64,000 bases of DNA from assembly GCF_000612665.1 (NCBI RefSeq), contig NZ_HG942044.1, forward strand, positions 13,435 to 77,434, given 5' to 3'. The notes below the pieces were generated by a model, which made no database searches, had not been told where the DNA came from, and saw only the letters and a list, made by a program, of their open reading frames with translations. Made by a program: the position numbers and the translations under genes. This DNA is from Neobacillus dielmonensis. Lineage in GTDB: Bacteria; Bacillota; Bacilli; Bacillales; Cytobacillaceae. Numbering within the stretch: the stretch's first letter is position 1; every line of letters starts with the position of its first letter. Shown piece after piece: positions 1 through 64,000 of this stretch.

Positions 1-111
1 GGGCGGACTCTTTAGGTTTAAACAATGCCATTCACCTCATTAATAATCTATTGTTAATGATATTATATCATATTAACGCGGTGAACTGTTAAAGTAATTA
101 GATGTAATAAG

Positions 112-165
112 AGGCTGCCGAAGGGTTTTTCGACAGCCTGAGCGAAGCCAGGCTTCGCTTTTTTT
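112..165. terminator. Tandem hairpins at the 3' end of clpE, bidirectional
   Basis: Two adjacent stems are visible: AGGCTGCCGAA/TTCGACAGCCT (112-122 with 129-139) and GCGAAGCC/GGCTTCGC (142-149 with 151-158). The second is followed on the plus strand by a run of seven T. The clpE stop codon is at 164-166 on the minus strand, so the structures can end clpE and also any plus-strand gene lying before the window. Confidence 0.7.
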
Positions 166-2320
166 ATTGAACTTCTATGGAATCTGCAGTCACTTTTAAC
201 TCGCCGTTTTCTAAAATGGCTGTTAGTTTGTTCACTTCTGGCTGATCAAGGATATAGTCAGCTATTTTATCCTCCAACTGTTCTTGGATGACACGTCTTA
301 ATGGGCGTGCACCAAAGGCAGGGTGGTAACCAAGCTCTGCCAATTTTTCCTTGACATCGCCAGTAATCGATAGCTCAATATTTTGTTCTATTAAAGTTTC
401 TTGAAGCTCATTTACCATTAAATCAACGATTGATAAAATATGCTCTTTATCAAGTGAATTGAATTCAATAATGCTGTCGAAACGGTTTAAGAATTCTGGC
501 TTAAAGAAGCTGCCGAGTGAATCGAGAATATTTGCCTCCTCTATTGCATCGCTGGCTCCAAAGCCTACATGGATGGGCTTATACCCTGTACCAGCATTAC
601 TTGTCATGATGATGACAGTATCTTTAAAGCTTACCACTCTTCCTTGGCTGTCCGTAAGCCGGCCGTCTTCAAGAATTTGCAGAAACATATGCTGCACATC
701 AGGATGCGCTTTTTCAATCTCGTCCAACAGAATAATGCTGTATGGGTTTCGGCGCACTTTTTCGGTAAGCTGGCCTGCTTCTTCATGGCCAACATAACCT
801 GGAGGTGAACCAATTAATTTTGAAACACTGTGTTTTTCCATGTATTCGCTCATGTCGAGGCGAATCATCGAGTCTTTAGTGCCAAATAATTCTTCAGCTA
901 ATGTTTTGGTTAATTCCGTTTTACCAACACCTGTTGGCCCGACAAACAGGAAGGAACCAATTGGGCGGTTTTTGGATTTTAAACCGGCACGGCTGCGACG
1001 GATGGCTTTCGACACTTTATGGACCGCTTTTTCCTGGCCAATTACCATTTTATTTAAAGATTCTTCAAGTTCTTTCATTTTGACCTGTTCATCGTGCTGT
1101 AATTTTCCAACTGGTATGCCTGTTTTTTGTTCCACAATCTCTTGGATAAGGGAAACTGTGACAACAGGTCGTTCGGAACTGAAGTCATCATTTAAGGCTT
1201 TCTCCAGTTTTGCTTCTTCATCCCGTAGTTTTGCGGCTTGTTCATAATACTCTTGTTTCAGCGCATCCTCTTTTTCCGAAGCGATTTCTTTTAGGCGTGT
1301 CTCAATATGTTCCTTGCTCTTGTAATCAGATGTTAGGTTTAATTTAGAACCGGCTTCATCCATTAAATCAATCGCTTTATCCGGCAAGAAGCGGTCTTGG
1401 ATATATCGTTGTGATAATTGGACGCAAGCCTTGATGGCTTCATCTGAAAAAGTCACTTCATGGAAATCTTCATACTTACTCTGCAGTCCTTTTAATATTT
1501 CAACAGCTGCATCTTCGCTAGGCTCTTGGATATGAACCGGCTGGAAGCGTCGTTCAAGGGCAGCATCTTTTTCAATTTGGCGATACTCTTTTAACGTGGT
1601 GGCGCCCACTACATGCAATTCACCTCGGGCAAGAGCTGGTTTTAATATATTGCCTGCATCCATTGAGCCTTCGGCGGACCCAGCACCAACAAGTAAATGA
1701 ATTTCATCGATAAACAGGATAATGTTTTTCCGCTCTTGTAATTCGGTGATTAACTGCTTCATTCTTTCTTCGAATTGACCGCGTATACCCGTATTGGCAA
1801 CAAGAGAAGCAACATCCAATAAATAGATTTGCTTATTTTGGAGTTTTGCCGGTACATCGCCTTCAGCTATTTTTAAGGCCAAGCCTTCGGCAATCGCCGT
1901 TTTACCAACACCTGGTTCACCGATTAACACAGGATTATTTTTATTCCTTCTATTTAAAATTTCAATGACTTGCTTGATCTCTTTATCACGGCCGATCACA
2001 GGGTCAATTAAGCCTGCCTGCGCCATTTGTGTCAGGTTTCGGCCAAATTGATTAATAAATCCTCCATGGGAAGACTGTGACCCTGCTTGTGACTGCAACT
2101 GTCCTGTCATGCCATGGTCGGCCCCCTTAGCTGCGTTTTGGAATAAATCCTCAAAAGGGGAACCGGTGAAAGGATTAAAGTTCATCCCAAATCCGGAGCC
2201 TAATGCTTGTTTTTCCTTCGCATAGCAATCATGGCAAAGGATGATCTCTTTTTGGTGTCCGTTAACATTCATTTTTAATTGCACATTTGCTTGATTTTGA
2301 TGGCATCGTTGACAAAGCAT
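164..2320 (-). CDS. clpE: ATP-dependent Clp protease ATP-binding subunit ClpE
   Basis: HSP100/ClpE, a AAA+ unfoldase that feeds misfolded proteins to ClpP in the cytoplasm; 718 aa. Visible parts in order: an N-terminal zinc finger with CQRC and CHDC pairs (residues 3-32), which separates ClpE from ClpC; a first AAA module with Walker A GEPGVGKT near residue 135; a central UVR-like coiled coil ([19 protein letters not shown]); and a second AAA module with GPTGVGKT near residue 465 and a C-terminal D2-small domain. Two ATGs lie six bases apart. GGAGG touches the first (2326) but is seven bases from the second (2320), so 2320 is chosen. Two CtsR boxes flank the promoter, so stress induction through CtsR is expected. 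Next-gene order matches B. subtilis clpE-ykvI. Confidence 0.97.
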
Positions 2321-2360
2321 AATCATACCTCCATGTTATTATTGCTTTTACTAATTTGAC

Positions 2361-2377
2361 TTTGACTATCTTTGACC
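2361..2377. promoter_or_regulatory. CtsR operator, clpE-proximal
   Basis: TTTGACT-ATC-TTTGACC on the plus strand is the reverse complement of the CtsR tandem heptad consensus (A/GGTCAAA-NAN-A/GGTCAAA). A further TTTGAC half site precedes it at 2355-2360. It lies downstream of the clpE -10. Confidence 0.88.
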
Positions 2378-2387
2378 TTATGTCTAC

Positions 2388-2416
2388 AGTATACTCTGAC
2401 CTTTTTTGACTTTCAA
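2388..2416 (-). promoter_or_regulatory. SigA-type promoter of clpE
   Basis: Read on the minus strand: -35 TTGAAA (2416-2411), 17-base spacer, -10 TATACT (2393-2388). The spacer contains the upstream CtsR box, so bound CtsR would block polymerase. Confidence 0.8.
2395..2411. promoter_or_regulatory. CtsR operator inside the clpE promoter
   Basis: TCTGACC-TTT-TTTGACT is a second tandem heptad with one mismatch, sitting between and overlapping the -35 and -10 of clpE. Two boxes at one promoter is the usual arrangement for ClpE-type CtsR targets. Confidence 0.82.
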
Positions 2417-2508
2417 GAGATTTGCCTAAAGAATTTGTTTCCAATTGAGGTAAAAGCTCGTCATTGTTTGTCCCTTTATTCATATATTGATGATAAGGGG
2501 GAGATGGT

Positions 2509-3579
2509 GTGAGAAAGAACTGGAACCAGGCCTTTCAAATTGCGGCAGTTTATGTCGGAACGGTTGTTGGAGCGGGATTTGCTACCGGAAGGGAAATTGT
2601 TGAGTTCTTTTCCCGGTTTGGTTTCTTTGGCTTCATAAGTATATTAATGAGCGGATATCTTTTTATTATGCTTGGCTCGAAACTAATGCGGACAGCTGCA
2701 CATATTGGCGCAAAATCCTATCAGGAGTTTAATACCTATTTATTTGGTAAATGGGCAGGTACTGTCATCAATTTGTTTATGCTTTTTATGCTCCTTGGGG
2801 TAAGTGCGGTAATGCTGTCAGGAGCAGGAGCGGTTTTTGAAGAACAACTAGGTCTGTCCAAAAATATCGGGGTTTTTCTAACAATCATACTTTCTTATAT
2901 TGTCATGTTGGTAGGTTCAAAGGGGTTATTTGCTGTCAATACGTTTGTGGTGCCATTAATGATTGGATTTAGTTTATTTTTAATGGTCTTATCACTTAAA
3001 ATGCCGAATTTCATGCCGCAATTATTATATATTCCACATGCGGAGGACGGTTGGAAAACGGTAATATCCCCGTTTTCTTATGCAGCCTTAAACCTCGGGC
3101 TGGCACAGGCTGTTCTAGTGCCAATAGCCACTGAAGTAAAGGATGACTGGACAATCAAATGGGGAGGGATTTTGGGGGGACTGGCACTAACAGTTATATT
3201 AATTGGAAGCCATTTTACACTGATTATGCTGCCCAACTTGGAATTATATCAAATTCCGATGGCCATTATTATGAAAACCCATGCCCCGTATTTGTATAGT
3301 ATTTTTGTGTTAATTATCTATGGAGAGATATTTACATCTGTAATAGGGAACGTTTTTGGGCTTGACAGACAATTGCAGCAGTACCAAAAGGTTCCTGCGA
3401 TGATTTCAGTGACAGCTATTTTCACGGTTTCTTACCTCATTAGTCTGGTCAATTACGGTACCCTATTGTCGTATCTTTATCCTTTATTTGGATACATATG
3501 TATGACTTTTTTTGTTTTGCTCTGGATGAAGCCGTTTCCGCCATCAGACAAATCAAATAAAAAGCAGCTGCCGTTTTAG
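2509..3579 (+). CDS. ykvI: YkvI-type membrane transporter-like protein
   Basis: A 356-aa integral membrane protein with about ten hydrophobic segments running from residue 8 to 345. The N-terminal segment AAVYVGTVVGAGFATGREI has the glycine-rich first-helix signature seen in amino-acid/cation symporters of the LeuT/APC fold. Its position directly after clpE matches B. subtilis ykvI, whose substrate is unknown. GTG start with AAGGGGGAG six bases upstream. The clpE CtsR promoter fires away from it. Transport direction and substrate are not deducible from sequence. Confidence 0.8.
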   Translation: MRKNWNQAFQIAAVYVGTVVGAGFATGREIVEFFSRFGFFGFISILMSGYLFIMLGSKLMRTAAHIGAKSYQEFNTYLFGKWAGTVINLFMLFMLLGVSAVMLSGAGAVFEEQLGLSKNIGVFLTIILSYIVMLVGSKGLFAVNTFVVPLMIGFSLFLMVLSLKMPNFMPQLLYIPHAEDGWKTVISPFSYAALNLGLAQAVLVPIATEVKDDWTIKWGGILGGLALTVILIGSHFTLIMLPNLELYQIPMAIIMKTHAPYLYSIFVLIIYGEIFTSVIGNVFGLDRQLQQYQKVPAMISVTAIFTVSYLISLVNYGTLLSYLYPLFGYICMTFFVLLWMKPFPPSDKSNKKQLPF

Positions 3580-3586
3580 GAGCTGC
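3564..3586. terminator. Short hairpin between convergent ykvI and CPBP gene
   Basis: GCAGCT (3564-3569) pairs with AGCTGC (3581-3586); the ykvI stop codon lies inside the loop. There is no clear T-run, so it is a weak terminator candidate. Confidence 0.35.
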
Positions 3587-3588
3587 AT

Positions 3589-4200
3589 CTATTTTAAAGG
3601 TAAAAGGATAAAAATCATGATGTCAAAAATGATATGGGAGACAATTACCAAAGGCATACTTTTTTTCCAATAATATAAAAATCCCCATGCTAACCCTGAC
3701 AGAAGGGCAGCAAGCATGAGTAATAAAGAACCTGAGTAGACATGGACGGAAGTATATAGGACAGAACCTATTATAATTCCCCAGACAGGTTTAGTATAAC
3801 TCATTATTTTTTTTTGGATAAATCCTCGCCAAAATAGTTCTTCCCCTGGGGCAGCCACTAATATGAGGGCAAGATATTCCCAGAAAATGGATGGGGCATA
3901 CCATTTATAAAGCCGCCTAATTTCTTTCGCAATTGGTATGTCCATTATATGCATAACTTTTATACCTAACCAAAAAATAAAATACAATAGTATCCCCGAA
4001 ACAAGCCCATATAGGAAATACCGAAAAAAGGATAGTTGGTCATCGACCTCTCCTTGATACATGGCGTAGGCAATTAAAATCAGGATAGATCCTGAAAAGA
4101 TATACCAAAATATCGACTTATCATGAAAGGAAAAGTAAATAAGTACATGAGCAAGTAGAAAACCGACAATAAGACGAAAGTCAAGGAACAGTTTTTTCAT
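3589..4200 (-). CDS. CPBP family intramembrane metalloprotease
   Basis: A 203-aa polytopic membrane protein of the CPBP (CaaX protease and bacteriocin-processing, Abi/Rce1) family. The three family motifs are present: EELFWRGF (glutamates and arginine, near residue 122), then a histidine in YTSVHVY (near 153), and HIIFD near the C terminus. These residues form the metalloprotease-like active site. About six membrane segments. ATG start with AAGGAG eight bases before it. Bacterial members act in bacteriocin self-immunity or anti-sigma factor cleavage, but no bacteriocin or anti-sigma gene is adjacent, so the substrate is open. Confidence 0.85.
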   Translation of the reverse strand: MKKLFLDFRLIVGFLLAHVLIYFSFHDKSIFWYIFSGSILILIAYAMYQGEVDDQLSFFRYFLYGLVSGILLYFIFWLGIKVMHIMDIPIAKEIRRLYKWYAPSIFWEYLALILVAAPGEELFWRGFIQKKIMSYTKPVWGIIIGSVLYTSVHVYSGSLLLMLAALLSGLAWGFLYYWKKSMPLVIVSHIIFDIMIFILLPLK

Positions 4201-4341
4201 GCTTTCAGCTCCTTTTAAAAATCAATAAAATTCATTTTAACAAATTATACTTAAAAAGAAAATGAATTCATTCACCATTTTAACCAAATACTTAAATCGT
4301 AACGGGGATTATAAAAAAATTATAGGGAAGGAGTGGACCCA

Positions 4342-4461
4342 TTGAGTAAATCGAAACGTCAAGAAGAAAGAGAGTGGGCAATAAGAAAACAGGACCAGCA
4401 ACCTCACGGAAAAGTACAATCTTTTAAACAACTGTCAAAAGATACAGACCAAGAAAAGTAG
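4342..4461 (+). CDS. Hypothetical 39-aa charged small protein
   Basis: TTG start with GGAAGGAG eight bases upstream and TAG at 4459-4461. The product is hydrophilic and rich in K, Q, R, E and D, with no hydrophobic segment; it starts MSKSKRQEEREW and ends KDTDQEK. I do not recognise it. Support rests on the good ribosome binding site and on its isolated position between two minus-strand genes. It is too short for most gene finders. Confidence 0.55.
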   Translation: MSKSKRQEEREWAIRKQDQQPHGKVQSFKQLSKDTDQEK

Positions 4462-4464
4462 TAT

Positions 4465-4501
4465 AAAAAACAATAGGCTGACCCTCTAAAAAGGGTCAGC
4501 C
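4465..4501 (-). terminator. Rho-independent terminator of ykvS
   Basis: Perfect 10-bp stem GGCTGACCCT/AGGGTCAGCC (4476-4485 with 4492-4501), followed on the minus strand by a T-run (A-run at 4465-4470). It can also stop the small plus-strand gene at 4342. Confidence 0.85.
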
Positions 4502-4523
4502 AGTAATGCCTAACATGATTAGT

Positions 4524-4718
4524 TTATCCGTGTAAAGCGCTTTCTTTAATAACCTTATAATTTTTATGATTTACAACTGTCCGCTGATCTAGTTCTAAAT
4601 CACGATAATTATCCATATATGTTAAGTCAACAATCACCGAGTTCTCATTCACCTTTTCTACTATACCTTGAAGGCCGTCACGGAATTCTATGATATTCCC
4701 TACTTCTGCTCTTTTCAA
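4524..4718 (-). CDS. ykvS: YkvS family protein (DUF2187)
   Basis: A 64-aa cytoplasmic protein resembling the B. subtilis YkvS/DUF2187 family: a small beta-rich KOW/SH3-like fold with GNIIEFRDGLQGIVEKVNEN and a conserved RTVVNHKNYKVI tail. Function unknown. TTG at 4718 is chosen because AAGGAGAG lies nine bases before it; the longer in-frame start at 4739 has no ribosome binding site. Genomic position near clpE/ykvI agrees with B. subtilis. Confidence 0.82.
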   Translation of the reverse strand: MKRAEVGNIIEFRDGLQGIVEKVNENSVIVDLTYMDNYRDLELDQRTVVNHKNYKVIKESALHG

Positions 4719-4926
4719 ATTGCCTCTCTCCTTTATCAAACTATTAACTATTTACATAACAGTTTGCACCATTTTAATTCATTCGTAAAGGGATTATTTT
4801 TACAATTTCGTTAATTCCTACAATTATTTTATGATACATAAGAAAGCCTTATCATTTTTTGCGTAATTATAGTGGCTTATCAATGCGCAATTAAGTTAAA
4901 ATAACGTTGGAAAGGAGGCAGTTAAG

Positions 4927-5121
4927 GTGAATGAAGAACAAGTGAATGACATACTGAACCAGCTAATGGAGGGGGACCTGTCCGAGTATTTTGTGAAAAA
5001 TGAAGATTTTATGGATTTTCGTAAGGTCCTTGTCAAACGCGAGGATTTTAAACATTTTCGCGGGATCGCCCAAAGGAATGGGGATGTTCTCTATCAGTAT
5101 CTAAAAGAACCAAGGAGTTAG
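4927..5121 (+). CDS. Hypothetical 64-aa acidic/basic protein
   Basis: GTG start with a strong AAAGGAGG seven bases upstream and its own terminator. The protein is soluble, with alternating charge and predicted helical (EEQVNDILNQLMEGDLSEYF, then repeated phenylalanines in DFMDFRKV and DFKHFRG). No signal peptide or membrane segment. I do not recognise the family. Downstream is the MoxR operon, separated by a terminator and a separate promoter, so it is monocistronic. Confidence 0.75.
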   Translation: MNEEQVNDILNQLMEGDLSEYFVKNEDFMDFRKVLVKREDFKHFRGIAQRNGDVLYQYLKEPRS

Positions 5122-5124
5122 CTC

Positions 5125-5154
5125 AGGACCATAGATTAAAGGTCCTGTTTTTTT
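5125..5154 (+). terminator. Terminator after the 64-aa gene
   Basis: AGGACC/GGTCCT stem (5125-5130 with 5141-5146) followed by a run of seven T. Confidence 0.8.
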
Positions 5155-5187
5155 ATAACAAAAGGTATGGGAATATTCTCAAATTTT

Positions 5188-5195
5188 GGTAAAAT
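5188..5195 (+). promoter_or_regulatory. Extended -10 promoter of the MoxR operon
   Basis: TGGTAAAAT contains the TGn extension and -10 TAAAAT (5190-5195); no good -35 is seen. It makes the more upstream in-frame start at 5167 unlikely for the MoxR protein. Confidence 0.45.
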
Positions 5196-5232
5196 GAAGA
5201 GTGCGGTTCACATCACAATAGGAGATGAAGGA

Positions 5233-6186
5233 ATGCAGTTAAGTGAAAAAATAAACCGACTAAAGCAGGAAATTGGAAAGGTGATTATTGGAAAGGATGC
5301 TGAGGTAGAATTAATGGCCATTTCCCTATTATTTAATGGGCATATATTACTTGAGAGTGTACCGGGCACAGGAAAAACCATGCTTGCCAAAAGCTTTGCG
5401 ACCGCAATTGGCGGCAAATTCTCCAGGATTCAATTCACTCCAGATGTATTGCCTAGCGATATCACGGGAATTCAGTTTTTTAATCCAAAAATACAAGAAT
5501 TTGAATTACGTCCTGGTCCAATTTTGGCGAATATTGTTCTAGCAGATGAGATTAATCGGGCCACCCCTAGAACACAGTCAAGTTTATTAGAGGTTATGGA
5601 AGAGAGGCAAGTAACAATCGATGGTATTACGCTCCCATTGCAGATGCCGTTTATGGTTATTGCCACACAGAATCCAGTAGAATCACAACAGGGAACATTC
5701 CCGCTGCCAGCAGCCCAAATGGACCGATTTTTTATGAAGTTAAAAGTGGACTACCCTTCTTATGAGGATGAAAGGAAAATGTTGCAAATTCAGCGCGGAA
5801 AACGAAGTTACGACAAAGAAGTGACGCAGGTATTTAGTACGGAGGATTTCGAACAACTAAAAACTGCTGTTTTCGATACCCAGATTTCAGAAGACATTGA
5901 AGCCTTTTTACTATCTATTGTTAGAGAAACGCGCAATCACCATGATATCGAATTGGGCATCAGTCCAAGAGGAACTTTAGCGCTTATGAGGGCTTCACAG
6001 GGAAAGGCATTTTTAAGTGGCCGCAGCTTTGTCATTCCCGATGATGTGAAATTTGTCGCCCCTTTTGTATTAGGCCATCGGATCCACCTATCCATTGAAG
6101 GTTCGTTAACCAAAACACCAGAGGAAGTGATTGCTGAAATTGTTGATTTGATAGACGTTCCAGTGGAAGCAGGTGCAAATGGATGA
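5233..6186 (+). CDS. MoxR family AAA+ ATPase
   Basis: A 317-aa AAA+ ATPase of the MoxR chaperone group. Walker A SVPGTGKT near residue 42, Walker B VLADEINRA near 107, sensor 1 ATQNPVE near 150, and the C-terminal lid helical bundle (ISPRGTLALMRASQGKA). MoxR proteins act as chaperones that assemble or activate partner complexes together with DUF58 proteins, which are encoded next. ATG 5233 has AGGAG eight bases before it. The stop overlaps the DUF58 start (ATGA), indicating translational coupling. The usual glycine before the P-loop proline pair is a serine here. Confidence 0.9.
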   Translation: MQLSEKINRLKQEIGKVIIGKDAEVELMAISLLFNGHILLESVPGTGKTMLAKSFATAIGGKFSRIQFTPDVLPSDITGIQFFNPKIQEFELRPGPILANIVLADEINRATPRTQSSLLEVMEERQVTIDGITLPLQMPFMVIATQNPVESQQGTFPLPAAQMDRFFMKLKVDYPSYEDERKMLQIQRGKRSYDKEVTQVFSTEDFEQLKTAVFDTQISEDIEAFLLSIVRETRNHHDIELGISPRGTLALMRASQGKAFLSGRSFVIPDDVKFVAPFVLGHRIHLSIEGSLTKTPEEVIAEIVDLIDVPVEAGANG

Positions 6187-7379
6187 AATGGAACAAATAC
6201 GTAATGGAGGAGGGGAAAATTTCCGGTATCATCGGGTTGGCGATCCTCCTGATTCTAATTAGCCTATACATGCAATCCAAACTTGTACTGTTTATCGCTG
6301 TCTTCTTTCTTTCGGCAGTCATAGTGAACCGTGTTTATCTTAAAAAGGCAGGGGATCAGTTTTACTTCGAAAATATAAATGATAAAAGCCGGCTGTTTAT
6401 TAACGAAAAAGGAAAATGGATGTTAAAATTTCAAAACGTAGGTGTTCCTATCTTAAGTGGTGAATTAAGAATCACATTTGACCACTTCGTTGCTCCTAAA
6501 GGAAGTTATACAAGTTCAAGCCTGTCAATACATGAAGTTAGTGTTCCTTTTACATTATTTACCCATCAGACTAAGGAAATTTACATTCCTATTTCCGCTG
6601 AGTTAAGAGGAATAGCAAAAATTCATAAACTTGAAGTACATATACCAAGTTTATTTGGCTTTGGTGAAACTCGATTAGAATTTGCAGAATTTATCAAGCA
6701 GCAGGCGGTTGTTTATCCGAAACCAATTCCTGTTAAAGGGTTAAAGGAGCAATTGTCAATCACACCCGGAGACAGCCCGGTTTCCTATTCTATTTATGAA
6801 CAGCGAAATGGTCAAATTGGAACAAGAAACTATATCCCTTCGGACAGCTTCAATCAAATTCACTGGAAGGCCACGGCTAAAAGGCAAGTTCTTCAAACCA
6901 AAATATTTGAAAAAGTCACTGAAAAAGGGGTAACAATCTCCCTCAATATTTCGAATGGGCACTCAATCACGGGACAGCTTGAAGGATACTTAAGCAGTAT
7001 TACTCAATTTGCATACTTCGCATTTAAAAGCTGCATTCCTTATTCGTTATGCATAAACGTACGGACTGCAGGGAAGATCCCGTTTATTTATTTGCCGAAA
7101 GGAGAAGGAAAAGAGCATTTGCAAAGAGTTCTGGAGACTCTGGCATCAATAAGTATTTATAGTACAAGTATTCCATATCAGGTCATGCTCTCTTATTTGC
7201 AGCGCCATTTGGCGTGTCAGCCTGTATTAATACACGCTGGTATCCTTACAAACGAGGCAAATCAACGGCTGCTAATTGAATCCCAAAAAGGAGTCCAACT
7301 GCTAGAGTTAACAGTAGATAACGAGCAAGGGATGCTAACGGCATTAATGAACGGTGATGGAAAAAGGAGGGCCCAATGA
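6183..7379 (+). CDS. DUF58 domain protein
   Basis: A 398-aa protein with two N-terminal membrane segments (residues 11-45) and a large domain. It carries the DUF58 signature near residue 215: RNYIPSDSFNQIHWKATAKRQ, matching the conserved R-Y-x-x-G/S-D-x-x-x-x-I-x-W-x-x-x-A-R pattern. DUF58 proteins have a vWA-like fold and pair with MoxR ATPases. Overlaps the preceding stop by four bases and the following start by four bases, so three genes form a tightly coupled operon. Cellular role not known for this set. Confidence 0.85.
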   Translation: MKWNKYVMEEGKISGIIGLAILLILISLYMQSKLVLFIAVFFLSAVIVNRVYLKKAGDQFYFENINDKSRLFINEKGKWMLKFQNVGVPILSGELRITFDHFVAPKGSYTSSSLSIHEVSVPFTLFTHQTKEIYIPISAELRGIAKIHKLEVHIPSLFGFGETRLEFAEFIKQQAVVYPKPIPVKGLKEQLSITPGDSPVSYSIYEQRNGQIGTRNYIPSDSFNQIHWKATAKRQVLQTKIFEKVTEKGVTISLNISNGHSITGQLEGYLSSITQFAYFAFKSCIPYSLCINVRTAGKIPFIYLPKGEGKEHLQRVLETLASISIYSTSIPYQVMLSYLQRHLACQPVLIHAGILTNEANQRLLIESQKGVQLLELTVDNEQGMLTALMNGDGKRRAQ

Positions 7380-8578
7380 TCAAACAGCTTGCACTCCGAA
7401 CCTATCAGTTTAGTCTTGAATTATTCACTGTCATCTTGTTCTTATTTTTATTTTATATCTATAAAAAAGAGTTACCTCCGATTTACCTTTTGCTATTTTT
7501 ATGTTTTTGCAGCTTTATTGTTTTTAACATCTTCCTTGAAAAAGTTCAAACGAAAGCAAAATATGGTTATTTTTTCCTGATTGTTCCCCTAACCCTAATT
7601 GTTGGGAGGGCCGGTGGGGTACCGCTGTTTATCCTTGTTCTTTTAGGAATATTTATTTATTGGCGGGGAGTTTCCTTCTTTGAAGAGATGCTACAGTCTA
7701 ACCAAGTATTGCAGCTATTGTTAGCTTTTTTAATTGGCATGGTGACAGCTATTTATGCAGCTATGGGGGATTATCCCTACCAAAGTGCTCTAATCTATTT
7801 TCTTATATTCCAACTGATTTTTAACCTGATTGGCAGCTTTTTTAATAGGTGGATTACCATTACTAATGACAAAGTAAAATTTGTTCTTTACTTTGGCAAA
7901 CTCCTATTGCTCATTACAGGAGTAGGATTCGTGGTTACCTTCCTTTATAAAGTAATTCAAATCGGCTTTTTTGGAACCCTGCAGTCAATGGCGTGGCTCT
8001 TTTCTAGTCTCGTTGTTCCGGCTTATAACCTGTTTCATTTTATATTAAGCTTGTCTAAACAGGATGACTATGAATTTAAACCGAAGCCTGCAAAATTTTC
8101 AGGCGGAGCGGGGGAATATACACGCCACTCCTTTTCTATTCCAGAAGAAATAATAATTATTTTCTTAACGCTAATTATCGCTGTTATTGTGTACTTTGTG
8201 ATAAAAAGAAAATTTAGAAAATCCAGTATATCTGATCATTCATTGTCCTCCTTGGAGATTATGCAAGGAATTAATATCGATACCAAGCCAACCCAAAAGA
8301 GGAAGAATCGGAAACCGCCTGCAGATCATATACGAAGAGAAATCTTCGAATTAGAAAGATTTACTGCAAAGCTCCATTTAGGGCGTTTGCCTAATGAAAC
8401 GTTAGGGGAATGGTGGGAGAGGGTAGGTGTCACTGATTCAGAAAAAACAAAGGAGATTTATGAAAAGGTCCGTTATGGCGAGGAAAATGCCTCAATGGAG
8501 GATCAAAGCATCGTGAGACGGGAAATGTTTAATTTGAAGCATCGATTAAAAGAACGCAGTAAAAATCTTAGCAAATAG
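7376..8578 (+). CDS. Membrane protein with DUF4129-like C-terminus, partner of MoxR/DUF58
   Basis: A 400-aa protein with about eight membrane segments (residues 10-210 and 255-278), a cytoplasmic linker rich in K/R, and a C-terminal helical module (ETLGEWWERVGV, then YEKVRYGEE) like DUF4129. In many Bacillaceae MoxR-DUF58 operons the third gene is a transglutaminase-like protein of about 700 aa whose C terminus is DUF4129. This one has the membrane part and the tail but no Cys-His-Asp transglutaminase core. Start with AAAAAGGAGG six bases upstream. Function unknown; inferred to be a membrane anchor or assembly partner. Confidence 0.75.
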   Translation: MIKQLALRTYQFSLELFTVILFLFLFYIYKKELPPIYLLLFLCFCSFIVFNIFLEKVQTKAKYGYFFLIVPLTLIVGRAGGVPLFILVLLGIFIYWRGVSFFEEMLQSNQVLQLLLAFLIGMVTAIYAAMGDYPYQSALIYFLIFQLIFNLIGSFFNRWITITNDKVKFVLYFGKLLLLITGVGFVVTFLYKVIQIGFFGTLQSMAWLFSSLVVPAYNLFHFILSLSKQDDYEFKPKPAKFSGGAGEYTRHSFSIPEEIIIIFLTLIIAVIVYFVIKRKFRKSSISDHSLSSLEIMQGINIDTKPTQKRKNRKPPADHIRREIFELERFTAKLHLGRLPNETLGEWWERVGVTDSEKTKEIYEKVRYGEENASMEDQSIVRREMFNLKHRLKERSKNLSK

Positions 8579-8690
8579 TGTAATGATTTTGAATAATCGA
8601 TGTAGTTAGGGTATTTATTGCTAAAATCATGCATAATACAAAAAGAATTAATTTTTCGTTCAATATTTCACAAAATTTGAGTCTTTCTAG

Positions 8691-8720
8691 TTGTCGAGAT
8701 GCATCGAAAAATGCTATTCT
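8691..8720 (+). promoter_or_regulatory. Promoter of ptsHI with extended -10
   Basis: TTGTCG (8691-8696), 18-base spacer, TATTCT (8715-8720) preceded by TGC. The 80-base leader that follows holds a GGCT/AGCC stem (8737-8750) and a 7-bp stem AAAAAGG/CCTTTTT (8758-8764 with 8771-8777) just before the ribosome binding site. Confidence 0.7.
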
Positions 8721-8809
8721 ATCACTTGTATGAAATGGCTGAACAAAGCCAAAATAGAAAAAGGTAATTCCCTTTTTGCTGATTTTATTTTAAAGGAGAT
8801 TGATTGAAG

Positions 8810-9076
8810 ATGGCAGAAAAAACATTTCAAGTAATTGCTGACACCGGAATTCACGCAAGACCGGCTACATTATTAGTACAAACAGCAAGCAGATATAATT
8901 CAGAAGTTTCATTAGAGTATAAAGGGAAGACAGTTAATTTAAAATCAATTATGGGTGTAATGTCATTGGGAATCGGTAAAGGAGCAGATATTAAAATCAT
9001 TGCTGAAGGCAGCGACGCTGATGATGCATTGAATAGCTTAGAAGAACTTCTTAAAAAGGAAGGTTTGGCTGAATAA
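8810..9076 (+). CDS. ptsH: Phosphocarrier protein HPr
   Basis: An 88-aa HPr of the phosphoenolpyruvate:sugar phosphotransferase system. His15 in TGIHARPA receives phosphate from enzyme I. Ser46 in [11 protein letters not shown] is the HPr-kinase site that makes P-Ser-HPr, co-repressor of CcpA. Length equals B. subtilis HPr. AAAGGAG lies 11 bases from ATG 8810. An in-frame TTG at 8804 is nearer to it, but homology supports 8810. The stop overlaps the ptsI start by one base (TAATG). Unlike B. subtilis, no ptsG precedes it, so ptsHI has its own promoter here. Confidence 0.97.
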
Positions 9077-10788
9077 TGGCATTTTTAAACGGGATTGCCG
9101 CATCAAATGGTATTGCTATTGCTAAAGCGTACCGACTAGTAGAACCAGATCTTTCTTTTGATAAAACAACGATCGAGAATCCTTCTGCTGAAGTGGAACG
9201 GTTTCGCAATGCCATTGCAAAGGCAAAGTCAGAACTAGAAGTGATTCGTGATCGGGCAAAGGTAGACCTTGGTCCTGACAAGGCAGCAATTTTTGAAGCT
9301 CATTTGCTTGTTTTAAGCGACCCAGAATTAAATTCACCCATTGAAGATAAAATTCAAGCAGAAAAGGTAAACGCGGAATCCGCCCTTAAGGAAACGGCAG
9401 ATATGTTCGTCATGATGTTTGAACAAATGGATAATGAGTACATGAAGGAACGTGCGGCAGATATCCGCGATGTAACCAAACGAGTATTGGCCCATTTGTT
9501 AGGCGTGCAATTACCAAACCCAAGCATGATTGCGGAAGAGGTCATTATTGTTTCTGAGGACTTAACCCCATCAGATACGGCTCAATTAAACCGTCAATTT
9601 GTAAAAGGGTTTACGACCAATATTGGCGGTCGCACTTCACATTCTGCCATTATGGCCCGTTCTTTGGAAATACCGGCAGTTGTTGGAACAAAAAGTGCAA
9701 CAGAGGAAATTAATAATGGAGATTTAGTCATTGTTGACGGGCTAAAAGGGGAAGTACATATTAACCCAACTCCAGAATTAGTGGCAGAATACCGGAATGT
9801 TCATGAACAATTTGAAAAGCAAAAAGCGGAATGGGCGAAACTGATCAATGAACCTTCAGTTTCTGCGGATGGTCACCATGTTGAGCTAGTAGCCAATATT
9901 GGTACTCCTAAGGATTTAAAAGGTGTTATTGAAAATGGCGGAGAAGGTGTCGGATTATATCGTACTGAGTTCCTTTACATGGGAAGAGACCAGATGCCGT
10001 CAGAAGAAGAGCAGTTTGAGGCTTATAAGGCTGTGTTGGAAGGAATGGCTGGCAAGCCTGTGGTTGTCCGGACATTGGATATTGGCGGGGATAAAGAACT
10101 GCCATATTTAAACCTTCCTAAAGAGATGAATCCATTCCTAGGATTCCGCGCGATTCGCTTATGTTTGGAAGAACAAGACATATTCCGTACTCAACTTCGT
10201 GCCCTTCTTAGAGCAAGCAACTATGGAAATTTGAAAATCATGTTCCCGATGATTGCCACATTAGGAGAGTTTCGTGATGCCAAGGCTATTTTGGAAGAAG
10301 AAAAACAAAAGTTGGTAGCCGAAGGACAAACAGTTTCTGATCACATCGAATTGGGAATTATGGTAGAAATCCCCTCTACAGCTGTGCTTGCAGACCAATT
10401 TGCTAAAGAAGTTGATTTCTTTAGTATTGGAACAAACGACTTGATTCAATATACAATGGCTGCAGACCGTATGAACCAGCGTGTTTCTTATCTATATCAA
10501 CCATATAGCCCATCTATTTTACGGTTGGTAAAAATGGTGATTGATGCAGCTCATGCCGAAGGTAAATGGGCTGGCATGTGTGGCGAAATGGCTGGAGATG
10601 AAACAGCTATTCCGTTACTATTAGGTCTAGGACTGGATGAATTTTCAATGAGTGCGACTTCCATATTAAAGGCTCGTTCACTAATTAAGAATTTGAAGAA
10701 ATCAGATATGGAAAAACTTGCGCAAGAAGTTATCAATATGCAAACTACCGACCAAGTCATTGCTGCTGTCAATGCTGCTGTTAAATAG
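9076..10788 (+). CDS. ptsI: PTS enzyme I (phosphoenolpyruvate-protein phosphotransferase)
   Basis: A 570-aa cytosolic enzyme that transfers phosphate from PEP to HPr. N-terminal phosphohistidine domain with [18 protein letters not shown] (active His near residue 190); C-terminal PEP-binding TIM barrel with [37 protein letters not shown] and the active-site Cys in GMCGEMAGD (near 500). Full length for the family. Translationally coupled to ptsH. Two terminators follow. Confidence 0.98.
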
Positions 10789-10803
10789 GTTAGATAAACA
10801 AAA

Positions 10804-10826
10804 AGACTGGCTAGTTAAGCCAGTCT
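10804..10826 (+). terminator. First hairpin after ptsI
   Basis: AGACTGGCT/AGCCAGTCT (10804-10812 with 10818-10826), perfect 9 bp, without a T-run of its own. Confidence 0.55.
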
Positions 10827-10827
10827 C

Positions 10828-10877
10828 AGACTGTCGATCAATCCGAAAAATCGGTTGGGCGACAGTCTTTTTTTTTT
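10828..10877 (+). terminator. Main terminator of ptsHI
   Basis: AGACTGTCG/CGACAGTCT (10828-10836 with 10860-10868) followed by twelve T. It follows the first hairpin directly, giving a tandem terminator. Confidence 0.88.
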
Positions 10878-10879
10878 GC

Positions 10880-11035
10880 TAGTTTTATGGGCAGTTGATT
10901 TACACTCCAGGAGCGTTTTGCGGACTTTAGGGCGTTGCGGTTGAGCCTTCTTGGCTGAAGCGCTGCAGGGGTATTCCCTGTTTCGTACTACCTCAGGAGT
11001 TTTCGCCGCCTTCCGCTCCAATCAACAGAGTTTTT
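10880..11035 (-). mobile_element. Eroded copy of the GGCTCTG miniature element (relic A)
   Basis: The inner ends match the other three copies in this window: GTTGATTTACACTCC near the left and CCTTCCGCTCCAATCAACAGAG near the right (the inverse of GATTGGAGCGGAAGG). The outer inverted repeat has decayed (GCTAGTTTTATGG on the left, none on the right) and no target duplication is visible. It is inverted relative to the copy at 59590. A 68-codon frame inside it is not a gene. Confidence 0.6.
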
Positions 11036-11052
11036 TCTACCAGTGCAAATTT

Positions 11053-11095
11053 AAAAAGGTATAATTCTCATCATTATGGAGATTATACCTTTTTT
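11053..11095. terminator. Orphan bidirectional terminator-like hairpin
   Basis: Perfect 13-bp stem AAAAAGGTATAAT/ATTATACCTTTTT (11053-11065 with 11082-11094). Both flanking genes already have their own terminators, so it belongs to no obvious transcript. Confidence 0.6.
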
Positions 11096-11179
11096 ACTAT
11101 TATTTTTAGAGACTATTTTTACTTGTCTGATGTTGACGTGGTTGAACGTTCAAAATAAGCCATTCTTTTTTTATTCATT

Positions 11180-11207
11180 AAAAAAGGATTTGCCGTTTGA
11201 CAAATCC
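11180..11207 (-). terminator. Terminator of the 48-aa gene
   Basis: GGATTTG/CAAATCC stem (11186-11192 with 11201-11207), followed on the minus strand by six T. Confidence 0.75.
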
Positions 11208-11227
11208 ATCCCAATCCGTATTTCGAC

Positions 11228-11374
11228 CTATTCCTCTGCATCAAGCGAATAAGGGTTTTTACCAATATTTTTGCGCATTTCATCTGTCATTAAGAAAGGC
11301 TCATTTACAGCATGAGTAATTTCTGTAGGGCTAGGCTGCAAACTTCCATCATAATGGAAAGGCTTTTGTTCCAT
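11228..11374 (-). CDS. Hypothetical 48-aa protein
   Basis: Small acidic soluble protein (starts MEQKPFHYDGSLQPSPTE, ends NPYSLDAEE). ATG 11374 has GGAGGTG eight bases upstream, better than the in-frame start at 11410. It has its own promoter candidate and terminator, so it is a free-standing gene. No membrane segment, cysteines or known motif. I do not recognise it. Confidence 0.7.
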   Translation of the reverse strand: MEQKPFHYDGSLQPSPTEITHAVNEPFLMTDEMRKNIGKNPYSLDAEE

Positions 11375-11497
11375 GCTAAATTCACCTCCATGTACGTTTA
11401 TCTTGTTCAAATTCGAGACAAATTACTTATCTTAATCCCTTACTTTTTCCTCTTTTATTGTGAAAAAGTAATTTTTTGAAAGGTCTTTCTGCCTATG

Positions 11498-11524
11498 ATT
11501 ATACACTATTAGTCCTATTTGCAA
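11498..11524 (-). promoter_or_regulatory. Candidate promoter of the 48-aa gene
   Basis: Minus strand: TTGCAA (11524-11519), 15-base spacer, TATAAT (11503-11498). Strong -10, short spacer. The remaining 11375-11687 stretch is AT-rich with nothing else I can name. Confidence 0.4.
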
Positions 11525-11687
11525 CATGAATATTTTGAATAATAGTAAAAAATTATTTTTTCAAAATCCGCCTCCTCATTCATAAAAAATTTATTTTTGA
11601 ATTAAAGAATTTTTCTCGGTTAATATCCCAACATTCGTTTCAAACTAGAATGAAGAATAAACATTAATGATGAAAGGGGTTTTACAA

Positions 11688-12323
11688 GTGGCGCAGGTAT
11701 TGTACATTACAGCACACCCTCACGATGAGACCCAATCGTATAGTATGGCAGTGGGGAAGTCATTTATTGAGACGTACAAACAAGTAAATCCTAACGATGA
11801 GATCATCCACCTTGATCTATATAAGGAGAATATCCCCTATATCGATGCCGATGTGTTTAGCGGTTGGGGAAAGCTCCGTTCAGGGCAGTCATTTGATGAG
11901 CTTTCAGCTGAAGAAAAGGCAAAAGTCGGCAGGCTAAATGAACTAAGTGACCAGTTTGTCGCAGCTGATAAGTATGTTTTTGTTACACCATTATGGAATT
12001 TTTCTTTTCCGCCTATTATGAAGGCATATCTAGATTCTGTTGCCGTTGCCGGTAAAACGTTTAAATATACGCAAGAGGGGCCTATCGGCCTACTAACAGG
12101 CAAGAAAGCGTTGCATATTCAGGCGAGAGGCGGTTTTTATTCAGAAGGCCCTGCAGCGGATCTGGAAATGGGACATCGTTATATAAGCATTATGATGAGT
12201 TTCTTTGGTATTCCAACGCTTGAGGGATTGTTTATTGAAGGACATAATGCTGTTCCTGATAAGGCCGAGGAAATCAAGGCAAATGCCATTGCACGGGCAA
12301 AAGATTTCGCCCATACTTTTTAA
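11688..12323 (+). CDS. azoR: FMN-dependent NADH-azoreductase
   Basis: A 211-aa flavodoxin-fold quinone/azo reductase that uses NADH and FMN to reduce quinones and azo bonds in the cytoplasm, usually a detoxification role. Features: [23 protein letters not shown] (phosphate loop), [18 protein letters not shown] (FMN-binding P-x-W/Y-N motif) and [12 protein letters not shown] 11688 with AAAGGGG eight bases upstream; this gives the 211-residue length of the Bacillus AzoR group. An in-frame ATG at 11667 would add seven residues without a ribosome binding site. Monocistronic. Confidence 0.92.
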
Positions 12324-12368
12324 CAGAAAATAAAGAGCGGGACACAATGTCCCGCTCTTTATTTTCTG
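12324..12368. terminator. Strong 21-bp terminator after azoR
   Basis: A perfect 21-bp inverted repeat (12324-12344 with 12348-12368) around a CAA loop, core AAAGAGCGGGACA/TGTCCCGCTCTTT, with flanking A and T runs. Unusually long and perfect. Confidence 0.9.
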
Positions 12369-12424
12369 AGTAATCATCCATTTGATGTATAATAAATTTA
12401 TGAAAAAAGGAGGAGGAAAAATTG

Positions 12425-13210
12425 ATGGACTTGAATTTAAAGGGAAAAGCTGCCATTGTTGCAGCCTCGAGCCAAGGACTAGGGTTTGCGATTGCGGAAA
12501 GATTAATCAGGGAAGGCGCCAATGTCGTTATTTCCGGGCGTGATGAAAGTAAATTGAAGCAGAAAGCAGAAATTCTTAATGGTATAGGAAATGGCCAGGC
12601 TATTTATCAGAAGACCGATATAAAAAAGAGTGATGATATAAAGCAGCTCATTACGTTTACTAAGGAAACTTTCGGGCGAATTGATATGCTAGTCAATAAT
12701 GCAGGAGGTCCTCCGGCAGGCTCGTTTGAGGAATTGTCTGACGAAGAATGGCAGGCTTCGTTTGAATTAAATCTATTATCCTATATACGTCTGATAAGGG
12801 AAGCACTCCCTTATTTAAAACAGCGGGGCGGGAAAATCGTAAACATTGCCTCTTCTTCTATTAAGGAGCCAATTCCCGGCTTAATACTCTCGAATACCTT
12901 TAGAACGGGGATTATTGGACTTTCCAAAACGCTTGCCTCAGAACTAGCTCCTTATAATGTACTGATTAATACGATAGCACCTGGTCGGATTGCAACAGAC
13001 AGGGTAAAGCACCTTGATCATATAAATGCTGCCAAACAAGGATTAGAGATTGAAGAAATCGAGGCTCAAGCTAAGTCAGCCATACCGTTGAAACGGTACG
13101 GTACACCGGAAGAATTTGCAAATGTCGCGGCATTTCTACTATCAGATGCCAACACATATATGACAGGCAGTGCATTTTTAGTAGATGGCGGAATGGTCAA
13201 ATCAATATAA
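12425..13210 (+). CDS. Atypical short-chain dehydrogenase/reductase
   Basis: A 261-aa Rossmann-fold SDR. The nucleotide-binding motif ASSQGLGFAIAERL (residues 13-26), NNAG (near 88) and the IAPGRIATD loop are present. At the catalytic site the serine region IASSS is there, but the YxxxK dyad position reads SNTFR, so the canonical Tyr and Lys are replaced by Ser and Arg. Such divergent SDRs exist in Bacillaceae and may bind nucleotide without normal oxidoreductase chemistry. ATG 12425 follows AAAGGAGGAGG; a TATAAT at 12388-12393 is the likely -10. Substrate unknown. Confidence 0.85.
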   Translation: MDLNLKGKAAIVAASSQGLGFAIAERLIREGANVVISGRDESKLKQKAEILNGIGNGQAIYQKTDIKKSDDIKQLITFTKETFGRIDMLVNNAGGPPAGSFEELSDEEWQASFELNLLSYIRLIREALPYLKQRGGKIVNIASSSIKEPIPGLILSNTFRTGIIGLSKTLASELAPYNVLINTIAPGRIATDRVKHLDHINAAKQGLEIEEIEAQAKSAIPLKRYGTPEEFANVAAFLLSDANTYMTGSAFLVDGGMVKSI

Positions 13211-13290
13211 GCAATCAAGACTTTTAATCTCTTTAGATGTTTATTTGCGGAAATAATTGGCAATGGTAAACATGTAAAGGGGTGTTAGCT

Positions 13291-13764
13291 GTGGTGGCCA
13301 ATAGTCGAATCATCTTATTAATATTTATGTTTTTTGCTGGTTTTACCTCGATATCAGGATGCAGTCAAATCTTTTCCAATGAGTTAATTGTTAACCGATA
13401 TGCAGATGCCTTACTAACCAAAAATAATGAGCTTCAATTTAGATTTCGAATTAATAACGAAATCCTAGAAGGGCATGAATTATATAAGGTAAAGGTAACT
13501 ATACATGATGAAAAGCTTGCTGCTGCAATTGGAAAGCAGGAAATTATTTATGGCGAGGATCAGGTATTAAATGGAGAATATATTGATGTAAAAGGTAGAA
13601 GCGAAAAATATATTTTTATGGACCCGATTATCCTGAAACATGATTTACATATTCATGAACTGCGCAATATGATTGAAAATAATCATGCAGTTTCAATAGA
13701 GGTTTATAACAATAAAGAAGTATTTGGCAGGGTATATCTTACTAATTTTTCATCAGAATTATAA
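13291..13764 (+). CDS. Hypothetical lipoprotein
   Basis: A 157-aa protein with an N-terminal hydrophobic segment ending in the lipobox SISGC (Cys near residue 24), so it is predicted to be anchored outside the membrane. The mature part is beta-rich, charged and without a motif I can name. Several GTG starts are in frame; GTG 13291 lies eight bases after AAAGGGG. Own terminator downstream. Not recognised. Confidence 0.72.
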   Translation: MVANSRIILLIFMFFAGFTSISGCSQIFSNELIVNRYADALLTKNNELQFRFRINNEILEGHELYKVKVTIHDEKLAAAIGKQEIIYGEDQVLNGEYIDVKGRSEKYIFMDPIILKHDLHIHELRNMIENNHAVSIEVYNNKEVFGRVYLTNFSSEL

Positions 13765-13782
13765 AGGGATTACCATTCTTAC

Positions 13783-13812
13783 ACCGGACATGTTAGATGT
13801 ACCGGTCTTTTT
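13783..13812 (+). terminator. Terminator after the lipoprotein gene
   Basis: ACCGG-ACAT pairs with ATGT-ACCGGT (one bulge), followed by CTTTTT. Confidence 0.7.
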
Positions 13813-13813
13813 A

Positions 13814-13844
13814 TTGTCATTGCTCCTTGCTGACGTGCTAAAAT
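13814..13844 (+). promoter_or_regulatory. Candidate promoter of ykwC
   Basis: TTGTCA (13814-13819), 19-base spacer, TAAAAT (13839-13844) with a TGC extension. The spacer is long but the extended -10 compensates. Confidence 0.45.
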
Positions 13845-13878
13845 GGATTAGAAATTTGTAGTGAAAGGATCGATTATT

Positions 13879-14757
13879 TTGCTTACACCGGAAAATACGG
13901 TAGTTGGTTTTATTGGAACGGGTGTTATGGGGAAAAGTATGGCTGCACACATAATAAAAGCTGGTTATTCCTTAATCGTTTATTCCCGAACGAAGCAAAA
14001 GGCTGCAGAATTACTAGATAAAGGGGCAGTTTGGGCGGAAACACCGAAAGAAGTAGCAGAGAAGGCATCAGTAATAATTACTATGGTTGGTTATCCAGCC
14101 GATGTTGAAGAAGTGTACCTTGGGGAAGCCGGATTAATTCCGCACGGTAGGACCGGCACTTATCTTATTGATATGACAACATCCTCGCCGTCGCTTGCTG
14201 TTAGAATTTCTGAAGAGGCCGTGAAAAGGGGAATTCAGGCATTGGATGCGCCTGTTTCTGGAGGAGATATTGGAGCTAGAGATGGAAAACTCTCCATCAT
14301 GATTGGCGGAGATGAAGCAGCTGTTGAGGCAGTACTTCCAATCCTTCAGCTTCTTGGAACAAATATTGTCCATCAAGGCAAGGCTGGTGCAGGACAGCAT
14401 ACAAAGATGTGCAATCAAATTGCCATAGCAACCAATATGATAGGGGTTTGTGAGGCCATTATTTATGCTGAAAAAGCAGGACTTGACCCGGAAACGGTTT
14501 TAAAAAGTATCACCACAGGTGCAGCTGGAAGCTGGTCATTAAGCAATTTGGCTCCAAGGATGTTAAAGGGAGACTTTAAACCCGGCTTTTACATAAAACA
14601 TTTTATTAAGGATATGAAAATCGCCCTAGACGAAGCGGAACAAATGGGAATGGCAGTACCTGGCTTAGCATTGGCAAAAACACTTTATGACCAATTAGTT
14701 GAGCGTGGGGAAGAAAATAGCGGTACGCAGGCACTTTATAAATATTGGAATAGCTAA
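13879..14757 (+). CDS. ykwC: YkwC, NAD(P)-dependent beta-hydroxyacid dehydrogenase
   Basis: A 292-aa member of the 3-hydroxyisobutyrate/6-phosphogluconate dehydrogenase-like family. Rossmann motif GFIGTGVMGKSMA near residue 12; substrate motif DAPVSGGDIGARDGKLSIMIGG near 120; catalytic lysine in GAGQHTKMCNQ near 170. It should oxidise a short beta-hydroxyacid, perhaps 3-hydroxyisobutyrate or tartronate semialdehyde, but no pathway genes are adjacent. TTG 13879 is chosen because AAAGGAT is eight bases upstream; the GTG at 13861 overlaps no ribosome binding site. Confidence 0.88.
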   Translation: MLTPENTVVGFIGTGVMGKSMAAHIIKAGYSLIVYSRTKQKAAELLDKGAVWAETPKEVAEKASVIITMVGYPADVEEVYLGEAGLIPHGRTGTYLIDMTTSSPSLAVRISEEAVKRGIQALDAPVSGGDIGARDGKLSIMIGGDEAAVEAVLPILQLLGTNIVHQGKAGAGQHTKMCNQIAIATNMIGVCEAIIYAEKAGLDPETVLKSITTGAAGSWSLSNLAPRMLKGDFKPGFYIKHFIKDMKIALDEAEQMGMAVPGLALAKTLYDQLVERGEENSGTQALYKYWNS

Positions 14758-14793
14758 AGTTACCCCTAGGGCACAAACTGGAAAGCATAATAA

Positions 14794-14829
14794 CCCCCTA
14801 TACTATTGAAACTAATGATAGATAGGGGG
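14794..14829 (+). promoter_or_regulatory. Hairpin that pairs away the Shine-Dalgarno of the lysine-rich small gene
   Basis: CCCCCTAT (14794-14801) is perfectly complementary to ATAGGGGG (14822-14829), and the GGGGGG is the ribosome binding site of the gene at 14839. If the transcript begins upstream, the site would be masked. Confidence 0.5.
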
Positions 14830-14838
14830 GAATAACCG

Positions 14839-15024
14839 ATGGCAAAACGAACAAAAAAGAACGATCCACAACAAAAGAACAAAAAAGGCTTTGATTCAGC
14901 GGTTATAAATTCTGAATTTGCTCATGAAATGGGAGCAGCCGATACCAATAAAATTCATCATGATAAGGCAAAAAAGGTTAAAGCAGCTAAAAATAACGGG
15001 AAGTATAAAGGGATGAACCCATAA
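14839..15024 (+). CDS. Small lysine-rich hypothetical protein
   Basis: A 61-aa very basic protein (MAKRTKKNDPQQKNKKGF...KNNGKYKGMNP) with a central segment INSEFAHEMGAAD. No membrane segment. Composition resembles small spore-associated or nucleic-acid-binding proteins of Bacillaceae, but I cannot name a family. ATG with GGGGGG nine bases upstream inside a hairpin. A terminator shared with patA follows. Confidence 0.75.
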   Translation: MAKRTKKNDPQQKNKKGFDSAVINSEFAHEMGAADTNKIHHDKAKKVKAAKNNGKYKGMNP

Positions 15025-15042
15025 GGGAATGTGAAAAAAATG

Positions 15043-15095
15043 AAGAGGCTGGACCCAAAAGATCATTTCTCCGTTACCTTTTGGGACAGCCTCTT
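15043..15095. terminator. Bidirectional terminator between the lysine-rich gene and patA
   Basis: AAGAGGCTG/CAGCCTCTT (15043-15051 with 15087-15095), continued inside by CCCAAAAG/CTTTTGGG. The patA stop codon overlaps its right edge. Confidence 0.88.
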
Positions 15096-16246
15096 TATTT
15101 GTTCTCGAGGAATTTTTCGATTCGGTCCAATCCTTCTTGCAAATTAATCAGTGAACATGCAAAAGAAATCCGAAAATACCCCTCGCCATAATCTGAAAAA
15201 GCACTACCAGGAACGACGGCTACTTTAGCTTTGTTAGCAAGTTCCAGTGCGAAGTCAAAACTGTTCATTGCAATCCGATCGGGAATTTTTACAAAGAAAT
15301 AAAACGCACCATCTGGTAGTACGGTTTGTAGTCCCATACCGAGTAACCGCTTATACACATAATCCCTTCTAGACTGATATTCTTTCCTCATGACTAGGGC
15401 ATCATTAATCCCCACCGTCAGAGCTTCATATGCCGCCTTTTGAGCAATTGAATTTGCACATGAGACATTATATTGATGAACTTTTAAGATATGCTTCACA
15501 AGGGTTTCGTGAGCGTATAAGAACCCAATTCTCCAACCAGTCATCGAATGGGATTTGGATAACCCATTTATGACTATTGTCTGCTCCTTTAGGTAGCCGG
15601 CAATAGATGTATGAACATGATTGTAGGTTAGCTCACTGTATATTTCATCAGCTAGGATAAAGATGTCCTTGCCTCTTACAAAATCGGCGATTTCCTTTAA
15701 TTCAGCATCAGTGAGGCTGACACCAGTGGGATTTGATGGGTAGGGCAGCACAATACAGCGGGTTTTTTCAGTAATAAACGGTTTCATGGTTTCTAACGTA
15801 AACCGAAATTGATTGTCCCGAATATCTACATGGACAGGCTTAGCACCCATCATCTTGATTACCGGTTCATATCCAGGGTATACCGGACCCGGCAATAATA
15901 CTTCGGTTCCCTCTGTCAGTATAGTGCGAAATGCTATATCGATAGCTTCACTTGCCCCTAACGTTACAATTATTTCTGATTCGGGGTTATAGTTAAGATT
16001 ATACTTTTCAGCAGCAAAACGACAAGCTGCCATTCTTAATTCCAGGGTCCCCGCATTATGCGTATAGGAAGTAAAGTTATCTTCTATTGCTTTTATACCG
16101 GCCTGTTTGACGTGTTCCGGGGTAGGAAAATCAGGCTGGCCAATTGTAAAGGAAATCATCCCTTCCACATTAGCAACCATATTGGAAAATTTCCTAATTC
16201 CCGATATTTCAATACTTTTAACTCGATTATTTATTAGATGCTCCAA
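15095..16246 (-). CDS. patA: PatA, PLP-dependent aminotransferase (N-acetyl-L,L-diaminopimelate aminotransferase type)
   Basis: A 383-aa fold-type I aminotransferase of class I/II. In B. subtilis PatA transaminates N-acetyl-2-amino-6-oxopimelate in the acetylase route to lysine and peptidoglycan. That fits dapH and dapL later in this window. Motifs: TIGQPDFPTPEHV (near 42), VLPYPSNPTGV, DEIYSELTY, PLP lysine in NGLSKSHSMTGWRIGF (near 233), and C-terminal FRISFACS. TTG 16246 chosen: GGATGG lies seven bases before it and the product then begins like B. subtilis PatA; the longer ATG at 16315 has no ribosome binding site. Confidence 0.93.
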   Translation of the reverse strand: MEHLINNRVKSIEISGIRKFSNMVANVEGMISFTIGQPDFPTPEHVKQAGIKAIEDNFTSYTHNAGTLELRMAACRFAAEKYNLNYNPESEIIVTLGASEAIDIAFRTILTEGTEVLLPGPVYPGYEPVIKMMGAKPVHVDIRDNQFRFTLETMKPFITEKTRCIVLPYPSNPTGVSLTDAELKEIADFVRGKDIFILADEIYSELTYNHVHTSIAGYLKEQTIVINGLSKSHSMTGWRIGFLYAHETLVKHILKVHQYNVSCANSIAQKAAYEALTVGINDALVMRKEYQSRRDYVYKRLLGMGLQTVLPDGAFYFFVKIPDRIAMNSFDFALELANKAKVAVVPGSAFSDYGEGYFRISFACSLINLQEGLDRIEKFLENK

Positions 16247-16330
16247 CGGTTGTCCATCCTTCCCAAAAGAGAAACTCTCCTTTAGAATTTTATGATAACA
16301 ATATCTTAGCTGCAATTGATTTTACCATAA

Positions 16331-16364
16331 AAATGAAAAACAGTCCGCCAAAGCGGACTGTTTT
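16331..16364 (-). terminator. Terminator of the Cys-motif gene
   Basis: CAGTCCGC/GCGGACTG stem (16341-16348 with 16353-16360) followed on the minus strand by five T then ATTTTTA. Confidence 0.8.
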
Positions 16365-16384
16365 AGCACTATATGACATATATG

Positions 16385-16585
16385 TTAATATCCATATTCC
16401 CAATCTACTTCATCGGGATGCCAATATACCGGAGAAACGGCTCCTAAATTTACTATTTTATCTTCCAGCTTACAGCTGCATGTTTTACATCCGCATTGAT
16501 CCTTAATTTCTTGAAAGACGGAAATATCAATATCCTCAATAAAAGTTACATTTTCTTCTTTGAATAGTATGGCAGTACCACTCAT
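16385..16585 (-). CDS. Hypothetical 66-aa protein with CxC-x-x-CxC motif
   Basis: Small acidic protein with four clustered cysteines (QCGCKTCSCKLED, residues 31-43) and a C-terminal aromatic segment PVYWHPDEVDWEYGY. The cysteine spacing suggests metal or redox binding, which is inference. ATG 16585 with AAGGGGTG upstream; the ATG-containing extension to 16645 lacks a ribosome binding site. Monocistronic, with its own terminator. I do not recognise the family. Confidence 0.72.
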   Translation of the reverse strand: MSGTAILFKEENVTFIEDIDISVFQEIKDQCGCKTCSCKLEDKIVNLGAVSPVYWHPDEVDWEYGY

Positions 16586-16740
16586 GTGAAACACCCCTTG
16601 AAAAAATAGTATTACCTTTATGAGTTTATTGTATAGCCGTTGCAATAAGCCGTCTATATGGTTGTGACAACGTTCACAAATTGCTCAAAAAGAATCTTCG
16701 TGAAAATGCAGGTTAAGATTTTTTTAAGTCATCCATTTTT

Positions 16741-17217
16741 TTAGGAATATCTTTCGCCTAATTTCTTAAAGATTGGTTTCTGATAGGTTTGTTTTTTTCG
16801 TTGATTTGTTGGATTTTGATCCTGTTCCGTAATTCCTGTATAAGACTGCAGGATGGTCTTAGCGGTATGGAGTGAAAGGGATGCCTTTGGATTTCTTACC
16901 CGGTTATCTAATTTTCCAAGATGAGGAAGATTGATAAAGTCCATTTTGGTAGGGGGTATATGGAAAAGATACATTCCGCATTCCACCAAAACATCAGATT
17001 GCTGCTGGCTGTTTCGGGGATTCTTAGAAAAATGCAGACCGATTTTTTTGGCTTTACCTTCTTGAATTAACTTTTTTAATGATTCTTGCTTTAGTTTGTA
17101 AAGAAATTTGGGGTTCGGTGCTGTCTTTGCATGACGATTCACGATAAAGACTGCTTGTGCGAGGGTATCAATGGTTAGACTCGTTTTGTTTAGGGGGAAT
17201 TTCTGATCGGGATTCAA
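16741..17217 (-). CDS. ykyB: YkyB family protein
   Basis: A 158-aa cytoplasmic basic protein of the YkyB family, function unknown. The conserved core NRHAKTAPNPKFLYKLK and KKIGLHFSKNPRNSQQQSDVLVE is clear, and the C-terminal PIFKKLGERY tail matches. TTG 17217 chosen because AAGGAG lies eight bases before it; the ATG at 17235 overlaps that site. TATAAT at 17261-17256 is a possible -10. Position between patA and the yku genes agrees with B. subtilis. Confidence 0.88.
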   Translation of the reverse strand: MNPDQKFPLNKTSLTIDTLAQAVFIVNRHAKTAPNPKFLYKLKQESLKKLIQEGKAKKIGLHFSKNPRNSQQQSDVLVECGMYLFHIPPTKMDFINLPHLGKLDNRVRNPKASLSLHTAKTILQSYTGITEQDQNPTNQRKKQTYQKPIFKKLGERYS

Positions 17218-17509
17218 AATTTGAGCTCCTTTCATTTCATAAAAAATACAAATTTATTATAACGTTATTTCATAAAAATAGGAATATAACTATTAGTATT
17301 TTTACACCAAACATAGTGTTTTTTTACTATTAACCGATATTTTTGCCGATTTTTCCTAAGATAATTCAAAATTGTAATAAATTTTTGCAAAATAATCAAT
17401 TATTTCTATTCTTAATTACATTCTCCCAATTTCATTGTAAAATATTAATTATAATAAGGGAATTTAGTTTTTAAGGAAAACAAAATTTATGGACTTTGAG
17501 GAACGTGAC

Positions 17510-19624
17510 ATGACCCATATGAATCAGTTTCTTTCAAATGTATTAGTTGAAGGTAAAGCAGGTCAGAGAATGCAAAAAATTATTTTTGATATTATTTTTC
17601 AACATATACAGGATATGGTTTTTGTTATGAAAGTGGAAAAGGGGCCGCTTTTTCGTTATTTGTTTATTAATGAAGCGGGAATGCAAAAGGCAAACTTATC
17701 ATTGGAGGTAATTGGCAAGACCTTTCAAGAGGTTTTACCTATGAATCGAGCTTCTATGCTTCAACAGAAATATGAGAAAATACTAAAAGTCAATGGCGTT
17801 GTAAAATTTGATGACCATTTCTTTTATAATGGACAATATGAAGTATATGGTGAAACGATTCTTACTCCGATATATAGCGATGTTAACGAGATTAGTTTCG
17901 TGGTTGGGGTGACTAGAGATGTCACGGAAAGAACGTTAGAGAATAAAAAGATTGCCCGAAATGAGCAGAGGTACCATTCTATAGTTGATAATAATCTAGA
18001 TGCGATTTTTATGATTAATCCATTAGGGAAAATTCTAGAGGCCAATCCAGCTGCCGTTATGCTGACCGGTTACTCTGAGAAACAAATGACCTCAAGGTCG
18101 ATATATGATTTAATCCATGATGCTGATTTAGATAAAATCAAGGGACTGATAGAAAAGACGTGTTCGGGGTACTCACTAGAAACGTTAGATTGCAGAGTTA
18201 CTCATAGTAAAGGACAGCAGCTCATTGTTCATATTAAAACCGCACCTATTGTGATTCATGGAGAAATAGACGGGCTATTCGTAATCTTGAAAGATTTATC
18301 AGAACAAGCCAAAAATATGGAACTAATTAAATATATGGCGTTTCATGACCAATTAACAGGATTGTATAATCGCAGGACTCTGCTAGAACACTTAAATGCA
18401 CATATCTATTCACCTGTAAAGAATTCACAAGAATTTGCACTTATTTCTATTGATTTAGATCGGTTTAAACACCTAAATGATACGCTCGGCCACTTGGCTG
18501 GAGACGAAATATTGAAAGGTGTAGCCAGCCGGTTATCCCAGTTGCAAAATAATCAATGCTACGTTTACCGGATTGGCGGCGACGAATTTAATATTTTACT
18601 GCTTAATACAACAAGAAAAGCAGCGGGCATATTTGTCAGTAAGGTTTTTACCTTGTTTTCACAATCTTTCTATTTCAATTCTCAAGAATATTTTATTTCT
18701 CCTAGCATCGGTATTAGTATGTATCCCTTGGATGGAAGGGACGCTGAAATGTTGATAAAGAATGCGGATGAGGCCCTATTTCGTGTAAAGGAAAGAGGTA
18801 AGGCGCATTACCAATTTTATCGGACGGATATGAATTCTGTTTTTACTAATGTGGTTACCCTAGAAACACAGCTTCGAAAGGCAATTGAAAAAGGGGAGCT
18901 TTGTTTGTTTTATCAACCCCAAGTAAATGTCAGGAACGGAGAAGTTAAAAGCTGTGAGGCCCTTCTTCGGTGGAAAAATAAAGATCTTGGATATATCCCT
19001 CCAAGTGTTTTTATTCCATTGGCGGAAGACACTGGCCTTATTATTTCAATTGGATATTGGGTCATTGAACAAGCTTGCAGCCAGTTAAAGCGTTGGAATG
19101 ATCAAGGGTATTTAGATATCCGTGTGGCCATTAATATATCACCAAAGCAGTTTCAACAGCCAAATCTTGTCCCGTTTATCGAATGGGCAATGGAAAAATA
19201 TCAAATCGCTCCTGCTTCATTGGAAATAGAAATAACTGAGGGAGCGATGAGGGATACAAATGAGACCATTCCCATCTTAATCAAATTAAAAAAGCTGGGG
19301 ATTTCTATTGCGGTTGATGATTTTGGCACAGGTTATTCCTCATTAAGTTATTTGAAACAGTTTCCAATTGATGGATTAAAAATCGACCAATCGTTCATAA
19401 AGGATATATTAACAGATGCGAAGGATGCTGCTATAACCACCACAATTATTCATCTGGGGAAAAGTCTTGGACTAGAGGTAATCGCAGAGGGAGTTGAAAA
19501 CCAACTTCAGAAGGATGTCCTATTAGCAGCCGGTTGTCATAAAATTCAGGGATATTATTACTCCAGGCCGATTCCGGCGGATGAACTGGAGTCTCAAGTT
19601 TTTATGTCCCATCACTCAAAATAA
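17510..19624 (+). CDS. PAS-PAS-GGDEF-EAL protein, cyclic di-GMP turnover
   Basis: About 704 aa. Two N-terminal PAS domains (residues 20-140 and 150-265), a GGDEF diguanylate cyclase domain (280-440) with intact RIGGDEF, and an EAL phosphodiesterase domain (455-700) with intact EALLRW, EITEG, DDFGTGYSSLSYL and LKIDQSF. Both catalytic centres therefore look competent. No RxxD inhibitory site lies five residues before GGDEF. No membrane segment, so it is a cytosolic sensor. ATG 17510 follows GAGG by eight bases; ATG 17489 is an alternative with a poorer site. It occupies the place held by ykuC/ykuD in B. subtilis. The 17218-17509 gap is AT-rich without other clear signals. Confidence 0.92.
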   Translation: MTHMNQFLSNVLVEGKAGQRMQKIIFDIIFQHIQDMVFVMKVEKGPLFRYLFINEAGMQKANLSLEVIGKTFQEVLPMNRASMLQQKYEKILKVNGVVKFDDHFFYNGQYEVYGETILTPIYSDVNEISFVVGVTRDVTERTLENKKIARNEQRYHSIVDNNLDAIFMINPLGKILEANPAAVMLTGYSEKQMTSRSIYDLIHDADLDKIKGLIEKTCSGYSLETLDCRVTHSKGQQLIVHIKTAPIVIHGEIDGLFVILKDLSEQAKNMELIKYMAFHDQLTGLYNRRTLLEHLNAHIYSPVKNSQEFALISIDLDRFKHLNDTLGHLAGDEILKGVASRLSQLQNNQCYVYRIGGDEFNILLLNTTRKAAGIFVSKVFTLFSQSFYFNSQEYFISPSIGISMYPLDGRDAEMLIKNADEALFRVKERGKAHYQFYRTDMNSVFTNVVTLETQLRKAIEKGELCLFYQPQVNVRNGEVKSCEALLRWKNKDLGYIPPSVFIPLAEDTGLIISIGYWVIEQACSQLKRWNDQGYLDIRVAINISPKQFQQPNLVPFIEWAMEKYQIAPASLEIEITEGAMRDTNETIPILIKLKKLGISIAVDDFGTGYSSLSYLKQFPIDGLKIDQSFIKDILTDAKDAAITTTIIHLGKSLGLEVIAEGVENQLQKDVLLAAGCHKIQGYYYSRPIPADELESQVFMSHHSK

Positions 19625-19626
19625 CA

Positions 19627-19672
19627 AGAGGCTGAATGGTTTAGCAATTTGCTTACCTATTCAGTCTCTTTT
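19627..19672. terminator. Bidirectional terminator between GGDEF-EAL gene and ykuE
   Basis: AGAGGCTGAAT pairs with ATTCAGTCTCT (19627-19637 with 19659-19669, one G-T pair), followed by TTTTT. The ykuE stop overlaps it. Confidence 0.8.
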
Positions 19673-20541
19673 TCTGATTTCATGGTAAATACGGTTAATT
19701 CTGGCCTTGCCATGAATCGAAAGGGGAGTCTGGTAGTCCCAATTCCGCGGTTTACGTACAGAGTAAGTTGATGCCCCGATCCGATTGTGTAGAGCCCTTC
19801 CGGGTAGATTTGGCCAAAAGGTGGTGTAACTAAGGCCCCAGCAAACGGAAGTTTGACCTGGCCGCCATGACTGTGGCCGCTGATTTGCCAATGGATATGA
19901 TATTGGGCAGCAATATCCGCGAGGTCGGGGGCATGGGAAAGCAACAGTTTAAATTGGTGTTCGGGAATGTTTTTTTGGGCTTTTGAAAAATCCGGTTTCC
20001 CCAGCATGGCGTCATCTATGCCAAGTAAGCAAATACTGCTCCCATCTGACAGCTTAATTTGTTCGGATTGGTTCAACAGTACAGTGAAATTTGTAGTTTC
20101 CATTACATTGCGATAGAGTTCAGAGCCATACCCCCCATGGTCATGGTTACCAAAGATACAGTATTTTCCCAAAGGAGCAGTTAGGTCATCCAATAGTGGG
20201 ATGAGTTCATTAATCTGCATAAATCTATTTGGCTCGTCCATTAAATCACCAGTAAAGAAAATAATGTCAGGAGTTAGTTGTTTAATTATTTTGGTTAACT
20301 TGCGAAATTGGGAAAGAGAATAATGAAAGCCCAAGTGGGTATCGCTAAATTGTACTATTTTAACTCCATTGAAACTGCTAGGGATTAATGGATGTGTCAT
20401 TTCAATTTCTTGAATATCAAGAAGGTATGGCCCAATTTGATTGGCATATATGTAGCAACCTGAACCTAGTCCAATAGCGGTTAGAATGGCTCCGGTGGTT
20501 CGCTTTAAGAATATTCTTCTTGTCCATTTTTGAGGCATCAT
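19657..20541 (-). CDS. ykuE: YkuE-type Tat-exported metallophosphoesterase
   Basis: A 294-aa calcineurin-like phosphoesterase. N terminus TRRIFLKRTTGAILTAIGLG is a twin-arginine signal, as in B. subtilis YkuE, a TatAyCy substrate located at the cell wall. Metal-binding motifs in order: FSDTHLG, FTGDLMDE, GNHDHGG, LLSHAPD and SGHSHGGQ. These give the standard di-metal site. Substrate is unknown; a cell-wall or phospholipid-related phosphodiester is inferred from location. ATG 20541 with AAAGGGGG six bases upstream. Confidence 0.93.
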   Translation of the reverse strand: MMPQKWTRRIFLKRTTGAILTAIGLGSGCYIYANQIGPYLLDIQEIEMTHPLIPSSFNGVKIVQFSDTHLGFHYSLSQFRKLTKIIKQLTPDIIFFTGDLMDEPNRFMQINELIPLLDDLTAPLGKYCIFGNHDHGGYGSELYRNVMETTNFTVLLNQSEQIKLSDGSSICLLGIDDAMLGKPDFSKAQKNIPEHQFKLLLSHAPDLADIAAQYHIHWQISGHSHGGQVKLPFAGALVTPPFGQIYPEGLYTIGSGHQLTLYVNRGIGTTRLPFRFMARPELTVFTMKSEKETE

Positions 20542-20652
20542 GAACAACCCCCTTTAGAAATTATAAAAAATGGCAAATTATCATCGTTACACTTTCTCAA
20601 GTTCGTGTGTTTTGCAGAAAAAGGTTATATAAGTTTTTTATTCGAAAAATAG

Positions 20653-20699
20653 AAAAAACATGCATACCGAAAGCGCAATAGCTGCTCAGTATGCATGTT
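20653..20699 (-). terminator. Terminator of the C39-like lipoprotein gene
   Basis: AACATGCATAC/GTATGCATGTT (20657-20667 with 20689-20699), followed on the minus strand by six T. Confidence 0.82.
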
Positions 20700-20755
20700 C
20701 CTTAGGATCATTGTGTTCATCGCCTAGCGGACTGATAATAGTCTTATTAATAAAA

Positions 20756-21568
20756 TTAGTTGTAACTAACCGCGCGGCTTTGCATTGCTTTCCATGTGCT
20801 AATGAATTGATTTTTACTTACTTTTACTTGTTTTCTGCCTGAAAGTGGATCGTTTACATATACATAGTTGGCATCATAGCCGACTAAGACCACCACATGC
20901 AAGTCAAGAGGGGTCTTAATGTACTCTTTACCGTGGTACCATCCTTCCAAACGATCTGGAAGGCGGTAATCCCCAGTAGTCCACACGACAACAGGATAAC
21001 CGTTTGATACATGCCGCAATAGTTGTTCAAAGGGCTGATTGGTGAGATTGACGGCACGCCCGGGAAGTTTTTGGTTAATTAAGTCCAACATGGGTTTCTC
21101 AAAGGCAGCATATCCTGCCGTTTTACCTGTCATATCGCCGACAAAACCATCTTGAGGGTTTCCCCAGCGAATAATATCACCTTTCGACCTTACCAATGGG
21201 TCAGGGTCTTTTTTGATTATGCGGTAGAGTTCCAATTTGTTCGTGTTTACTCCAGCATATTGAAGCATCATGGCAAGACTCGTTACTTCACAGCCGTATC
21301 TTAGCTCCGGGTTTTGTTTAATTAATGCCACATCAAGCATGGCAGATTCTTTTGCCGTCAATAGTACAGACTTCGATTCCGTTTCACTTGGTTGAACTTG
21401 TATAATTTGTCTCTGGAGATCATTTAAATTGTATTTTTCCTCAACCGGTTGATTAGTTTCTTCTACGGTTTGAGCAGGCGCTATTGATGTTTTTGTATTC
21501 GTCTCTTCATCAAAGTGGCTGCAGCCAAACATCGGAAAGATTGAGGCAATTAACCACAACTTTTTCAA
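20756..21568 (-). CDS. C39-like peptidase family lipoprotein
   Basis: A 270-aa protein with a lipoprotein signal (MKKLWLIASIFPMFGC, lipobox MFGC at 13-16), so it is extracytoplasmic. The C-terminal 190 residues match the papain-like Peptidase_C39_2 group: candidate catalytic Cys in RYGCEVTSLAMML (near 93), His in DLHVVVLVGYD (near 225) and Asn/Asp in YVNDP. A Thr/Glu-rich linker separates the lipid anchor from the domain. Proteolytic activity is inferred; many members are uncharacterised. Monocistronic. Confidence 0.85.
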   Translation of the reverse strand: MKKLWLIASIFPMFGCSHFDEETNTKTSIAPAQTVEETNQPVEEKYNLNDLQRQIIQVQPSETESKSVLLTAKESAMLDVALIKQNPELRYGCEVTSLAMMLQYAGVNTNKLELYRIIKKDPDPLVRSKGDIIRWGNPQDGFVGDMTGKTAGYAAFEKPMLDLINQKLPGRAVNLTNQPFEQLLRHVSNGYPVVVWTTGDYRLPDRLEGWYHGKEYIKTPLDLHVVVLVGYDANYVYVNDPLSGRKQVKVSKNQFISTWKAMQSRAVSYN

Positions 21569-21747
21569 TGATAAACCTCCTTTGGAAAGCTTTCGGAGTA
21601 ATGAAGATAACTTGCCTACAACCGGAAAGCTTCAGTTTATTGTTTGAGTGATTGGCTTTTGTTATAATGGTTTTCTTTTGCCAAAGAACGAGCAATCGCC
21701 ACTTAGCGTATGGTATAATAAGTAAAATCTTTTTTGGGGGTACTGGG

Positions 21748-22959
21748 ATGGATGCTTTGGAAATTCTCTCTAATCTCGACAGTGTATTTCCGTATTTCCA
21801 ACCGATATTTAGTGCTGATGAAATGCTTGTAGTTGCCTATGAAGTTCTGGGGAGATATCAATCAGATGGAGAAATTATAAGCTTAGGCCCGTTTTTTAAT
21901 GATGATCAAATACCGGATGAATATAAATATGAAGTGGATTTACTGTTAGTAAAAAGGTCATTAGAGAAGGCATTAGAAGTAAGGGAAGATATAAAAATTT
22001 TTTTAAATCGAGATGCTGATTTATTGGTGTATGATGATGGAGAGTCCTTTTTGCAAGAGCTTTTGTCCTTTGAAAAACGAGGGTTGAGTTTATCCAGGAT
22101 TGTGCTCGAAATATCGGAACATCAATATCAGGGCGATTTAGGTCAATTAGATAATTTACTGAACTACTATCGGACATACGGAATTAAAATCGCCGTTACC
22201 AGACTCGGCCGTGAAAGTCATTCTTTTACAAGAATCGGTCGATTGAATCCAGATATTTTAAAAATCAATTTACAAGCTTTGAAGTCTACTTCGACTGGAA
22301 CGAACTTTAATGACGTACTGTTTGCCATTTCACTTCTAGCAAGAAAAATTGGCGCAGATTTGTTGTTCGAAAATATCGAAATGAGCTATCAGTTGCAATT
22401 TGCCTGGAAAAATGGGGGACGATATTATCAAGGTTTCTATTTGTCACCGCCAACTGATGATTTTGTGCCATCCAATTTGTTGAAAAATCGGTTGAAAGAA
22501 AAATTCCATGATTTCAATCTTTATGAAAAACGGAAATTGGAGGCCGTCTATTCAACGGCTGAGATCCTACAAGCCAAAGTGCATGAAATTGTCCTTAAGA
22601 ATAAAAAATTGGATTATGAAGACCTTTTGAAGGCTATAGCAAAGCAAATGGATGATATGGCATTTCGTATGTATATATGCGATGGGGATGGGTTCCAAAT
22701 ATCTGGGAACCTTTTTAAAGGGAATAATGGCTGGAACACACAAATGGAATATTTGAATAAAAATTGGAGTTGGCGGCCTTATTTTCTGGAAACGATTATT
22801 AAAATGAGAAATGACCGCAAAGGGATTTTGTCCGATTTATATTGTGATATTGAAACAGGAGAATCCATCCGCACTTTTTCATTACCAGTTTTCGAAAACA
22901 ATTATTTGTTTATCGATATCTCGTACCGTTACCTTTTTGAACATGATGAATTACTGTAA
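21748..22959 (+). CDS. ykuI: YkuI, degenerate EAL-domain protein
   Basis: A 403-aa cytosolic protein: EAL domain (residues 1-250) plus the C-terminal PAS-like/YkuI_C sensor domain (260-400), as in B. subtilis YkuI, which binds c-di-GMP without measurable hydrolysis. The EVL of YEVLGR and EISEH are kept. However, the DDFGTG loop has become TRLGRE and KID has become KIN, so several metal ligands are missing. A c-di-GMP sensing or structural role is more likely than hydrolysis. ATG 21748; weak GGGGG upstream. Next genes ykuJ and ykuL keep the B. subtilis order. Confidence 0.93.
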   Translation: MDALEILSNLDSVFPYFQPIFSADEMLVVAYEVLGRYQSDGEIISLGPFFNDDQIPDEYKYEVDLLLVKRSLEKALEVREDIKIFLNRDADLLVYDDGESFLQELLSFEKRGLSLSRIVLEISEHQYQGDLGQLDNLLNYYRTYGIKIAVTRLGRESHSFTRIGRLNPDILKINLQALKSTSTGTNFNDVLFAISLLARKIGADLLFENIEMSYQLQFAWKNGGRYYQGFYLSPPTDDFVPSNLLKNRLKEKFHDFNLYEKRKLEAVYSTAEILQAKVHEIVLKNKKLDYEDLLKAIAKQMDDMAFRMYICDGDGFQISGNLFKGNNGWNTQMEYLNKNWSWRPYFLETIIKMRNDRKGILSDLYCDIETGESIRTFSLPVFENNYLFIDISYRYLFEHDELL

Positions 22960-23029
22960 GAATCCGCTTGTATAGTTTCACTCAATATGAGGCATTTTAA
23001 CACTACATTTATGTAAAGGAGAATGACTC

Positions 23030-23290
23030 ATGAATACGTTTGAAATGACTATAGGCATCTTAATTGCAGGCATTCTTGCTATTTCCTTAGTATACACAAT
23101 GGTTAGCACCCGTCAGCATAGAACAGCAGAAGGAAATATGGATTCTAAAATGGATACTCACTTAGATGCTCAAATTGCAAAACCAATTCAAAAACATGCC
23201 TACATTAAAAATCCTATTTTGATATCATACGGCATCTTTTTTGCCTTGCTGTTATTTATTATATTTTTTATTGCCACTGCTTTTTATTAA
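23030..23290 (+). CDS. Hypothetical two-helix membrane protein
   Basis: An 86-aa protein with membrane segments at residues 6-26 and 64-85 and a hydrophilic loop between them (RQHRTAEGNMDSKMDTHLDAQ). ATG with AAAGGAG upstream. Not recognised; unlike B. subtilis genes at this site. Own terminator. Confidence 0.75.
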   Translation: MNTFEMTIGILIAGILAISLVYTMVSTRQHRTAEGNMDSKMDTHLDAQIAKPIQKHAYIKNPILISYGIFFALLLFIIFFIATAFY

Positions 23291-23325
23291 TAGGTCTCTG
23301 GCCCGCAAAGGAGACCTATTTTTTT
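23291..23325 (+). terminator. Terminator after the two-helix protein gene
   Basis: TAGGTCTC/GAGACCTA (23291-23298 with 23311-23318) followed by seven T. Confidence 0.88.
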
Positions 23326-23531
23326 GGCTATTTTATCATCCATCATAAAAAAACTTGGTATTTTTTTATTTTTACTTGGACAAATGGAGTTCAGTATTTT
23401 ATTCTTGTTTATGAGGTGTTTAGTTTTAAGGTACCAACTATTGGAAACCATTTATACATTAGGATAGAAACAGGCTAACACGAGTAACCTAAATGTACAA
23501 GCTTGTTTGTGTTTTGAAAGGAGCAGGAGTT

Positions 23532-23768
23532 ATGTCACAACTTCAAGGTATATTAACACGATTAAAGAATCTTCAGGAACAATCAAATAATGGGGAACCT
23601 ACCCAGCGTTATTTTGAAGTAAATGGAGAAAGAAAATGTCAAGTAACATATCATCCAAAAACAGAAACATATGAATTGGAAGTATATAACGACAAGGAAA
23701 AGCCAAAACGTTATCAATTTGACAATATTGATATGATTACAATTGAAATCTTTGATTTAATCCAATAA
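23532..23768 (+). CDS. ykuJ: YkuJ family protein
   Basis: A 78-aa soluble protein of the YkuJ family (unknown function, small alpha/beta fold). Conserved features: RYFEVNGERKCQVTYHPKT and a C-terminal FDNIDMITIEIFDLIQ. ATG 23532 with AGGAG spaced normally. The leader holds an imperfect hairpin, TACATTAGG (about 23456) with CCTAAATGTA (about 23488), of unknown meaning. Confidence 0.9.
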   Translation: MSQLQGILTRLKNLQEQSNNGEPTQRYFEVNGERKCQVTYHPKTETYELEVYNDKEKPKRYQFDNIDMITIEIFDLIQ

Positions 23769-23794
23769 AGGGACCTTCGTGGTTCCTTTTTTTT
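23767..23794 (+). terminator. Terminator of ykuJ
   Basis: AAAGGGACC/GGTTCCTTT with a TTCGT loop (one G-T pair) followed by a T-run. Confidence 0.88.
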
Positions 23795-23837
23795 GCATAT
23801 GTTCTTATCGTTTTTAATAACGGAATCCTCAAATCTG

Positions 23838-23846
23838 TGATAGAAT
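23838..23846 (+). promoter_or_regulatory. Extended -10 promoter of ykuL
   Basis: TGATAGAAT contains TGn plus TAGAAT; -35 is weak. Confidence 0.4.
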
Positions 23847-23883
23847 AAATCTGTAGAAAAACATACATGAGGAGTTTTCTGTG

Positions 23884-24327
23884 ATGATTAATCTTCCCAG
23901 CGGGGAATTTTTAGAGCTAAATGTAAGGGATTTAATGATCTCATCTGAAAGAGTGGCACATGTCCAAATCGGAAATAATTTAGAACATGCTCTTCTGGTT
24001 TTAACAAAAAGCGGGTACACCGCAATTCCGGTTTTAGACCCACATTACAAGCTGCACGGTCTAATCAGTACACCTATTATCATGGATTCGATCTTGGGGC
24101 TAGAGAGAATTGAATTTGAACAACTTGAAAATAAACGAGTAGAAGAAGTTATGAAAACATCCATTCCACGGGTGAAAACCTCTGAGTCATTTAACAGGTG
24201 CTTAGAGCTACTAATTAATCACCCCTTCCTGTGCGTAGAAACAGAAGATGATTTTTTTGCTGGAATTTTGCCAAGGAGTACCGTTTTAAACCACATCAAT
24301 AAATTATTTAGAAACATAAATCGATAA
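23884..24327 (+). CDS. ykuL: YkuL, CBS-domain protein
   Basis: A 147-aa protein made of a CBS-domain pair (residues 10-70 and 85-145). The first repeat carries VAHVQIGNNLEHALLVLTKSGYTAIPVLDPHYKLHGLI, closely like B. subtilis YkuL/DarB-type CBS proteins, which bind cyclic di-AMP and act on (p)ppGpp synthetase Rel and pyruvate carboxylase. c-di-AMP binding here is an inference from similarity. ATG 23884 preferred over GTG 23881 by homology. Own terminator. Confidence 0.88.
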   Translation: MINLPSGEFLELNVRDLMISSERVAHVQIGNNLEHALLVLTKSGYTAIPVLDPHYKLHGLISTPIIMDSILGLERIEFEQLENKRVEEVMKTSIPRVKTSESFNRCLELLINHPFLCVETEDDFFAGILPRSTVLNHINKLFRNINR

Positions 24328-24335
24328 TTATAATA

Positions 24336-24363
24336 AGCCTCCTTACCGGGGGCTATATTTTTT
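24336..24363 (+). terminator. Terminator of ykuL
   Basis: AGCCTCC/GGGGGCT (24336-24342 with 24348-24354, one T-G pair), then ATATTTTTT. Confidence 0.75.
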
Positions 24364-24387
24364 CACACCGTGGAGGTAAGAATTAGT

Positions 24388-25899
24388 ATGAGTGAAGTGC
24401 CACAGAATTCATTTAAGGGAAAATGGCAAAATAAACAAACAAATCGACCGTTTGTTTTGGCTTCTGTCATGCTGGCGATGTTTATGGGGGCCATCGAAGC
24501 TACCATTGTGTCTACCGCCATGCCTGCAATAGTTGCGGATTTAGGAGGTTTTGCCCTGTATAGCTGGGTATTTTCTGCCTATTTATTAATGAATTCTGTC
24601 ACAGTACTGATTTATGGGAAATTATCGGATTTATTTGGCAGGAAACCCGTCCTGACCTTTGGAATTACCATGTTTCTAATCGGCTCCATTCTGTGCGGTT
24701 TTTCTCAATCCATGCATTGGTTGATTATCTTCAGGCTTATACAAGGCTTTGGTGCCGGTGCAGTGACTCCAATAGCGACCACCATTGTGGGCGATATTTA
24801 TTCAACTGAGGAGCGAGCGAAAATACAAGGGTACTTGTCGAGCGTCTGGGGAATCTCCGCCATTACAGGACCTGCAGTAGGCGGTTTGCTAATACAGTAC
24901 GTCAGCTGGAAATATGTTTTCTGGATTAATGTGCCGCTTGGATTATTATCCTTGGCCGGGTTGTGGTTGTGTTTCCATGAAAATGTCCATCGAAAGAAAC
25001 ATGAGATTGATTATATTGGAGCAGTGTTACTAACTATCACTATTTCTGTGCTCATGTTTGTTCTTGTGGAAGGGGGCAGCCGGTTTCCTTGGGACTCTTG
25101 GCAGATCCTTAGTTTAATCCTGTTAGCACTTATCGGTTTTACGGGATTTTACTTGCAAGAAAAACGTGCCAGAGAACCGATCATGCCATTTTCAATTTGG
25201 CAGCAAAGGCCGATTTTAATAGCTAATCTTACATCGCTCATGACTGGTATCTTGTTGATTGGTATATCCAGTTTCCTGCCTGCATTCGTGCAGGGAGTAA
25301 TGGAGCAGACACCCATTATCGCCGGATTTACTCTGACCACGATGTCGATAGGCTGGCCTATCGCCTCAGCATTTTCTGGTAAAATGATGGTTTCCATTGG
25401 CTACCGGAGTACATCAATCATTGGCGGGATATTCCTAATTTGTGGCAGTCTCGCATTTGTAACGATGTCAGCCTCTTTTGGCCCCATTTGGGTCGCGTGT
25501 GGTTCCTTCCTAGTCGGTATTGGGATGGGACTAACCTCTACTGCCTTTATCGTTTCGATTCAAAGCTCCGTAAGCTGGCAGCAAAGGGGGATCGCTACAG
25601 CAGCCAATATGTTTATGAGAAATTTAGGCAATACCGTAGGTGCAGCCCTTTTAGGCGGAATCCTGAACAGCAGATTAAGTCAATACCTTTTGCAAAATGA
25701 AACAGGATTGGCGGTGGATGATGCTAATATTCTTTTAAAAGCTGCTGAACGCGATGAGCTGAAAGATTCGGTCCGGGCTATTTTACAGGAAGGCTTGACA
25801 CTCTCTTTACATACTGTCTATTACGTTGTACTTGCTATTGCCACGTTAAGCCTAATACTTATCTTATTGATCCCAAGAAATAATCAACGCACTGTCTGA
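24388..25899 (+). CDS. MFS drug:proton antiporter, DHA2 (14-helix) family
   Basis: A 503-aa major facilitator with about 14 membrane segments, EmrB/QacA type. Motif A GKLSDLFGRKPVLTFG (near 70), antiporter motif C ISAITGPAVGGLL (near 160), and an MDR-like first helix MLAMFMGAIEATIVSTAMP. It would export lipophilic drugs or metabolites using the proton gradient. ATG 24388 with GGAGG eleven bases upstream; in-frame GTG 24370 overlaps that site. No TetR or MarR regulator adjoins it, and ccpC follows after a terminator. Confidence 0.88.
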   Translation: MSEVPQNSFKGKWQNKQTNRPFVLASVMLAMFMGAIEATIVSTAMPAIVADLGGFALYSWVFSAYLLMNSVTVLIYGKLSDLFGRKPVLTFGITMFLIGSILCGFSQSMHWLIIFRLIQGFGAGAVTPIATTIVGDIYSTEERAKIQGYLSSVWGISAITGPAVGGLLIQYVSWKYVFWINVPLGLLSLAGLWLCFHENVHRKKHEIDYIGAVLLTITISVLMFVLVEGGSRFPWDSWQILSLILLALIGFTGFYLQEKRAREPIMPFSIWQQRPILIANLTSLMTGILLIGISSFLPAFVQGVMEQTPIIAGFTLTTMSIGWPIASAFSGKMMVSIGYRSTSIIGGIFLICGSLAFVTMSASFGPIWVACGSFLVGIGMGLTSTAFIVSIQSSVSWQQRGIATAANMFMRNLGNTVGAALLGGILNSRLSQYLLQNETGLAVDDANILLKAAERDELKDSVRAILQEGLTLSLHTVYYVVLAIATLSLILILLIPRNNQRTV

Positions 25900-25920
25900 A
25901 TGGCTTTACAGTGCTTTTTT
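25889..25920 (+). terminator. Terminator of the MFS gene
   Basis: GCACTGT/ACAGTGC (25889-25895 with 25908-25914) followed by six T; the MFS stop codon lies just after the left arm. Confidence 0.85.
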
Positions 25921-25933
25921 AAGGAGTGTTTCC

Positions 25934-26812
25934 ATGTCCTCGCTTTCTGAGTTTCAGTTATTGTCCGTGTTGGCTCAAGAAATGAATATGCGTAAAGCAT
26001 CTGAGCGGCTGTTTGTATCACAGCCAGCATTATCACAACGTCTGCAGACAATAGAAAAAGACTGGGGGACGAAACTGTTTATTCGTTCACAAAAAGGCCT
26101 GTCGTTAACCCCGGCCGGGGAGCATGTTATCCATTTTGTAAATGAAGTGCTGGCCAAACAGGAAAAGGTCAGGGAGACAATTTTTTCTATGCAAGATGGA
26201 ATATCTGGAACGTTAAAAATTGCCGTCGCCTCAATAGTAGGACAAAACTGGCTGCCACAGGTATTAAAGCAATTTATTGATACCTATCCACAAGTTAAAA
26301 TTTCACTTGTGACCGGATGGAGCAGTGAGATTTTAAATAGTTTATACGATGATCAGGTCCATATCGGTATTATTCGTGGTACTCCCGACTGGAAAGGGGT
26401 TAAGATTCATCTTTTCAGCGATCCATTATTTTTAGTGGACAGGGAAATTTCCAGCCCAGAACAGGTTTTGAAAACCGACAGACCTTTCATCCAATTTAAA
26501 AGCGACTCCAATTATTATCAAGAAATTCAAGATTGGTGGATGAGAAATTTCAAAACATCACCAAAGAGAACTGTGGTGGTTGACCAAATCGAAACCTGTA
26601 AACAAATGGCCTTTAATGGAATTGGCTATGCCATTCTGCCACAGGTGACCTTAAAAAAGGCCGGCTCCGATATATACAAAATCCCCCTAGTTAATCAGGA
26701 TAACGAACCGTTAAAGCGGGATACTTGGCTCTTGGGGTATGAATCGGCCTTTCAATTGAAGCAAGTTCAGGCATTTGTTGAACTGATAAAGGAATATGTG
26801 GCTAAATCATAA
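25934..26812 (+). CDS. ccpC: CcpC, LysR-type regulator of the citrate branch
   Basis: A 292-aa LysR-family regulator strongly resembling B. subtilis CcpC (YkuM), which represses citZ and citB and responds to citrate. N-terminal winged helix with MNMRKASERLFVSQPALSQRLQTIEKDWGTKLF (near 18-50); C-terminal periplasmic-binding-like effector domain with ITGWSSE-like VTGWSSEIL, IQFKSDS and DQIETCKQMA. ATG 25934 with AAGGAG upstream. A link to TCA control fits with pdhABCD later in the window, though that is context only. Confidence 0.93.
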   Translation: MSSLSEFQLLSVLAQEMNMRKASERLFVSQPALSQRLQTIEKDWGTKLFIRSQKGLSLTPAGEHVIHFVNEVLAKQEKVRETIFSMQDGISGTLKIAVASIVGQNWLPQVLKQFIDTYPQVKISLVTGWSSEILNSLYDDQVHIGIIRGTPDWKGVKIHLFSDPLFLVDREISSPEQVLKTDRPFIQFKSDSNYYQEIQDWWMRNFKTSPKRTVVVDQIETCKQMAFNGIGYAILPQVTLKKAGSDIYKIPLVNQDNEPLKRDTWLLGYESAFQLKQVQAFVELIKEYVAKS

Positions 26813-26830
26813 CCAAGTGTGCTATTTTTC

Positions 26831-26859
26831 TTGTTTTCACTGCTTTTGTTTGCTAAAGT
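26831..26859 (+). promoter_or_regulatory. Promoter of dapH
   Basis: TTGTTT (26831-26836), 17-base spacer, TAAAGT (26854-26859) with TGC extension. Confidence 0.65.
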
Positions 26860-26889
26860 ATTTTTAGTACATATTTAGGGGGGACTCTC

Positions 26890-27600
26890 ATGAAAATGAT
26901 GGATGCTAATGAAATCATCTCTTTTATTCAAAATAGTAAAAAATCAACACCGGTAAAGGTTTATTTAAAAGGTGAATTGGACGGGCTTGATTTTGGAAGT
27001 AACGCCAAAACCTTTATTACTGGCAATACAGGAATTGTCTTTGGTGAGTGGGCAGAAATCCAGGAAATACTCGAAGGGAACAAAGCTAAAATTGAGGATT
27101 ATGTCGTAGAAAATGACCGCCGCAACTCAGCAATCCCTTTACTAGATACAAAACATATCAATGCTCGAATCGAACCAGGAGTCATTATCCGCGATCAAGT
27201 GGAAATTGGTGATAATGCAGTCATTATGATGGGGGCAGTCATTAACATTGGTGCTGTCATTGGAGAAAAAACCATGATTGATATGGGTGTTGTCCTAGGC
27301 GGAAGAGCAACAGTAGGTAAAAATTGTCACATTGGCGCTGGAACGGTGTTAGCAGGTGTAATTGAGCCGCCATCTGCTAAGCCAGTTGTTATTGAAGATA
27401 ATGTTTTGATAGGTGCGAATGCTGTTGTACTTGAAGGAGTTACGGTTGGAGAAGGTTCCGTGGTTGCCGCAGGAGCAGTTGTTACAAAGGATGTTCCACC
27501 ATACACAGTTGTCGCAGGTACACCAGCCAAGAAAATAAAAGATATTGATGAAAAAACGAAATCTAAAACAGAAATAATGCAAGAACTAAGACAGCTATAA
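26890..27600 (+). CDS. dapH: 2,3,4,5-tetrahydropyridine-2,6-dicarboxylate N-acetyltransferase
   Basis: A 236-aa DapH. It acetylates tetrahydrodipicolinate with acetyl-CoA, a committed step of the acetylase diaminopimelate route to lysine and peptidoglycan. N-terminal domain to residue 85, then a left-handed beta helix of hexapeptide repeats ([25 protein letters not shown]... [11 protein letters not shown] ... [18 protein letters not shown]) and the [12 protein letters not shown] tail. The start [14 protein letters not shown] matches the B. subtilis protein. Forms an operon with dapL through a leaky terminator. Confidence 0.97.
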
Positions 27601-27627
27601 TAGATTGCTATATTTTGCTGCACAGAC

Positions 27628-27654
27628 AAGCGTGGATGATTCCACGCTTCTTTT
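27628..27654 (+). terminator. Internal hairpin between dapH and dapL
   Basis: AAGCGTGGA/TCCACGCTT (27628-27636 with 27641-27649) followed by CTTTT. The short T-run suggests partial read-through into dapL. Confidence 0.65.
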
Positions 27655-27673
27655 GCAAAGGGGAGATCATTCA

Positions 27674-28798
27674 ATGGAGGATTTAATAACTATCCGTCGT
27701 GACTTGCATCAAATTCCAGAACTTGGATTTCAGGAATTTAAGACACAGTCCTATTTATTAGCATATATAAAAGCTTTACCACAGGACTATATCTCCATTC
27801 AAACCTGGAAAACAGGGTTATTGGTTAAAGTACATGGGACAGACCCTGAAAAAACGATTGGTTATCGAACTGATATTGATGGTTTGCCGATCGTCGAGGA
27901 AACTGGGTTAGAATTCTCTTCTAAACACGATTTGCGTATGCATGCCTGCGGCCATGACTTCCATATGACTATTGCACTTGGAGTACTGACTTACTTTGTT
28001 GAGAATCGAATTAACGATGATCTTTTATTTATTTTTCAACCTGCAGAAGAAGGTCCTGGCGGGGCTGAGCCCATGCTCCAATCAAACGAATTGCGTCAAT
28101 GGATGCCTGATATGATTTTTGCTCTCCATGTGGCACCGGAATATCCTGTTGGAACCATTGCCGTTAAAGAAGGCTTATTGTTCGCCAACACATCAGAATT
28201 GTTTATAGATTTAAAAGGGAAGGGAGGACATGCTGCCTACCCTCATCAAACAAATGATATGGTGGTGGCAGCCTGTGCCCTTGTCAATCAACTTCAAACG
28301 GTGATATCAAGAAACATTGATCCTTTAGATAGTGCCGTTATCACCATTGGGAAGATTACTGGAGGGACGGTACAAAATATCATAGCTGAAAAAGCCAGAT
28401 TGGAAGGGACCATCCGTACTTTATCCCCAGAAGCGATGAAAAAAGTAAAGCATCGCATTGAAGCGCTTGTAAAAGGGATTGAAGTAGGCTTCGAATGTGA
28501 AGCGGCAATTGATTATGGATCGATGTATTATCAGGTTTATAATACTGAACAGCTTACAAGGGAATTCATGGAATTTGTCCATAACGACCAAAATATCCAG
28601 CTTCACGTATGTAAAGAGGCAATGACTGGGGAAGATTTTGGTTATATGCTGAAAGAAATCCCAGGATTTATGTTTTGGCTCGGTGTGGATTCCCCATACG
28701 GTCTGCATCATGCCAAACTTAATCCAAATGAACAGGCTATTGATGTAGCGGTTAGAGTTATGACAAAGTTCATTGCCATGAAAGGGATGCACGGTTAA
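27674..28798 (+). CDS. dapL: N-acetyldiaminopimelate deacetylase
   Basis: A 374-aa M20-family metal-dependent amidohydrolase (YkuR). It removes acetate from N-acetyl-L,L-diaminopimelate, following DapH and the PatA-type aminotransferase. Metal and catalytic motifs: [10 protein letters not shown] (near 93), [14 protein letters not shown] (near 128), [11 protein letters not shown] dimerisation/active histidine, and [11 protein letters not shown] 27674 with GGGGAG upstream; the longer frame upstream is out of context. 374 residues equals the family length. Confidence 0.95.
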
Positions 28799-28850
28799 GT
28801 TTAAATTTAATCGTCTCTTTATTCAATTAGAGTAATAAGCATACACCTGA

Positions 28851-28886
28851 AAAACTGCCCGTAAAGTAAATTACGGGTAGTTTTTT
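28851..28886 (+). terminator. Terminator of dapH-dapL
   Basis: AACTGCCCGTAA pairs with TTACGGGTAGTT (one G-T pair) followed by TTTTTT. Confidence 0.88.
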
Positions 28887-28982
28887 ATCTTTTACAGTAC
28901 GTTGTAAAATATTGAAACCTCGCACTATTTTACCCGTCGGTATTATTAAAGACAGTTAATATTAGACGATGGGGTGGTTTTT

Positions 28983-29900
28983 ATGAACAAGCAGGCCTTT
29001 AGAAAGTTGTTTCTCCTTATCTTTATGGTTACGATTGGATTAGCTGGCTGCAGTTCCAGCAGTAAAAATGAGAGTTCTGAGTCTTATGCTGAAAAAAAGG
29101 CTGCCATGGCACCTGGTAAATCAGGTAGCGGGAGTGATACAAGTATGTCTTCCTCGGAAGGAGAACAGACGAAAAGGACTGAAGGAACTGACCAATTGGC
29201 AGTGCCAAATCAAATGGTCATTTACCAAGCTAACCTTCAAATACGGGTAAAGAATTTTGACCAAACCGTTAACACGATTGAAAAAAAGGTTCAAGGTTAT
29301 GGTGGCTATATTGCTGAATCTACCCTGAATAGAGAAGGAGATGACCAATTAAGCGGCACCATTAGGATTAGAATTCCCCAGCAATTTTTTCAGGATTTCT
29401 TACATGATGCCGAAGGTGCAGCGTCCGAGGTTCTTCAAAGGGACATCACTGGCCAGGATGTAACAGAGGAATACGTAGATTTGCAGTCAAGATTAAAATC
29501 CAAGCGGGTAGTTGAAGAAAGATTAACTTCATTTATGCAGGGAGCAGCCAAAACAGAGGATTTGTTAAAGATTTCAGAAGATCTGGCAGCCGTGCAGGAA
29601 GAAATAGAGACAATTGAAGGCCGAATGAAGTTTTTAGAGAATCAAACAGCATTTTCAACCATAACCATTACCCTTTATGAAAGTAAGGTAGTGGTTCCCA
29701 AAATTAATCCGGATAAGCTGAATACATGGGGTAAAACAAAACAACAATTTATGCAAAGCACCAATTGGTTACTTGCAGGATTGTCAGGTCTTGTTGTTCT
29801 AGTAATCGGAAACCTACCAATTATTACTATTATGTCCGCAATTGGAATTGTATTTATATATCTCTATAAAAGAAGGAATAAGCGAAATAGACAAGAGTAA
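28983..29900 (+). CDS. DUF4349 domain lipoprotein
   Basis: A 305-aa protein. Lipoprotein signal with IGLAGC near residue 21; Ser/Lys-rich low-complexity linker (25-65); DUF4349 domain (VIYQANLQIRVKNFDQTVNTIEKKV ... YVDLQSRLKSKRVVEERLTSFM) with a coiled coil near 175-215; one C-terminal membrane helix (LLAGLSGLVVLVIGNLPIITI) and a basic tail. Membrane-anchored at both ends on the outer face. Function unknown. ATG 28983 preferred over GTG 28974, which lies in the ribosome binding site. Confidence 0.85.
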   Translation: MNKQAFRKLFLLIFMVTIGLAGCSSSSKNESSESYAEKKAAMAPGKSGSGSDTSMSSSEGEQTKRTEGTDQLAVPNQMVIYQANLQIRVKNFDQTVNTIEKKVQGYGGYIAESTLNREGDDQLSGTIRIRIPQQFFQDFLHDAEGAASEVLQRDITGQDVTEEYVDLQSRLKSKRVVEERLTSFMQGAAKTEDLLKISEDLAAVQEEIETIEGRMKFLENQTAFSTITITLYESKVVVPKINPDKLNTWGKTKQQFMQSTNWLLAGLSGLVVLVIGNLPIITIMSAIGIVFIYLYKRRNKRNRQE

Positions 29901-29929
29901 AGAAGAAGCTATATAAAGTTTTTGAAGCG

Positions 29930-29938
29930 TGCTACAAT
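29930..29938 (+). promoter_or_regulatory. Extended -10 promoter of ktrC
   Basis: TGCTACAAT (TGn plus TACAAT, -10 at 29933-29938). No c-di-AMP riboswitch fits in the short 75-base gap before ktrC. Confidence 0.45.
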
Positions 29939-29975
29939 GAACCTTGTATGAATGATAGAGCTTGGGGGAGTTTTT

Positions 29976-30635
29976 GTGAAAAAAAGTTTTGCTGTAATCG
30001 GTCTTGGCAGATTCGGCGGAAGCATTTGCCGGACTTTAGCAGATGAGGGAATGGAAGTTCTTGCAATAGATAGTAATGAAGAACGAGTAAATGAATTTGC
30101 AATGATTGCTTCCCACGCAGCAGTTGGCGATTCCACTGATGAAGCCGTCTTAAAAAGTCTTGGCATCCGCAATTTTGACCATGTAATTGTGGCCATTGGC
30201 GATGACATTCAATCAAGTATACTGACAACATTAATCTTAAAGGAATTAGGAGTAGACTTTATTACAGCTAAAGCACAAAATGATTATCATGAAAAGGTTC
30301 TAATGAAAATAGGAGCAGATTTTGTTGTTCACCCTGAACGAGATATGGGTAAAAGGATCGCTCACAACATGACATCGAGCAATGTGGTGGATTATTTAGA
30401 GCTTTCTGATGAACATAGTATTGTTGAAATAGTTGCAAATCATAAGCTTGGCGGACATACCATCATGGATATGGATATCCGCAAAAAATATGGATTAAAT
30501 ATTGTTGCCATTAAGCGAGGAGACGATATTATTGTGTCGCCTCTTGCCTCAGAAATGATTCAAGTGAACGATGTGTTAATTGTAATTGGAACGGACACAG
30601 ATATAGACCGTTTTGAGAAAAAAGTGATGGAATAA
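29976..30635 (+). CDS. ktrC: KtrC, K+ channel gating (RCK) subunit
   Basis: A 219-aa cytosolic ring subunit of the Ktr potassium uptake system. N-terminal RCK_N/TrkA-N Rossmann domain with VIGLGRFGGSICRTL (residues 6-20) binds ATP/ADP; C-terminal RCK_C domain (140-219) is the site of c-di-AMP inhibition in Bacillus. Near-identical layout to B. subtilis KtrC (YkqB), which is also unlinked from its membrane partner KtrD. GTG 29976 with GGGGGAG upstream; extension to 29952 lacks a ribosome binding site. Confidence 0.94.
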   Translation: MKKSFAVIGLGRFGGSICRTLADEGMEVLAIDSNEERVNEFAMIASHAAVGDSTDEAVLKSLGIRNFDHVIVAIGDDIQSSILTTLILKELGVDFITAKAQNDYHEKVLMKIGADFVVHPERDMGKRIAHNMTSSNVVDYLELSDEHSIVEIVANHKLGGHTIMDMDIRKKYGLNIVAIKRGDDIIVSPLASEMIQVNDVLIVIGTDTDIDRFEKKVME

Positions 30636-30637
30636 GA

Positions 30638-30669
30638 AAAGCGGAAGCACCTTGTGGGGCTTCCGCTTT
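30638..30669. terminator. Bidirectional terminator between ktrC and rnjA
   Basis: AAAGCGGAAGC/GCTTCCGCTTT (30638-30648 with 30659-30669), shared by the convergent genes. Confidence 0.85.
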
Positions 30670-30674
30670 ATATT

Positions 30675-32342
30675 TTAGACCTCCATGATGATTGGTAATA
30701 TCATCGGTTTGCGTTTAGTTTTTTCATACAGGAAAGGTGCCAATGTGTCAGTGATTTCATTTTTAATCTCGGACCATTGACTAGTTTTCCGCTCCATAAT
30801 TTTATTTAAATGTTTCGTAATGAGAGCTTGGGCATCATTAATTAAATCCCCTGATTCGCGCATATAGACGAAACCTCTTGAAATAATATCTGGACCGGAG
30901 GCAATTTTAAATTCCTTCATATTGATACTTACTACTACAACTACTAAGCCTTCTTCAGAAAGAATTCTACGGTCTCTCAGCACTATATTGCCGATATCAC
31001 CAACTCCACTTCCATCAATATAAACAGAGCCGGATGGAATTTTTCCCGCCACTTGTGCAGTGTTTTCAGAGAGGGCTAACACTTCACCGTTATCCATGAT
31101 AAAGACATTGTCTGGGGCAACACCACAATCAACGGCTAATTTTTTATGCATGATTTGCATCCGATATTCCCCGTGAATCGGCATAAAAAACTTTGGTTTC
31201 ATTAACCGGAGCATTAATTTTTGTTCTTCTTGGCCGCCATGTCCAGAGGTATGGATGTTATTTAACTTTCCATGAATAACCTCTGCACCCGCTCTGAACA
31301 ACATATTAATCGTTCTGCTCACGCTAATGGTATTACCTGGGACTGGTGATGATGAAAAGACCACAGTATCCCCTGGGATAATTTGAATTTGTCTATGGGT
31401 ACCGTTGGCGATCCTTGATAAAGCAGCCATTGGTTCTCCTTGGCTTCCTGTACACAAAATGGTTACTTTATCAACTGGTAACCGATTAATTTGAGAAGCA
31501 TCAACAAAGGTATCCTTTGGTGCTCTTATATAACCTAGGTCAAGACCAATATTAATGGCAGCTTCCATGCTCCGGCCAAATACTGCAATTTTTCGACCAT
31601 TAGCCACTGCAGCCTCTGTTACTTGCTGGAGGCGATGGATGTTCGAAGCGAATGTTGCGAATATAAGCCGTCCGTCAACCTTTCGGAAAATATCTTGAAT
31701 ACTTTCCCCAACTCGTCGTTCGGACATGGTGAAATCCGGAATCTCACTGTTGGTACTGTCAGATAGGAGGCAAAGAACGCCTTCTTTTCCAATCTCAGCC
31801 ATTTTTGTTAAGTTTGCTGGTTCACCTACAGGCGTAAAGTCAAATTTAAAATCTCCTGTGTGGACGATTTGACCTGGAGGTGTCTTAACAACTATACCAT
31901 AGGAATCAGGAATGCTGTGAGTGGTTCGGAAAAAGGAAACAGAGGTCTTACGAAATTTAATTACATCATCTTCTTTAATTTCAATCAATTTGGCGCTTCG
32001 GAGTAGTCCATGCTCCTCTAGTTTATTTTTAATAAGTCCCAGCGCAAGTTTTCCACCGTAAATTGGAATATTGACTTCACGAAGTAAATACGGAATGCCG
32101 CCAATATGGTCTTCATGGCCATGGGTAACAAATAAACCTTTAATTTTTTCTTCATTTTTTACTAGGTATGTGTAATCTGGTATGACATAATCAATCCCTA
32201 AAAGTTCATCCTCAGGAAATTTTATCCCAGCATCAATAAGGATAATTTCATCCTGAAATTGAACCCCATAGGTATTTTTGCCGATTTCGCCCAGGCCACC
32301 CAAGGCAAAAACAGCAGTTTGATCGTTTTTCACAAATTTCAT
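30675..32342 (-). CDS. rnjA: Ribonuclease J1
   Basis: A 555-aa metallo-beta-lactamase/beta-CASP RNase with 5'-3' exo- and endonuclease activity, central to mRNA turnover and 16S rRNA maturation. Zinc motif HGHEDHIGG (near 74-82), further ligands at [16 protein letters not shown] and the beta-CASP segment with [12 protein letters not shown] and [10 protein letters not shown]-terminal domain present. ATG 32342 follows rpoY by six bases, so the two are one operon, as in B. subtilis. Confidence 0.97.
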
Positions 32343-32348
32343 AAATTA

Positions 32349-32561
32349 TCATATCTCCAATACTTTAAAATCTTCATTATTTTGTTGTTCATAATCCAAA
32401 TGTGCTCCCTTTACTTCTTGAACATATTCAACATTAATGCCCAGTTTACCAATTCTTGAAAGGACATCTCTTACTGATTCACCACTAACAAAGAGAGTTT
32501 TGGTTTTTTCTCGTACCGGTACTTCCGTAACACTTTCTTGATAAAATACTTTAAAAATCAT
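32349..32561 (-). CDS. rpoY: RNA polymerase epsilon subunit
   Basis: A 70-aa small RNA polymerase subunit (YkzG/DUF1447). It begins MIFKVFYQES and has EVPVREKTKTLFVSGESVRDVLSRI typical of the family. It binds near the beta/beta' jaw of polymerase; its exact role is debated. Cotranscribed with rnjA. Confidence 0.94.
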   Translation of the reverse strand: MIFKVFYQESVTEVPVREKTKTLFVSGESVRDVLSRIGKLGINVEYVQEVKGAHLDYEQQNNEDFKVLEI

Positions 32562-32597
32562 GATAACTTCGCTCCTTAATCAATCATAACTTTTTCT

Positions 32598-32626
32598 ATT
32601 ATATAAAACATTTGCCTTTTTTTCAT
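32598..32626 (-). promoter_or_regulatory. Promoter of rpoY-rnjA
   Basis: Minus strand: ATGAAA (32626-32621), 17-base spacer, TATAAT (32603-32598). Confidence 0.7.
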
Positions 32627-32704
32627 TATTTTCTTAGGAAACCTTTGGTTTTATGGTTAAAAGTATGTAAAAGTGAGCTATTTTTTCAATTTACAATAAT
32701 GAAG

Positions 32705-32729
32705 GAGCCCTTCGCAAGTAGAAGGGCTC
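32705..32729 (-). terminator. Hairpin directly after the 23-aa peptide gene
   Basis: Perfect 9-bp stem GAGCCCTTC/GAAGGGCTC (32705-32713 with 32721-32729), beginning six bases past the peptide stop codon. The T-run is weak, so it may act as a stability element as well as a terminator. Confidence 0.55.
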
Positions 32730-32734
32730 AAAAA

Positions 32735-32806
32735 TTAGGCAATTGATTTTTTTCTAAGCAAATCTTTCCACTGTTGTAAGAGCTTCTTTCTAAGCTTCTT
32801 TAACAT
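32735..32806 (-). CDS. 23-aa amphipathic cationic peptide gene
   Basis: Read on the minus strand: near-consensus Shine-Dalgarno AAGGAGATGATC, ATG at 32806, 23 sense codons, TAA at 32735. The peptide begins MLKKLRKKLLQQW and ends LLRKKSIA, with nine Lys/Arg and one Asp. Leucines and Trp fall at 2, 5, 9, 10, 13, 16 and 17, one face of a helix, with charges on the other. A promoter (32830-32857) lies just upstream and a 9-bp hairpin just downstream, so it looks like a complete monocistronic gene. The composition suggests a membrane-surface peptide, small regulator or antimicrobial/toxin-like peptide; I cannot identify a named family. It is far below usual gene-finding limits. Confidence 0.68.
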   Translation of the reverse strand: MLKKLRKKLLQQWKDLLRKKSIA

Positions 32807-32829
32807 AGTGGATCATCTCCTTACTTATT

Positions 32830-32857
32830 ATTTTAATCAATCTTTGTCCAATGTAAA
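32830..32857 (-). promoter_or_regulatory. Promoter of the 23-aa peptide gene
   Basis: Minus strand: TTTACA (32857-32852), 16-base spacer, TAAAAT (32835-32830). Each hexamer has five of six consensus bases. Predicted transcript start is only a few bases before the Shine-Dalgarno. Confidence 0.65.
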
Positions 32858-32964
32858 GCAACCAAAGGCAGATTCTTGAAAAAAATTTTTTCTCCATATT
32901 TATATAAATATTATATGAAAAAAAAGTTGAAATCCTCATGGATAATCATGGAAAGAAGGCACAG

Positions 32965-33000
32965 AAAAAGGCTGGCTCATTTTCATAATTAAGCCAGCCT
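32965..33000 (-). terminator. Terminator of def
   Basis: AGGCTGGCT/AGCCAGCCT (32969-32977 with 32992-33000), followed on the minus strand by a T-run. Confidence 0.85.
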
Positions 33001-33005
33001 AGTGA

Positions 33006-33560
33006 TTACCTGTTAATAACTATAGCCCCTTCGATTCGTCTAAACGGGTTAGTTTTATCGATATGGTCATAAAACATAATTCCATTTAAATGGTCAATTT
33101 CATGCTGAAAACAAATAGCAGGATAGCCTTTTAAACGGAGTTTAACAGCTTCCCCGTCCAAGTTTGTACCTTTTACAGTGATCCTCGCATATCTAGGAAC
33201 GTAACCAGGTATTACTTCGTCCACCGACAGGCAGCCTTCTCCGGATTCCAAGTATGCTTTTTCAACTGAGTGGCTGATAATCTTTGGATTAAATAGGGCA
33301 TAGCTATAAAGCACACCTTTTTCATCTGTTAAATGGACAGCAATCATGCGTTTTGATACATTAATTTGTGGCGCAGCCAGACCGATGCCTGGCCGTAAGC
33401 CGTAACGTGAGCAAACTTCTGTATCCTGACTGTTGATAACATATTCTAAAAGGCTTTTAAGTATTTGTTTATCCTCATCTGAGGGCGGCATTTCTACTTC
33501 TTCTGCCACTTTTCTAAGCGTAGGGTGACCATCGCGAATAATATCATCCATTGTTATCAT
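33006..33560 (-). CDS. def: Peptide deformylase
   Basis: A 184-aa metal-dependent deformylase that removes the formyl group from nascent proteins. The three motifs are GIGLAAPQ (near 62), EGCLSVDE (near 110) and QHEIDHLNG (near 153), giving Cys, His, His metal ligands and the catalytic Glu. Corresponds to B. subtilis YkrB/DefB, the main enzyme, by sequence start (MITM) and location near rnjA. ATG 33560 with GAGGTG upstream; the frame extending to 33581 lacks support. Confidence 0.96.
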
Positions 33561-33583
33561 GTAACTCACCTCTATAAACAATA

Positions 33584-33611
33584 TATATAATTTGCATCAT
33601 TAGTCTAACAA
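33584..33611 (-). promoter_or_regulatory. Promoter of def
   Basis: Minus strand: TTGTTA (33611-33606), 16-base spacer, TATATA (33589-33584). Confidence 0.5.
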
Positions 33612-33662
33612 ATAAACAAATAATTGTTAACAAAGATTATCGGATTATTGGGAGGAAAAGAA

Positions 33663-34322
33663 ATGTCAGCAGTTAAACAACTAGTTATTATCATAAGTTT
33701 ATTTATTTTATTTCTTTCAACAGGATGCGCCAAGAAACAAACTCCTGAAGAAGAAATGTATACAATATTAGAAAACGTGGCTGCAAAGGAAAAAACGTTT
33801 GAGGAACAGCAAAAACCTCTTACCAAATTGGAGAAGCATGAAAAAACTCTTTATGATCAAATTATTTCATTAGGTATGAAGGAATATGATCAGATTACAA
33901 AACAATCGGATGAAGCAATCACTTCTGCCAATAAACGAAGTGAGTTGTTTAAAAAAGAAACAAAAAGTATGAAGGATTCGGAACAAGCCTTTAAAAAGGT
34001 CAAATCAGTAAAAAAAAGGATTGATGAACCTAAGTTAAGGAAATCTGCTGATCAGCTCTACGATACCATGACAATACGATATCAGGCCCATGATTCTCTT
34101 ACTAACTTCTATATGGCGGCCTTGAAAAATGATATACAGCTGTATAAAATGTTTCAAAACAAAGACATATCCGCCATTCAATTAGAGGAGCAAGTAAAGA
34201 AAGTAAATCTGTCCTATGAACAGGTATATGCTGCGAATGATAAATTTAATAATCTGACAAAGGATTACAATACACAGAAGCTGTCCTTTTATAAACAAGC
34301 GGGACTTTCAAATGATGAATAA
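33663..34322 (+). CDS. ykyA: YkyA, helical cell-surface lipoprotein
   Basis: A 219-aa lipoprotein: signal with lipobox LSTGC (Cys near 22), then an almost entirely helical, Lys/Glu-rich mature chain (coiled-coil like throughout). Matches the Bacillus YkyA family of putative cell-wall-binding lipoproteins. ATG 33663 with GGGAGG upstream. Located between def and pdhA as in B. subtilis. Molecular role not known. Confidence 0.88.
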   Translation: MSAVKQLVIIISLFILFLSTGCAKKQTPEEEMYTILENVAAKEKTFEEQQKPLTKLEKHEKTLYDQIISLGMKEYDQITKQSDEAITSANKRSELFKKETKSMKDSEQAFKKVKSVKKRIDEPKLRKSADQLYDTMTIRYQAHDSLTNFYMAALKNDIQLYKMFQNKDISAIQLEEQVKKVNLSYEQVYAANDKFNNLTKDYNTQKLSFYKQAGLSNDE

Positions 34323-34330
34323 TCACGGAA

Positions 34331-34358
34331 AATCGACTTAATTCGAGTCGGTTTTTTT
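34331..34358 (+). terminator. Terminator of ykyA
   Basis: ATCGACT/AGTCGGT stem with a short loop, followed by seven T. Confidence 0.75.
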
Positions 34359-34483
34359 ATGGGAATTTTTCTTTGAAAACGGCGATTTTTATAAAACAGG
34401 TGTCGATAATCTATTGATACAGGTTTTGATAAACCGATTGCAAAACTACTTCTGTTTTTATAAAGAAATCTTATGCATAGTAA

Positions 34484-34512
34484 TTGACGAATGAAAATAG
34501 TTGAGGTAAACT
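34484..34512 (+). promoter_or_regulatory. Promoter of the pdh operon
   Basis: TTGACG (34484-34489), 17-base spacer, TAAACT (34507-34512). This leaves an untranslated leader of about 270 bases before pdhA. The 34359-34788 gap holds this promoter and two GGTAACC repeats, and no gene I can support. Confidence 0.65.
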
Positions 34513-34643
34513 CTATTATGGATTTGGAAATTGTACTAGTAGTTTTTTGAAAATTAATAGTACAGTTGAAATGATGGCAGTATAACGATTTTTTAGTTTA
34601 TCTTACATATCCGGTGAAAGACTATCATATGCGATTGGTGCAA

Positions 34644-34735
34644 GGTAACCTATTAAATCTCTGGTTGCTCAATAAGAAATTATAAAAAACGCATTATGTA
34701 TTTGAGGCATTAATTTATTTTTTGGGTAACCTATT
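34644..34735. repeat. Pair of GGTAACCTATT direct repeats in the pdhA leader
   Basis: The same 11 bases occur at 34644-34654 and 34725-34735. The core GGTAACC is itself palindromic. The second copy lies about 45 bases before the pdhA ribosome binding site. Confidence 0.5.
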
Positions 34736-34761
34736 TTTTAGTGAAATTTATTTTTATATAG

Positions 34762-35904
<1,143 letters not shown>

Positions 35905-35907
35905 GTC

Positions 35908-36885
35908 ATGGCTCAAATGACAATGATTCAAGCAATTACCGATGCCCTACGAACTGAATTGCGTAATGATCCGAACGTACTAGTATTCGGTGAAGACGTT
36001 GGTGTTAACGGCGGGGTATTCCGTGCAACTGAAGGTTTGCAGCAAGAATTCGGCGAAGATCGTGTATTTGACACGCCACTTGCTGAGTCGGGAATCGGCG
36101 GTCTTGCATCTGGTCTAGTCTTGCAAGGTTATCGTCCTGTTCCAGAAATCCAATTCTTTGGTTTCGTTTTTGAAGTTTTTGACCAAATTGCTGGCCAAAT
36201 GGCCCGCTTGCGTTTCCGTTCAGGTGGGAAGTACCATGCACCTGTAACCATTCGCTCACCATTTGGCGGTGGCGTACATACTCCAGATATGCACGCAGAC
36301 AGCTTAGAAGGTCTTATGGCCCAAACTCCTGGATTGAAAGTGGTAATCCCATCAACTCCTTATGATGCAAAGGGATTGTTAATTTCTGCTATTCGCGACA
36401 ATGATCCGGTTGTTTTTCTTGAGCATATGAAATTATACCGTTCATTCCGTCAAGAAGTTCCAGAAGGGGAATATACCATTCCGCTTGGAAAAGCTGAAGT
36501 GAAACGTGAAGGAACAGATGTAACGATTATTACTTACGGCGCTATGGTACACGAGTCATTAAAAGCAGCAGAAGAGTTGGAAAAAGAAGGCCATTCTGCA
36601 GAAGTTATTGACCTTCGTACTGTTAGTCCAATAGATATCGAAACAATCATTGCTTCTGTTGAAAAAACAGGCCGGGCAATTGTTGTCCAAGAGGCACAGA
36701 AGCAGGCAGGTATTGCTGCCAATGTAGTGGCTGAAATTAATGACAGAGCTATTTTGAGCTTAGAAGCACCGGTTCTTCGCGTAGCCGCACCTGATACTGT
36801 CTTCCCATTCCCGCAAGCAGAATCAGTTTGGCTTCCGAATTATAAAGATGTAATTGAAACGGCTAAAAAAGTTTTAAACTTTTAA
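35908..36885 (+). CDS. pdhB: Pyruvate dehydrogenase E1 beta subunit
   Basis: A 325-aa transketolase-like subunit. Conserved [34 protein letters not shown] and the C-terminal transketolase domain with [16 protein letters not shown]. Starts three bases after the pdhA stop. A perfect hairpin separates it from pdhC. Confidence 0.98.
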
Positions 36886-36891
36886 TTAACG

Positions 36892-36921
36892 ATGGAAGTG
36901 GAAGATAGCTTCCACTTCCAT
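36892..36921 (+). other. Perfect intercistronic hairpin between pdhB and pdhC
   Basis: ATGGAAGTGGAAG/CTTCCACTTCCAT, 13 bp without mismatch, loop ATAG. No T-run follows, so it is more likely an RNA-processing or stability element than a terminator. Confidence 0.75.
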
Positions 36922-36970
36922 GAATCAAAAAAATGTCTGCTAAGAGACTACAATAGGAGGATGAATCTCA

Positions 36971-38245
36971 GTGTCATTCCAATTTAAAATGCCTGACATC
37001 GGTGAAGGTATTCACGAAGGTGAAATCGTCAAATGGTTTATTAAACCAGGCGACAAAGTCCAAGAAGATGATGTTTTATGTGAAATTCAAAATGATAAAG
37101 CAGTTGTAGAAATTCCATCTCCAGTAGAAGGAACTGTTTTGGAAGTTCTGGTCGAAGAAGGTACTGTTGCGACTGTAGGACAAGTACTGATTACATTTGA
37201 TGCTCCTGGTTACGAAGACTTGCAATTCAAAGGCGATGAAGGTGCAGAAGAGGCTCCAAAGCAAGAGGAAGCAGCACCAGCAGCTGAAGCGGCTCCAGCA
37301 GCACAGGCTGAAGTTGACACAAATCGTCATGTCATTGCAATGCCATCTGTTCGAAAATATGCACGTGAAAAAGGTGTTGATATTCGTTTAGTAGCTGGCT
37401 CAGGAGACAATGGCCGGGTTCTAAAAACTGATATCGACGCATTCTTAACTGGTGGTGCACCTGTAGCAGCACCTTCAGAAACTGCACAAGCTGCAGCAAC
37501 TGAGGCTGAAGCACCAAAAGCAGCGCCAATTCCACAAGGTGAGTATCCAGAAACTCGCGAGAAAATGAGCGGTATCCGCAAAGCTATCGCTAAAGCAATG
37601 GTTAACTCTAAGCACACTGCTCCACACGTTACTTTAATGGATGAAGTAGATGTAACAAAACTTGTTACACATCGCAAGAAGTTCAAAGAAGTGGCTGCTG
37701 CAAAAGGAATCAAGCTAACTTTCTTGCCTTATATCGTAAAAGCATTAACAAGTGCATTAAGAGAGTACCCTGTATTCAATACATCACTTGACGATGCAAC
37801 AAACGAAATTATCCATAAACATTACTATAATATCGGTATTGCAGCTGACACTGAAAAAGGTCTTTTGGTACCAGTTGTAAAAGATGCTGACCGTAAATCA
37901 GTCTTCAATATTTCTAATGAAATTAACGAATTAGCTGGTAAAGCACGTGAAGGCAAATTGGCTCCAAATGAAATGAAGGGTGCTTCTTGTACCATTTCCA
38001 ATATTGGCTCAGCTGGTGGTCAATGGTTTACACCAGTAATTAATCATCCAGAAGTAGCTATTCTAGGTGTTGGCCGTATTGCAGAAAAACCAATTGTACG
38101 TGATGGCGAAATTGTAGCGGCTCCAGTTTTAGCATTGTCTCTAAGTTTTGACCACCGTATGATTGACGGAGCAACAGCGCAAAATGCATTAAATCATATT
38201 AAACGTTTATTAAACGATCCAGAATTACTGTTAATGGAGGCGTAA
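36971..38245 (+). CDS. pdhC: Dihydrolipoyl acetyltransferase (E2) of pyruvate dehydrogenase
   Basis: A 424-aa E2 core. One lipoyl domain (1-80) with lipoylation lysine in QNDKAVVEI; Ala/Pro/Glu linker (90-115); E1/E3-binding domain ([33 protein letters not shown]); second flexible linker; catalytic domain with [12 protein letters not shown] near the end. It moves the acetyl group to CoA. GTG start 36971 with AGGAGG upstream. Confidence 0.98.
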
Positions 38246-38248
38246 AAA

Positions 38249-39655
38249 ATGGTCGTTGGAGATTTTCCTATTGAAACAGATACTATAGTAATCGGTGCTG
38301 GCCCTGGCGGATATGTTGCTGCTATCCGTGCAGCTCAGCTGGGACAGAAAGTAACTATTGTTGAAAAAGGTACGGTTGGAGGAGTTTGTTTAAACGTCGG
38401 ATGTATCCCTTCCAAAGCACTTATTTCTGCAGGACACCGTTATGAAACTGCGAAACATTCTGCTGACTTCGGGATTTCAGCTGAAAATGTAACAGTGGAC
38501 TTCTCGAAAGTTCAAACATGGAAAGCAAGTGTTGTTAAGAAATTAACAGGCGGTGTAGAGGGACTTTTAAAAGGGAATAAAGTGAACATCGTACGCGGTG
38601 AAGCATACTTTGTGGATAGCAATACCTTGCGTGTAATGGATGAACATTCTGCCCAAACCTATACATTTAAAAATGCAATTATTGCAACAGGTTCTCGTCC
38701 AATTGAACTGCCTGCGTTCAAGTTCTCTAAACGAGTGCTAGACTCAACTGGAGCATTGTCACTTTCTGAGATTCCAAAGAAAATCGTTGTTATTGGCGGC
38801 GGTGTTATTGGCCTTGAACTTGGTGGAGCTTATGCTAACTTTGGTACAGAAGTAACCATCCTTGAAGGTGCAGAAGATATTTTACTTGGTTTTGAAAAGC
38901 AAATGACTTCTCTTGTTAAAAAGAACATGAAGAAGAAAGGCGCAGAATTCGTTACAAGTGCATTAGCAAAAGGCGTGGTAGAAACTGAAAATGGCGTTGT
39001 TGTAACATATGAAGTAAAAGGCGAGGAAAAGAAAGTGGAAGCTGATTACTTATTTGTTATGGTTGGACGCCGTCCAAATACAGATGAAATGGGCCTTGAA
39101 CAAGCTGGTGTAAAAATGACAGACCGCGGCATGATTGAAATTGATAAACAATGCCGAACTAATGTAAGTAACATTTATGCAATTGGTGATATTGTTGCTG
39201 GTCCGCAATTAGCACATAAAGCTTCTTATGAAGCAAAAGTTGCTGCTGAAGCCATTTCTGGTCATCCATCTGAAATTGATTATGTAGGTATTCCTGCAGT
39301 TGTGTTCACTGATCCAGAACTTGCTTCAGTGGGCTATACTGAAAAAATGGCTAAAGATGAAGGCATTGATGTTAAAGTCGGCAAATTCCCATTTGCTGCA
39401 AACGGTCGTGCATTATCTTTAGACAGCTCAGACGGGTTTATGAAACTAATCTCTCGTAAAGACGACGGCGTAGTCATTGGTGCTCAGATTGCCGGTGTGA
39501 GTGCTTCTGATATGATTTCCGAGCTAAGCTTAGCTGTTGAAGCTGGAATGACCGCTGAAGATATTGCGTTGACCATTCATGCTCATCCTACATTGGGTGA
39601 AATCACAATGGAAACTGCAGAAGTGGCCCTTGGAACACCAATTCACATCTTATAA
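38249..39655 (+). CDS. pdhD: Dihydrolipoyl dehydrogenase (E3)
   Basis: A 468-aa FAD flavoprotein that reoxidises dihydrolipoamide with NAD+. FAD motif [15 protein letters not shown] (near 16), redox disulfide [13 protein letters not shown] (Cys pair near 47/52), NAD motif [17 protein letters not shown], and the C-terminal His-Glu pair in HAHPTLGEI. Starts four bases after pdhC. Confidence 0.98.
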
Positions 39656-39665
39656 TAACAATAGC

Positions 39666-39701
39666 AAAAAACGTCTCTTCCAAAACGAAGAGACGTTTTT
39701 T
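39666..39701 (+). terminator. Terminator of the pdh operon
   Basis: AACGTCTCTTC/GAAGAGACGTT flanked by A and T runs, giving a perfect 15-bp stem. Confidence 0.93.
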
Positions 39702-39834
39702 TATGGCTTAATATATTGAGGTAAGGGACTTTTATTAAATCTAAATATATCTGAAATGCATCAAACATATAATGATAAACAAGAACATTGAATAGGCTTG
39801 AGGGCTTTTAACAATCGTTTAAGCGGTGATTTGA

Positions 39835-40077
39835 ATGCGGGTTTATGTAGTGATTTTGCTTCAATTTATTATTTGGAGTGGTTATACATTAATCGAGTGG
39901 CTGTCAAAGCATGACCAATTAATTTACAAGGTCATTATGTTTTTTGTGTTTTTTTATCTGGCATTCCTAATTGGAAATAAGGCTACGCAATCGGCTCGTA
40001 AAACACTGTTTATCACAACATTAAGCCTTGTTATTTATACGTCAATACATTACACCATGAATGTCTTGATACATTAA
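39835..40077 (+). CDS. Hypothetical three-helix membrane protein
   Basis: An 80-aa protein with hydrophobic segments at about 3-20, 30-47 and 58-78. The ribosome binding site is weak (GGTGA). Located between pdhD and SR1. Not recognised; coding status rests on clean membrane periodicity. Confidence 0.6.
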   Translation: MRVYVVILLQFIIWSGYTLIEWLSKHDQLIYKVIMFFVFFYLAFLIGNKATQSARKTLFITTLSLVIYTSIHYTMNVLIH

Positions 40078-40085
40078 AATAAGTC

Positions 40086-40133
40086 CCTATGGTCTGGGCG
40101 GGAGGAAAATGGTTCCGTGCCCAGACGTATAGG
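40086..40133. other. Structured intergenic hairpin between convergent genes
   Basis: GTCTGGGC/GCCCAGAC (40092-40099 with 40119-40126) extended by CCTAT/ATAGG (40086-40090 with 40129-40133). No T-run; possible convergent terminator. Confidence 0.45.
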
Positions 40134-40166
40134 AACTAATTAAGCATGGCAATTTCAGGACTAGTG

Positions 40167-40601
40167 TTATTTTCTAGTGTAAAAGTACATGATTCGTCCG
40201 TTAAATAAATGAAGTTCCCCTTGTAGCTTTTTAGCTAGAAATTTGCAAAACTCATTTGCCTTTCCTTTATCTCCGTATGTAGCTTGTTCCGGCAAAGTTA
40301 CTTGGATATAATCATAAATTTCTTCTTGACCATCTGCATTTTTGGAGGAGCCTTTATCTACTCCTATTAAAATGTAGCTATAGCGTTCTTGGTCAGACTC
40401 CAAATAAAACCATTTCCCTTTTCCCTCGGCTGTTTCTTTTATCTCATAGGGAAAAGCGGCATTTTCATATTCCCAATCTAACTGATCACCGGTCTTTGCC
40501 GTTATCGTTTTATAATATTGGAAAAGTTCTTTGACATCTTCAATTGTAATGGTTTGTTGTACCGATGCAGGTACAAGCTTTATTAACGCATTTAAAGCCA
40601 T
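40167..40601 (-). CDS. Uncharacterised 144-aa Bacillaceae protein (possibly DUF1885)
   Basis: A soluble protein with VPASVQQTITIEDVKELFQYYKTITAKTGDQLDWEYENAAFPYEI near the N terminus and a beta-rich remainder. This resembles the small Bacillaceae family DUF1885, of known fold but unknown function; the assignment is from memory of the family and is tentative. ATG 40601 with GGGGG eight bases upstream; GTG at 40604 is possible. Confidence 0.7.
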   Translation of the reverse strand: MALNALIKLVPASVQQTITIEDVKELFQYYKTITAKTGDQLDWEYENAAFPYEIKETAEGKGKWFYLESDQERYSYILIGVDKGSSKNADGQEEIYDYIQVTLPEQATYGDKGKANEFCKFLAKKLQGELHLFNGRIMYFYTRK

Positions 40602-40682
40602 CACATATTCCCCCTTTAACCCTTTTTATGCTCTTTTATTCTAGCATTGAACAAAAAGTGCTGACAACTTTTATGAATTTTT

Positions 40683-40723
40683 TGACAACAACTGTTGTCA
40701 TTTTACAAAAAACAATTTATAAT
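40683..40723 (+). promoter_or_regulatory. Promoter with overlapping 18-bp palindromic operator
   Basis: Promoter: TTGTCA (40695-40700), 17-base spacer, TATAAT (40718-40723). A palindrome TGACAACA-AC-TGTTGTCA (40683-40700) ends exactly at the -35, and a further TGACAAC half site lies near 40661. It drives the gene at 40757. Confidence 0.7.
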
Positions 40724-40756
40724 AATATTCTAAATATTGTAAAAAGGAGGAACCTC

Positions 40757-41056
40757 ATGGATTTATTCGACAAACTTTATGATGAACATGAAAGAGTAAA
40801 GGTAAGATTTGTTGGGTTTACAACTGAACATACCCGTTATGACTTTGGAATTGTTTACACTAATATGTTTTTTGGAAAACCTCTGGTTATCTGCATGCAA
40901 ACCGGCCGTTCCACTCTCCTCGACCCTAAAGACATTGAAGATATAGAGTACCTTCAAAATGTTTTCCGTATTACAGACAAACAGCAAGCAGCAGATTTGG
41001 TGGACTTTTTTCATGCCACTTTACCTGAAGTACCGTTTATTACACAATATGAATAA
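40757..41056 (+). CDS. Conserved Bacillaceae protein (DUF3055-like)
   Basis: A 99-aa soluble protein, MDLFDKLYDEHERVKVRFVGF, with GIVYTNMFFGKPLVICMQTGRSTLLD in the centre. I believe this is the DUF3055 family, function unknown. ATG 40757 follows AAAAAGGAGG. Transcription appears to be controlled by a repressor-type palindrome at the -35. Confidence 0.8.
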   Translation: MDLFDKLYDEHERVKVRFVGFTTEHTRYDFGIVYTNMFFGKPLVICMQTGRSTLLDPKDIEDIEYLQNVFRITDKQQAADLVDFFHATLPEVPFITQYE

Positions 41057-41066
41057 TCAATTAGCG

Positions 41067-41094
41067 AAAAAAGGTCACTTTAAGACCTTTTTTT
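41067..41094 (+). terminator. Terminator of the DUF3055-like gene
   Basis: AAAAAAGGTC/GACCTTTTTT followed by more T. Confidence 0.82.
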
Positions 41095-41110
41095 ATTTTG
41101 ATTTTTTTAT

Positions 41111-41121
41111 TATGACATACA
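41111..41121 (+). promoter_or_regulatory. CcpN operator, upstream site of SR1
   Basis: TATGACATACA agrees at every position with the CcpN consensus TRTGHYATAYW as I recall it. It sits just upstream of the SR1 -35. Confidence 0.7.
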
Positions 41122-41129
41122 ATTTAGGC

Positions 41130-41158
41130 TTGAAAAATTAATTATGATATATTATTAT
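41130..41158 (+). promoter_or_regulatory. Promoter of SR1
   Basis: TTGAAA (41130-41135), 17-base spacer, TATTAT (41153-41158). Predicted start near 41165. Confidence 0.7.
41143..41153 (+). promoter_or_regulatory. CcpN operator inside the SR1 promoter
   Basis: TATGATATATT also agrees at every position with TRTGHYATAYW and lies between the -35 and -10. In B. subtilis CcpN represses SR1, gapB and pckA under glycolytic conditions. Confidence 0.7.
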
Positions 41159-41224
41159 GTATTCAAGGATGTTTAATCGCTTTCATTTTGGGGATTTATT
41201 CATATGAAAAAGGGGCTGGATATG

Positions 41225-41347
41225 ATGGGTACGATTGTATGTCAAACCTGTGACACCACGATTGATCATTTTGAAGATGAAAAGGTAACGGTTCTTTATT
41301 CAAAATGTCATTGCTGCGACGACGAACATACAAATAAAGAAGTATAG
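41225..41347 (+). CDS. sr1P: SR1P, GapA-binding peptide encoded by SR1
   Basis: A 40-aa peptide starting MGTIVCQTCDTTIDHFEDEK with later Cys at 28, 30 and 31 (KCHCCDDEH). The MGTIVCQ start, the HFEDEK-x-T-x-LY core and the CxxC plus C-x-C-C arrangement fit the SR1P family. In B. subtilis SR1P binds glyceraldehyde-3-phosphate dehydrogenase GapA, stabilises gapA mRNA and enhances the GapA-RNase J1 interaction; rnjA is in this window. The cysteines could bind zinc (inference). ATG 41225 is nine bases after AAAGGGG; ATG 41222 is also possible. Confidence 0.88.
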   Translation: MGTIVCQTCDTTIDHFEDEKVTVLYSKCHCCDDEHTNKEV

Positions 41348-41374
41348 ATATCTGGTTGCTATTTTTATAACAAA

Positions 41375-41408
41375 AACAGGATTCCATAATTGGAATCCTG
41401 TTATTTTA
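41375..41408. terminator. Bidirectional terminator of SR1 and speA
   Basis: Perfect 12-bp stem AACAGGATTCCA/TGGAATCCTGTT (41375-41386 with 41391-41402), then ATTTTA. The speA stop is nine bases beyond. Confidence 0.9.
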
Positions 41409-41410
41409 TG

Positions 41411-42883
41411 TTAGGTTATAGCCTTGTATTCTTTGATTACATGGATCGTCTTTAATTCATCATCCTCAGGACCCTGAACTGGTAAGCCTGCTTCAAGGTT
41501 TTTCCTAATATAATGCAGGTTTTCTTTTGTAATGATTTCGCCAGGTATAAAAATAGGGATACCTGGAGGATAAACCATTACAAATTCAGCGATAATCCTG
41601 CCTTCAGATTCCTCAAAAGGAATAATTTCTGTTTCAGAATAAAACGCATCTCTTGGGGTTAAAGCTAAAACTGGTATTTCCGGCAGCAATACTTGAACTG
41701 GTTCTGTTTTCTCTGCACGATGCTCGAACTCCCTAGATAATTCAGTTAGTGCCTTTACTAAAAGATTAGCCTCGTACTCAGTATCTCCAAACGTGATGAT
41801 ACAAAGAATATTATATAAGTCGGATAGTTCAACCTCGATATTGTATCTTTCTCTCAACCATTGTTCTACTTCAAAGCCAGTTAAACCTAAATCCTTCACA
41901 GAAATGATTAGTTTGGTTGGGTCATAATCAAAAGCTGCTTTTGTACCGAGAATTTCTTCTCCGACACAATATAAATGATCAATTTCATTTATCCTTTTTC
42001 GAATTAATTGAGCTAAGTGGATAGTTTTGTCGATTAATTCGGTTCCTTTGGTAGCTAGTTGTTTTCTTGCTGTATCAAGGGATGCAAGCAACAGATAGGA
42101 CGTGGAAGTAGTTGTCAGCATGCTCAGGATGGATTGAACGTGTTTAATGGACACCCTGCCTTCTCTAACATTTAAAATAGAACTTTGCGTTAAGGAACCC
42201 CCAAGTTTATGAACGCTGGTGGCAGCGATATCAGCCCCGGCTTGCATGGCAGATAGAGGGAGTCGATCATGAAAATGAATGTGAACTCCATGAGCTTCAT
42301 CCACAAGCACTGGTACATTGTAGGAATGCGCAATTTCCACAATTTTTTTTAAGTCAGCTGAAATCCCAAAATAGGTTGGATTAATAACTAGTAGTCCTTT
42401 TGCATCTGGATGCTGTTCTAAAGCATGTTCTACCGACTCTGTAGTAATCCCGTGGGAAATCCCTAGATTTTCGTCAATTTCAGGATGGATGAATACGGGA
42501 ATAGCACCTGAAAAGACGATTGCTGACATAACCGATTTGTGAACATTTCTAGGTACAATGATTTTTTCCCCAGGTCCGCAAACTGCCATTACCATTGTCA
42601 TAATTGCACCACTAGTACCTTGAACAGAAAAAAATGTATAATCAGCCCCAAATGCTTCTGCCGCCAATTCCTGTCCTTGTTTGATCATTCCCTTTGGATG
42701 GTGAAGGTCATCTAAAGGACTAATATTTATCAAATCAATTGACAATGCGTTATCGCCAATAAAATGCCGAAAGTCTGGATCCATTCCTACTCCTTTTTTA
42801 TGACCAGGAATATGGAACTGTACAGGGTTTTTCTTTGCGTGTTCGAGTAAACCGCTAAACAACGGTGTTTTATCTTGAGACAA
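41411..42883 (-). CDS. speA: SpeA, Orn/Lys/Arg decarboxylase family (arginine decarboxylase)
   Basis: A 490-aa PLP-dependent decarboxylase of the aspartate-aminotransferase-fold group. N-terminal HIPGHKKG (near 24), DEAHGVHIHFHDRLPLSAMQAGAD, and PLP lysine in ATSVHKLGGSLTQSS (near 227); C-terminal domain with AEFVMVYPPGIPIFIPGEII. In B. subtilis SpeA makes agmatine from arginine for polyamine synthesis. Paralogues in this family decarboxylate lysine, so identity rests on the SR1-speA-yktA context. TTG start with GAGGTG about nine bases upstream. speB is not adjacent. Confidence 0.9.
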   Translation of the reverse strand: MSQDKTPLFSGLLEHAKKNPVQFHIPGHKKGVGMDPDFRHFIGDNALSIDLINISPLDDLHHPKGMIKQGQELAAEAFGADYTFFSVQGTSGAIMTMVMAVCGPGEKIIVPRNVHKSVMSAIVFSGAIPVFIHPEIDENLGISHGITTESVEHALEQHPDAKGLLVINPTYFGISADLKKIVEIAHSYNVPVLVDEAHGVHIHFHDRLPLSAMQAGADIAATSVHKLGGSLTQSSILNVREGRVSIKHVQSILSMLTTTSTSYLLLASLDTARKQLATKGTELIDKTIHLAQLIRKRINEIDHLYCVGEEILGTKAAFDYDPTKLIISVKDLGLTGFEVEQWLRERYNIEVELSDLYNILCIITFGDTEYEANLLVKALTELSREFEHRAEKTEPVQVLLPEIPVLALTPRDAFYSETEIIPFEESEGRIIAEFVMVYPPGIPIFIPGEIITKENLHYIRKNLEAGLPVQGPEDDELKTIHVIKEYKAIT

Positions 42884-42951
42884 TTATAACCACACCTCTT
42901 ATTTTCAAAAATACTTCCTTAACATTGTTTTTCAAAACATAAAACAAATGC

Positions 42952-42960
42952 ATTATAGCA
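42952..42960 (-). promoter_or_regulatory. Extended -10 promoter of speA
   Basis: Minus strand TGCTATAAT (TGn plus consensus TATAAT); -35 is weak. Confidence 0.55.
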
Positions 42961-43056
42961 TTATTCAATTGCGTTGCATAGAAATTTTGTATAGTTTTCT
43001 GCATCATTTTAAGTGGGTTTTAATTAGTTTCCCAAATCAACAGGAAATTTAACCTT

Positions 43057-43088
43057 TTGAATCGAATAACAAGAAAATGCTATATAAT
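43057..43088 (+). promoter_or_regulatory. Candidate promoter of the nitronate monooxygenase gene
   Basis: TTGAAT (43057-43062), 18-base spacer, TATATA/TATAAT overlapping at 43081-43088. Confidence 0.4.
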
Positions 43089-43101
43089 AGGAGGGGTTTA
43101 T

Positions 43102-44061
43102 GTGAATTGGCAGACACGTGTAACTGAACTGCTAAATATTCAGTATCCAATCATTCAAGGAGGACTGGCGTATTTGGCGTATTCGGATTTGGCAGCGGCT
43201 GTTTCCAATTCGGGAGGGCTTGGCCAAATTACTGCCATGTCTTTATCGAGTCCGGACCTGTTAAGACAGGAGATTCAAAAGGTAAGGGAATTAACCGACA
43301 AACCATTTGGGGTAAACTTCGCTATTGGACAGCAAAATCGGCCGTTTAAAAATTTTTTAGAAGTCGCTATTGAGGAAGAAGTACCGGTTATTTCCATGAC
43401 GGGAGGAAATCCAGCTCCTATTTTGGAACGATTGGAAGGATCCCAGATAAAAAAGCTGGTGCTCGTTGCTGCTAGGAGACAAGCCATAAAAGCGGAGCAA
43501 CTGGGGGCAGACGCTGTCATGGTTGTTGGTCAAGAAGGAGGGGGACATCTGGGCCGTGACGATACCGGGACCATCGTGTTAATTCCGCAAGTAGTGGATT
43601 CCGTTTCCATTCCAGTTATTGCTTCAGGAGGCATTGGCGATGGCAGAGGATTGATGGCGGCATTAAGTCTTGGAGCAGAAGGAATCGAAATGGGGACAAG
43701 ATTTATTGCAGTAAAAGAGTGTATCCACGCAAATGAAATATATAAAAAAGCATTAATTCAAGGCAATGAAACAGATACAGTAGTTATTAAGCGTACACTA
43801 GGTGCCCCGGCTCGAGCCGTTGCCAACAGCTGGACGGAAAAAATTCTTGAGATAGAAAAAAATCACGGTGGTTATGAAGAGCTTAAGGATTATATCAGCG
43901 GTGTAGCTAACAAACGGTATATCTATGACGGGGCAGTGGATAACGGATTTGCCTGGGCCGGACAGGTGATGGGACTTATTAAAAATGTGCCTGCTACAAA
44001 TGAGCTAATTCAGCAAATTATTCAGGAGGCTGAAGAAATACGGGCAAGGTGGAGAAAATAA
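43102..44061 (+). CDS. Nitronate monooxygenase / FabK-like FMN enzyme
   Basis: A 319-aa FMN-binding TIM-barrel protein of the 2-nitropropane dioxygenase group. Visible: PIIQGGLAYLAYSDLAAAVSNSGGLGQI (near 13), GQEGGGHLGRDD (near 147, active-site His), and phosphate-binding IPVIASGGIGDGRGL and GTRF. It could oxidise nitronates (propionate-3-nitronate detoxification) or act as an enoyl-ACP reductase of FabK type; no fatty-acid genes adjoin, so the first is favoured. GTG 43102 with GGAGGGG upstream; the reading frame extension to 43057 overlaps the promoter. Confidence 0.87.
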   Translation: MNWQTRVTELLNIQYPIIQGGLAYLAYSDLAAAVSNSGGLGQITAMSLSSPDLLRQEIQKVRELTDKPFGVNFAIGQQNRPFKNFLEVAIEEEVPVISMTGGNPAPILERLEGSQIKKLVLVAARRQAIKAEQLGADAVMVVGQEGGGHLGRDDTGTIVLIPQVVDSVSIPVIASGGIGDGRGLMAALSLGAEGIEMGTRFIAVKECIHANEIYKKALIQGNETDTVVIKRTLGAPARAVANSWTEKILEIEKNHGGYEELKDYISGVANKRYIYDGAVDNGFAWAGQVMGLIKNVPATNELIQQIIQEAEEIRARWRK

Positions 44062-44101
44062 TAATAGAAACTAAATTTTGCAAATTGAAGCAGGTGAAAA
44101 A

Positions 44102-44377
44102 ATGGAATATCAGTACCCAATTGATTTTACATGGTCTACTGAAGAGATTATAGATGTTATTAAATTCTTTGAAGCGATTGAAAAGGCCTATGAAAACGGA
44201 ATAGAGCGTGATGAAATTATGGATGCATATCGCCGTTTTAAAGAAATCGTACCCAGTAAGGCACAGGAAAAAACAATCTGTAATGAGTTTGAGGAGATTA
44301 GCACTTATTCGTCCTATCGAACCATAAAAAAAGCTAAAGATGCTTCTCCAGGAGAACGAATTCTCATGAAGGTATAG
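44102..44377 (+). CDS. yktA: YktA, UPF0223 family protein
   Basis: A 91-aa soluble helical protein. [30 protein letters not shown] and [23 protein letters not shown] are typical of UPF0223. Function unknown. ATG 44102 with AGGTG upstream. Position after speA agrees with B. subtilis. Confidence 0.9.
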
Positions 44378-44397
44378 TTGTTCCCGCAAATAACTAG

Positions 44398-44448
44398 AAA
44401 AAGATTCAGGCTTCGACCTTTTTATGGGCTAGGACTGAATCTTTTTTT
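44398..44448 (+). terminator. Terminator between yktA and yktB
   Basis: AAAAAGATTCAG/CTGAATCTTTTT (44398-44409 with 44435-44446), can serve both convergent genes. Confidence 0.85.
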
Positions 44449-44460
44449 AGAAGTTCATAT

Positions 44461-45096
44461 TTATTTAATATTTTGTGCCAATTGATATAGAGGAGTTACA
44501 GTCTGAAACACATCATCGATTTTTGTCAATAAGCCTTCCGCATCTAAATGAATTACTTCATCTCTGTTAATAGTATAGCCGCATAACAGTTCAGCCTTTT
44601 TAATTGCTTGGAGTCTGTCGAACATTGACAGTAAATCGTTCTTTTTAAGATCCTTATGGGACAATGTTTCCGGTTTTGTATGGTCCAAAGACCAAACATA
44701 GTCTGCCGGAATATCTTTATAGATCTTGCTCGCCTTTTTGGCAAAACGGGCCCCTATATCATTTTTCTGGGGAGCTTCGTAAATGACCGCAAACCAAATA
44801 AATAAATGGGTTTCCCACAAACCTATTTGAAAATGCGGAAGCATTTTATAACCTCTCGGATTGTTAGCAAAGGCAACCCAGGTATCCTTAGGCGGATGAA
44901 TGGTTCTTCTTGCATGCTTCGCTACATGAGCAAACATTTCCTCTCCCGTCGTCGCAGACAGAGCAGGTGCAAAAATGGAGCCTAAAGCTTCAAGTTTGGG
45001 GCGAACCGTATTTTTCAGCGCCTCCATTCTTGGTTCTAATCCATCTATTAAAAAAACATCAAAATCCTCTTTGGAGAATCCGTTAAAATCCATCAT
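44461..45096 (-). CDS. yktB: YktB, UPF0637 family protein
   Basis: A 211-aa soluble protein of UPF0637 (function unknown, B. subtilis YktB). Recognisable segments: FSKEDFDVFLIDGLEPRMEAL at the N terminus, HPPKDTWVAFANNPRGYKMLPHFQIGLW in the middle and WSLDHTKPE later. ATG 45096 is six bases after GGAGG; ATG 45093 is equally possible. Confidence 0.9.
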   Translation of the reverse strand: MMDFNGFSKEDFDVFLIDGLEPRMEALKNTVRPKLEALGSIFAPALSATTGEEMFAHVAKHARRTIHPPKDTWVAFANNPRGYKMLPHFQIGLWETHLFIWFAVIYEAPQKNDIGARFAKKASKIYKDIPADYVWSLDHTKPETLSHKDLKKNDLLSMFDRLQAIKKAELLCGYTINRDEVIHLDAEGLLTKIDDVFQTVTPLYQLAQNIK

Positions 45097-45305
45097 TAAC
45101 AACCTCCACCCTTACAATTGATTGATTTCGGAATAAAAGCAATACATTCCCGATGATTGAAGTTTCCTCTATTGTAGCATATTGACGAATTCACTAGTAA
45201 TTTGTTGTCTCATTAGGTGAGAGCACAAATTTGTTGCAAGAAACCATTGCGGTTCATATTATACAGTAAACAAATAACAGAAATAACAATAAGGGAGGAG
45301 AAAGT

Positions 45306-45500
45306 GTGAAGCAATTAATGAATACATCTTTAAAAAAGGTAACTGACAGGCAACGTACAGCGGTACTAAGGCTTGAAATGGATTATGAATTGGCCGTATT
45401 ATTTGAGGCAATTGAGGAAAATAATGAGAAAAAAGTAAAAGATTGCAAACAAAAATTAGAAAGAATCCGCCAGGAATTACTACGATTAAAGGCTTTTTAA
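45306..45500 (+). CDS. Small helical protein, YkzI-like by position
   Basis: A 64-aa highly charged helical protein (RTAVLRLEMDYELAVLFEAIEENNEKKVKDCKQKLERIRQEL), probably a coiled coil. GTG start with GGGAGGAG six bases upstream. A ykzI gene occupies this neighbourhood in B. subtilis; I cannot confirm orthology from sequence memory. Function unknown. Confidence 0.75.
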   Translation: MKQLMNTSLKKVTDRQRTAVLRLEMDYELAVLFEAIEENNEKKVKDCKQKLERIRQELLRLKAF

Positions 45501-45570
45501 GTAATTTATTAGTATTAATGTCTAAGGGGATTTGAGGTTGTAATGGAAAGGAACAAAATATTATCGTCTT

Positions 45571-45606
45571 AAACGAACTCCAAAATAGAGGGGGAGTTCG
45601 TTTATT
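45571..45606 (+). terminator. Terminator after the YkzI-like gene
   Basis: AAACGAACTCC/GGAGTTCGTTT (45571-45581 with 45593-45603), short T-run. Confidence 0.65.
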
Positions 45607-45679
45607 ATTGGCATTAATTTGTCCCTCAATCCTTCCAAAGACCTTTAAAAGTTGATGATAGGCTTGAAGTGATTTAAGC

Positions 45680-45685
45680 TATAAT
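45680..45685 (+). promoter_or_regulatory. -10 element upstream of suhB
   Basis: Consensus TATAAT; no convincing -35 at 16-18 bases. Confidence 0.35.
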
Positions 45686-45763
45686 TACATGAATTTAATC
45701 ATTTAGCTCATACTACATAACATCTTGAATCAGATACTGGAAATAAATTTTTGGAGGAGAATT

Positions 45764-46561
45764 ATGGACTGGGAAAAGATTTATTCCCAAGCAATGCACT
45801 GGGTGAGGGAAGCAGGAGAAAAGATTCGTTCGTCCTTTGACCAAACATTGGACATTCAAACAAAGTCAAATCCCAATGATTTGGTAACCAATATGGATAA
45901 AGAAATAGAGCAGTTTTTTATCCGCAAAATTAAACAAGAGTATTCAGACCATAAAATTTTGGGGGAAGAAGGTTTCGGCGATCAATTGGAAAGTATGCAA
46001 GGAATTGTATGGCTGATTGACCCAATTGACGGAACCATGAATTTTATTCACCAGCAAAGGAATTTTGCCATCTCGCTTGGAGTGTATGAAGACGGTGTTG
46101 GAAAAGTCGGTTTGGTATATGATGTCGTGCATGATGAATTGTACCATGCACGAAGAGGTAACGGCGCTTTCCTAAATAAAAAGCCCATTCCATTACTGGA
46201 GAAAGCCACTGTAAAAGAAGCGATAATCGCCTTAAACGCAACATGGGTTATGAAGAACCACCGCATTGACCACAATTTACTAATCCCATTGGCAAGAGAC
46301 GCAAGGGGAACGCGATCCTATGGAAGCGCAGCCCTTGAATTAATTTTTGTGGCTACAGGCAGGGTTGATGCCTACATATCGCTCAGGTTGGCTCCATGGG
46401 ATTATGCTGGTGGGGCAGTAATTGTTGAAGAATTGGGCGGAATCATTACGAATTTAAGAGGGGAGAGGCTGGACTGCCTTTCTCAAGATTCCGTATTTGC
46501 TGCAAAGCCGGGTTTGCATCAAACGATACTTGAGGAGTATTTAAAGAACGGAAAATGGTAA
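45764..46561 (+). CDS. suhB: Inositol-1-monophosphatase family phosphatase
   Basis: A 265-aa Mg2+-dependent phosphatase (B. subtilis SuhB/YktC, same length). Metal-binding motifs: EEGFGD (near 68), WLIDPIDGTMNF (near 84-95) and APWDYAGGAVIVEELGG (near 205-220). It hydrolyses myo-inositol monophosphate or related sugar phosphates; in some bacteria SuhB also modulates ribosome synthesis. ATG 45764 with GGAGGAG upstream. Confidence 0.93.
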   Translation: MDWEKIYSQAMHWVREAGEKIRSSFDQTLDIQTKSNPNDLVTNMDKEIEQFFIRKIKQEYSDHKILGEEGFGDQLESMQGIVWLIDPIDGTMNFIHQQRNFAISLGVYEDGVGKVGLVYDVVHDELYHARRGNGAFLNKKPIPLLEKATVKEAIIALNATWVMKNHRIDHNLLIPLARDARGTRSYGSAALELIFVATGRVDAYISLRLAPWDYAGGAVIVEELGGIITNLRGERLDCLSQDSVFAAKPGLHQTILEEYLKNGKW

Positions 46562-46590
46562 AAGAAGCCTGCTCGGCTTCTTTTATTTTT
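46560..46590 (+). terminator. Terminator of suhB
   Basis: AAAAGAAGCC/GGCTTCTTTT (46560-46569 with 46575-46584) then ATTTTT, beginning at the stop codon. Confidence 0.88.
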
Positions 46591-46592
46591 AT

Positions 46593-46669
46593 GGCTCTGG
46601 TAAACAATCATGTTGATTTTTTTACTCTGTTAATTGGAGCGGATGTCAATAGCCAAATTTACCAGAGCC
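46593..46669 (+). mobile_element. Internally deleted miniature element (copy D) with exact 8-bp target duplication
   Basis: 77 bp. Perfect 12-bp inverted ends GGCTCTGGTAAA/TTTACCAGAGCC (46593-46604 with 46658-46669). Flanked by identical ATTTTTAT at 46585-46592 and 46670-46677. The inside keeps ACTCTGTTAATTGGAGCGG and TCAATAGCCAAA from the family but lacks the GC-rich core of the larger copies. It lies between convergent suhB and ylaF. Confidence 0.85.
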
Positions 46670-46679
46670 ATTTTTATAA

Positions 46680-46865
46680 CTATAATAAACCTTTTTCACG
46701 AAGCTTCTTTTTCGTTTTAAAGCCCAGCCCCATGATGACAATCAAAGCAACAAGACAGCCAAACAAGCCAAGCATGGTATTTTCGGCTATGGAAATACCC
46801 ATTCCCATGATGCTGACTGCAGCTAGAATTGCAAAAATGAGCATCTGCCAATTAACTTGTTTCAT
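46680..46865 (-). CDS. ylaF: YlaF, DUF5325 small membrane protein
   Basis: A 61-aa protein with two membrane helices (6-24 and 30-48) and a basic C-terminal tail (FKTKKKLREKG). Matches YlaF by size, topology and position just upstream of and divergent or adjacent to typA. ATG with AAGGGG upstream. Function unknown. Confidence 0.8.
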   Translation of the reverse strand: MKQVNWQMLIFAILAAVSIMGMGISIAENTMLGLFGCLVALIVIMGLGFKTKKKLREKGLL

Positions 46866-46935
46866 GTTATTTACCCCTTATATTTGGTTTTATTTTTATT
46901 TTACATAAAAAGCTTTTAGGTTTCCACTTTTATTA

Positions 46936-46944
46936 TGGTATAAT
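46936..46944 (+). promoter_or_regulatory. Extended -10 promoter of typA
   Basis: TGGTATAAT (TGn plus consensus -10 at 46939-46944); weak -35. Confidence 0.6.
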
Positions 46945-47010
46945 GTTTTAGTTGCGGATGAGAAACTATAAATAAAATTAATCTTGAATATAGGCAGGAG
47001 TGGAACTTCT

Positions 47011-48849
47011 TTGAACATAAGAAATGATATACGAAATATAGCAATCATTGCCCACGTTGACCATGGTAAAACAACGCTTGTAGACCAATTGTTACGACAG
47101 GCGGGAACATTCCGTTCGAATGAGCACGTTGAAGAGCGTGCTATGGACTCAAACGATTTGGAAAGAGAACGCGGGATTACCATCCTTGCGAAAAATACTG
47201 CAATCCAATATAAGGATACACGTATAAATATTTTAGACACACCAGGACATGCTGACTTCGGCGGTGAAGTGGAACGGATTATGCGTATGGTTGATGGCGT
47301 TCTCTTAGTGGTGGATGCCTACGAAGGTTGTATGCCGCAAACACGGTTTGTCCTTAAAAAAGCGTTGGAGCAAAATTTAACTCCAATCGTGGTAGTCAAT
47401 AAAATTGACCGTGATTTTGCCCGTCCACAAGAGGTTGTCGATGAAGTAATTGATTTATTTATTGAACTCGATGCAAATGAAGACCAACTAGAGTTTCCAG
47501 TTATATATGCATCAGCGATTAATGGAACTGCCAGTCTTGATCCAGAAAAACAAGATGAGAACATGCAGTCGCTTTATGAAGCAATCATTGAAAATATCCC
47601 TGCACCAGTTGATAACAGTGAAGAACCTTTGCAATTCCAAGTGGCACTACTGGATTATAATGAATACGTAGGGAGAATCGGAATTGGCCGGGTATTCCGT
47701 GGAACGATGAAGGTTGGACAGCAGGTTGCTTTAATGAAGCTAGACGGCACTGTGAAGCAATTCCGGGTAACGAAATTATTCGGTTTCTTTGGATTAAAAC
47801 GAGAAGAAATTGAAGAGGCGAAAGCTGGGGACTTAGTAGCGGTTTCCGGGATGGAAGATATTAATGTTGGGGAAACCGTCTGCCCAGTTGAACATCAAGA
47901 GGCTCTGCCAGTCTTGCGGATTGATGAGCCAACACTACAAATGACATTTGTCGTTAACAACAGTCCATTTGCTGGACGTGAAGGCAAATATGTTACGGCG
48001 CGAAAAATTGAAGAGAGACTTCGCGAGCAGCTTCACACGGACGTAAGTTTACGTGTCGATAATACGGATTCTCCAGATGCATGGGTTGTTTCTGGACGTG
48101 GGGAACTTCACCTATCTATATTAATCGAAAACATGCGTCGCGAAGGATTTGAGCTTCAAGTATCAAAACCAGAAGTAATTGTAAAAGAAATTGATGGTGT
48201 CCGCTGTGAACCTGTTGAAAGGGTACAAATTGACGTACCTGAAGAGCATACTGGTGCGATTATGGAATCGATCGGAGCCCGCAAAGGGGAAATGCTTGAC
48301 ATGATTAATAACGGAAACGGCCAAGTTCGTCTGATATTTAATGTTCCAGCACGTGGTCTAATCGGTTATACAACAGAGTTTATGACACAAACCCGCGGTT
48401 ATGGAATCCTAAACCATACGTTTGATAGTTACCAGCCAATGATTGCCGGACAGGTAGGCGGTAGACGCCAGGGCGTTCTAGTATCAATGGAAACTGGAAA
48501 AGCTTCCACATATGGTATAATGCAGGTAGAAGACCGTGGAACCATCTTTGTTGAACCAGGTACAGAAATTTATGAGGGAATGATTGTCGGGGAGCATACA
48601 AGGGAAAATGATCTTTCTGTTAATATCACAAAGGTGAAGCAACAGACAAACGTACGCTCGGCAACAAAAGACCAAACCTCAGTGATTAAGAAGCCTCGCA
48701 TCATGACTCTGGAAGAATCATTGGAGTACCTAAACGATGACGAATATTGTGAAGTAACACCACAATCCATCCGTCTAAGAAAGAAAATATTAGATAAGAG
48801 TGAACGGGAAAAACAGGCCAAAAAGAAGAAATACGCAGAAATGAGTTAA
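47011..48849 (+). CDS. typA: Translational GTPase TypA/BipA
   Basis: A 612-aa ribosome-binding GTPase related to EF-G. G1 [11 protein letters not shown] (near 14), effector [10 protein letters not shown]3 [16 protein letters not shown]4 NKIDR, G5 SAINGTA; then domain II, EF-G-like domains III and V and the TypA C-terminal domain. Involved in 50S assembly and growth at low temperature. TTG 47011 gives exactly the B. subtilis length, with AGGAG ten bases upstream; the frame open to 46984 lacks a ribosome binding site. Confidence 0.97.
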
Positions 48850-48880
48850 TGATAAACCTTAAATTCCAGGAGGTTTTCAC

Positions 48881-49195
48881 ATGAATGTGGCAGAGCATTT
48901 GTCATTTTTTGCAGCCCTTTATAAGGTAAATGAGCAGCCAAAATTAGGTATGTGGCTTCTTTACTTGACCATTGTTGCTTTATCCATTATTGTTTATAAA
49001 CTAGGATTTGCTAAGAAATTGCCGCTCTTGAAATCGCTGATTATTTATTTCTTTTTATTTGTAGGATGTACACTTCTTACGTTTTTTGGCATCTTCTTGC
49101 CGGTTGCAGAAGGTCTGGTTGTAGCGGCGTTAATTTTAATTATCTATAAAGTCCGGCTGTATAATTCCAAAAGGGAGCAGACCGAGGCAAAGTAG
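48881..49195 (+). CDS. ylaH: YlaH-like membrane protein
   Basis: A 104-aa protein with three membrane helices (22-40, 48-66, 70-88) and a charged C-terminus. Position 31 bases after typA and topology match B. subtilis YlaH, whose function is unknown. ATG with AGGAGG upstream. Directly followed by the next gene, so likely one transcript with typA. Confidence 0.85.
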
Positions 49196-49209
49196 TGGGG
49201 GGTTGGGCT

Positions 49210-49503
49210 TTGAAATCCTTGCAGGATGTTTTGTACAATTGGCTTACCATTAAAGTGGTTTGTGATGCTCGTCCTGATGATACTGCCGCAGCAGAAACAA
49301 AGGCGCATTTTGACGAGCTGTTAGGAACGGAACACCACGTTTCCAATATTGAAATTTCAACTGATGAGGACATGTATTACATCTCTTATCAACAGGATGA
49401 AGATAGGAAGAAAACTCGCTTCCCAAGAGAATTGATTGAAATTATGCTCAATCAGATTAATCGTGAACCTGAAAAGTATGTCAATTACCCTAATGAAGAC
49501 TAA
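49210..49503 (+). CDS. Hypothetical 97-aa acidic protein
   Basis: A soluble acidic protein with LYNWLTIKVVCDARPDDTAAAETKAHFDELL and a C-terminal EIMLNQINREPEKYVNYPNED. TTG 49210 with GGGGGG upstream; GTG 49195 overlaps the ylaH stop. Not recognised; in many Bacillaceae a gene of this type sits between ylaH and ylaI. Confidence 0.78.
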   Translation: MKSLQDVLYNWLTIKVVCDARPDDTAAAETKAHFDELLGTEHHVSNIEISTDEDMYYISYQQDEDRKKTRFPRELIEIMLNQINREPEKYVNYPNED

Positions 49504-49504
49504 T

Positions 49505-49545
49505 AAAAAACCTCAGGCTCCTTTCCAAGGAGTCTGAGGTTTTTT
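49505..49545. terminator. Strong terminator between convergent genes
   Basis: AACCTCAGGCTCCTT/AAGGAGTCTGAGGTT with one mismatch and flanking A and T runs. Confidence 0.92.
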
Positions 49546-49573
49546 GCTGATCAGACAAAATTTATTTTTCCTC

Positions 49574-49774
49574 TTACCATTCCTCTACTTCAGATGTTGG
49601 CCGGTAAAATCTGAAATTGCCTGTACTGATTCTGGCATTTGTTTTTTCCGTAATCCTTTCGCAGCATTCTTTGCACATGTATGTATGAATAGGGCGGTTA
49701 CGCAAGCGTTTAGCCGTCAATGACTCATCATTTATTGCTTCAATTTTATCGCAAAGTACACACTTCACTCTCAT
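49574..49774 (-). CDS. ylaI: YlaI, small zinc-ribbon protein
   Basis: A 66-aa protein with two CxxC pairs (CVLC at 5-8, CKEC at 34-37), giving a zinc ribbon (DUF2197). B. subtilis YlaI by order and sequence. Function unknown. ATG with GAGGTG upstream. Confidence 0.9.
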   Translation of the reverse strand: MRVKCVLCDKIEAINDESLTAKRLRNRPIHTYMCKECCERITEKTNARISTGNFRFYRPTSEVEEW

Positions 49775-49799
49775 TATGGCACCTCATTCCTAATTCTTA

Positions 49800-49975
49800 T
49801 GCGCTGTTAAATTTGGCTGTTGATTTCCGCCCCAGTCGCTTAAGCGTTCCCGTGGGCATGCCGGGGAGCCTCCTAATGCGCCTGCGGGGTCTCCCCAGCC
49901 CCGTATTCCAGGGGAGTCGAGGGCCTTCCGCTCCAATCAACGTTAAAAAAATCAACATTATTGTTTAACAGAGCC
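49800..49975 (-). mobile_element. Miniature inverted-repeat element (copy B)
   Basis: 176 bp. Left end TGCGCTGTTAAA (10 of 12 bases of the consensus GGCTCTGTTAAA) and right end TTTAACAGAGCC. Flanked by near-identical octamers AATTCTTA (49792-49799) and AATTCTAA (49976-49983). The GC-rich core (GCCTGCGGGG, TCTCCCCAGCCCC) is the inverse of the core in the copy at 59590. No transposase. Confidence 0.8.
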
Positions 49976-50122
49976 AATTCTAAAAAGCATTATTCCTTAT
50001 TATACTATAACATGCCAAAAGGCCTTCAAGCAGCTATGTGTTTAAGTTGATGAAAAAAAGGGATAGTAGTAATATGAGATTATCCGTTTTTCGGGAGAAG
50101 AAAGAGAAAGGGGCTTTGAAAA

Positions 50123-50578
50123 ATGGCAAACGAAGTGGAACCTTTTTTAATTAAGCCTTTATTTGAAGAACTCCAGAAAGAGAGATTTGTGACTATCGCC
50201 ACAATTGATTATGAAAAGGGAGGGCCAAATGTCAGTGCCATTTCTTGGGTACTAGCAAAGGATCACCATACGATTTGTTTTGCGGTAGATAATCGGTCAC
50301 GAATCCTGGAAAATATTAAAAGGAATAAACAGGGAGTCATCATTTTAATTGCAAATGAATCCACCTATTCCATTTCGGGTGAAGTAACTATAAAAGAAGA
50401 GACTCTAAAAGAACTTCCATTAAACCTTGCTTTACTGGAAATGAAAGTTAATGAAGTAAGAGATGTTATGTTTTATGGCTCTAGAATCATAAGCGAGGTT
50501 CAATATGATAAAACATATGATAAAAATGCTGCGGAAAGGTTAGACCACCAAGTAATGGGGGCATTAAAAAAAGCTTAG
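50123..50578 (+). CDS. Pyridoxamine 5'-phosphate oxidase-like FMN-binding protein
   Basis: A 151-aa split-barrel flavin-binding protein. ERFVTIATIDYEKGGPNVSAISWVL at the N terminus and HTICFAVDNRSRILENIKRNKQGVIIL fit the PNPOx-like group. General family function is FMN or F420/heme binding; substrate unknown. ATG with AAAGGGG upstream. Monocistronic. Confidence 0.82.
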   Translation: MANEVEPFLIKPLFEELQKERFVTIATIDYEKGGPNVSAISWVLAKDHHTICFAVDNRSRILENIKRNKQGVIILIANESTYSISGEVTIKEETLKELPLNLALLEMKVNEVRDVMFYGSRIISEVQYDKTYDKNAAERLDHQVMGALKKA

Positions 50579-50595
50579 GATATCCTAAGCTTTTT
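50568..50595. terminator. Palindromic terminator between the flavoprotein gene and ylaJ
   Basis: AAAAAGCTTAGGA/TCCTAAGCTTTTT around TA. The flavoprotein stop codon lies within it. Confidence 0.85.
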
Positions 50596-50610
50596 GGCAC
50601 TTTTTTATTA

Positions 50611-51195
50611 TTACTTTTGATAATTTGACTGCTTTTCTTGCTCTTTTTTAAGTTTATTTTCCTGGTTAGCAGGTAGCTTTTCATCCTGCTGATCCGTAGC
50701 ATTTTTGGGAGATGGGGTAATAAGGTTTCCTGGTACTTCTGGCATTAATCGTCCTGCAATATCTGCAAGTTCCTCCATAATCCCCTGTACCGGTCTACCG
50801 TTTTTAATATCTGCTTGAACCTCTTTTAAGCGCTGGTAGGTGTCGGCATCAGCTACCACTATCGCCTTTGCACCATATGGATCCTTACTTAAACTTTCAG
50901 CAACTGAATATTTGATGGTTCCCACTTCTGATCGATCAATCTTAGAGTTTACATCAATCCCAACAATTGCGTAATTCCCTAAAACGACAGCCGTTGCGTC
51001 ATTAACATCGTGAACACTCGTCGCAAGACTAACTAATCGTTTGGAGATTTGCTGCCCCGTTTTTCGATCTACATTTTCTATATTAGTATTTTTAACTTTT
51101 ACCATTGAATTATTCTGGGCATTATTCTCCTTATTAATGTTGTTGCACCCGATAAGGAAAAGGGAAACCATGGCAATCATGACCAATCTCTTCAT
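50611..51195 (-). CDS. ylaJ: YlaJ, YhcN/YlaJ family sporulation lipoprotein
   Basis: A 194-aa lipoprotein with lipobox LIGC (Cys near 17), a Asn/Lys-rich linker and the YhcN/YlaJ domain (LVSLATSVHDVNDATAVVLGNYAIVGIDVN ... AKAIVVADADTYQRLKEVQADI). The C-terminal 30 residues are Gln/Lys-rich. Family members are made in the forespore and found in the spore inner membrane. A forespore promoter was not identified. Confidence 0.9.
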   Translation of the reverse strand: MKRLVMIAMVSLFLIGCNNINKENNAQNNSMVKVKNTNIENVDRKTGQQISKRLVSLATSVHDVNDATAVVLGNYAIVGIDVNSKIDRSEVGTIKYSVAESLSKDPYGAKAIVVADADTYQRLKEVQADIKNGRPVQGIMEELADIAGRLMPEVPGNLITPSPKNATDQQDEKLPANQENKLKKEQEKQSNYQK

Positions 51196-51347
51196 AAAAT
51201 CCCTCCAAAAGGCTTATTTCATGTTATAAAAATAGGATATAAATCTTTCGTCATATTTCTGTGAATTGCTAACATTTATTGTGCGGATTTTCTTCTATCT
51301 TTATTCCAATAAACATATATTTTACCAAAGTCCATCTACTATTCGGA

Positions 51348-51376
51348 TTGACACTACGAGAACAAATCTATACAAC
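51348..51376 (+). promoter_or_regulatory. Promoter of phoH
   Basis: Consensus TTGACA (51348-51353), 17-base spacer, TACAAC (51371-51376). Confidence 0.6.
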
Positions 51377-51395
51377 GTGAGACGGAGGCGTCGCT

Positions 51396-52724
51396 TTGAG
51401 TAAAATATACGTGTTGGATACAAATGTCTTATTACAAGACCCGTATTCCATTTTCTCCTTTGAAGATAATGAGGTTGTTATTCCAGCAGTAGTTCTAGAA
51501 GAAGTGGACTCAAAGAAAAGGTACATGGATGAAATTGGGAGAAATGCCCGGCATGTATCAAGATTAATTGATGGTTTAAGGGCATCAGGAAAACTTCATG
51601 AAAAGATCCCGCTTGAAAATGGAGGAACCATCCGCATTGAATTAAATCACCGCTCTTTTCATGAACTTCAGGAAATTTTCATTGAAAAAACGAATGATAA
51701 TCGTATCCTTGCAGTGGCAAAGAACTTATATCTTGAGGAATTGACAAAGGAGAATGGCAAACAGGTAACTCTTGTGAGCAAGGATGCTTTGGTCCGAGTA
51801 AAGGCGGATGCAATCGGACTGCATGCAGAAGACTTTCTCAATGACCGGGTAGTAGAAATAGACTCTATTTATACGGGATTTGTTGAGGCTTTTGTCCCTG
51901 TTGAGATACTAAATAAGTATTATGAAGCGGGAGAACTGTCTCTTGTTACGATAGGTGCTTATCACTTTTATCCAAATCAATTTGTGATTTTAAAAGACGC
52001 ACTTGGGAGTTCTGCTTCAGCAGTTGGGATTGTGGATAGGACAGCTAAGAAATTAAAAAAGCTAGCCTTAAATCAAGAGCATTTATGGGGGATTCACTCG
52101 CGAAATGTTCAGCAAACAATGGCCATTGAATTGTTGTTGCGAAAAGATATACCCCTAGTTACTTTAACTGGTAAAGCAGGGACAGGAAAAACATTGCTTG
52201 CCCTGGCAGCTGGTTTAATGCAAACAGAAGATTTCCAAGCTTATAAAAAGCTGCTAGTAGCCAGGCCTATTGTACCGGTTGGTAAAGATTTGGGGTTCTT
52301 ACCTGGAGAAAAACAAGAAAAGCTGAGACCATGGATGCAACCGATCTACGATAATTTGGAATATCTATTTAATACAAAAAAGCCTGGTGAATTGGATGCC
52401 ATCTTAGCAGGGATGGGTTCGATTGAAGTAGAAGCTCTGACTTACATTCGTGGCAGAAGCCTGCCGAAACAGTTCATCATAATTGATGAGGCACAGAACT
52501 TAACAAAGCATGAAGTAAAAACGATCCTAACAAGGGTTGGTGAGGATAGCAAAATTGTTCTGATGGGAGACCCTGAACAAATTGACCATCCTTACCTTGA
52601 TGCCTATAATAATGGATTGACCTATGTTGTCGAAAAGTTTAAAGACCAAGTCATTTCCGGACATGTAAAATTGTTAAAAGGAGAACGGTCAGGTTTGGCC
52701 AGACTCGCCGCAGATTTACTTTAG
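51396..52724 (+). CDS. phoH: PIN-PhoH (PhoH2) RNA helicase/RNase
   Basis: A 442-aa fusion of an N-terminal PIN RNase domain (YVLDTNVLLQDP with acidic residues, 1-140) and a C-terminal PhoH ATPase (LTGKAGTGKTLLALAAGL near 262, FIIIDEAQNLT near 360, arginine-finger region GERSGLARL). PhoH2 proteins unwind and cleave RNA; B. subtilis YlaK is the counterpart. TTG 51396 with GGAGG six to eight bases upstream. Confidence 0.93.
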   Translation: MSKIYVLDTNVLLQDPYSIFSFEDNEVVIPAVVLEEVDSKKRYMDEIGRNARHVSRLIDGLRASGKLHEKIPLENGGTIRIELNHRSFHELQEIFIEKTNDNRILAVAKNLYLEELTKENGKQVTLVSKDALVRVKADAIGLHAEDFLNDRVVEIDSIYTGFVEAFVPVEILNKYYEAGELSLVTIGAYHFYPNQFVILKDALGSSASAVGIVDRTAKKLKKLALNQEHLWGIHSRNVQQTMAIELLLRKDIPLVTLTGKAGTGKTLLALAAGLMQTEDFQAYKKLLVARPIVPVGKDLGFLPGEKQEKLRPWMQPIYDNLEYLFNTKKPGELDAILAGMGSIEVEALTYIRGRSLPKQFIIIDEAQNLTKHEVKTILTRVGEDSKIVLMGDPEQIDHPYLDAYNNGLTYVVEKFKDQVISGHVKLLKGERSGLARLAADLL

Positions 52725-52732
52725 CTAAAAAA

Positions 52733-52762
52733 ACGGGAGCCAAATTGGCACCCGTCTATTTT
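52733..52762. terminator. Terminator between phoH and ylaL
   Basis: ACGGGAGCC/GGCACCCGT with one A-A mismatch, flanked by seven A and by TATTTT. Confidence 0.7.
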
Positions 52763-53253
52763 ACTGTAAACCCTTTTACATTTTTTATTGGTGAATCTTG
52801 ATTAGAACCATCTCCGTAGTAAATATGGACAGGGCCATCCTCTTTGATAGGTTTGCCTGAATCCGCAAACTTTAGAATCAGTTCATTCGCATCCTCAAGT
52901 GGGAGTTCGTAATCCTGATCTTTAGCATGGATAATCAACGCCTTTGCATCACTCGCTGGTTCGGAATTGCGCAAAAAAGGCTCGAATTTGATTCCAAAGG
53001 TTCCTGTCATTACCTTAACTTTTTCAAATTGTTTTTCAGTTTTTAATGTGGGAGGAAAAATAGCCCCTTCCATAATTTCTCGGTCCCAATGCTTTGATAC
53101 TGATTTTGTATACTCTTCATTTAAATCAGATTTTTGGTTTTGCCTTGAGAAATAAGTCGTTAAATCAACTTTCCGATCGTCAAAAATCCATGTACCCGGA
53201 TCTAATGTTATGGTGAATTTTACATTTCCCGATATATGCAAAATATTTTCCAT
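52756..53253 (-). CDS. ylaL: YlaL-like protein
   Basis: A 165-aa soluble protein starting MENILHISGNVKFTITLDPGTWIFDDRKVDL. The family is conserved in Bacillaceae, of unknown function; identity as YlaL is from sequence character and position between phoH and ylaN. ATG with GGGGG upstream. A palindrome lies at its predicted transcript start. Confidence 0.85.
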   Translation of the reverse strand: MENILHISGNVKFTITLDPGTWIFDDRKVDLTTYFSRQNQKSDLNEEYTKSVSKHWDREIMEGAIFPPTLKTEKQFEKVKVMTGTFGIKFEPFLRNSEPASDAKALIIHAKDQDYELPLEDANELILKFADSGKPIKEDGPVHIYYGDGSNQDSPIKNVKGFTVK

Positions 53254-53269
53254 TTTCTATACCCCCTAT

Positions 53270-53313
53270 TTGTCGACAATATTAAGTATATCTTTTTATT
53301 GGATGAATGTCAT
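53270..53313 (-). promoter_or_regulatory. Promoter of ylaL with TTGTCGACAA palindrome at the start site
   Basis: Minus strand: ATGACA (53313-53308), 17-base spacer, TATACT (53290-53285). The 10-bp palindrome TTGTCGACAA (53270-53279) falls at the predicted +1. TTTGTCGAC differs by one base from the Spo0A box TTTGTCGAA. Confidence 0.6.
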
Positions 53314-53416
53314 TTGTAACTCTTATCTCTAAAAACCTTATTGTTCTTGCAATTTTTCTCTGCAGGGGGTAAAATTTATAGATAAGTTGAATAATCGCTC
53401 TGAAGTGGGGGGATCA

Positions 53417-53701
53417 ATGTTGGCGTCTGAAATGATCGTAAATCACCAGGAAAAAGCCTTTGCCTTACTGCAGGCTGACGCTGAAAAAATATTAAAGCTT
53501 ATCAAAGTGCAAATGGACAATCTTACGATGCCTCAATGCCCTCTTTATGAAGAGGTATTGGATACACAGATGTTTGGCCTATCCAGAGAAATTGACTTTG
53601 CTGTACGATTGGGTTTAATCGACAGTAAGGAAGGAAAGGCAATTTTAGATAAATTAGAAAGAGAATTATCTGCGCTTCATGAAGCTTTTTTGAAAAAATA
53701 A
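53417..53701 (+). CDS. ylaN: YlaN, iron-linked Fur-interacting protein
   Basis: A 94-aa helical protein (DUF1507). [57 protein letters not shown] is diagnostic. YlaN is essential in B. subtilis under iron limitation and has been reported to bind iron and Fur. ATG 53417 is four bases after GGGGGG; TTG 53420 is seven bases after and would match the B. subtilis start, so either is possible. Confidence 0.93.
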
Positions 53702-53710
53702 TCCAGGTCA

Positions 53711-53737
53711 AACTCAAACAATACGTTTGGGTTTTTT
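53711..53737 (+). terminator. Terminator of ylaN
   Basis: AACTCAAAC/GTTTGGGTT (one T-G pair) followed by T-run. Confidence 0.78.
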
Positions 53738-53835
53738 ATTTCCGTTATTTTCTCATTATTTTTCCTATCAATGTCTTTTCTATACCCCTTTTACAATTTC
53801 TTTATTAAAATGTTGTAACAAATAACCTTTTCCTC

Positions 53836-53864
53836 AAGTCATAATCGTAAATTTCTATTATAAT
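53836..53864 (+). promoter_or_regulatory. Candidate promoter of ftsW
   Basis: AAGTCA (53836-53841), 17-base spacer, consensus TATAAT (53859-53864). Confidence 0.4.
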
Positions 53865-53901
53865 AGATTGTATAAATCCATTTTGAAAATGAGGACCGGC
53901 A

Positions 53902-55104
53902 ATGTTTAAAAAAATATTGAAATCCTATGATTATTCTTTGATTATATCCATCATACTTTTGTGTGCTTTCGGCTTAATAATGATTTATAGTTCCAGCATT
54001 GCTTGGGCTGTTCAGAGATACAATGTGCCGAGTGACTATTTTTATCAAAAACAAAAGATTTGGCTCATGTTGTTTGCAGTCATTTTTTTGACCACGGCTA
54101 TTATCCCGTATAAAATTATGAGTTTCAATAGAGTCCTGGTCTTAATTGTCCTGGCTTCCCTTTTGTTACTTGGCGGTCTGTTTATGTTTGGAGACGTTGC
54201 CGGCGGCGCGCAGAGCTGGTATAAGGTCGGTTCGAATAAATTTCAGCCTTCAGAGTTTGTCAAACTTGCTGTAATCATTTATCTGGCAGCGGTGTATGCC
54301 AAAAAGCAAGCCTATATTAATCAATTTAATAAAGGTGTTCTACCACCGTTAGCCTATTTATTTGTTGTTTGTTTTTTGATTATTCTCCAGCCTGATTATG
54401 GGACAGCCAGTATCATTGCCTTTATTTCAGCAACGATTATTTTTTGTTCGGGCATGAACTATAAAACAATTTTAAAGCTGGTCACGATAGCTTTGGTTAT
54501 TTTAATACCCGTTATTATCGCAATGAAAGGGGAAATCTTTTCGGAAAAGCGGCTGAGCCGGATTACCGTTCTAGATAACCCATTTGCAGATGCCCAAAAT
54601 GAAGGGTATCATCTTGTTAATTCTTATATCGCCATAGGTTCAGGCGGAGTGAATGGGCTAGGATTAGGCCAAAGTGTGCAAAAGCTTGGCTACTTGCCAG
54701 AATCCCACACAGACTTCATTATGGCTGTTGTCGCGGAAGAGTTAGGAATTTGGGGAGTAGGTTTTGTGATTCTTTTACTTACATATGTGGTGTTAAGGGG
54801 AATTTATATTGGTTTGCAATGTAAGGATCCGTTTGGAAGTTTACTAGCGATAGGAATTTCAAGCATGATTGGAATCCAGTCGCTTATCAACTTGGCAGGG
54901 GTATCGGGTGCAATCCCACTTACCGGTGTTCCGCTTCCATTCATCAGCTATGGCGGATCGTCCCTTCTCTCATTGGCAGCTGCAACGGGAATCCTTGTCA
55001 ATGTTTCCATGTTCACGAAATATGAAAAAAAATATAAACATCAACAAGAGCATACCGAAAGAAGTACCTATTCACAAGATGGTAATGTTCTTTATTTAAA
55101 ATGA
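53902..55104 (+). CDS. ftsW: FtsW, septal peptidoglycan glycosyltransferase
   Basis: A 400-aa SEDS-family membrane protein with about ten helices. Motifs KFQPSEFVKLAVIIYLA (near 112), PESHTDFIMAVVAEELG (near 265), and PLPFISYGGSSLL near the C terminus are typical; the Asp in the extracellular loop HTDF is the catalytic residue region. It polymerises lipid II at the division site with a class B PBP. B. subtilis ftsW lies after ylaN too; there pycA follows, but not here. SpoVE/RodA paralogues are the alternatives. Confidence 0.93.
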   Translation: MFKKILKSYDYSLIISIILLCAFGLIMIYSSSIAWAVQRYNVPSDYFYQKQKIWLMLFAVIFLTTAIIPYKIMSFNRVLVLIVLASLLLLGGLFMFGDVAGGAQSWYKVGSNKFQPSEFVKLAVIIYLAAVYAKKQAYINQFNKGVLPPLAYLFVVCFLIILQPDYGTASIIAFISATIIFCSGMNYKTILKLVTIALVILIPVIIAMKGEIFSEKRLSRITVLDNPFADAQNEGYHLVNSYIAIGSGGVNGLGLGQSVQKLGYLPESHTDFIMAVVAEELGIWGVGFVILLLTYVVLRGIYIGLQCKDPFGSLLAIGISSMIGIQSLINLAGVSGAIPLTGVPLPFISYGGSSLLSLAAATGILVNVSMFTKYEKKYKHQQEHTERSTYSQDGNVLYLK

Positions 55105-55108
55105 AGCG

Positions 55109-55137
55109 AAAGGAGGACGCAAATGTTCTCCTTTTTT
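55109..55137 (+). terminator. Terminator of ftsW
   Basis: AAAGGAG/CTCCTTT (55109-55115 with 55128-55134) with T-run. After it, 55140-55320 is AT-rich with no gene seen. Confidence 0.7.
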
Positions 55138-55320
55138 CATTTTCACAATTCAAACGCAAAAACATCCTTACTTCACCCATGCCTCCCTTAGAACACTGAT
55201 TTTTAACATAAAAAAACTGAATTTTAAATTTTGTTCTAAAAATCCAACCCATATAATTAGAACGAATGCATCCAAATTTACCAGTTTCTTATTCATTCTT
55301 TACACCTTCGAATTTAAGTG

Positions 55321-55354
55321 AATTGGGTTGACTAAAAAATTGGGTTGACTAAAA
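55321..55354 (+). repeat. Perfect 17-bp tandem duplication forming a promoter
   Basis: AATTGGGTTGACTAAAA occurs twice head to tail (55321-55337, 55338-55354). TTGACT of the first unit (55328-55333) and TAAAAT at the end of the second (55350-55355) are 16 bases apart, a good SigA arrangement. The ribosome binding site of the GH105 gene starts at about 55368. Confidence 0.85.
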
Positions 55355-55380
55355 TCATCAACATCTCAGGAGGGGGAAAA

Positions 55381-56409
55381 ATGCCGCAATTAGTATTGGA
55401 GGCAAACAAAATTAGCCAAGCGATTGACCTTGTAGTGGAACGTACCTTTAGAATGGATTTCGAGTGGGATTGGCCAGGTGGAGTTGCCTTTTTTGGTGTA
55501 GCGGAAGCATATGAAGCTACTGGTGAAAAGAAATATTTACAGTATATTAAGGATTGGGTCGATGCGGAACTGGAGGACGGAATGCCGCCAATAACAGTAA
55601 ATGCCTCGTCCATTGGACACATCCTGCTGACATTATATAAAGAGACAAACGAAGAAAAGTATGTAAACTGTGCTATTCAAATAGCTGATTTTTTACTAAA
55701 TGATGCTGAACGCTTTGCAGATGGTGTTCTGCAGCATACAGTGGGTGGAACAAAATATATCTTCCCCGAACAAGCCTGGGTTGACACGATGTTTATGGCT
55801 GGTTATTTTCTACTTAGGATTGGCCATATGCTTGAGCGGGAAGACTATTTCAATTTTGGGTTAAAACAATACCACGGACATGAAAGGTTCTTGCAGGATG
55901 ACATAACCAATCTGTACTATCATGGCTGGGACAATATCGGACAAAATCACATGTCAGGAATTTTTTGGGCTAGAGGCAATAGCTGGGCGGCCTACACAAT
56001 GGCACGTGCACTTGAACTGGTTGAGGTACAGCATCCGTCCCATATGATTATAGCCGGTTCATTGCGTGACCAGCTAAGTGCATTGGTTCGGCTCCAGTCT
56101 GAAACAGGGCTTTGGCATACGATTGTGGATGACCCATCTTCTTATCTTGAGACATCAGGATCAGCCGGCATTGCCGCCGCATTAATGACAAGGGGTAAAT
56201 TGTATAACAAGTATATCCAAAGATCCATCGAAGGAATCCTCGGCCAGATTCGTGAAGACGGTTCTGTTTTGGGTGTTTCGGCAGGAACAGCTGTTATGTA
56301 TAATGCGAACGGATACAAGGAAGTTCCTTATAAACGAGTGCAAGGATGGGGACAAGGTTTAGTGTTAGCCTTCCTGTCGCTTCTGTTAAAAAGAGAAAAT
56401 AGAAAATAA
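55381..56409 (+). CDS. Unsaturated rhamnogalacturonyl hydrolase, GH105
   Basis: A 342-aa alpha/alpha-barrel glycoside hydrolase of family 105 (YesR/YteR type). It removes the unsaturated galacturonyl residue from the non-reducing end of rhamnogalacturonan oligosaccharides made by lyases. Visible: DFEWDWPGGVAFFGVAEAYE (near 26), EQAWVDTMFMAGYFLLRIGH with the catalytic Asp (near 137), FWARGNSWAAYTMARALE (near 205) and GWGQGLVLAF. No signal peptide, so cytoplasmic. AGGAGGGGG upstream. First gene of the rhamnogalacturonan operon. Confidence 0.92.
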   Translation: MPQLVLEANKISQAIDLVVERTFRMDFEWDWPGGVAFFGVAEAYEATGEKKYLQYIKDWVDAELEDGMPPITVNASSIGHILLTLYKETNEEKYVNCAIQIADFLLNDAERFADGVLQHTVGGTKYIFPEQAWVDTMFMAGYFLLRIGHMLEREDYFNFGLKQYHGHERFLQDDITNLYYHGWDNIGQNHMSGIFWARGNSWAAYTMARALELVEVQHPSHMIIAGSLRDQLSALVRLQSETGLWHTIVDDPSSYLETSGSAGIAAALMTRGKLYNKYIQRSIEGILGQIREDGSVLGVSAGTAVMYNANGYKEVPYKRVQGWGQGLVLAFLSLLLKRENRK

Positions 56410-56419
56410 TCCCAAGGTG

Positions 56420-56451
56420 ACCTGTGGAGCGTGTGAATGGCTTCCACAGGT
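56420..56451 (+). other. Hairpin between GH105 and acetylesterase genes
   Basis: ACCTGTGGA/TCCACAGGT, 9 bp perfect (56420-56428 with 56443-56451), weak following T-run; intercistronic processing or partial termination. Confidence 0.6.
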
Positions 56452-56498
56452 TATTTGCAATACCTGATGCATTGGTATATAGAAGTGGAGGAATAGAA

Positions 56499-57170
56499 GT
56501 GGAAAAGCTAAATATATTCTTGGCTGGAGATTCAACCATGGCAAATTACCCGAAGAATGAGGCCCCCATGGCCGGTTGGGGGCAAATGCTTCAAGATTTA
56601 TTTACAGAAGAGGTAAAAGTTTATAACTTTGCGAAATGTGGTGCTAGTACCAACACCTTTATTGAAATCGGGTATTTAAACATCATACATGATTTCCTTA
56701 AGCCAAATGATTATCTGTTTGTTCAATTCGGCCATAATGACCAGAAGGTTTTTGGAACCCAGCCCTTTACAACCTATCAATCTAATTTAACGGAATTTGT
56801 TAATTCGGCCCGTGAAAAAGGGGCAACCCCCGTATTGCTTCCATCTGTCCACCGGAGAAATTTTGATGATACAGGAAAGGTAATCAATACGCTGGGGGAT
56901 TACCCAAGTGCGGTGATGCAGTTGGCTGAAAAGCTGGATGTGCCGTTAATCAATTTATGGTCAAAAACAGAAAAGCTGTATCAGTCCCTCGGACCGGAGG
57001 GATCAAAGCAATTATTTGTCTGGTTTAAAGAGAACGAACATCCTAATTATCCAAATGGGATTCAGGAAAACACCCATTTCTGTGAACAAGGAGCATTGCA
57101 GATCGCAAAACTCGTATTGGAAGGCGTAAAGGAATTACAACTGCCGATAGCGTCTTTTATTAAAGAATAG
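56499..57170 (+). CDS. Rhamnogalacturonan acetylesterase, SGNH hydrolase
   Basis: A 223-aa SGNH/GDSL esterase (CE12-like, YesT/YesY type) that removes acetyl groups from rhamnogalacturonan oligomers. Block I FLAGDSTMANY (nucleophile Ser near 11), Block II CGASTNTF, Block III FGHNDQK, Block V THFCEQGA with the catalytic His. The residue three before that His, normally Asp, is Glu (ENTH). No signal peptide, so it acts on imported oligomers. GTG 56499 with GGAGGA upstream; the longer open frame to 56424 runs through the hairpin. Confidence 0.88.
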   Translation: MEKLNIFLAGDSTMANYPKNEAPMAGWGQMLQDLFTEEVKVYNFAKCGASTNTFIEIGYLNIIHDFLKPNDYLFVQFGHNDQKVFGTQPFTTYQSNLTEFVNSAREKGATPVLLPSVHRRNFDDTGKVINTLGDYPSAVMQLAEKLDVPLINLWSKTEKLYQSLGPEGSKQLFVWFKENEHPNYPNGIQENTHFCEQGALQIAKLVLEGVKELQLPIASFIKE

Positions 57171-57201
57171 TTTAGTAGAATAAACATGGGAGGCGATGGA
57201 A

Positions 57202-59196
57202 GTGGCTAACAAGTTATATCATGGTGCAGCCTATTATCCGGAATTGTGGGATGAAAAGGTTATTGAAGAAGATATAAGGCTAATGAAACAGACAGGCATC
57301 AATGTGGTTAGAATCGGAGAATTTGCGTGGTCCACTATGGAGCCGGAGGAAGGCAAATTCGATTTGAGTTTTTTTGTACATATCATCGAGAGACTATATG
57401 AAAATGGGATTGAAACGGTCATGTGTACGCCTACACCTACCCCGCCAATTTGGTATACCCATGGGCATCCTGAGCGAATGTATGTTGATGGAGATGGAAA
57501 GGTAATGGGGCATGGTTCAAGACAACATGCCTGCACGAACCATCCCTATTTCAGGGAAAGGGCCGCATTGGTCACCGAAAAGCTTGTGAAAGCAGTCGGA
57601 AATATGCCAGGTGTCATTGGTTGGCAATTGGACAATGAATTTAAATGTCATGTCAATAAATGCATGTGTGAAACGTGTAAAGGGTTATGGCATGCTTGGC
57701 TAAACAAACGTTATGGGACAATTGAAAATCTCAATGACGCTTGGGGCACGAAAATTTGGAGTGAATATTATCTGGACTTTAATCAGGTTCCACAGCCGGG
57801 ACCTGCGCCTTTTCTGCACAACTCTTCATTAAGCACGATGTATCAAATCTTTTCAATGGAGAAAATTGCCGAGTTTGCTGATGAACAAGCTGCTATCATC
57901 CGAGAGTATTCGGAGGCTCCGATTACGCATAACAGTTCCATTGCCTTTGGCGTAGACAATGAAAGGCTGTTCAAAAATCTCGATTTTGCTTCATTTGACA
58001 CCTATGCAAGTATTGAAAACTATGATGCGTACCTGATTAACAGTGACTTATGGAGAAACTTAAAATCGGGAACTCCATTCTGGGTGATGGAAACGAGTCC
58101 ATCCTATGCGGCGTCATTAACAAGCTATGCCAGTCCCCATCCAAATGGCTATTTGAAGGTTGAGGCGGCGGCTGCTTATGCATTGGGAGCGGGCGGATTT
58201 TGTTATTGGCTTTGGAGACAGCAACGTGCCGGCTGCGAACAGCCGCATGGCTCGGTGCTGAGCGCGTGGGGAAAACCAACTGTTGGTTATGCAAACGTGT
58301 TGGAGGTGGAAGAGTTACGAAAGAAAATTGAACCCATCATTTTGGCCACTAAACCGGCACAGGCTGAGTTGGCAATTGCCTATTCCGATCAGGCTAAGGC
58401 GTTCCTGGAAACTGAATCACACAGGAAATTGAATCACAGGGCGCTAATGACTGACTTTTATAAACGGATACTATCGATGGGGATCCATCGTGATCTTATA
58501 CCTGAAGGAGCCAGCTTAGAAGGTTACAAACTATTGCTTACCCCGTTTATTCCTTATTTATCGCCTGACTATATTGCTCAAGCAAAAACCTTTGTGGAAA
58601 ATGGAGGTATCTGGATTGTCGGACCGCTTACTGGAGGAAGGACAGAGCATCATACGGTTCATACGGACAGGGCATTGGGGCAGTTGGAGGAGATCTCAGG
58701 TATCGAGGTACTTTATACTTATCCAATAGATGAAACAGGTTCAATAGGCCGGGCTTTTGACAAGTCTGCTCCATTAGGGCTGTGGAGTTCTGTGTTTGAA
58801 AATAGTAGTCCGGCCCAAGATGTGGGGATTATCGCAGAGGGACTCTCCCCAGGAAAAGCATTTATTTCGGAGAGAAATCACGGAGCTGGAAAAATTGTCT
58901 TGCTCGGGTCTATGGCCTTAGGGGAGAACGGAGATTTAATGCTGCAGAGCTTAATTGACCACTATTCAAACGAAGCGAATCTATCGTTAAGAACAGATGT
59001 TTCAAAGGGCACGATTGTTGCCCCAAGACAGGGGGACGGGTACACGGTTTGGTTCGTTATCAACATGGATGGAAACGGAGGAAGTGTAACCATTCCCCAA
59101 TCAGGAATAGACTTAGAGACAAATAATCCAATAGAGCCTGGAAGACTTGAAGTAGGCAGATTTGAGTGTAAATGGATTCGCTTTAATAAAAATTAA
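57202..59196 (+). CDS. yesZ: Beta-galactosidase, GH42 (YesZ type)
   Basis: A 664-aa GH42 enzyme. [13 protein letters not shown] at the start; acid/base Glu in [10 protein letters not shown] (near 143); nucleophile Glu in [13 protein letters not shown] (near 298); zinc-cluster cysteines around [11 protein letters not shown]; trimerisation domain (390-600) and a C-terminal beta domain. Close in length and motifs to B. subtilis YesZ, which trims galactose side chains of rhamnogalacturonan. GTG 57202 is seven bases after GGGAGG; ATG 57196 is too close to it. Confidence 0.94.
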
Positions 59197-59215
59197 ACTT
59201 TGGGAGGAAGAACGA

Positions 59216-59530
59216 ATGATTCGAAAAGCATCAGTAATGAAAGTGTTCCCGGGTTATCATGACGAGTATAAAAAACGCCATGACCAGTTATGGCCCGAAA
59301 TGGAACTTGAATTAAAAAATCATGGGGCCCATCATTATTCGATTTTTTTAGATGAGCGGACCAATAACCTGTTTGCCTATGTGGAAATTGAAAGCGAAGA
59401 CAAGTGGAACAAAATGTCCGAAACTGAAATTTGCCAAAAATGGTGGGCTTATATGAAAGAAATTATGGAAACAAATCCAGATAACAGTCCTGTATCTTAT
59501 GAGTTAAAACAGGTGTTTTATCTAGATTAA
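59216..59530 (+). CDS. rhaM: L-rhamnose mutarotase
   Basis: A 104-aa dimeric ferredoxin-like protein that interconverts alpha and beta L-rhamnopyranose before isomerisation. [27 protein letters not shown] contains the active-site Tyr/His (His near 22); [20 protein letters not shown] is the conserved tail. ATG 59216 with GGGAGG upstream. It shows that rhamnose released by the operon enters catabolism; rhaA/rhaB are not in the window. Confidence 0.95.
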
Positions 59531-59554
59531 TAGTTGAATAGTAAGGTAGGAATG

Positions 59555-59584
59555 AGACCACCAGCTGCTTATGGTGGTCTTTTT
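59555..59584 (+). terminator. Terminator of the rhamnogalacturonan operon
   Basis: AGACCACC/GGTGGTCT (59555-59562 with 59573-59580) followed by TTTT. Confidence 0.85.
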
Positions 59585-59589
59585 AGAAA

Positions 59590-59888
59590 GGCTCTGTTAA
59601 ACGATATGTCAATTTTTAACTCTGTTTGATTGGAGCGGGAGGCACTCGACTCCTCGAAAGTCTCAATTATGCTATCGCACAATTTCATGCGAAGAAAATT
59701 CATGGATATTTTCCTTGTGCTCTAGTATTTTCTTCGTGCGTGGGCGATTCGGGGATGAAACTTAGTGTCCTGCGGGATTACGGGCTTGGGGAGACCCCGC
59801 AGGCGCTTTTTTGCCTAGGAGGCTCCCAGCACGCCTGCGGGCCGCTGAGCGACTGGAGCGGAAATCAACAGCCAAATTTAACAGAGCC
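59590..59888 (+). mobile_element. Miniature inverted-repeat element (copy C), with a nested insert
   Basis: 299 bp. Ends GGCTCTGTTAAA/TTTAACAGAGCC (59590-59601 with 59877-59888), perfect 12 bp. Flanks TTTAGAAA (59582-59589) and TTAAGAAA (59889-59896) match at 7 of 8. Inside are GATTGGAGCGG, a GC-rich hairpin core (GACCCCGCAGGCG, CGCCTGCGGG) and GGAAATCAACAGCC. About 100 bp near 59655-59760, absent from copy B, holds a 10-bp inverted repeat CGAAGAAAAT/ATTTTCTTCG (59690-59699 with 59727-59736). An 88-codon frame inside is not a gene. Confidence 0.82.
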
Positions 59889-59936
59889 TTAAGAAAAAAT
59901 GCTTGTCAATACACATAACTTAAGAAGAGGAAAAAT

Positions 59937-60014
59937 ATGATTGTTTTATGTTTAAAGGGGGTGAAGATTCATGCAGAGTTTGCGTTGGGCTTGGGGGTAT
60001 ATACGAAAATATAA
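59937..60014 (+). CDS. Possible 25-aa leader peptide overlapping the exporter start
   Basis: ATG 59937 follows GAGGAAAA; TAA at 60012-60014 lies 44 bases inside the ABC exporter gene in another frame. It could couple or attenuate translation, as leader bmrB does for bmrCD in B. subtilis, but there is no further support. Confidence 0.25.
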   Translation: MIVLCLKGVKIHAEFALGLGVYTKI

Positions 60015-61713
60015 AATGAGAATGTTTTTTGGTCTGGCTTTGGTTCTGTTAGTTTCGACTCTTAATATGGCAAATCCCTATTTAGCAGGCAGGATTGTGG
60101 ATGATGTCATCTACGGCAATAACCGAAGTCTGTTATGGCCGATGTTGGGTTTAATGGTTGGTTGTACAGTGATTAGGACAATAGTCCGATACGGGTATCA
60201 GCTTATGTTTGAAAACATTTCACAAAACGTTATTTTTAAAATGAGAGAAAACCTATTTGAAAGGCTTATGGGACTGGATTTTTCCTTCTATGATCGTACA
60301 AAAACGGGGGATATAATGGCCAGGATGACAGGTGATATGGAGGCCATCCGTCATTTTACGGCCTGGACGATTTATATGATCGTTGAAAATGTGACCATCT
60401 TCATCTTTGCAGTCACGTTTATGTTTAGCATTCATGTACCATTGACATTGGCTATTTTAGTGGTTACCCCCATTATCGGGTTCTTTGCCTTCCGGTTATC
60501 AAATGATGTAAAGCCAACTTTTACAGAGATCAGGAACCAATTTGCCAAACTTAATTCTGTGGTTCAGGAAAATATCAGCGGGAATCGGGTAGTAAAGGCT
60601 TTTGCAAAAGAAAATTATGAAATTGAAAAGTTTTCAAATGAAAACGAAACTTTCAGAGCGAGAAATCTTCAATCAGCTAGAATTTGGGAAAAATATCTAC
60701 CTGTTTTGGACTCACTTGCCGGTGTATTGACGGTTGTAATGATACTCACAGGCGGAATCATGGTTATCAACGGTTCCCTTACCATAGGAGAACTAGTCAT
60801 GTTTAATTCATTGATTTGGGCTTTAAACAACCCTATTCGAAGTGCCGGCTGGTTAATTAATGATGTTCAAAGATTTATAGCTTCTGCCGAAAAAGTTGAG
60901 GAGCTGCTACTTACAAAATCGCAAATTATTAATGGAAACCATCAAAACGTTCAAGAAAAACAAGCCGATATTGAATTTGACCATGTTTATTTCAGCTACG
61001 GTAATGGACCGGCTTTAGAGGACATCAGCTTTACAGCGAAACCTGGCCAAACGATCGCGATTATTGGTCCTACTGGTTCTGGAAAATCCACATTAGTTCA
61101 TTTGCTTAACCGGTTTTATGATGTGACGGAAGGAGCCATTTATGTAGGGGGTAGGAACGTAAAAGAGTGGCACCTCCATCAATTAAGGTCTTCAATGGGT
61201 ATGGTTATGCAGGATATTTTTCTTTTTTCTGATACGATTGAAGGAAACATAGCCTATGGAAGTCCTAATGCCTCCATAGAAGCGGTCCAAATTGCCGCCG
61301 GGCAAGCAGAAGCGCATGAGTTTATTGCTTCCCTTCCCGACGGTTACGATACTATCGTCGGTGAAAGGGGAGTCGGATTATCCGGCGGCCAGAAGCAGCG
61401 AATCGCTCTAGCGAGAGCTCTTTTGAAAAATCCTAAAGTCCTGATACTTGATGATACGACATCAAGTGTAGATATGGAGACGGAAGAACGGATTCAAAAG
61501 ACACTAAACTCAATCCAGGAAGGAAAAACATGCTTTATCATTGCGCACCGTATATCCTCTGTTAAAGAGGCTGATTTAATCTTGGTTCTAAATAACGGGA
61601 GAATTATTGAACGGGGAACACACGACCAATTACTCATGCAAAGAGGTTACTATTATAATGTGTTCCAAAACCAGTATGGGAACTTTGATATTCACTTAAT
61701 GGCAGGGATGTGA
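59971..61713 (+). CDS. ABC exporter half-transporter, degenerate-ATPase subunit (YheI/BmrC-like)
   Basis: A 580-aa type I exporter half: six-helix membrane domain (1-310) and nucleotide-binding domain (335-580). Walker A IIGPTGSGKST, signature LSGGQ, H-loop IIAHRISS. Walker B ends ILDDTTS: the catalytic Glu is Asp, marking the degenerate site of a heterodimeric exporter. Pairs with the next gene, seven bases away. B. subtilis BmrCD exports drugs; substrate here is unknown. ATG with AAAGGGGG upstream. Confidence 0.9.
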   Translation: MQSLRWAWGYIRKYKMRMFFGLALVLLVSTLNMANPYLAGRIVDDVIYGNNRSLLWPMLGLMVGCTVIRTIVRYGYQLMFENISQNVIFKMRENLFERLMGLDFSFYDRTKTGDIMARMTGDMEAIRHFTAWTIYMIVENVTIFIFAVTFMFSIHVPLTLAILVVTPIIGFFAFRLSNDVKPTFTEIRNQFAKLNSVVQENISGNRVVKAFAKENYEIEKFSNENETFRARNLQSARIWEKYLPVLDSLAGVLTVVMILTGGIMVINGSLTIGELVMFNSLIWALNNPIRSAGWLINDVQRFIASAEKVEELLLTKSQIINGNHQNVQEKQADIEFDHVYFSYGNGPALEDISFTAKPGQTIAIIGPTGSGKSTLVHLLNRFYDVTEGAIYVGGRNVKEWHLHQLRSSMGMVMQDIFLFSDTIEGNIAYGSPNASIEAVQIAAGQAEAHEFIASLPDGYDTIVGERGVGLSGGQKQRIALARALLKNPKVLILDDTTSSVDMETEERIQKTLNSIQEGKTCFIIAHRISSVKEADLILVLNNGRIIERGTHDQLLMQRGYYYNVFQNQYGNFDIHLMAGM

Positions 61714-61719
61714 AACTCA

Positions 61720-63501
61720 TTGGCACGCAACAAATTTAATGTGGATGAAGAGCTTGAAACGCCCTTTAGTATCGCACATCTGAAAAGATTACTGGTGTAT
61801 GTTAAACCCTATAAAACAAAAATTATGATAACTGTACTTATCATGTTGGCAGCAAGCGGGGCTAATTTAATTGGCCCTTACTTAATCAAACAAGCGATTG
61901 ACAAAGAAATTCCCGGGAAGAATATAGAAGGTTTAGCGGCCCTATCGGGGATTTATTTAGTTGCCTTAACAGTGACGGGAATTTGTATGAAATTCAGGAT
62001 CAGAATGATGTCACAGATTGGCCACAGTGTGATTAAGAATATCCGGAGAGATTTATTTACCCATTTGCAAAAGCTATCCTTTTCCTTTTTTGACAGCCGC
62101 CCGCATGGAAAGATTTTAGTAAGAGTGGTTAATTACGTTAATTCATTAAGCGACTTACTTTCCAATGGATTAATTAATTTAATCACTGATTTATTCAGCT
62201 TATTGGTAATCATTGGCTTTATGTTTTCCATCAATGCAAAACTTACATTATTTGCAATGGCGGGATTCCCAATCCTGGCTTTGATTATTTTTTTAATAAA
62301 AAATGCCCAGCGCAAAGCTTGGCAAAATTTGAGCAATAAACAGTCAAATTTAAATGCCTATATCCATGAAAGCATCAATGGAATAAAAGTTACCCAGGCA
62401 TTCGTACGGGAAGAAGAAAATAAAAAAATCTTCCATGGTGTTTCCAATGGCTATAAAACATCGTGGCTTAAGGCGGTGAGGGTCCATTTCTTGCTGTGGC
62501 CGGCGATTGAAAATATTTCTGTCCTGACGGTTACGTTAATATACGTTTTAGGAGTCGGTATGATTGGCAACGGAATTACTGTTGGTGCCCTAGTAGCATT
62601 TGTGGGGTATATATGGATGTTTTGGACACCCCTGGCAAACATCGGGAATTTTTATAATGCGATTATTAATGCATCGGCATACCTGGAACGGATATTTGAA
62701 ATGATGGATGAGAAACCTGAAATTTCGGATCGTCCCAACGCAAAAGAACTCCCAATTATTAAAGGAAAAGTGGAATTTGATAATGTGGTTTTTGGATATG
62801 AAACAACTACACGGAATTTGAATCAAATTAGTTTTAAGGCAAATCCTGGTGAGTCAATCGCTATTGTGGGACCAACCGGGGCTGGAAAAACAACCATCGT
62901 TAGTTTGCTTAGCCGTTTTTATGATATCGGGAGCGGTGAAATAAGAATAGATGATATGAATATTGAGACGGTGACCATCTCTTCTTTAAGAAAACAAATG
63001 GGGGTCATGCTTCAAGACCCATTTATTTTCTCCGGAACGATTATTGACAATATTCGGTACGGCCGGCTAGATGCGTCCGATGAGGAAGTAATCGCCGCAG
63101 CAAAAGCAGTACAGGCGCATCCATTTATCAGCCAGTTAAAACAAGGTTATTATACCGAAGTGAATGAAAGAGGCTCCGTCCTTTCCAATGGTCAAAGGCA
63201 GCTTATCTCATTTGCAAGGGCGTTGTTGGCAGACCCCAAAATTCTTATTTTGGATGAGGCAACTTCTTCCATCGATACAGAGACCGAATTGGCATTACAA
63301 AAAGGACTAGAAACATTGCTTGCCGGCAGGACATCGTTTATTATTGCCCATCGCCTTTCAACCATCCAAAATGCCTCTAAGATCCTATATATTGATAAGG
63401 GAATGATTCTGGAAGAAGGAACACATGATGAATTAATTCGTCTCCGGGGTCTTTACTGGAAATTATATTCATCCTACTATTCGTCACTAAGAGCAATTTA
63501 G
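61720..63501 (+). CDS. ABC exporter half-transporter, catalytic subunit (YheH/BmrD-like)
   Basis: A 593-aa partner with a longer N terminus. Membrane domain 25-325, nucleotide-binding domain 350-593 with Walker A VGPTGAGKTT, Walker B ILDEATSS (catalytic Glu present), H-loop IIAHRLST. Its signature reads LSNGQ instead of LSGGQ, which is the expected complement of the degenerate site in the first subunit. TTG start with a weak ribosome binding site, so it depends on coupling to the first gene. Confidence 0.9.
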   Translation: MARNKFNVDEELETPFSIAHLKRLLVYVKPYKTKIMITVLIMLAASGANLIGPYLIKQAIDKEIPGKNIEGLAALSGIYLVALTVTGICMKFRIRMMSQIGHSVIKNIRRDLFTHLQKLSFSFFDSRPHGKILVRVVNYVNSLSDLLSNGLINLITDLFSLLVIIGFMFSINAKLTLFAMAGFPILALIIFLIKNAQRKAWQNLSNKQSNLNAYIHESINGIKVTQAFVREEENKKIFHGVSNGYKTSWLKAVRVHFLLWPAIENISVLTVTLIYVLGVGMIGNGITVGALVAFVGYIWMFWTPLANIGNFYNAIINASAYLERIFEMMDEKPEISDRPNAKELPIIKGKVEFDNVVFGYETTTRNLNQISFKANPGESIAIVGPTGAGKTTIVSLLSRFYDIGSGEIRIDDMNIETVTISSLRKQMGVMLQDPFIFSGTIIDNIRYGRLDASDEEVIAAAKAVQAHPFISQLKQGYYTEVNERGSVLSNGQRQLISFARALLADPKILILDEATSSIDTETELALQKGLETLLAGRTSFIIAHRLSTIQNASKILYIDKGMILEEGTHDELIRLRGLYWKLYSSYYSSLRAI

Positions 63502-63504
63502 ACT

Positions 63505-63534
63505 AAACCCTGAAGGAGGTCCTTCAGGGTTTTT
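63505..63534 (+). terminator. Terminator of the ABC exporter operon
   Basis: AAACCCTGAAGG/CCTTCAGGGTTT, perfect 12 bp, loop AGGT, then TTATT. Confidence 0.9.
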
Positions 63535-63575
63535 ATTGAATTGTTTTTCTTGCAATCTTTCATAAAATATTCCCT

Positions 63576-63603
63576 ATGAAAATAGGAAATTCAATGGTAA
63601 AAT
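63576..63603 (+). promoter_or_regulatory. Candidate promoter of the sensor kinase gene
   Basis: ATGAAA (63576-63581), 16-base spacer, TAAAAT (63598-63603) preceded by TGG (extended -10). Confidence 0.45.
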
Positions 63604-63695
63604 CAAATTAATTTTATTCGACAAAAGCTGGCACAAGCATAGAAAGCAGACATCATGATTCGGCTTAAAAAACGGGAATTGGAGAGTAAATTTCC

Positions 63696-64000
63696 ATGAA
63701 TAAGATATGGCATCGAATCAAGAGAAATTATCAAAATTTAAAAATAAAGAATAAACTGTTTATCCTTATTTTCTCCATTTTGATACTTTCATTTTCCTTT
63801 GCTTTTATGGGGTTGCAATATGCCTTTCATATTTACGATGAACAACTATACAGCAAGTCGTCACAAGTGTTAAGCACTTCCTCGAACAGTATAGAAGGCG
63901 AATTAAAGCACATGGAGGAAGTGACGTATAGTATTTTGACTGACCCGCAAATCCAGCAATATTTGGCTTCAGTTAGTCAAGATGGTTCGGAATATGAAAA
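63696..64000 (+). CDS. YesM-like sensor histidine kinase, N-terminal part (runs off the window)
   Basis: ATG 63696 with GGAGAG upstream; 101 codons to the window end without a stop. Short cytoplasmic basic start (MNKIWHRIKRNYQNLKIKNK), membrane helix (about 21-42), then an extracellular segment with helical SSQVLSTSSNSIEGELKHMEEVTYSIL, typical of the dCache sensor domains of YesM/AraC-type two-component systems. Such systems control sugar ABC importers, so it probably belongs with the pectin/rhamnogalacturonan genes. The kinase domain is not in the window. Confidence 0.75.
   Translation, partial: MNKIWHRIKRNYQNLKIKNKLFILIFSILILSFSFAFMGLQYAFHIYDEQLYSKSSQVLSTSSNSIEGELKHMEEVTYSILTDPQIQQYLASVSQDGSEYE

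What the first reader, a model, noticed from the sequence alone, without database searches (positions are those of the whole stretch)
32705..32857. Complete miniature gene for a 23-residue amphipathic, highly basic peptide between rpoY and def
On the minus strand there is a SigA-like promoter (TTTACA-16-TAAAAT), a near-perfect Shine-Dalgarno, ATG, 23 codons, TAA, and a 9-bp hairpin six bases later. The peptide has nine Lys/Arg, one Asp and Leu/Trp on one helical face, so it should lie on membranes. It could be a membrane-active regulator, toxin or antimicrobial-like peptide, or a Fur-regulated basic-protein type small regulator; none can be decided here.
Basis: partly seen in the sequence, partly recalled or inferred. 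Interest (0 to 1): 0.75.

Follow-up and report, generated by a model that had tools for sequence, protein, structure and literature searches.

The report
Conserved 23-residue basic helix microgene
A tiny gene for a 23-residue, strongly basic helical peptide sits beside the genes for an RNA polymerase subunit and RNase J1 and is kept in many families of Bacillus-like bacteria, so it is probably a real, overlooked cell component rather than a toxin or a chance reading frame.

Summary
In detail: promoter-like site, strong Shine-Dalgarno, 23 codons, terminator. It is a real gene. In the window's genus it is 87-96% identical while RpoY is 62-78%. Substitutions are mostly synonymous (pN/pS 0.13). 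A terminator follows in 111 of 168 distinct loci, 1.2 expected from shuffles. No significant Pfam, NCBIfam, PHROGs, PADLOC or PDB relative was found; ten text searches listed no description.

Single copy, fixed position and vertical spread speak against toxin or antimicrobial. No Fur box or Fbp match was found. Best reading: a constitutive housekeeping microprotein that folds as a cationic amphipathic helix on an anionic surface, most likely the inner membrane face. Surface binding is inferred, not shown. It is not obligately tied to RpoY (one genome lost rpoY and kept it) or to sporulation. Whether B. subtilis 168 annotates it could not be checked.

The parts
32852..32857 (-). -35 hexamer TTTACA
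   Evidence: first five bases at least 97% conserved among 35 same-genus loci, the sixth 70-85%
32830..32835 (-). -10 hexamer TAAAAT, spacer 16
   Evidence: at least 97% conserved in the genus; promoter-like score of 9/12 or more in 103 of 168 distinct loci
32810..32822 (-). extended Shine-Dalgarno AAGGAGATGATCC
   Evidence: 16S tail sequence recalled
32735..32806 (-). microprotein ORF MLKKLRKKLLQQWKDLLRKKSIA plus stop
32705..32729 (-). intrinsic terminator, 9-bp stem, T-rich tail
   Evidence: terminators in 111 of 168 distinct loci
32349..32561 (-). rpoY, RNA polymerase epsilon subunit (neighbour)
   Evidence: PF07288 1e-23; PDB 6zca, 6wvk
30675..32342 (-). rnjA, RNase J1 (neighbour)
   Evidence: NF047419 980.6 bits
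32598..32626 (-). putative own promoter of rpoY (ATGAAA-17-TATAAT)
   Evidence: TATAAT in 106 of 158 distinct rpoY upstream regions against 21 shuffled
33006..33581 (-). def, peptide deformylase (upstream neighbour)
   Evidence: TIGR00079 172 bits

Best explanation
A stand-alone housekeeping microgene. Shown by sequence: a conserved 23-residue cationic peptide under purifying selection, with its own promoter-like site, strong RBS and terminator, at a fixed position upstream of rpoY-rnjA. Inferred: it is transcribed constitutively by the SigA polymerase, made in quantity because of the extended SD, and folds into an amphipathic helix when it meets an anionic surface, most likely the inner face of the membrane, where it acts as a peripheral membrane peptide (scaffold or modulator). 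Less likely surfaces are rRNA, mRNA or the transcription and RNA-decay machinery encoded next door.
For: Adjacency 82 of 82 and 28 of 28 paired genomes. pN/pS 0.13 over 84 distinct sequences; entropy at codon positions 1, 2, 3 is 0.45, 0.18, 1.14. Positions 2, 5, 9, 13, 16, 17 hydrophobic in at least 99% of 95 distinct peptides; positions 3, 6, 8 basic in at least 98% with K and R exchanged; net charge +5 to +14, median 8 (the peptides were picked by a profile score, which favours this). Helical moment 0.63 for the window peptide, reached by 1.2% of shuffles; the best angle is 95 degrees in 10 of 11 peptides, 110 in one. SD strength. Terminators in 111 of 168 loci.
Against: No expression, localisation or binding data. 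A basic helix could bind RNA or a protein equally well. In 5 of 11 peptides 5.3-9.5% of shuffles reach the moment. Mean hydrophobicity is low for a membrane binder (-0.41). The gene was not found at rpoY in 2 of 2 f18, 5 of 5 f36, 4 of 5 f15, 1 of 1 f42-g83 and 1 of 5 f45 loci read, so it is dispensable over evolution. 57 of 168 loci show no terminator and 65 of 168 no good promoter by my rules. Some relatives have an ordinary SD: 122 loci range from -21.8 to -10.0, median -18.6.
Confidence: 0.5

Rival explanations
1. The peptide binds nucleic acid or a nucleoprotein (ribosome, RNA polymerase or RNase J1 complex) and is kept beside rpoY-rnjA because it works with them.
For: Net charge +8; adjacency in all 110 paired genomes; neighbours are RNAP epsilon and RNase J1.
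Against: G042 lacks rpoY yet keeps the peptide upstream of rnjA. Genomes without the peptide keep rpoY. A fixed position in a core locus can be mere inheritance. Free K/R exchange and the fixed hydrophobic face do not point to a specific RNA contact.
Confidence: 0.22
2. A leader peptide or attenuator that sets read-through into rpoY-rnjA.
For: Same strand, upstream of rpoY, with a terminator between. A predicted hairpin pairs the RBS with codons 12-14 in 57 of 86 distinct sequences.
Against: rpoY has its own TATAAT in 106 of 158 distinct regions against 21 shuffled. The gap varies from 109 to 649 bp. Conservation runs along the whole peptide rather than a run of stall codons. The hairpin is weakly supported: against leaders from distant relatives mean z -0.32, against shuffled leaders -0.83.
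Confidence: 0.13
3. A dual-function or non-coding small RNA whose ORF is secondary.
For: About 127 nt discrete unit with terminator; fold z -3.34, 1 of 200 shuffles as good.
Against: Third codon positions vary freely while amino acids do not. No Rfam family reaches its gathering score. Without the terminator z falls to -2.48.
Confidence: 0.07
4. A membrane-active toxin, PSM-like or antimicrobial peptide.
For: Composition and amphipathicity.
Against: No second match better than E 0.4 in any of 60 genomes; fixed core position; no plasmid or phage match (where the low-complexity filter may hide it); no plus-strand promoter-like site at 32700-32860 (consensus scan only); no family match.
Confidence: 0.05

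Closest known systems
SpoVM of B. subtilis (recalled)
   Same: About 26 residues, amphipathic helix, stand-alone gene; works by lying on membranes
   Different: SpoVM is sporulation-specific and not at rpoY; no Pfam match; this gene is missing at rpoY in 11 Spo0A-positive genomes and a weak relative is present in Spo0A-negative G480
Fur-regulated basic proteins FbpA/B/C (recalled)
   Same: Small, very basic Bacillus proteins
   Different: No Fur-box-like site near 32820-32900 with up to 3 mismatches; no Pfam match
Staphylococcal PSMs and delta-lysin (recalled)
   Same: 20-26 residue amphipathic helices
   Different: No Pfam match; this one is more basic, single copy and at a core locus
Leader peptides of attenuated operons (recalled)
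   Same: Short ORF, then terminator, upstream of a conserved operon
   Different: Downstream operon has its own promoter-like site; conserved along the whole peptide

Membership tests
Fur-regulated basic proteins | Fur box at the promoter | tested here: not met
   9 window sites with up to 3 mismatches, 8.9 expected, none near the gene; consensus recalled
Fur-regulated basic proteins | sequence match to an Fbp family model | tested here: not met
   No Pfam or NCBIfam hit for the window peptide; of 28 family members one DUF5402 hit, E 0.07, none in NCBIfam. That the libraries hold Fbp models is recalled
SpoVM / sporulation peptides | occurrence follows sporulation genes | tested here: not met
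   Spo0A_C is in all 11 tested genomes whose rpoY region lacks the peptide, and not in G480, which has a weak relative. Most peptide carriers tested do have Spo0A_C
SpoVM / sporulation peptides | binding to curved membrane | not testable with these tools
   needs microscopy
Type I toxin-antitoxin | antisense RNA gene opposite the toxin | tested here: inconclusive
   no plus-strand promoter-like site at 32700-32860, but a consensus scan cannot exclude one
Transcription attenuator leader peptide | downstream genes depend on read-through | tested here: inconclusive
   rpoY has its own TATAAT in 106 of 158 regions; read-through itself untested
Protein-coding microgene | purifying selection on amino acids in relatives | tested here: met
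   pN/pS 0.13 over 84 distinct sequences (sequences picked by peptide similarity, pS near saturation)
Protein-coding microgene | translation in the cell | not testable with these tools
   needs Ribo-seq or mass spectrometry

The most novel reading that the evidence does not exclude
An unannotated, widespread microprotein family of Bacillus-like bacteria that works with RNA polymerase epsilon and RNase J1, for example as a membrane or ribosome tether that links transcription or RNA decay to a surface.
Probability: 0.15. Interest if true: 0.85.

Novelty: new member of a known kind. Interest (0 to 1): 0.58.

Why it matters
A gene this conserved, beside genes studied for decades and present in a near relative of B. 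subtilis (G175, RpoY 94% identical to B. subtilis), is missing from the protein family libraries searched here. It is a cheap, directly testable case: one small deletion in a laboratory strain would show whether a 23-residue peptide has a core function in Bacilli.

Tried and rejected
Rfam: 10 hits, all below gathering scores. Plasmid and phage tblastn and plasmid DNA search: nothing, but the low-complexity filter may mask a lysine-rich query. PDB: only chance-level hits, E 0.27 or worse. Sporulation link rejected. RBS-occluding hairpin: present in the genus and near kin, weak beyond. Promoter-spacer motif as a regulon: one 1-mismatch hit, the gene itself, and four 3-mismatch hits, no more than the backward control. 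Fur box rejected. Structure prediction not tried: the tool needs at least 30 residues. Literature: in ten searches no listing described it; I saw passages of PMC8216469, PMC10433868, PMC13009471, PMC2994887 and PMC10303841 and opened none of the other listed papers. The library holds open-licence papers only and supplements were not read, so an entry in a transcript or small-protein atlas cannot be excluded.

Full report
What is there. On the minus strand, between def and rpoY, the window holds a promoter-like site (TTTACA-16-TAAAAT), a long Shine-Dalgarno, ATG, 23 codons (MLKKLRKKLLQQWKDLLRKKSIA), TAA and a 9-bp terminator. Downstream lie rpoY and rnjA, upstream def. The promoter match alone is not above chance.

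Is it real. A search of 60 relatives found a match at E<=10 in 56 of 60; 45 of 60 reach E<=1e-3, including all 36 of the window's genus (my count). In the other 35 genomes of the genus the peptide is 87-96% identical and RpoY 62-78%. A 16-row profile run on 299 genomes of the order matched in 283 at E<=10, a loose limit that admits chance hits; 16 had none. RpoY is in 297 of the same 299.

Weaker families. I fetched 40 further loci. Nine (L160-L168) came from a family already hit by the profile. Of all 40, 32 have a peptide with profile score 23 or more; the other 8 score below 9. Of the 31 not in that family, 23 have it. In a set of 24 genomes picked because hits were weak, missing or from contrasting families, 23 rpoY loci were read: 10 score 23 or more, 13 do not. 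Eight of those 13, all of family f47, carry a 27-residue basic ORF with a Shine-Dalgarno 173-183 bp upstream of rpoY, and a ninth f47 locus a 30-residue one; whether these are homologous is open. Nothing was found at rpoY in 2 of 2 genomes of f18, 5 of 5 of f36, 4 of 5 of f15, 1 of 1 of genus g83 in f42 and 1 of 5 of f45.

Where it stops. In 299 genomes of the class, 62 match at E<=0.1, 37 of them outside the order. I paired 28 of these 37 with their rpoY places: 28 of 28 adjacent, gaps 109-281 bp, 27 in family f49 and one in f55. The nine left out are weak (E 0.008-0.1). In 20 rpoY regions fetched from the class, 3 have a relative (G340, G480, G426) and 17 none, among them all loci of f62, f56, f51, f72, f78 and f87 read. 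The f82 relative is weak and was seen in two near-identical loci; a third, L290, was not caught by my pattern. In 299 genomes of the phylum, 6 match at E<=0.01; the only one outside the class is weak and inside a 142-residue frame. In G175, whose RpoY is 94% identical to B. subtilis YkzG, the peptide is MLRRLRKKLRRQWGGMLRKKVIA, between rpoY and a divergent ORF that looks like the HAD phosphatase ykrA, with a def-like ORF beyond (the two names by recall). B. subtilis 168 itself could not be read.

Selection. Over 84 distinct coding sequences pS is 0.76 and pN 0.10, ratio 0.13; entropy at codon positions 1, 2, 3 is 0.45, 0.18, 1.14. One other frame is open in 37 of 84, the other in none. The sequences were picked by peptide similarity, which lowers pN, and pS is near saturation. 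Among 35 same-genus loci the -10, SD and start are conserved at 97% or more, the -35 in five of six bases, the terminator stem largely. A terminator lies within 85 nt in 111 of 168 distinct loci, 1.2 expected from mononucleotide shuffles; a promoter score of 9/12 or more in 103 of 168 (mean 8.3 against 6.8 shuffled).

Expression signals. The predicted 16S pairing of the SD is -17.5 kcal/mol, better than all 54 long ORFs of the window (best -17.0) on the same stretch. Over 122 loci it ranges from -21.8 to -10.0, median -18.6, on a stretch two bases longer. This suggests strong translation but does not show it. A hairpin between the RBS and codons 12-14 is predicted in 57 of 86 sequences, but each of its six base pairs holds in only 93 to 125 of 163 distinct loci, and the controls are weak (mean z -0.32 against leaders of distant relatives, -0.83 against shuffled leaders).

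The peptide. In 95 distinct peptides positions 2, 5, 9, 13, 16, 17 are hydrophobic in at least 99%, positions 3, 6, 8 basic in at least 98%, K and R interchange, and 72 of 95 are 23 residues ending in Ala. They were selected by a profile score of 40 or more, so the figures lean upward. The helical moment of the window peptide is 0.63, reached by 1.2% of shuffles; in 5 of 11 peptides 5.3-9.5% of shuffles reach it. That fits a surface-lying helix; which surface is inference.

Function. Not a toxin or antimicrobial by genomic behaviour; no Fur box. Not tied to sporulation: 11 genomes whose rpoY region lacks it have Spo0A_C, and G480, with a weak relative, has none, though most carriers tested do have Spo0A_C. 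Not obligately tied to RpoY: G042 has no RpoY match and no trace of it in the gap, yet keeps the peptide upstream of rnjA. A leader peptide for rpoY is unlikely because rpoY has its own TATAAT (106 of 158 distinct regions, 21 shuffled). I favour a constitutive peripheral-membrane microprotein, with a nucleoprotein partner as the main rival.

Known or not. No significant match in Pfam, NCBIfam, PHROGs, PADLOC or PDB (one DUF5402 hit at E 0.07 in one of 28 members) and no description in ten paper searches (listed in Tried and rejected). The two RoxS papers mention ykrA only as a gene in tables (passages). I file it as a new small-protein family of a known kind.

Noticed in passing
32807-32812 with 32767-32772 (minus strand): UCCACU just before the start codon can pair with AGUGGA of codons 12-14, hiding the RBS in 57 of 86 distinct sequences; little support beyond near kin.
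   Followed up: partly
32836-32851 (minus strand): The first half of the promoter spacer (TTGGACAA in the genus) is as conserved as the hexamers, reason unknown; no second good copy in the assembly.
   Followed up: partly
L289 3904-4237: G042 has lost rpoY between the peptide gene and rnjA; a promoter-like TATACTATAA remains.
   Followed up: partly
L212, L214-L218, L220, L221: Eight loci of family f47 carry a 27-residue basic ORF (such as MKKKLRLLKKFKKWVKLQNNNGKLILN) at the same place, perhaps a diverged or replaced form.
   Followed up: no
L292 2249-2434: Small glycine- and tyrosine-rich ORF (61 aa) near def in the B. subtilis relative G175.
   Followed up: no
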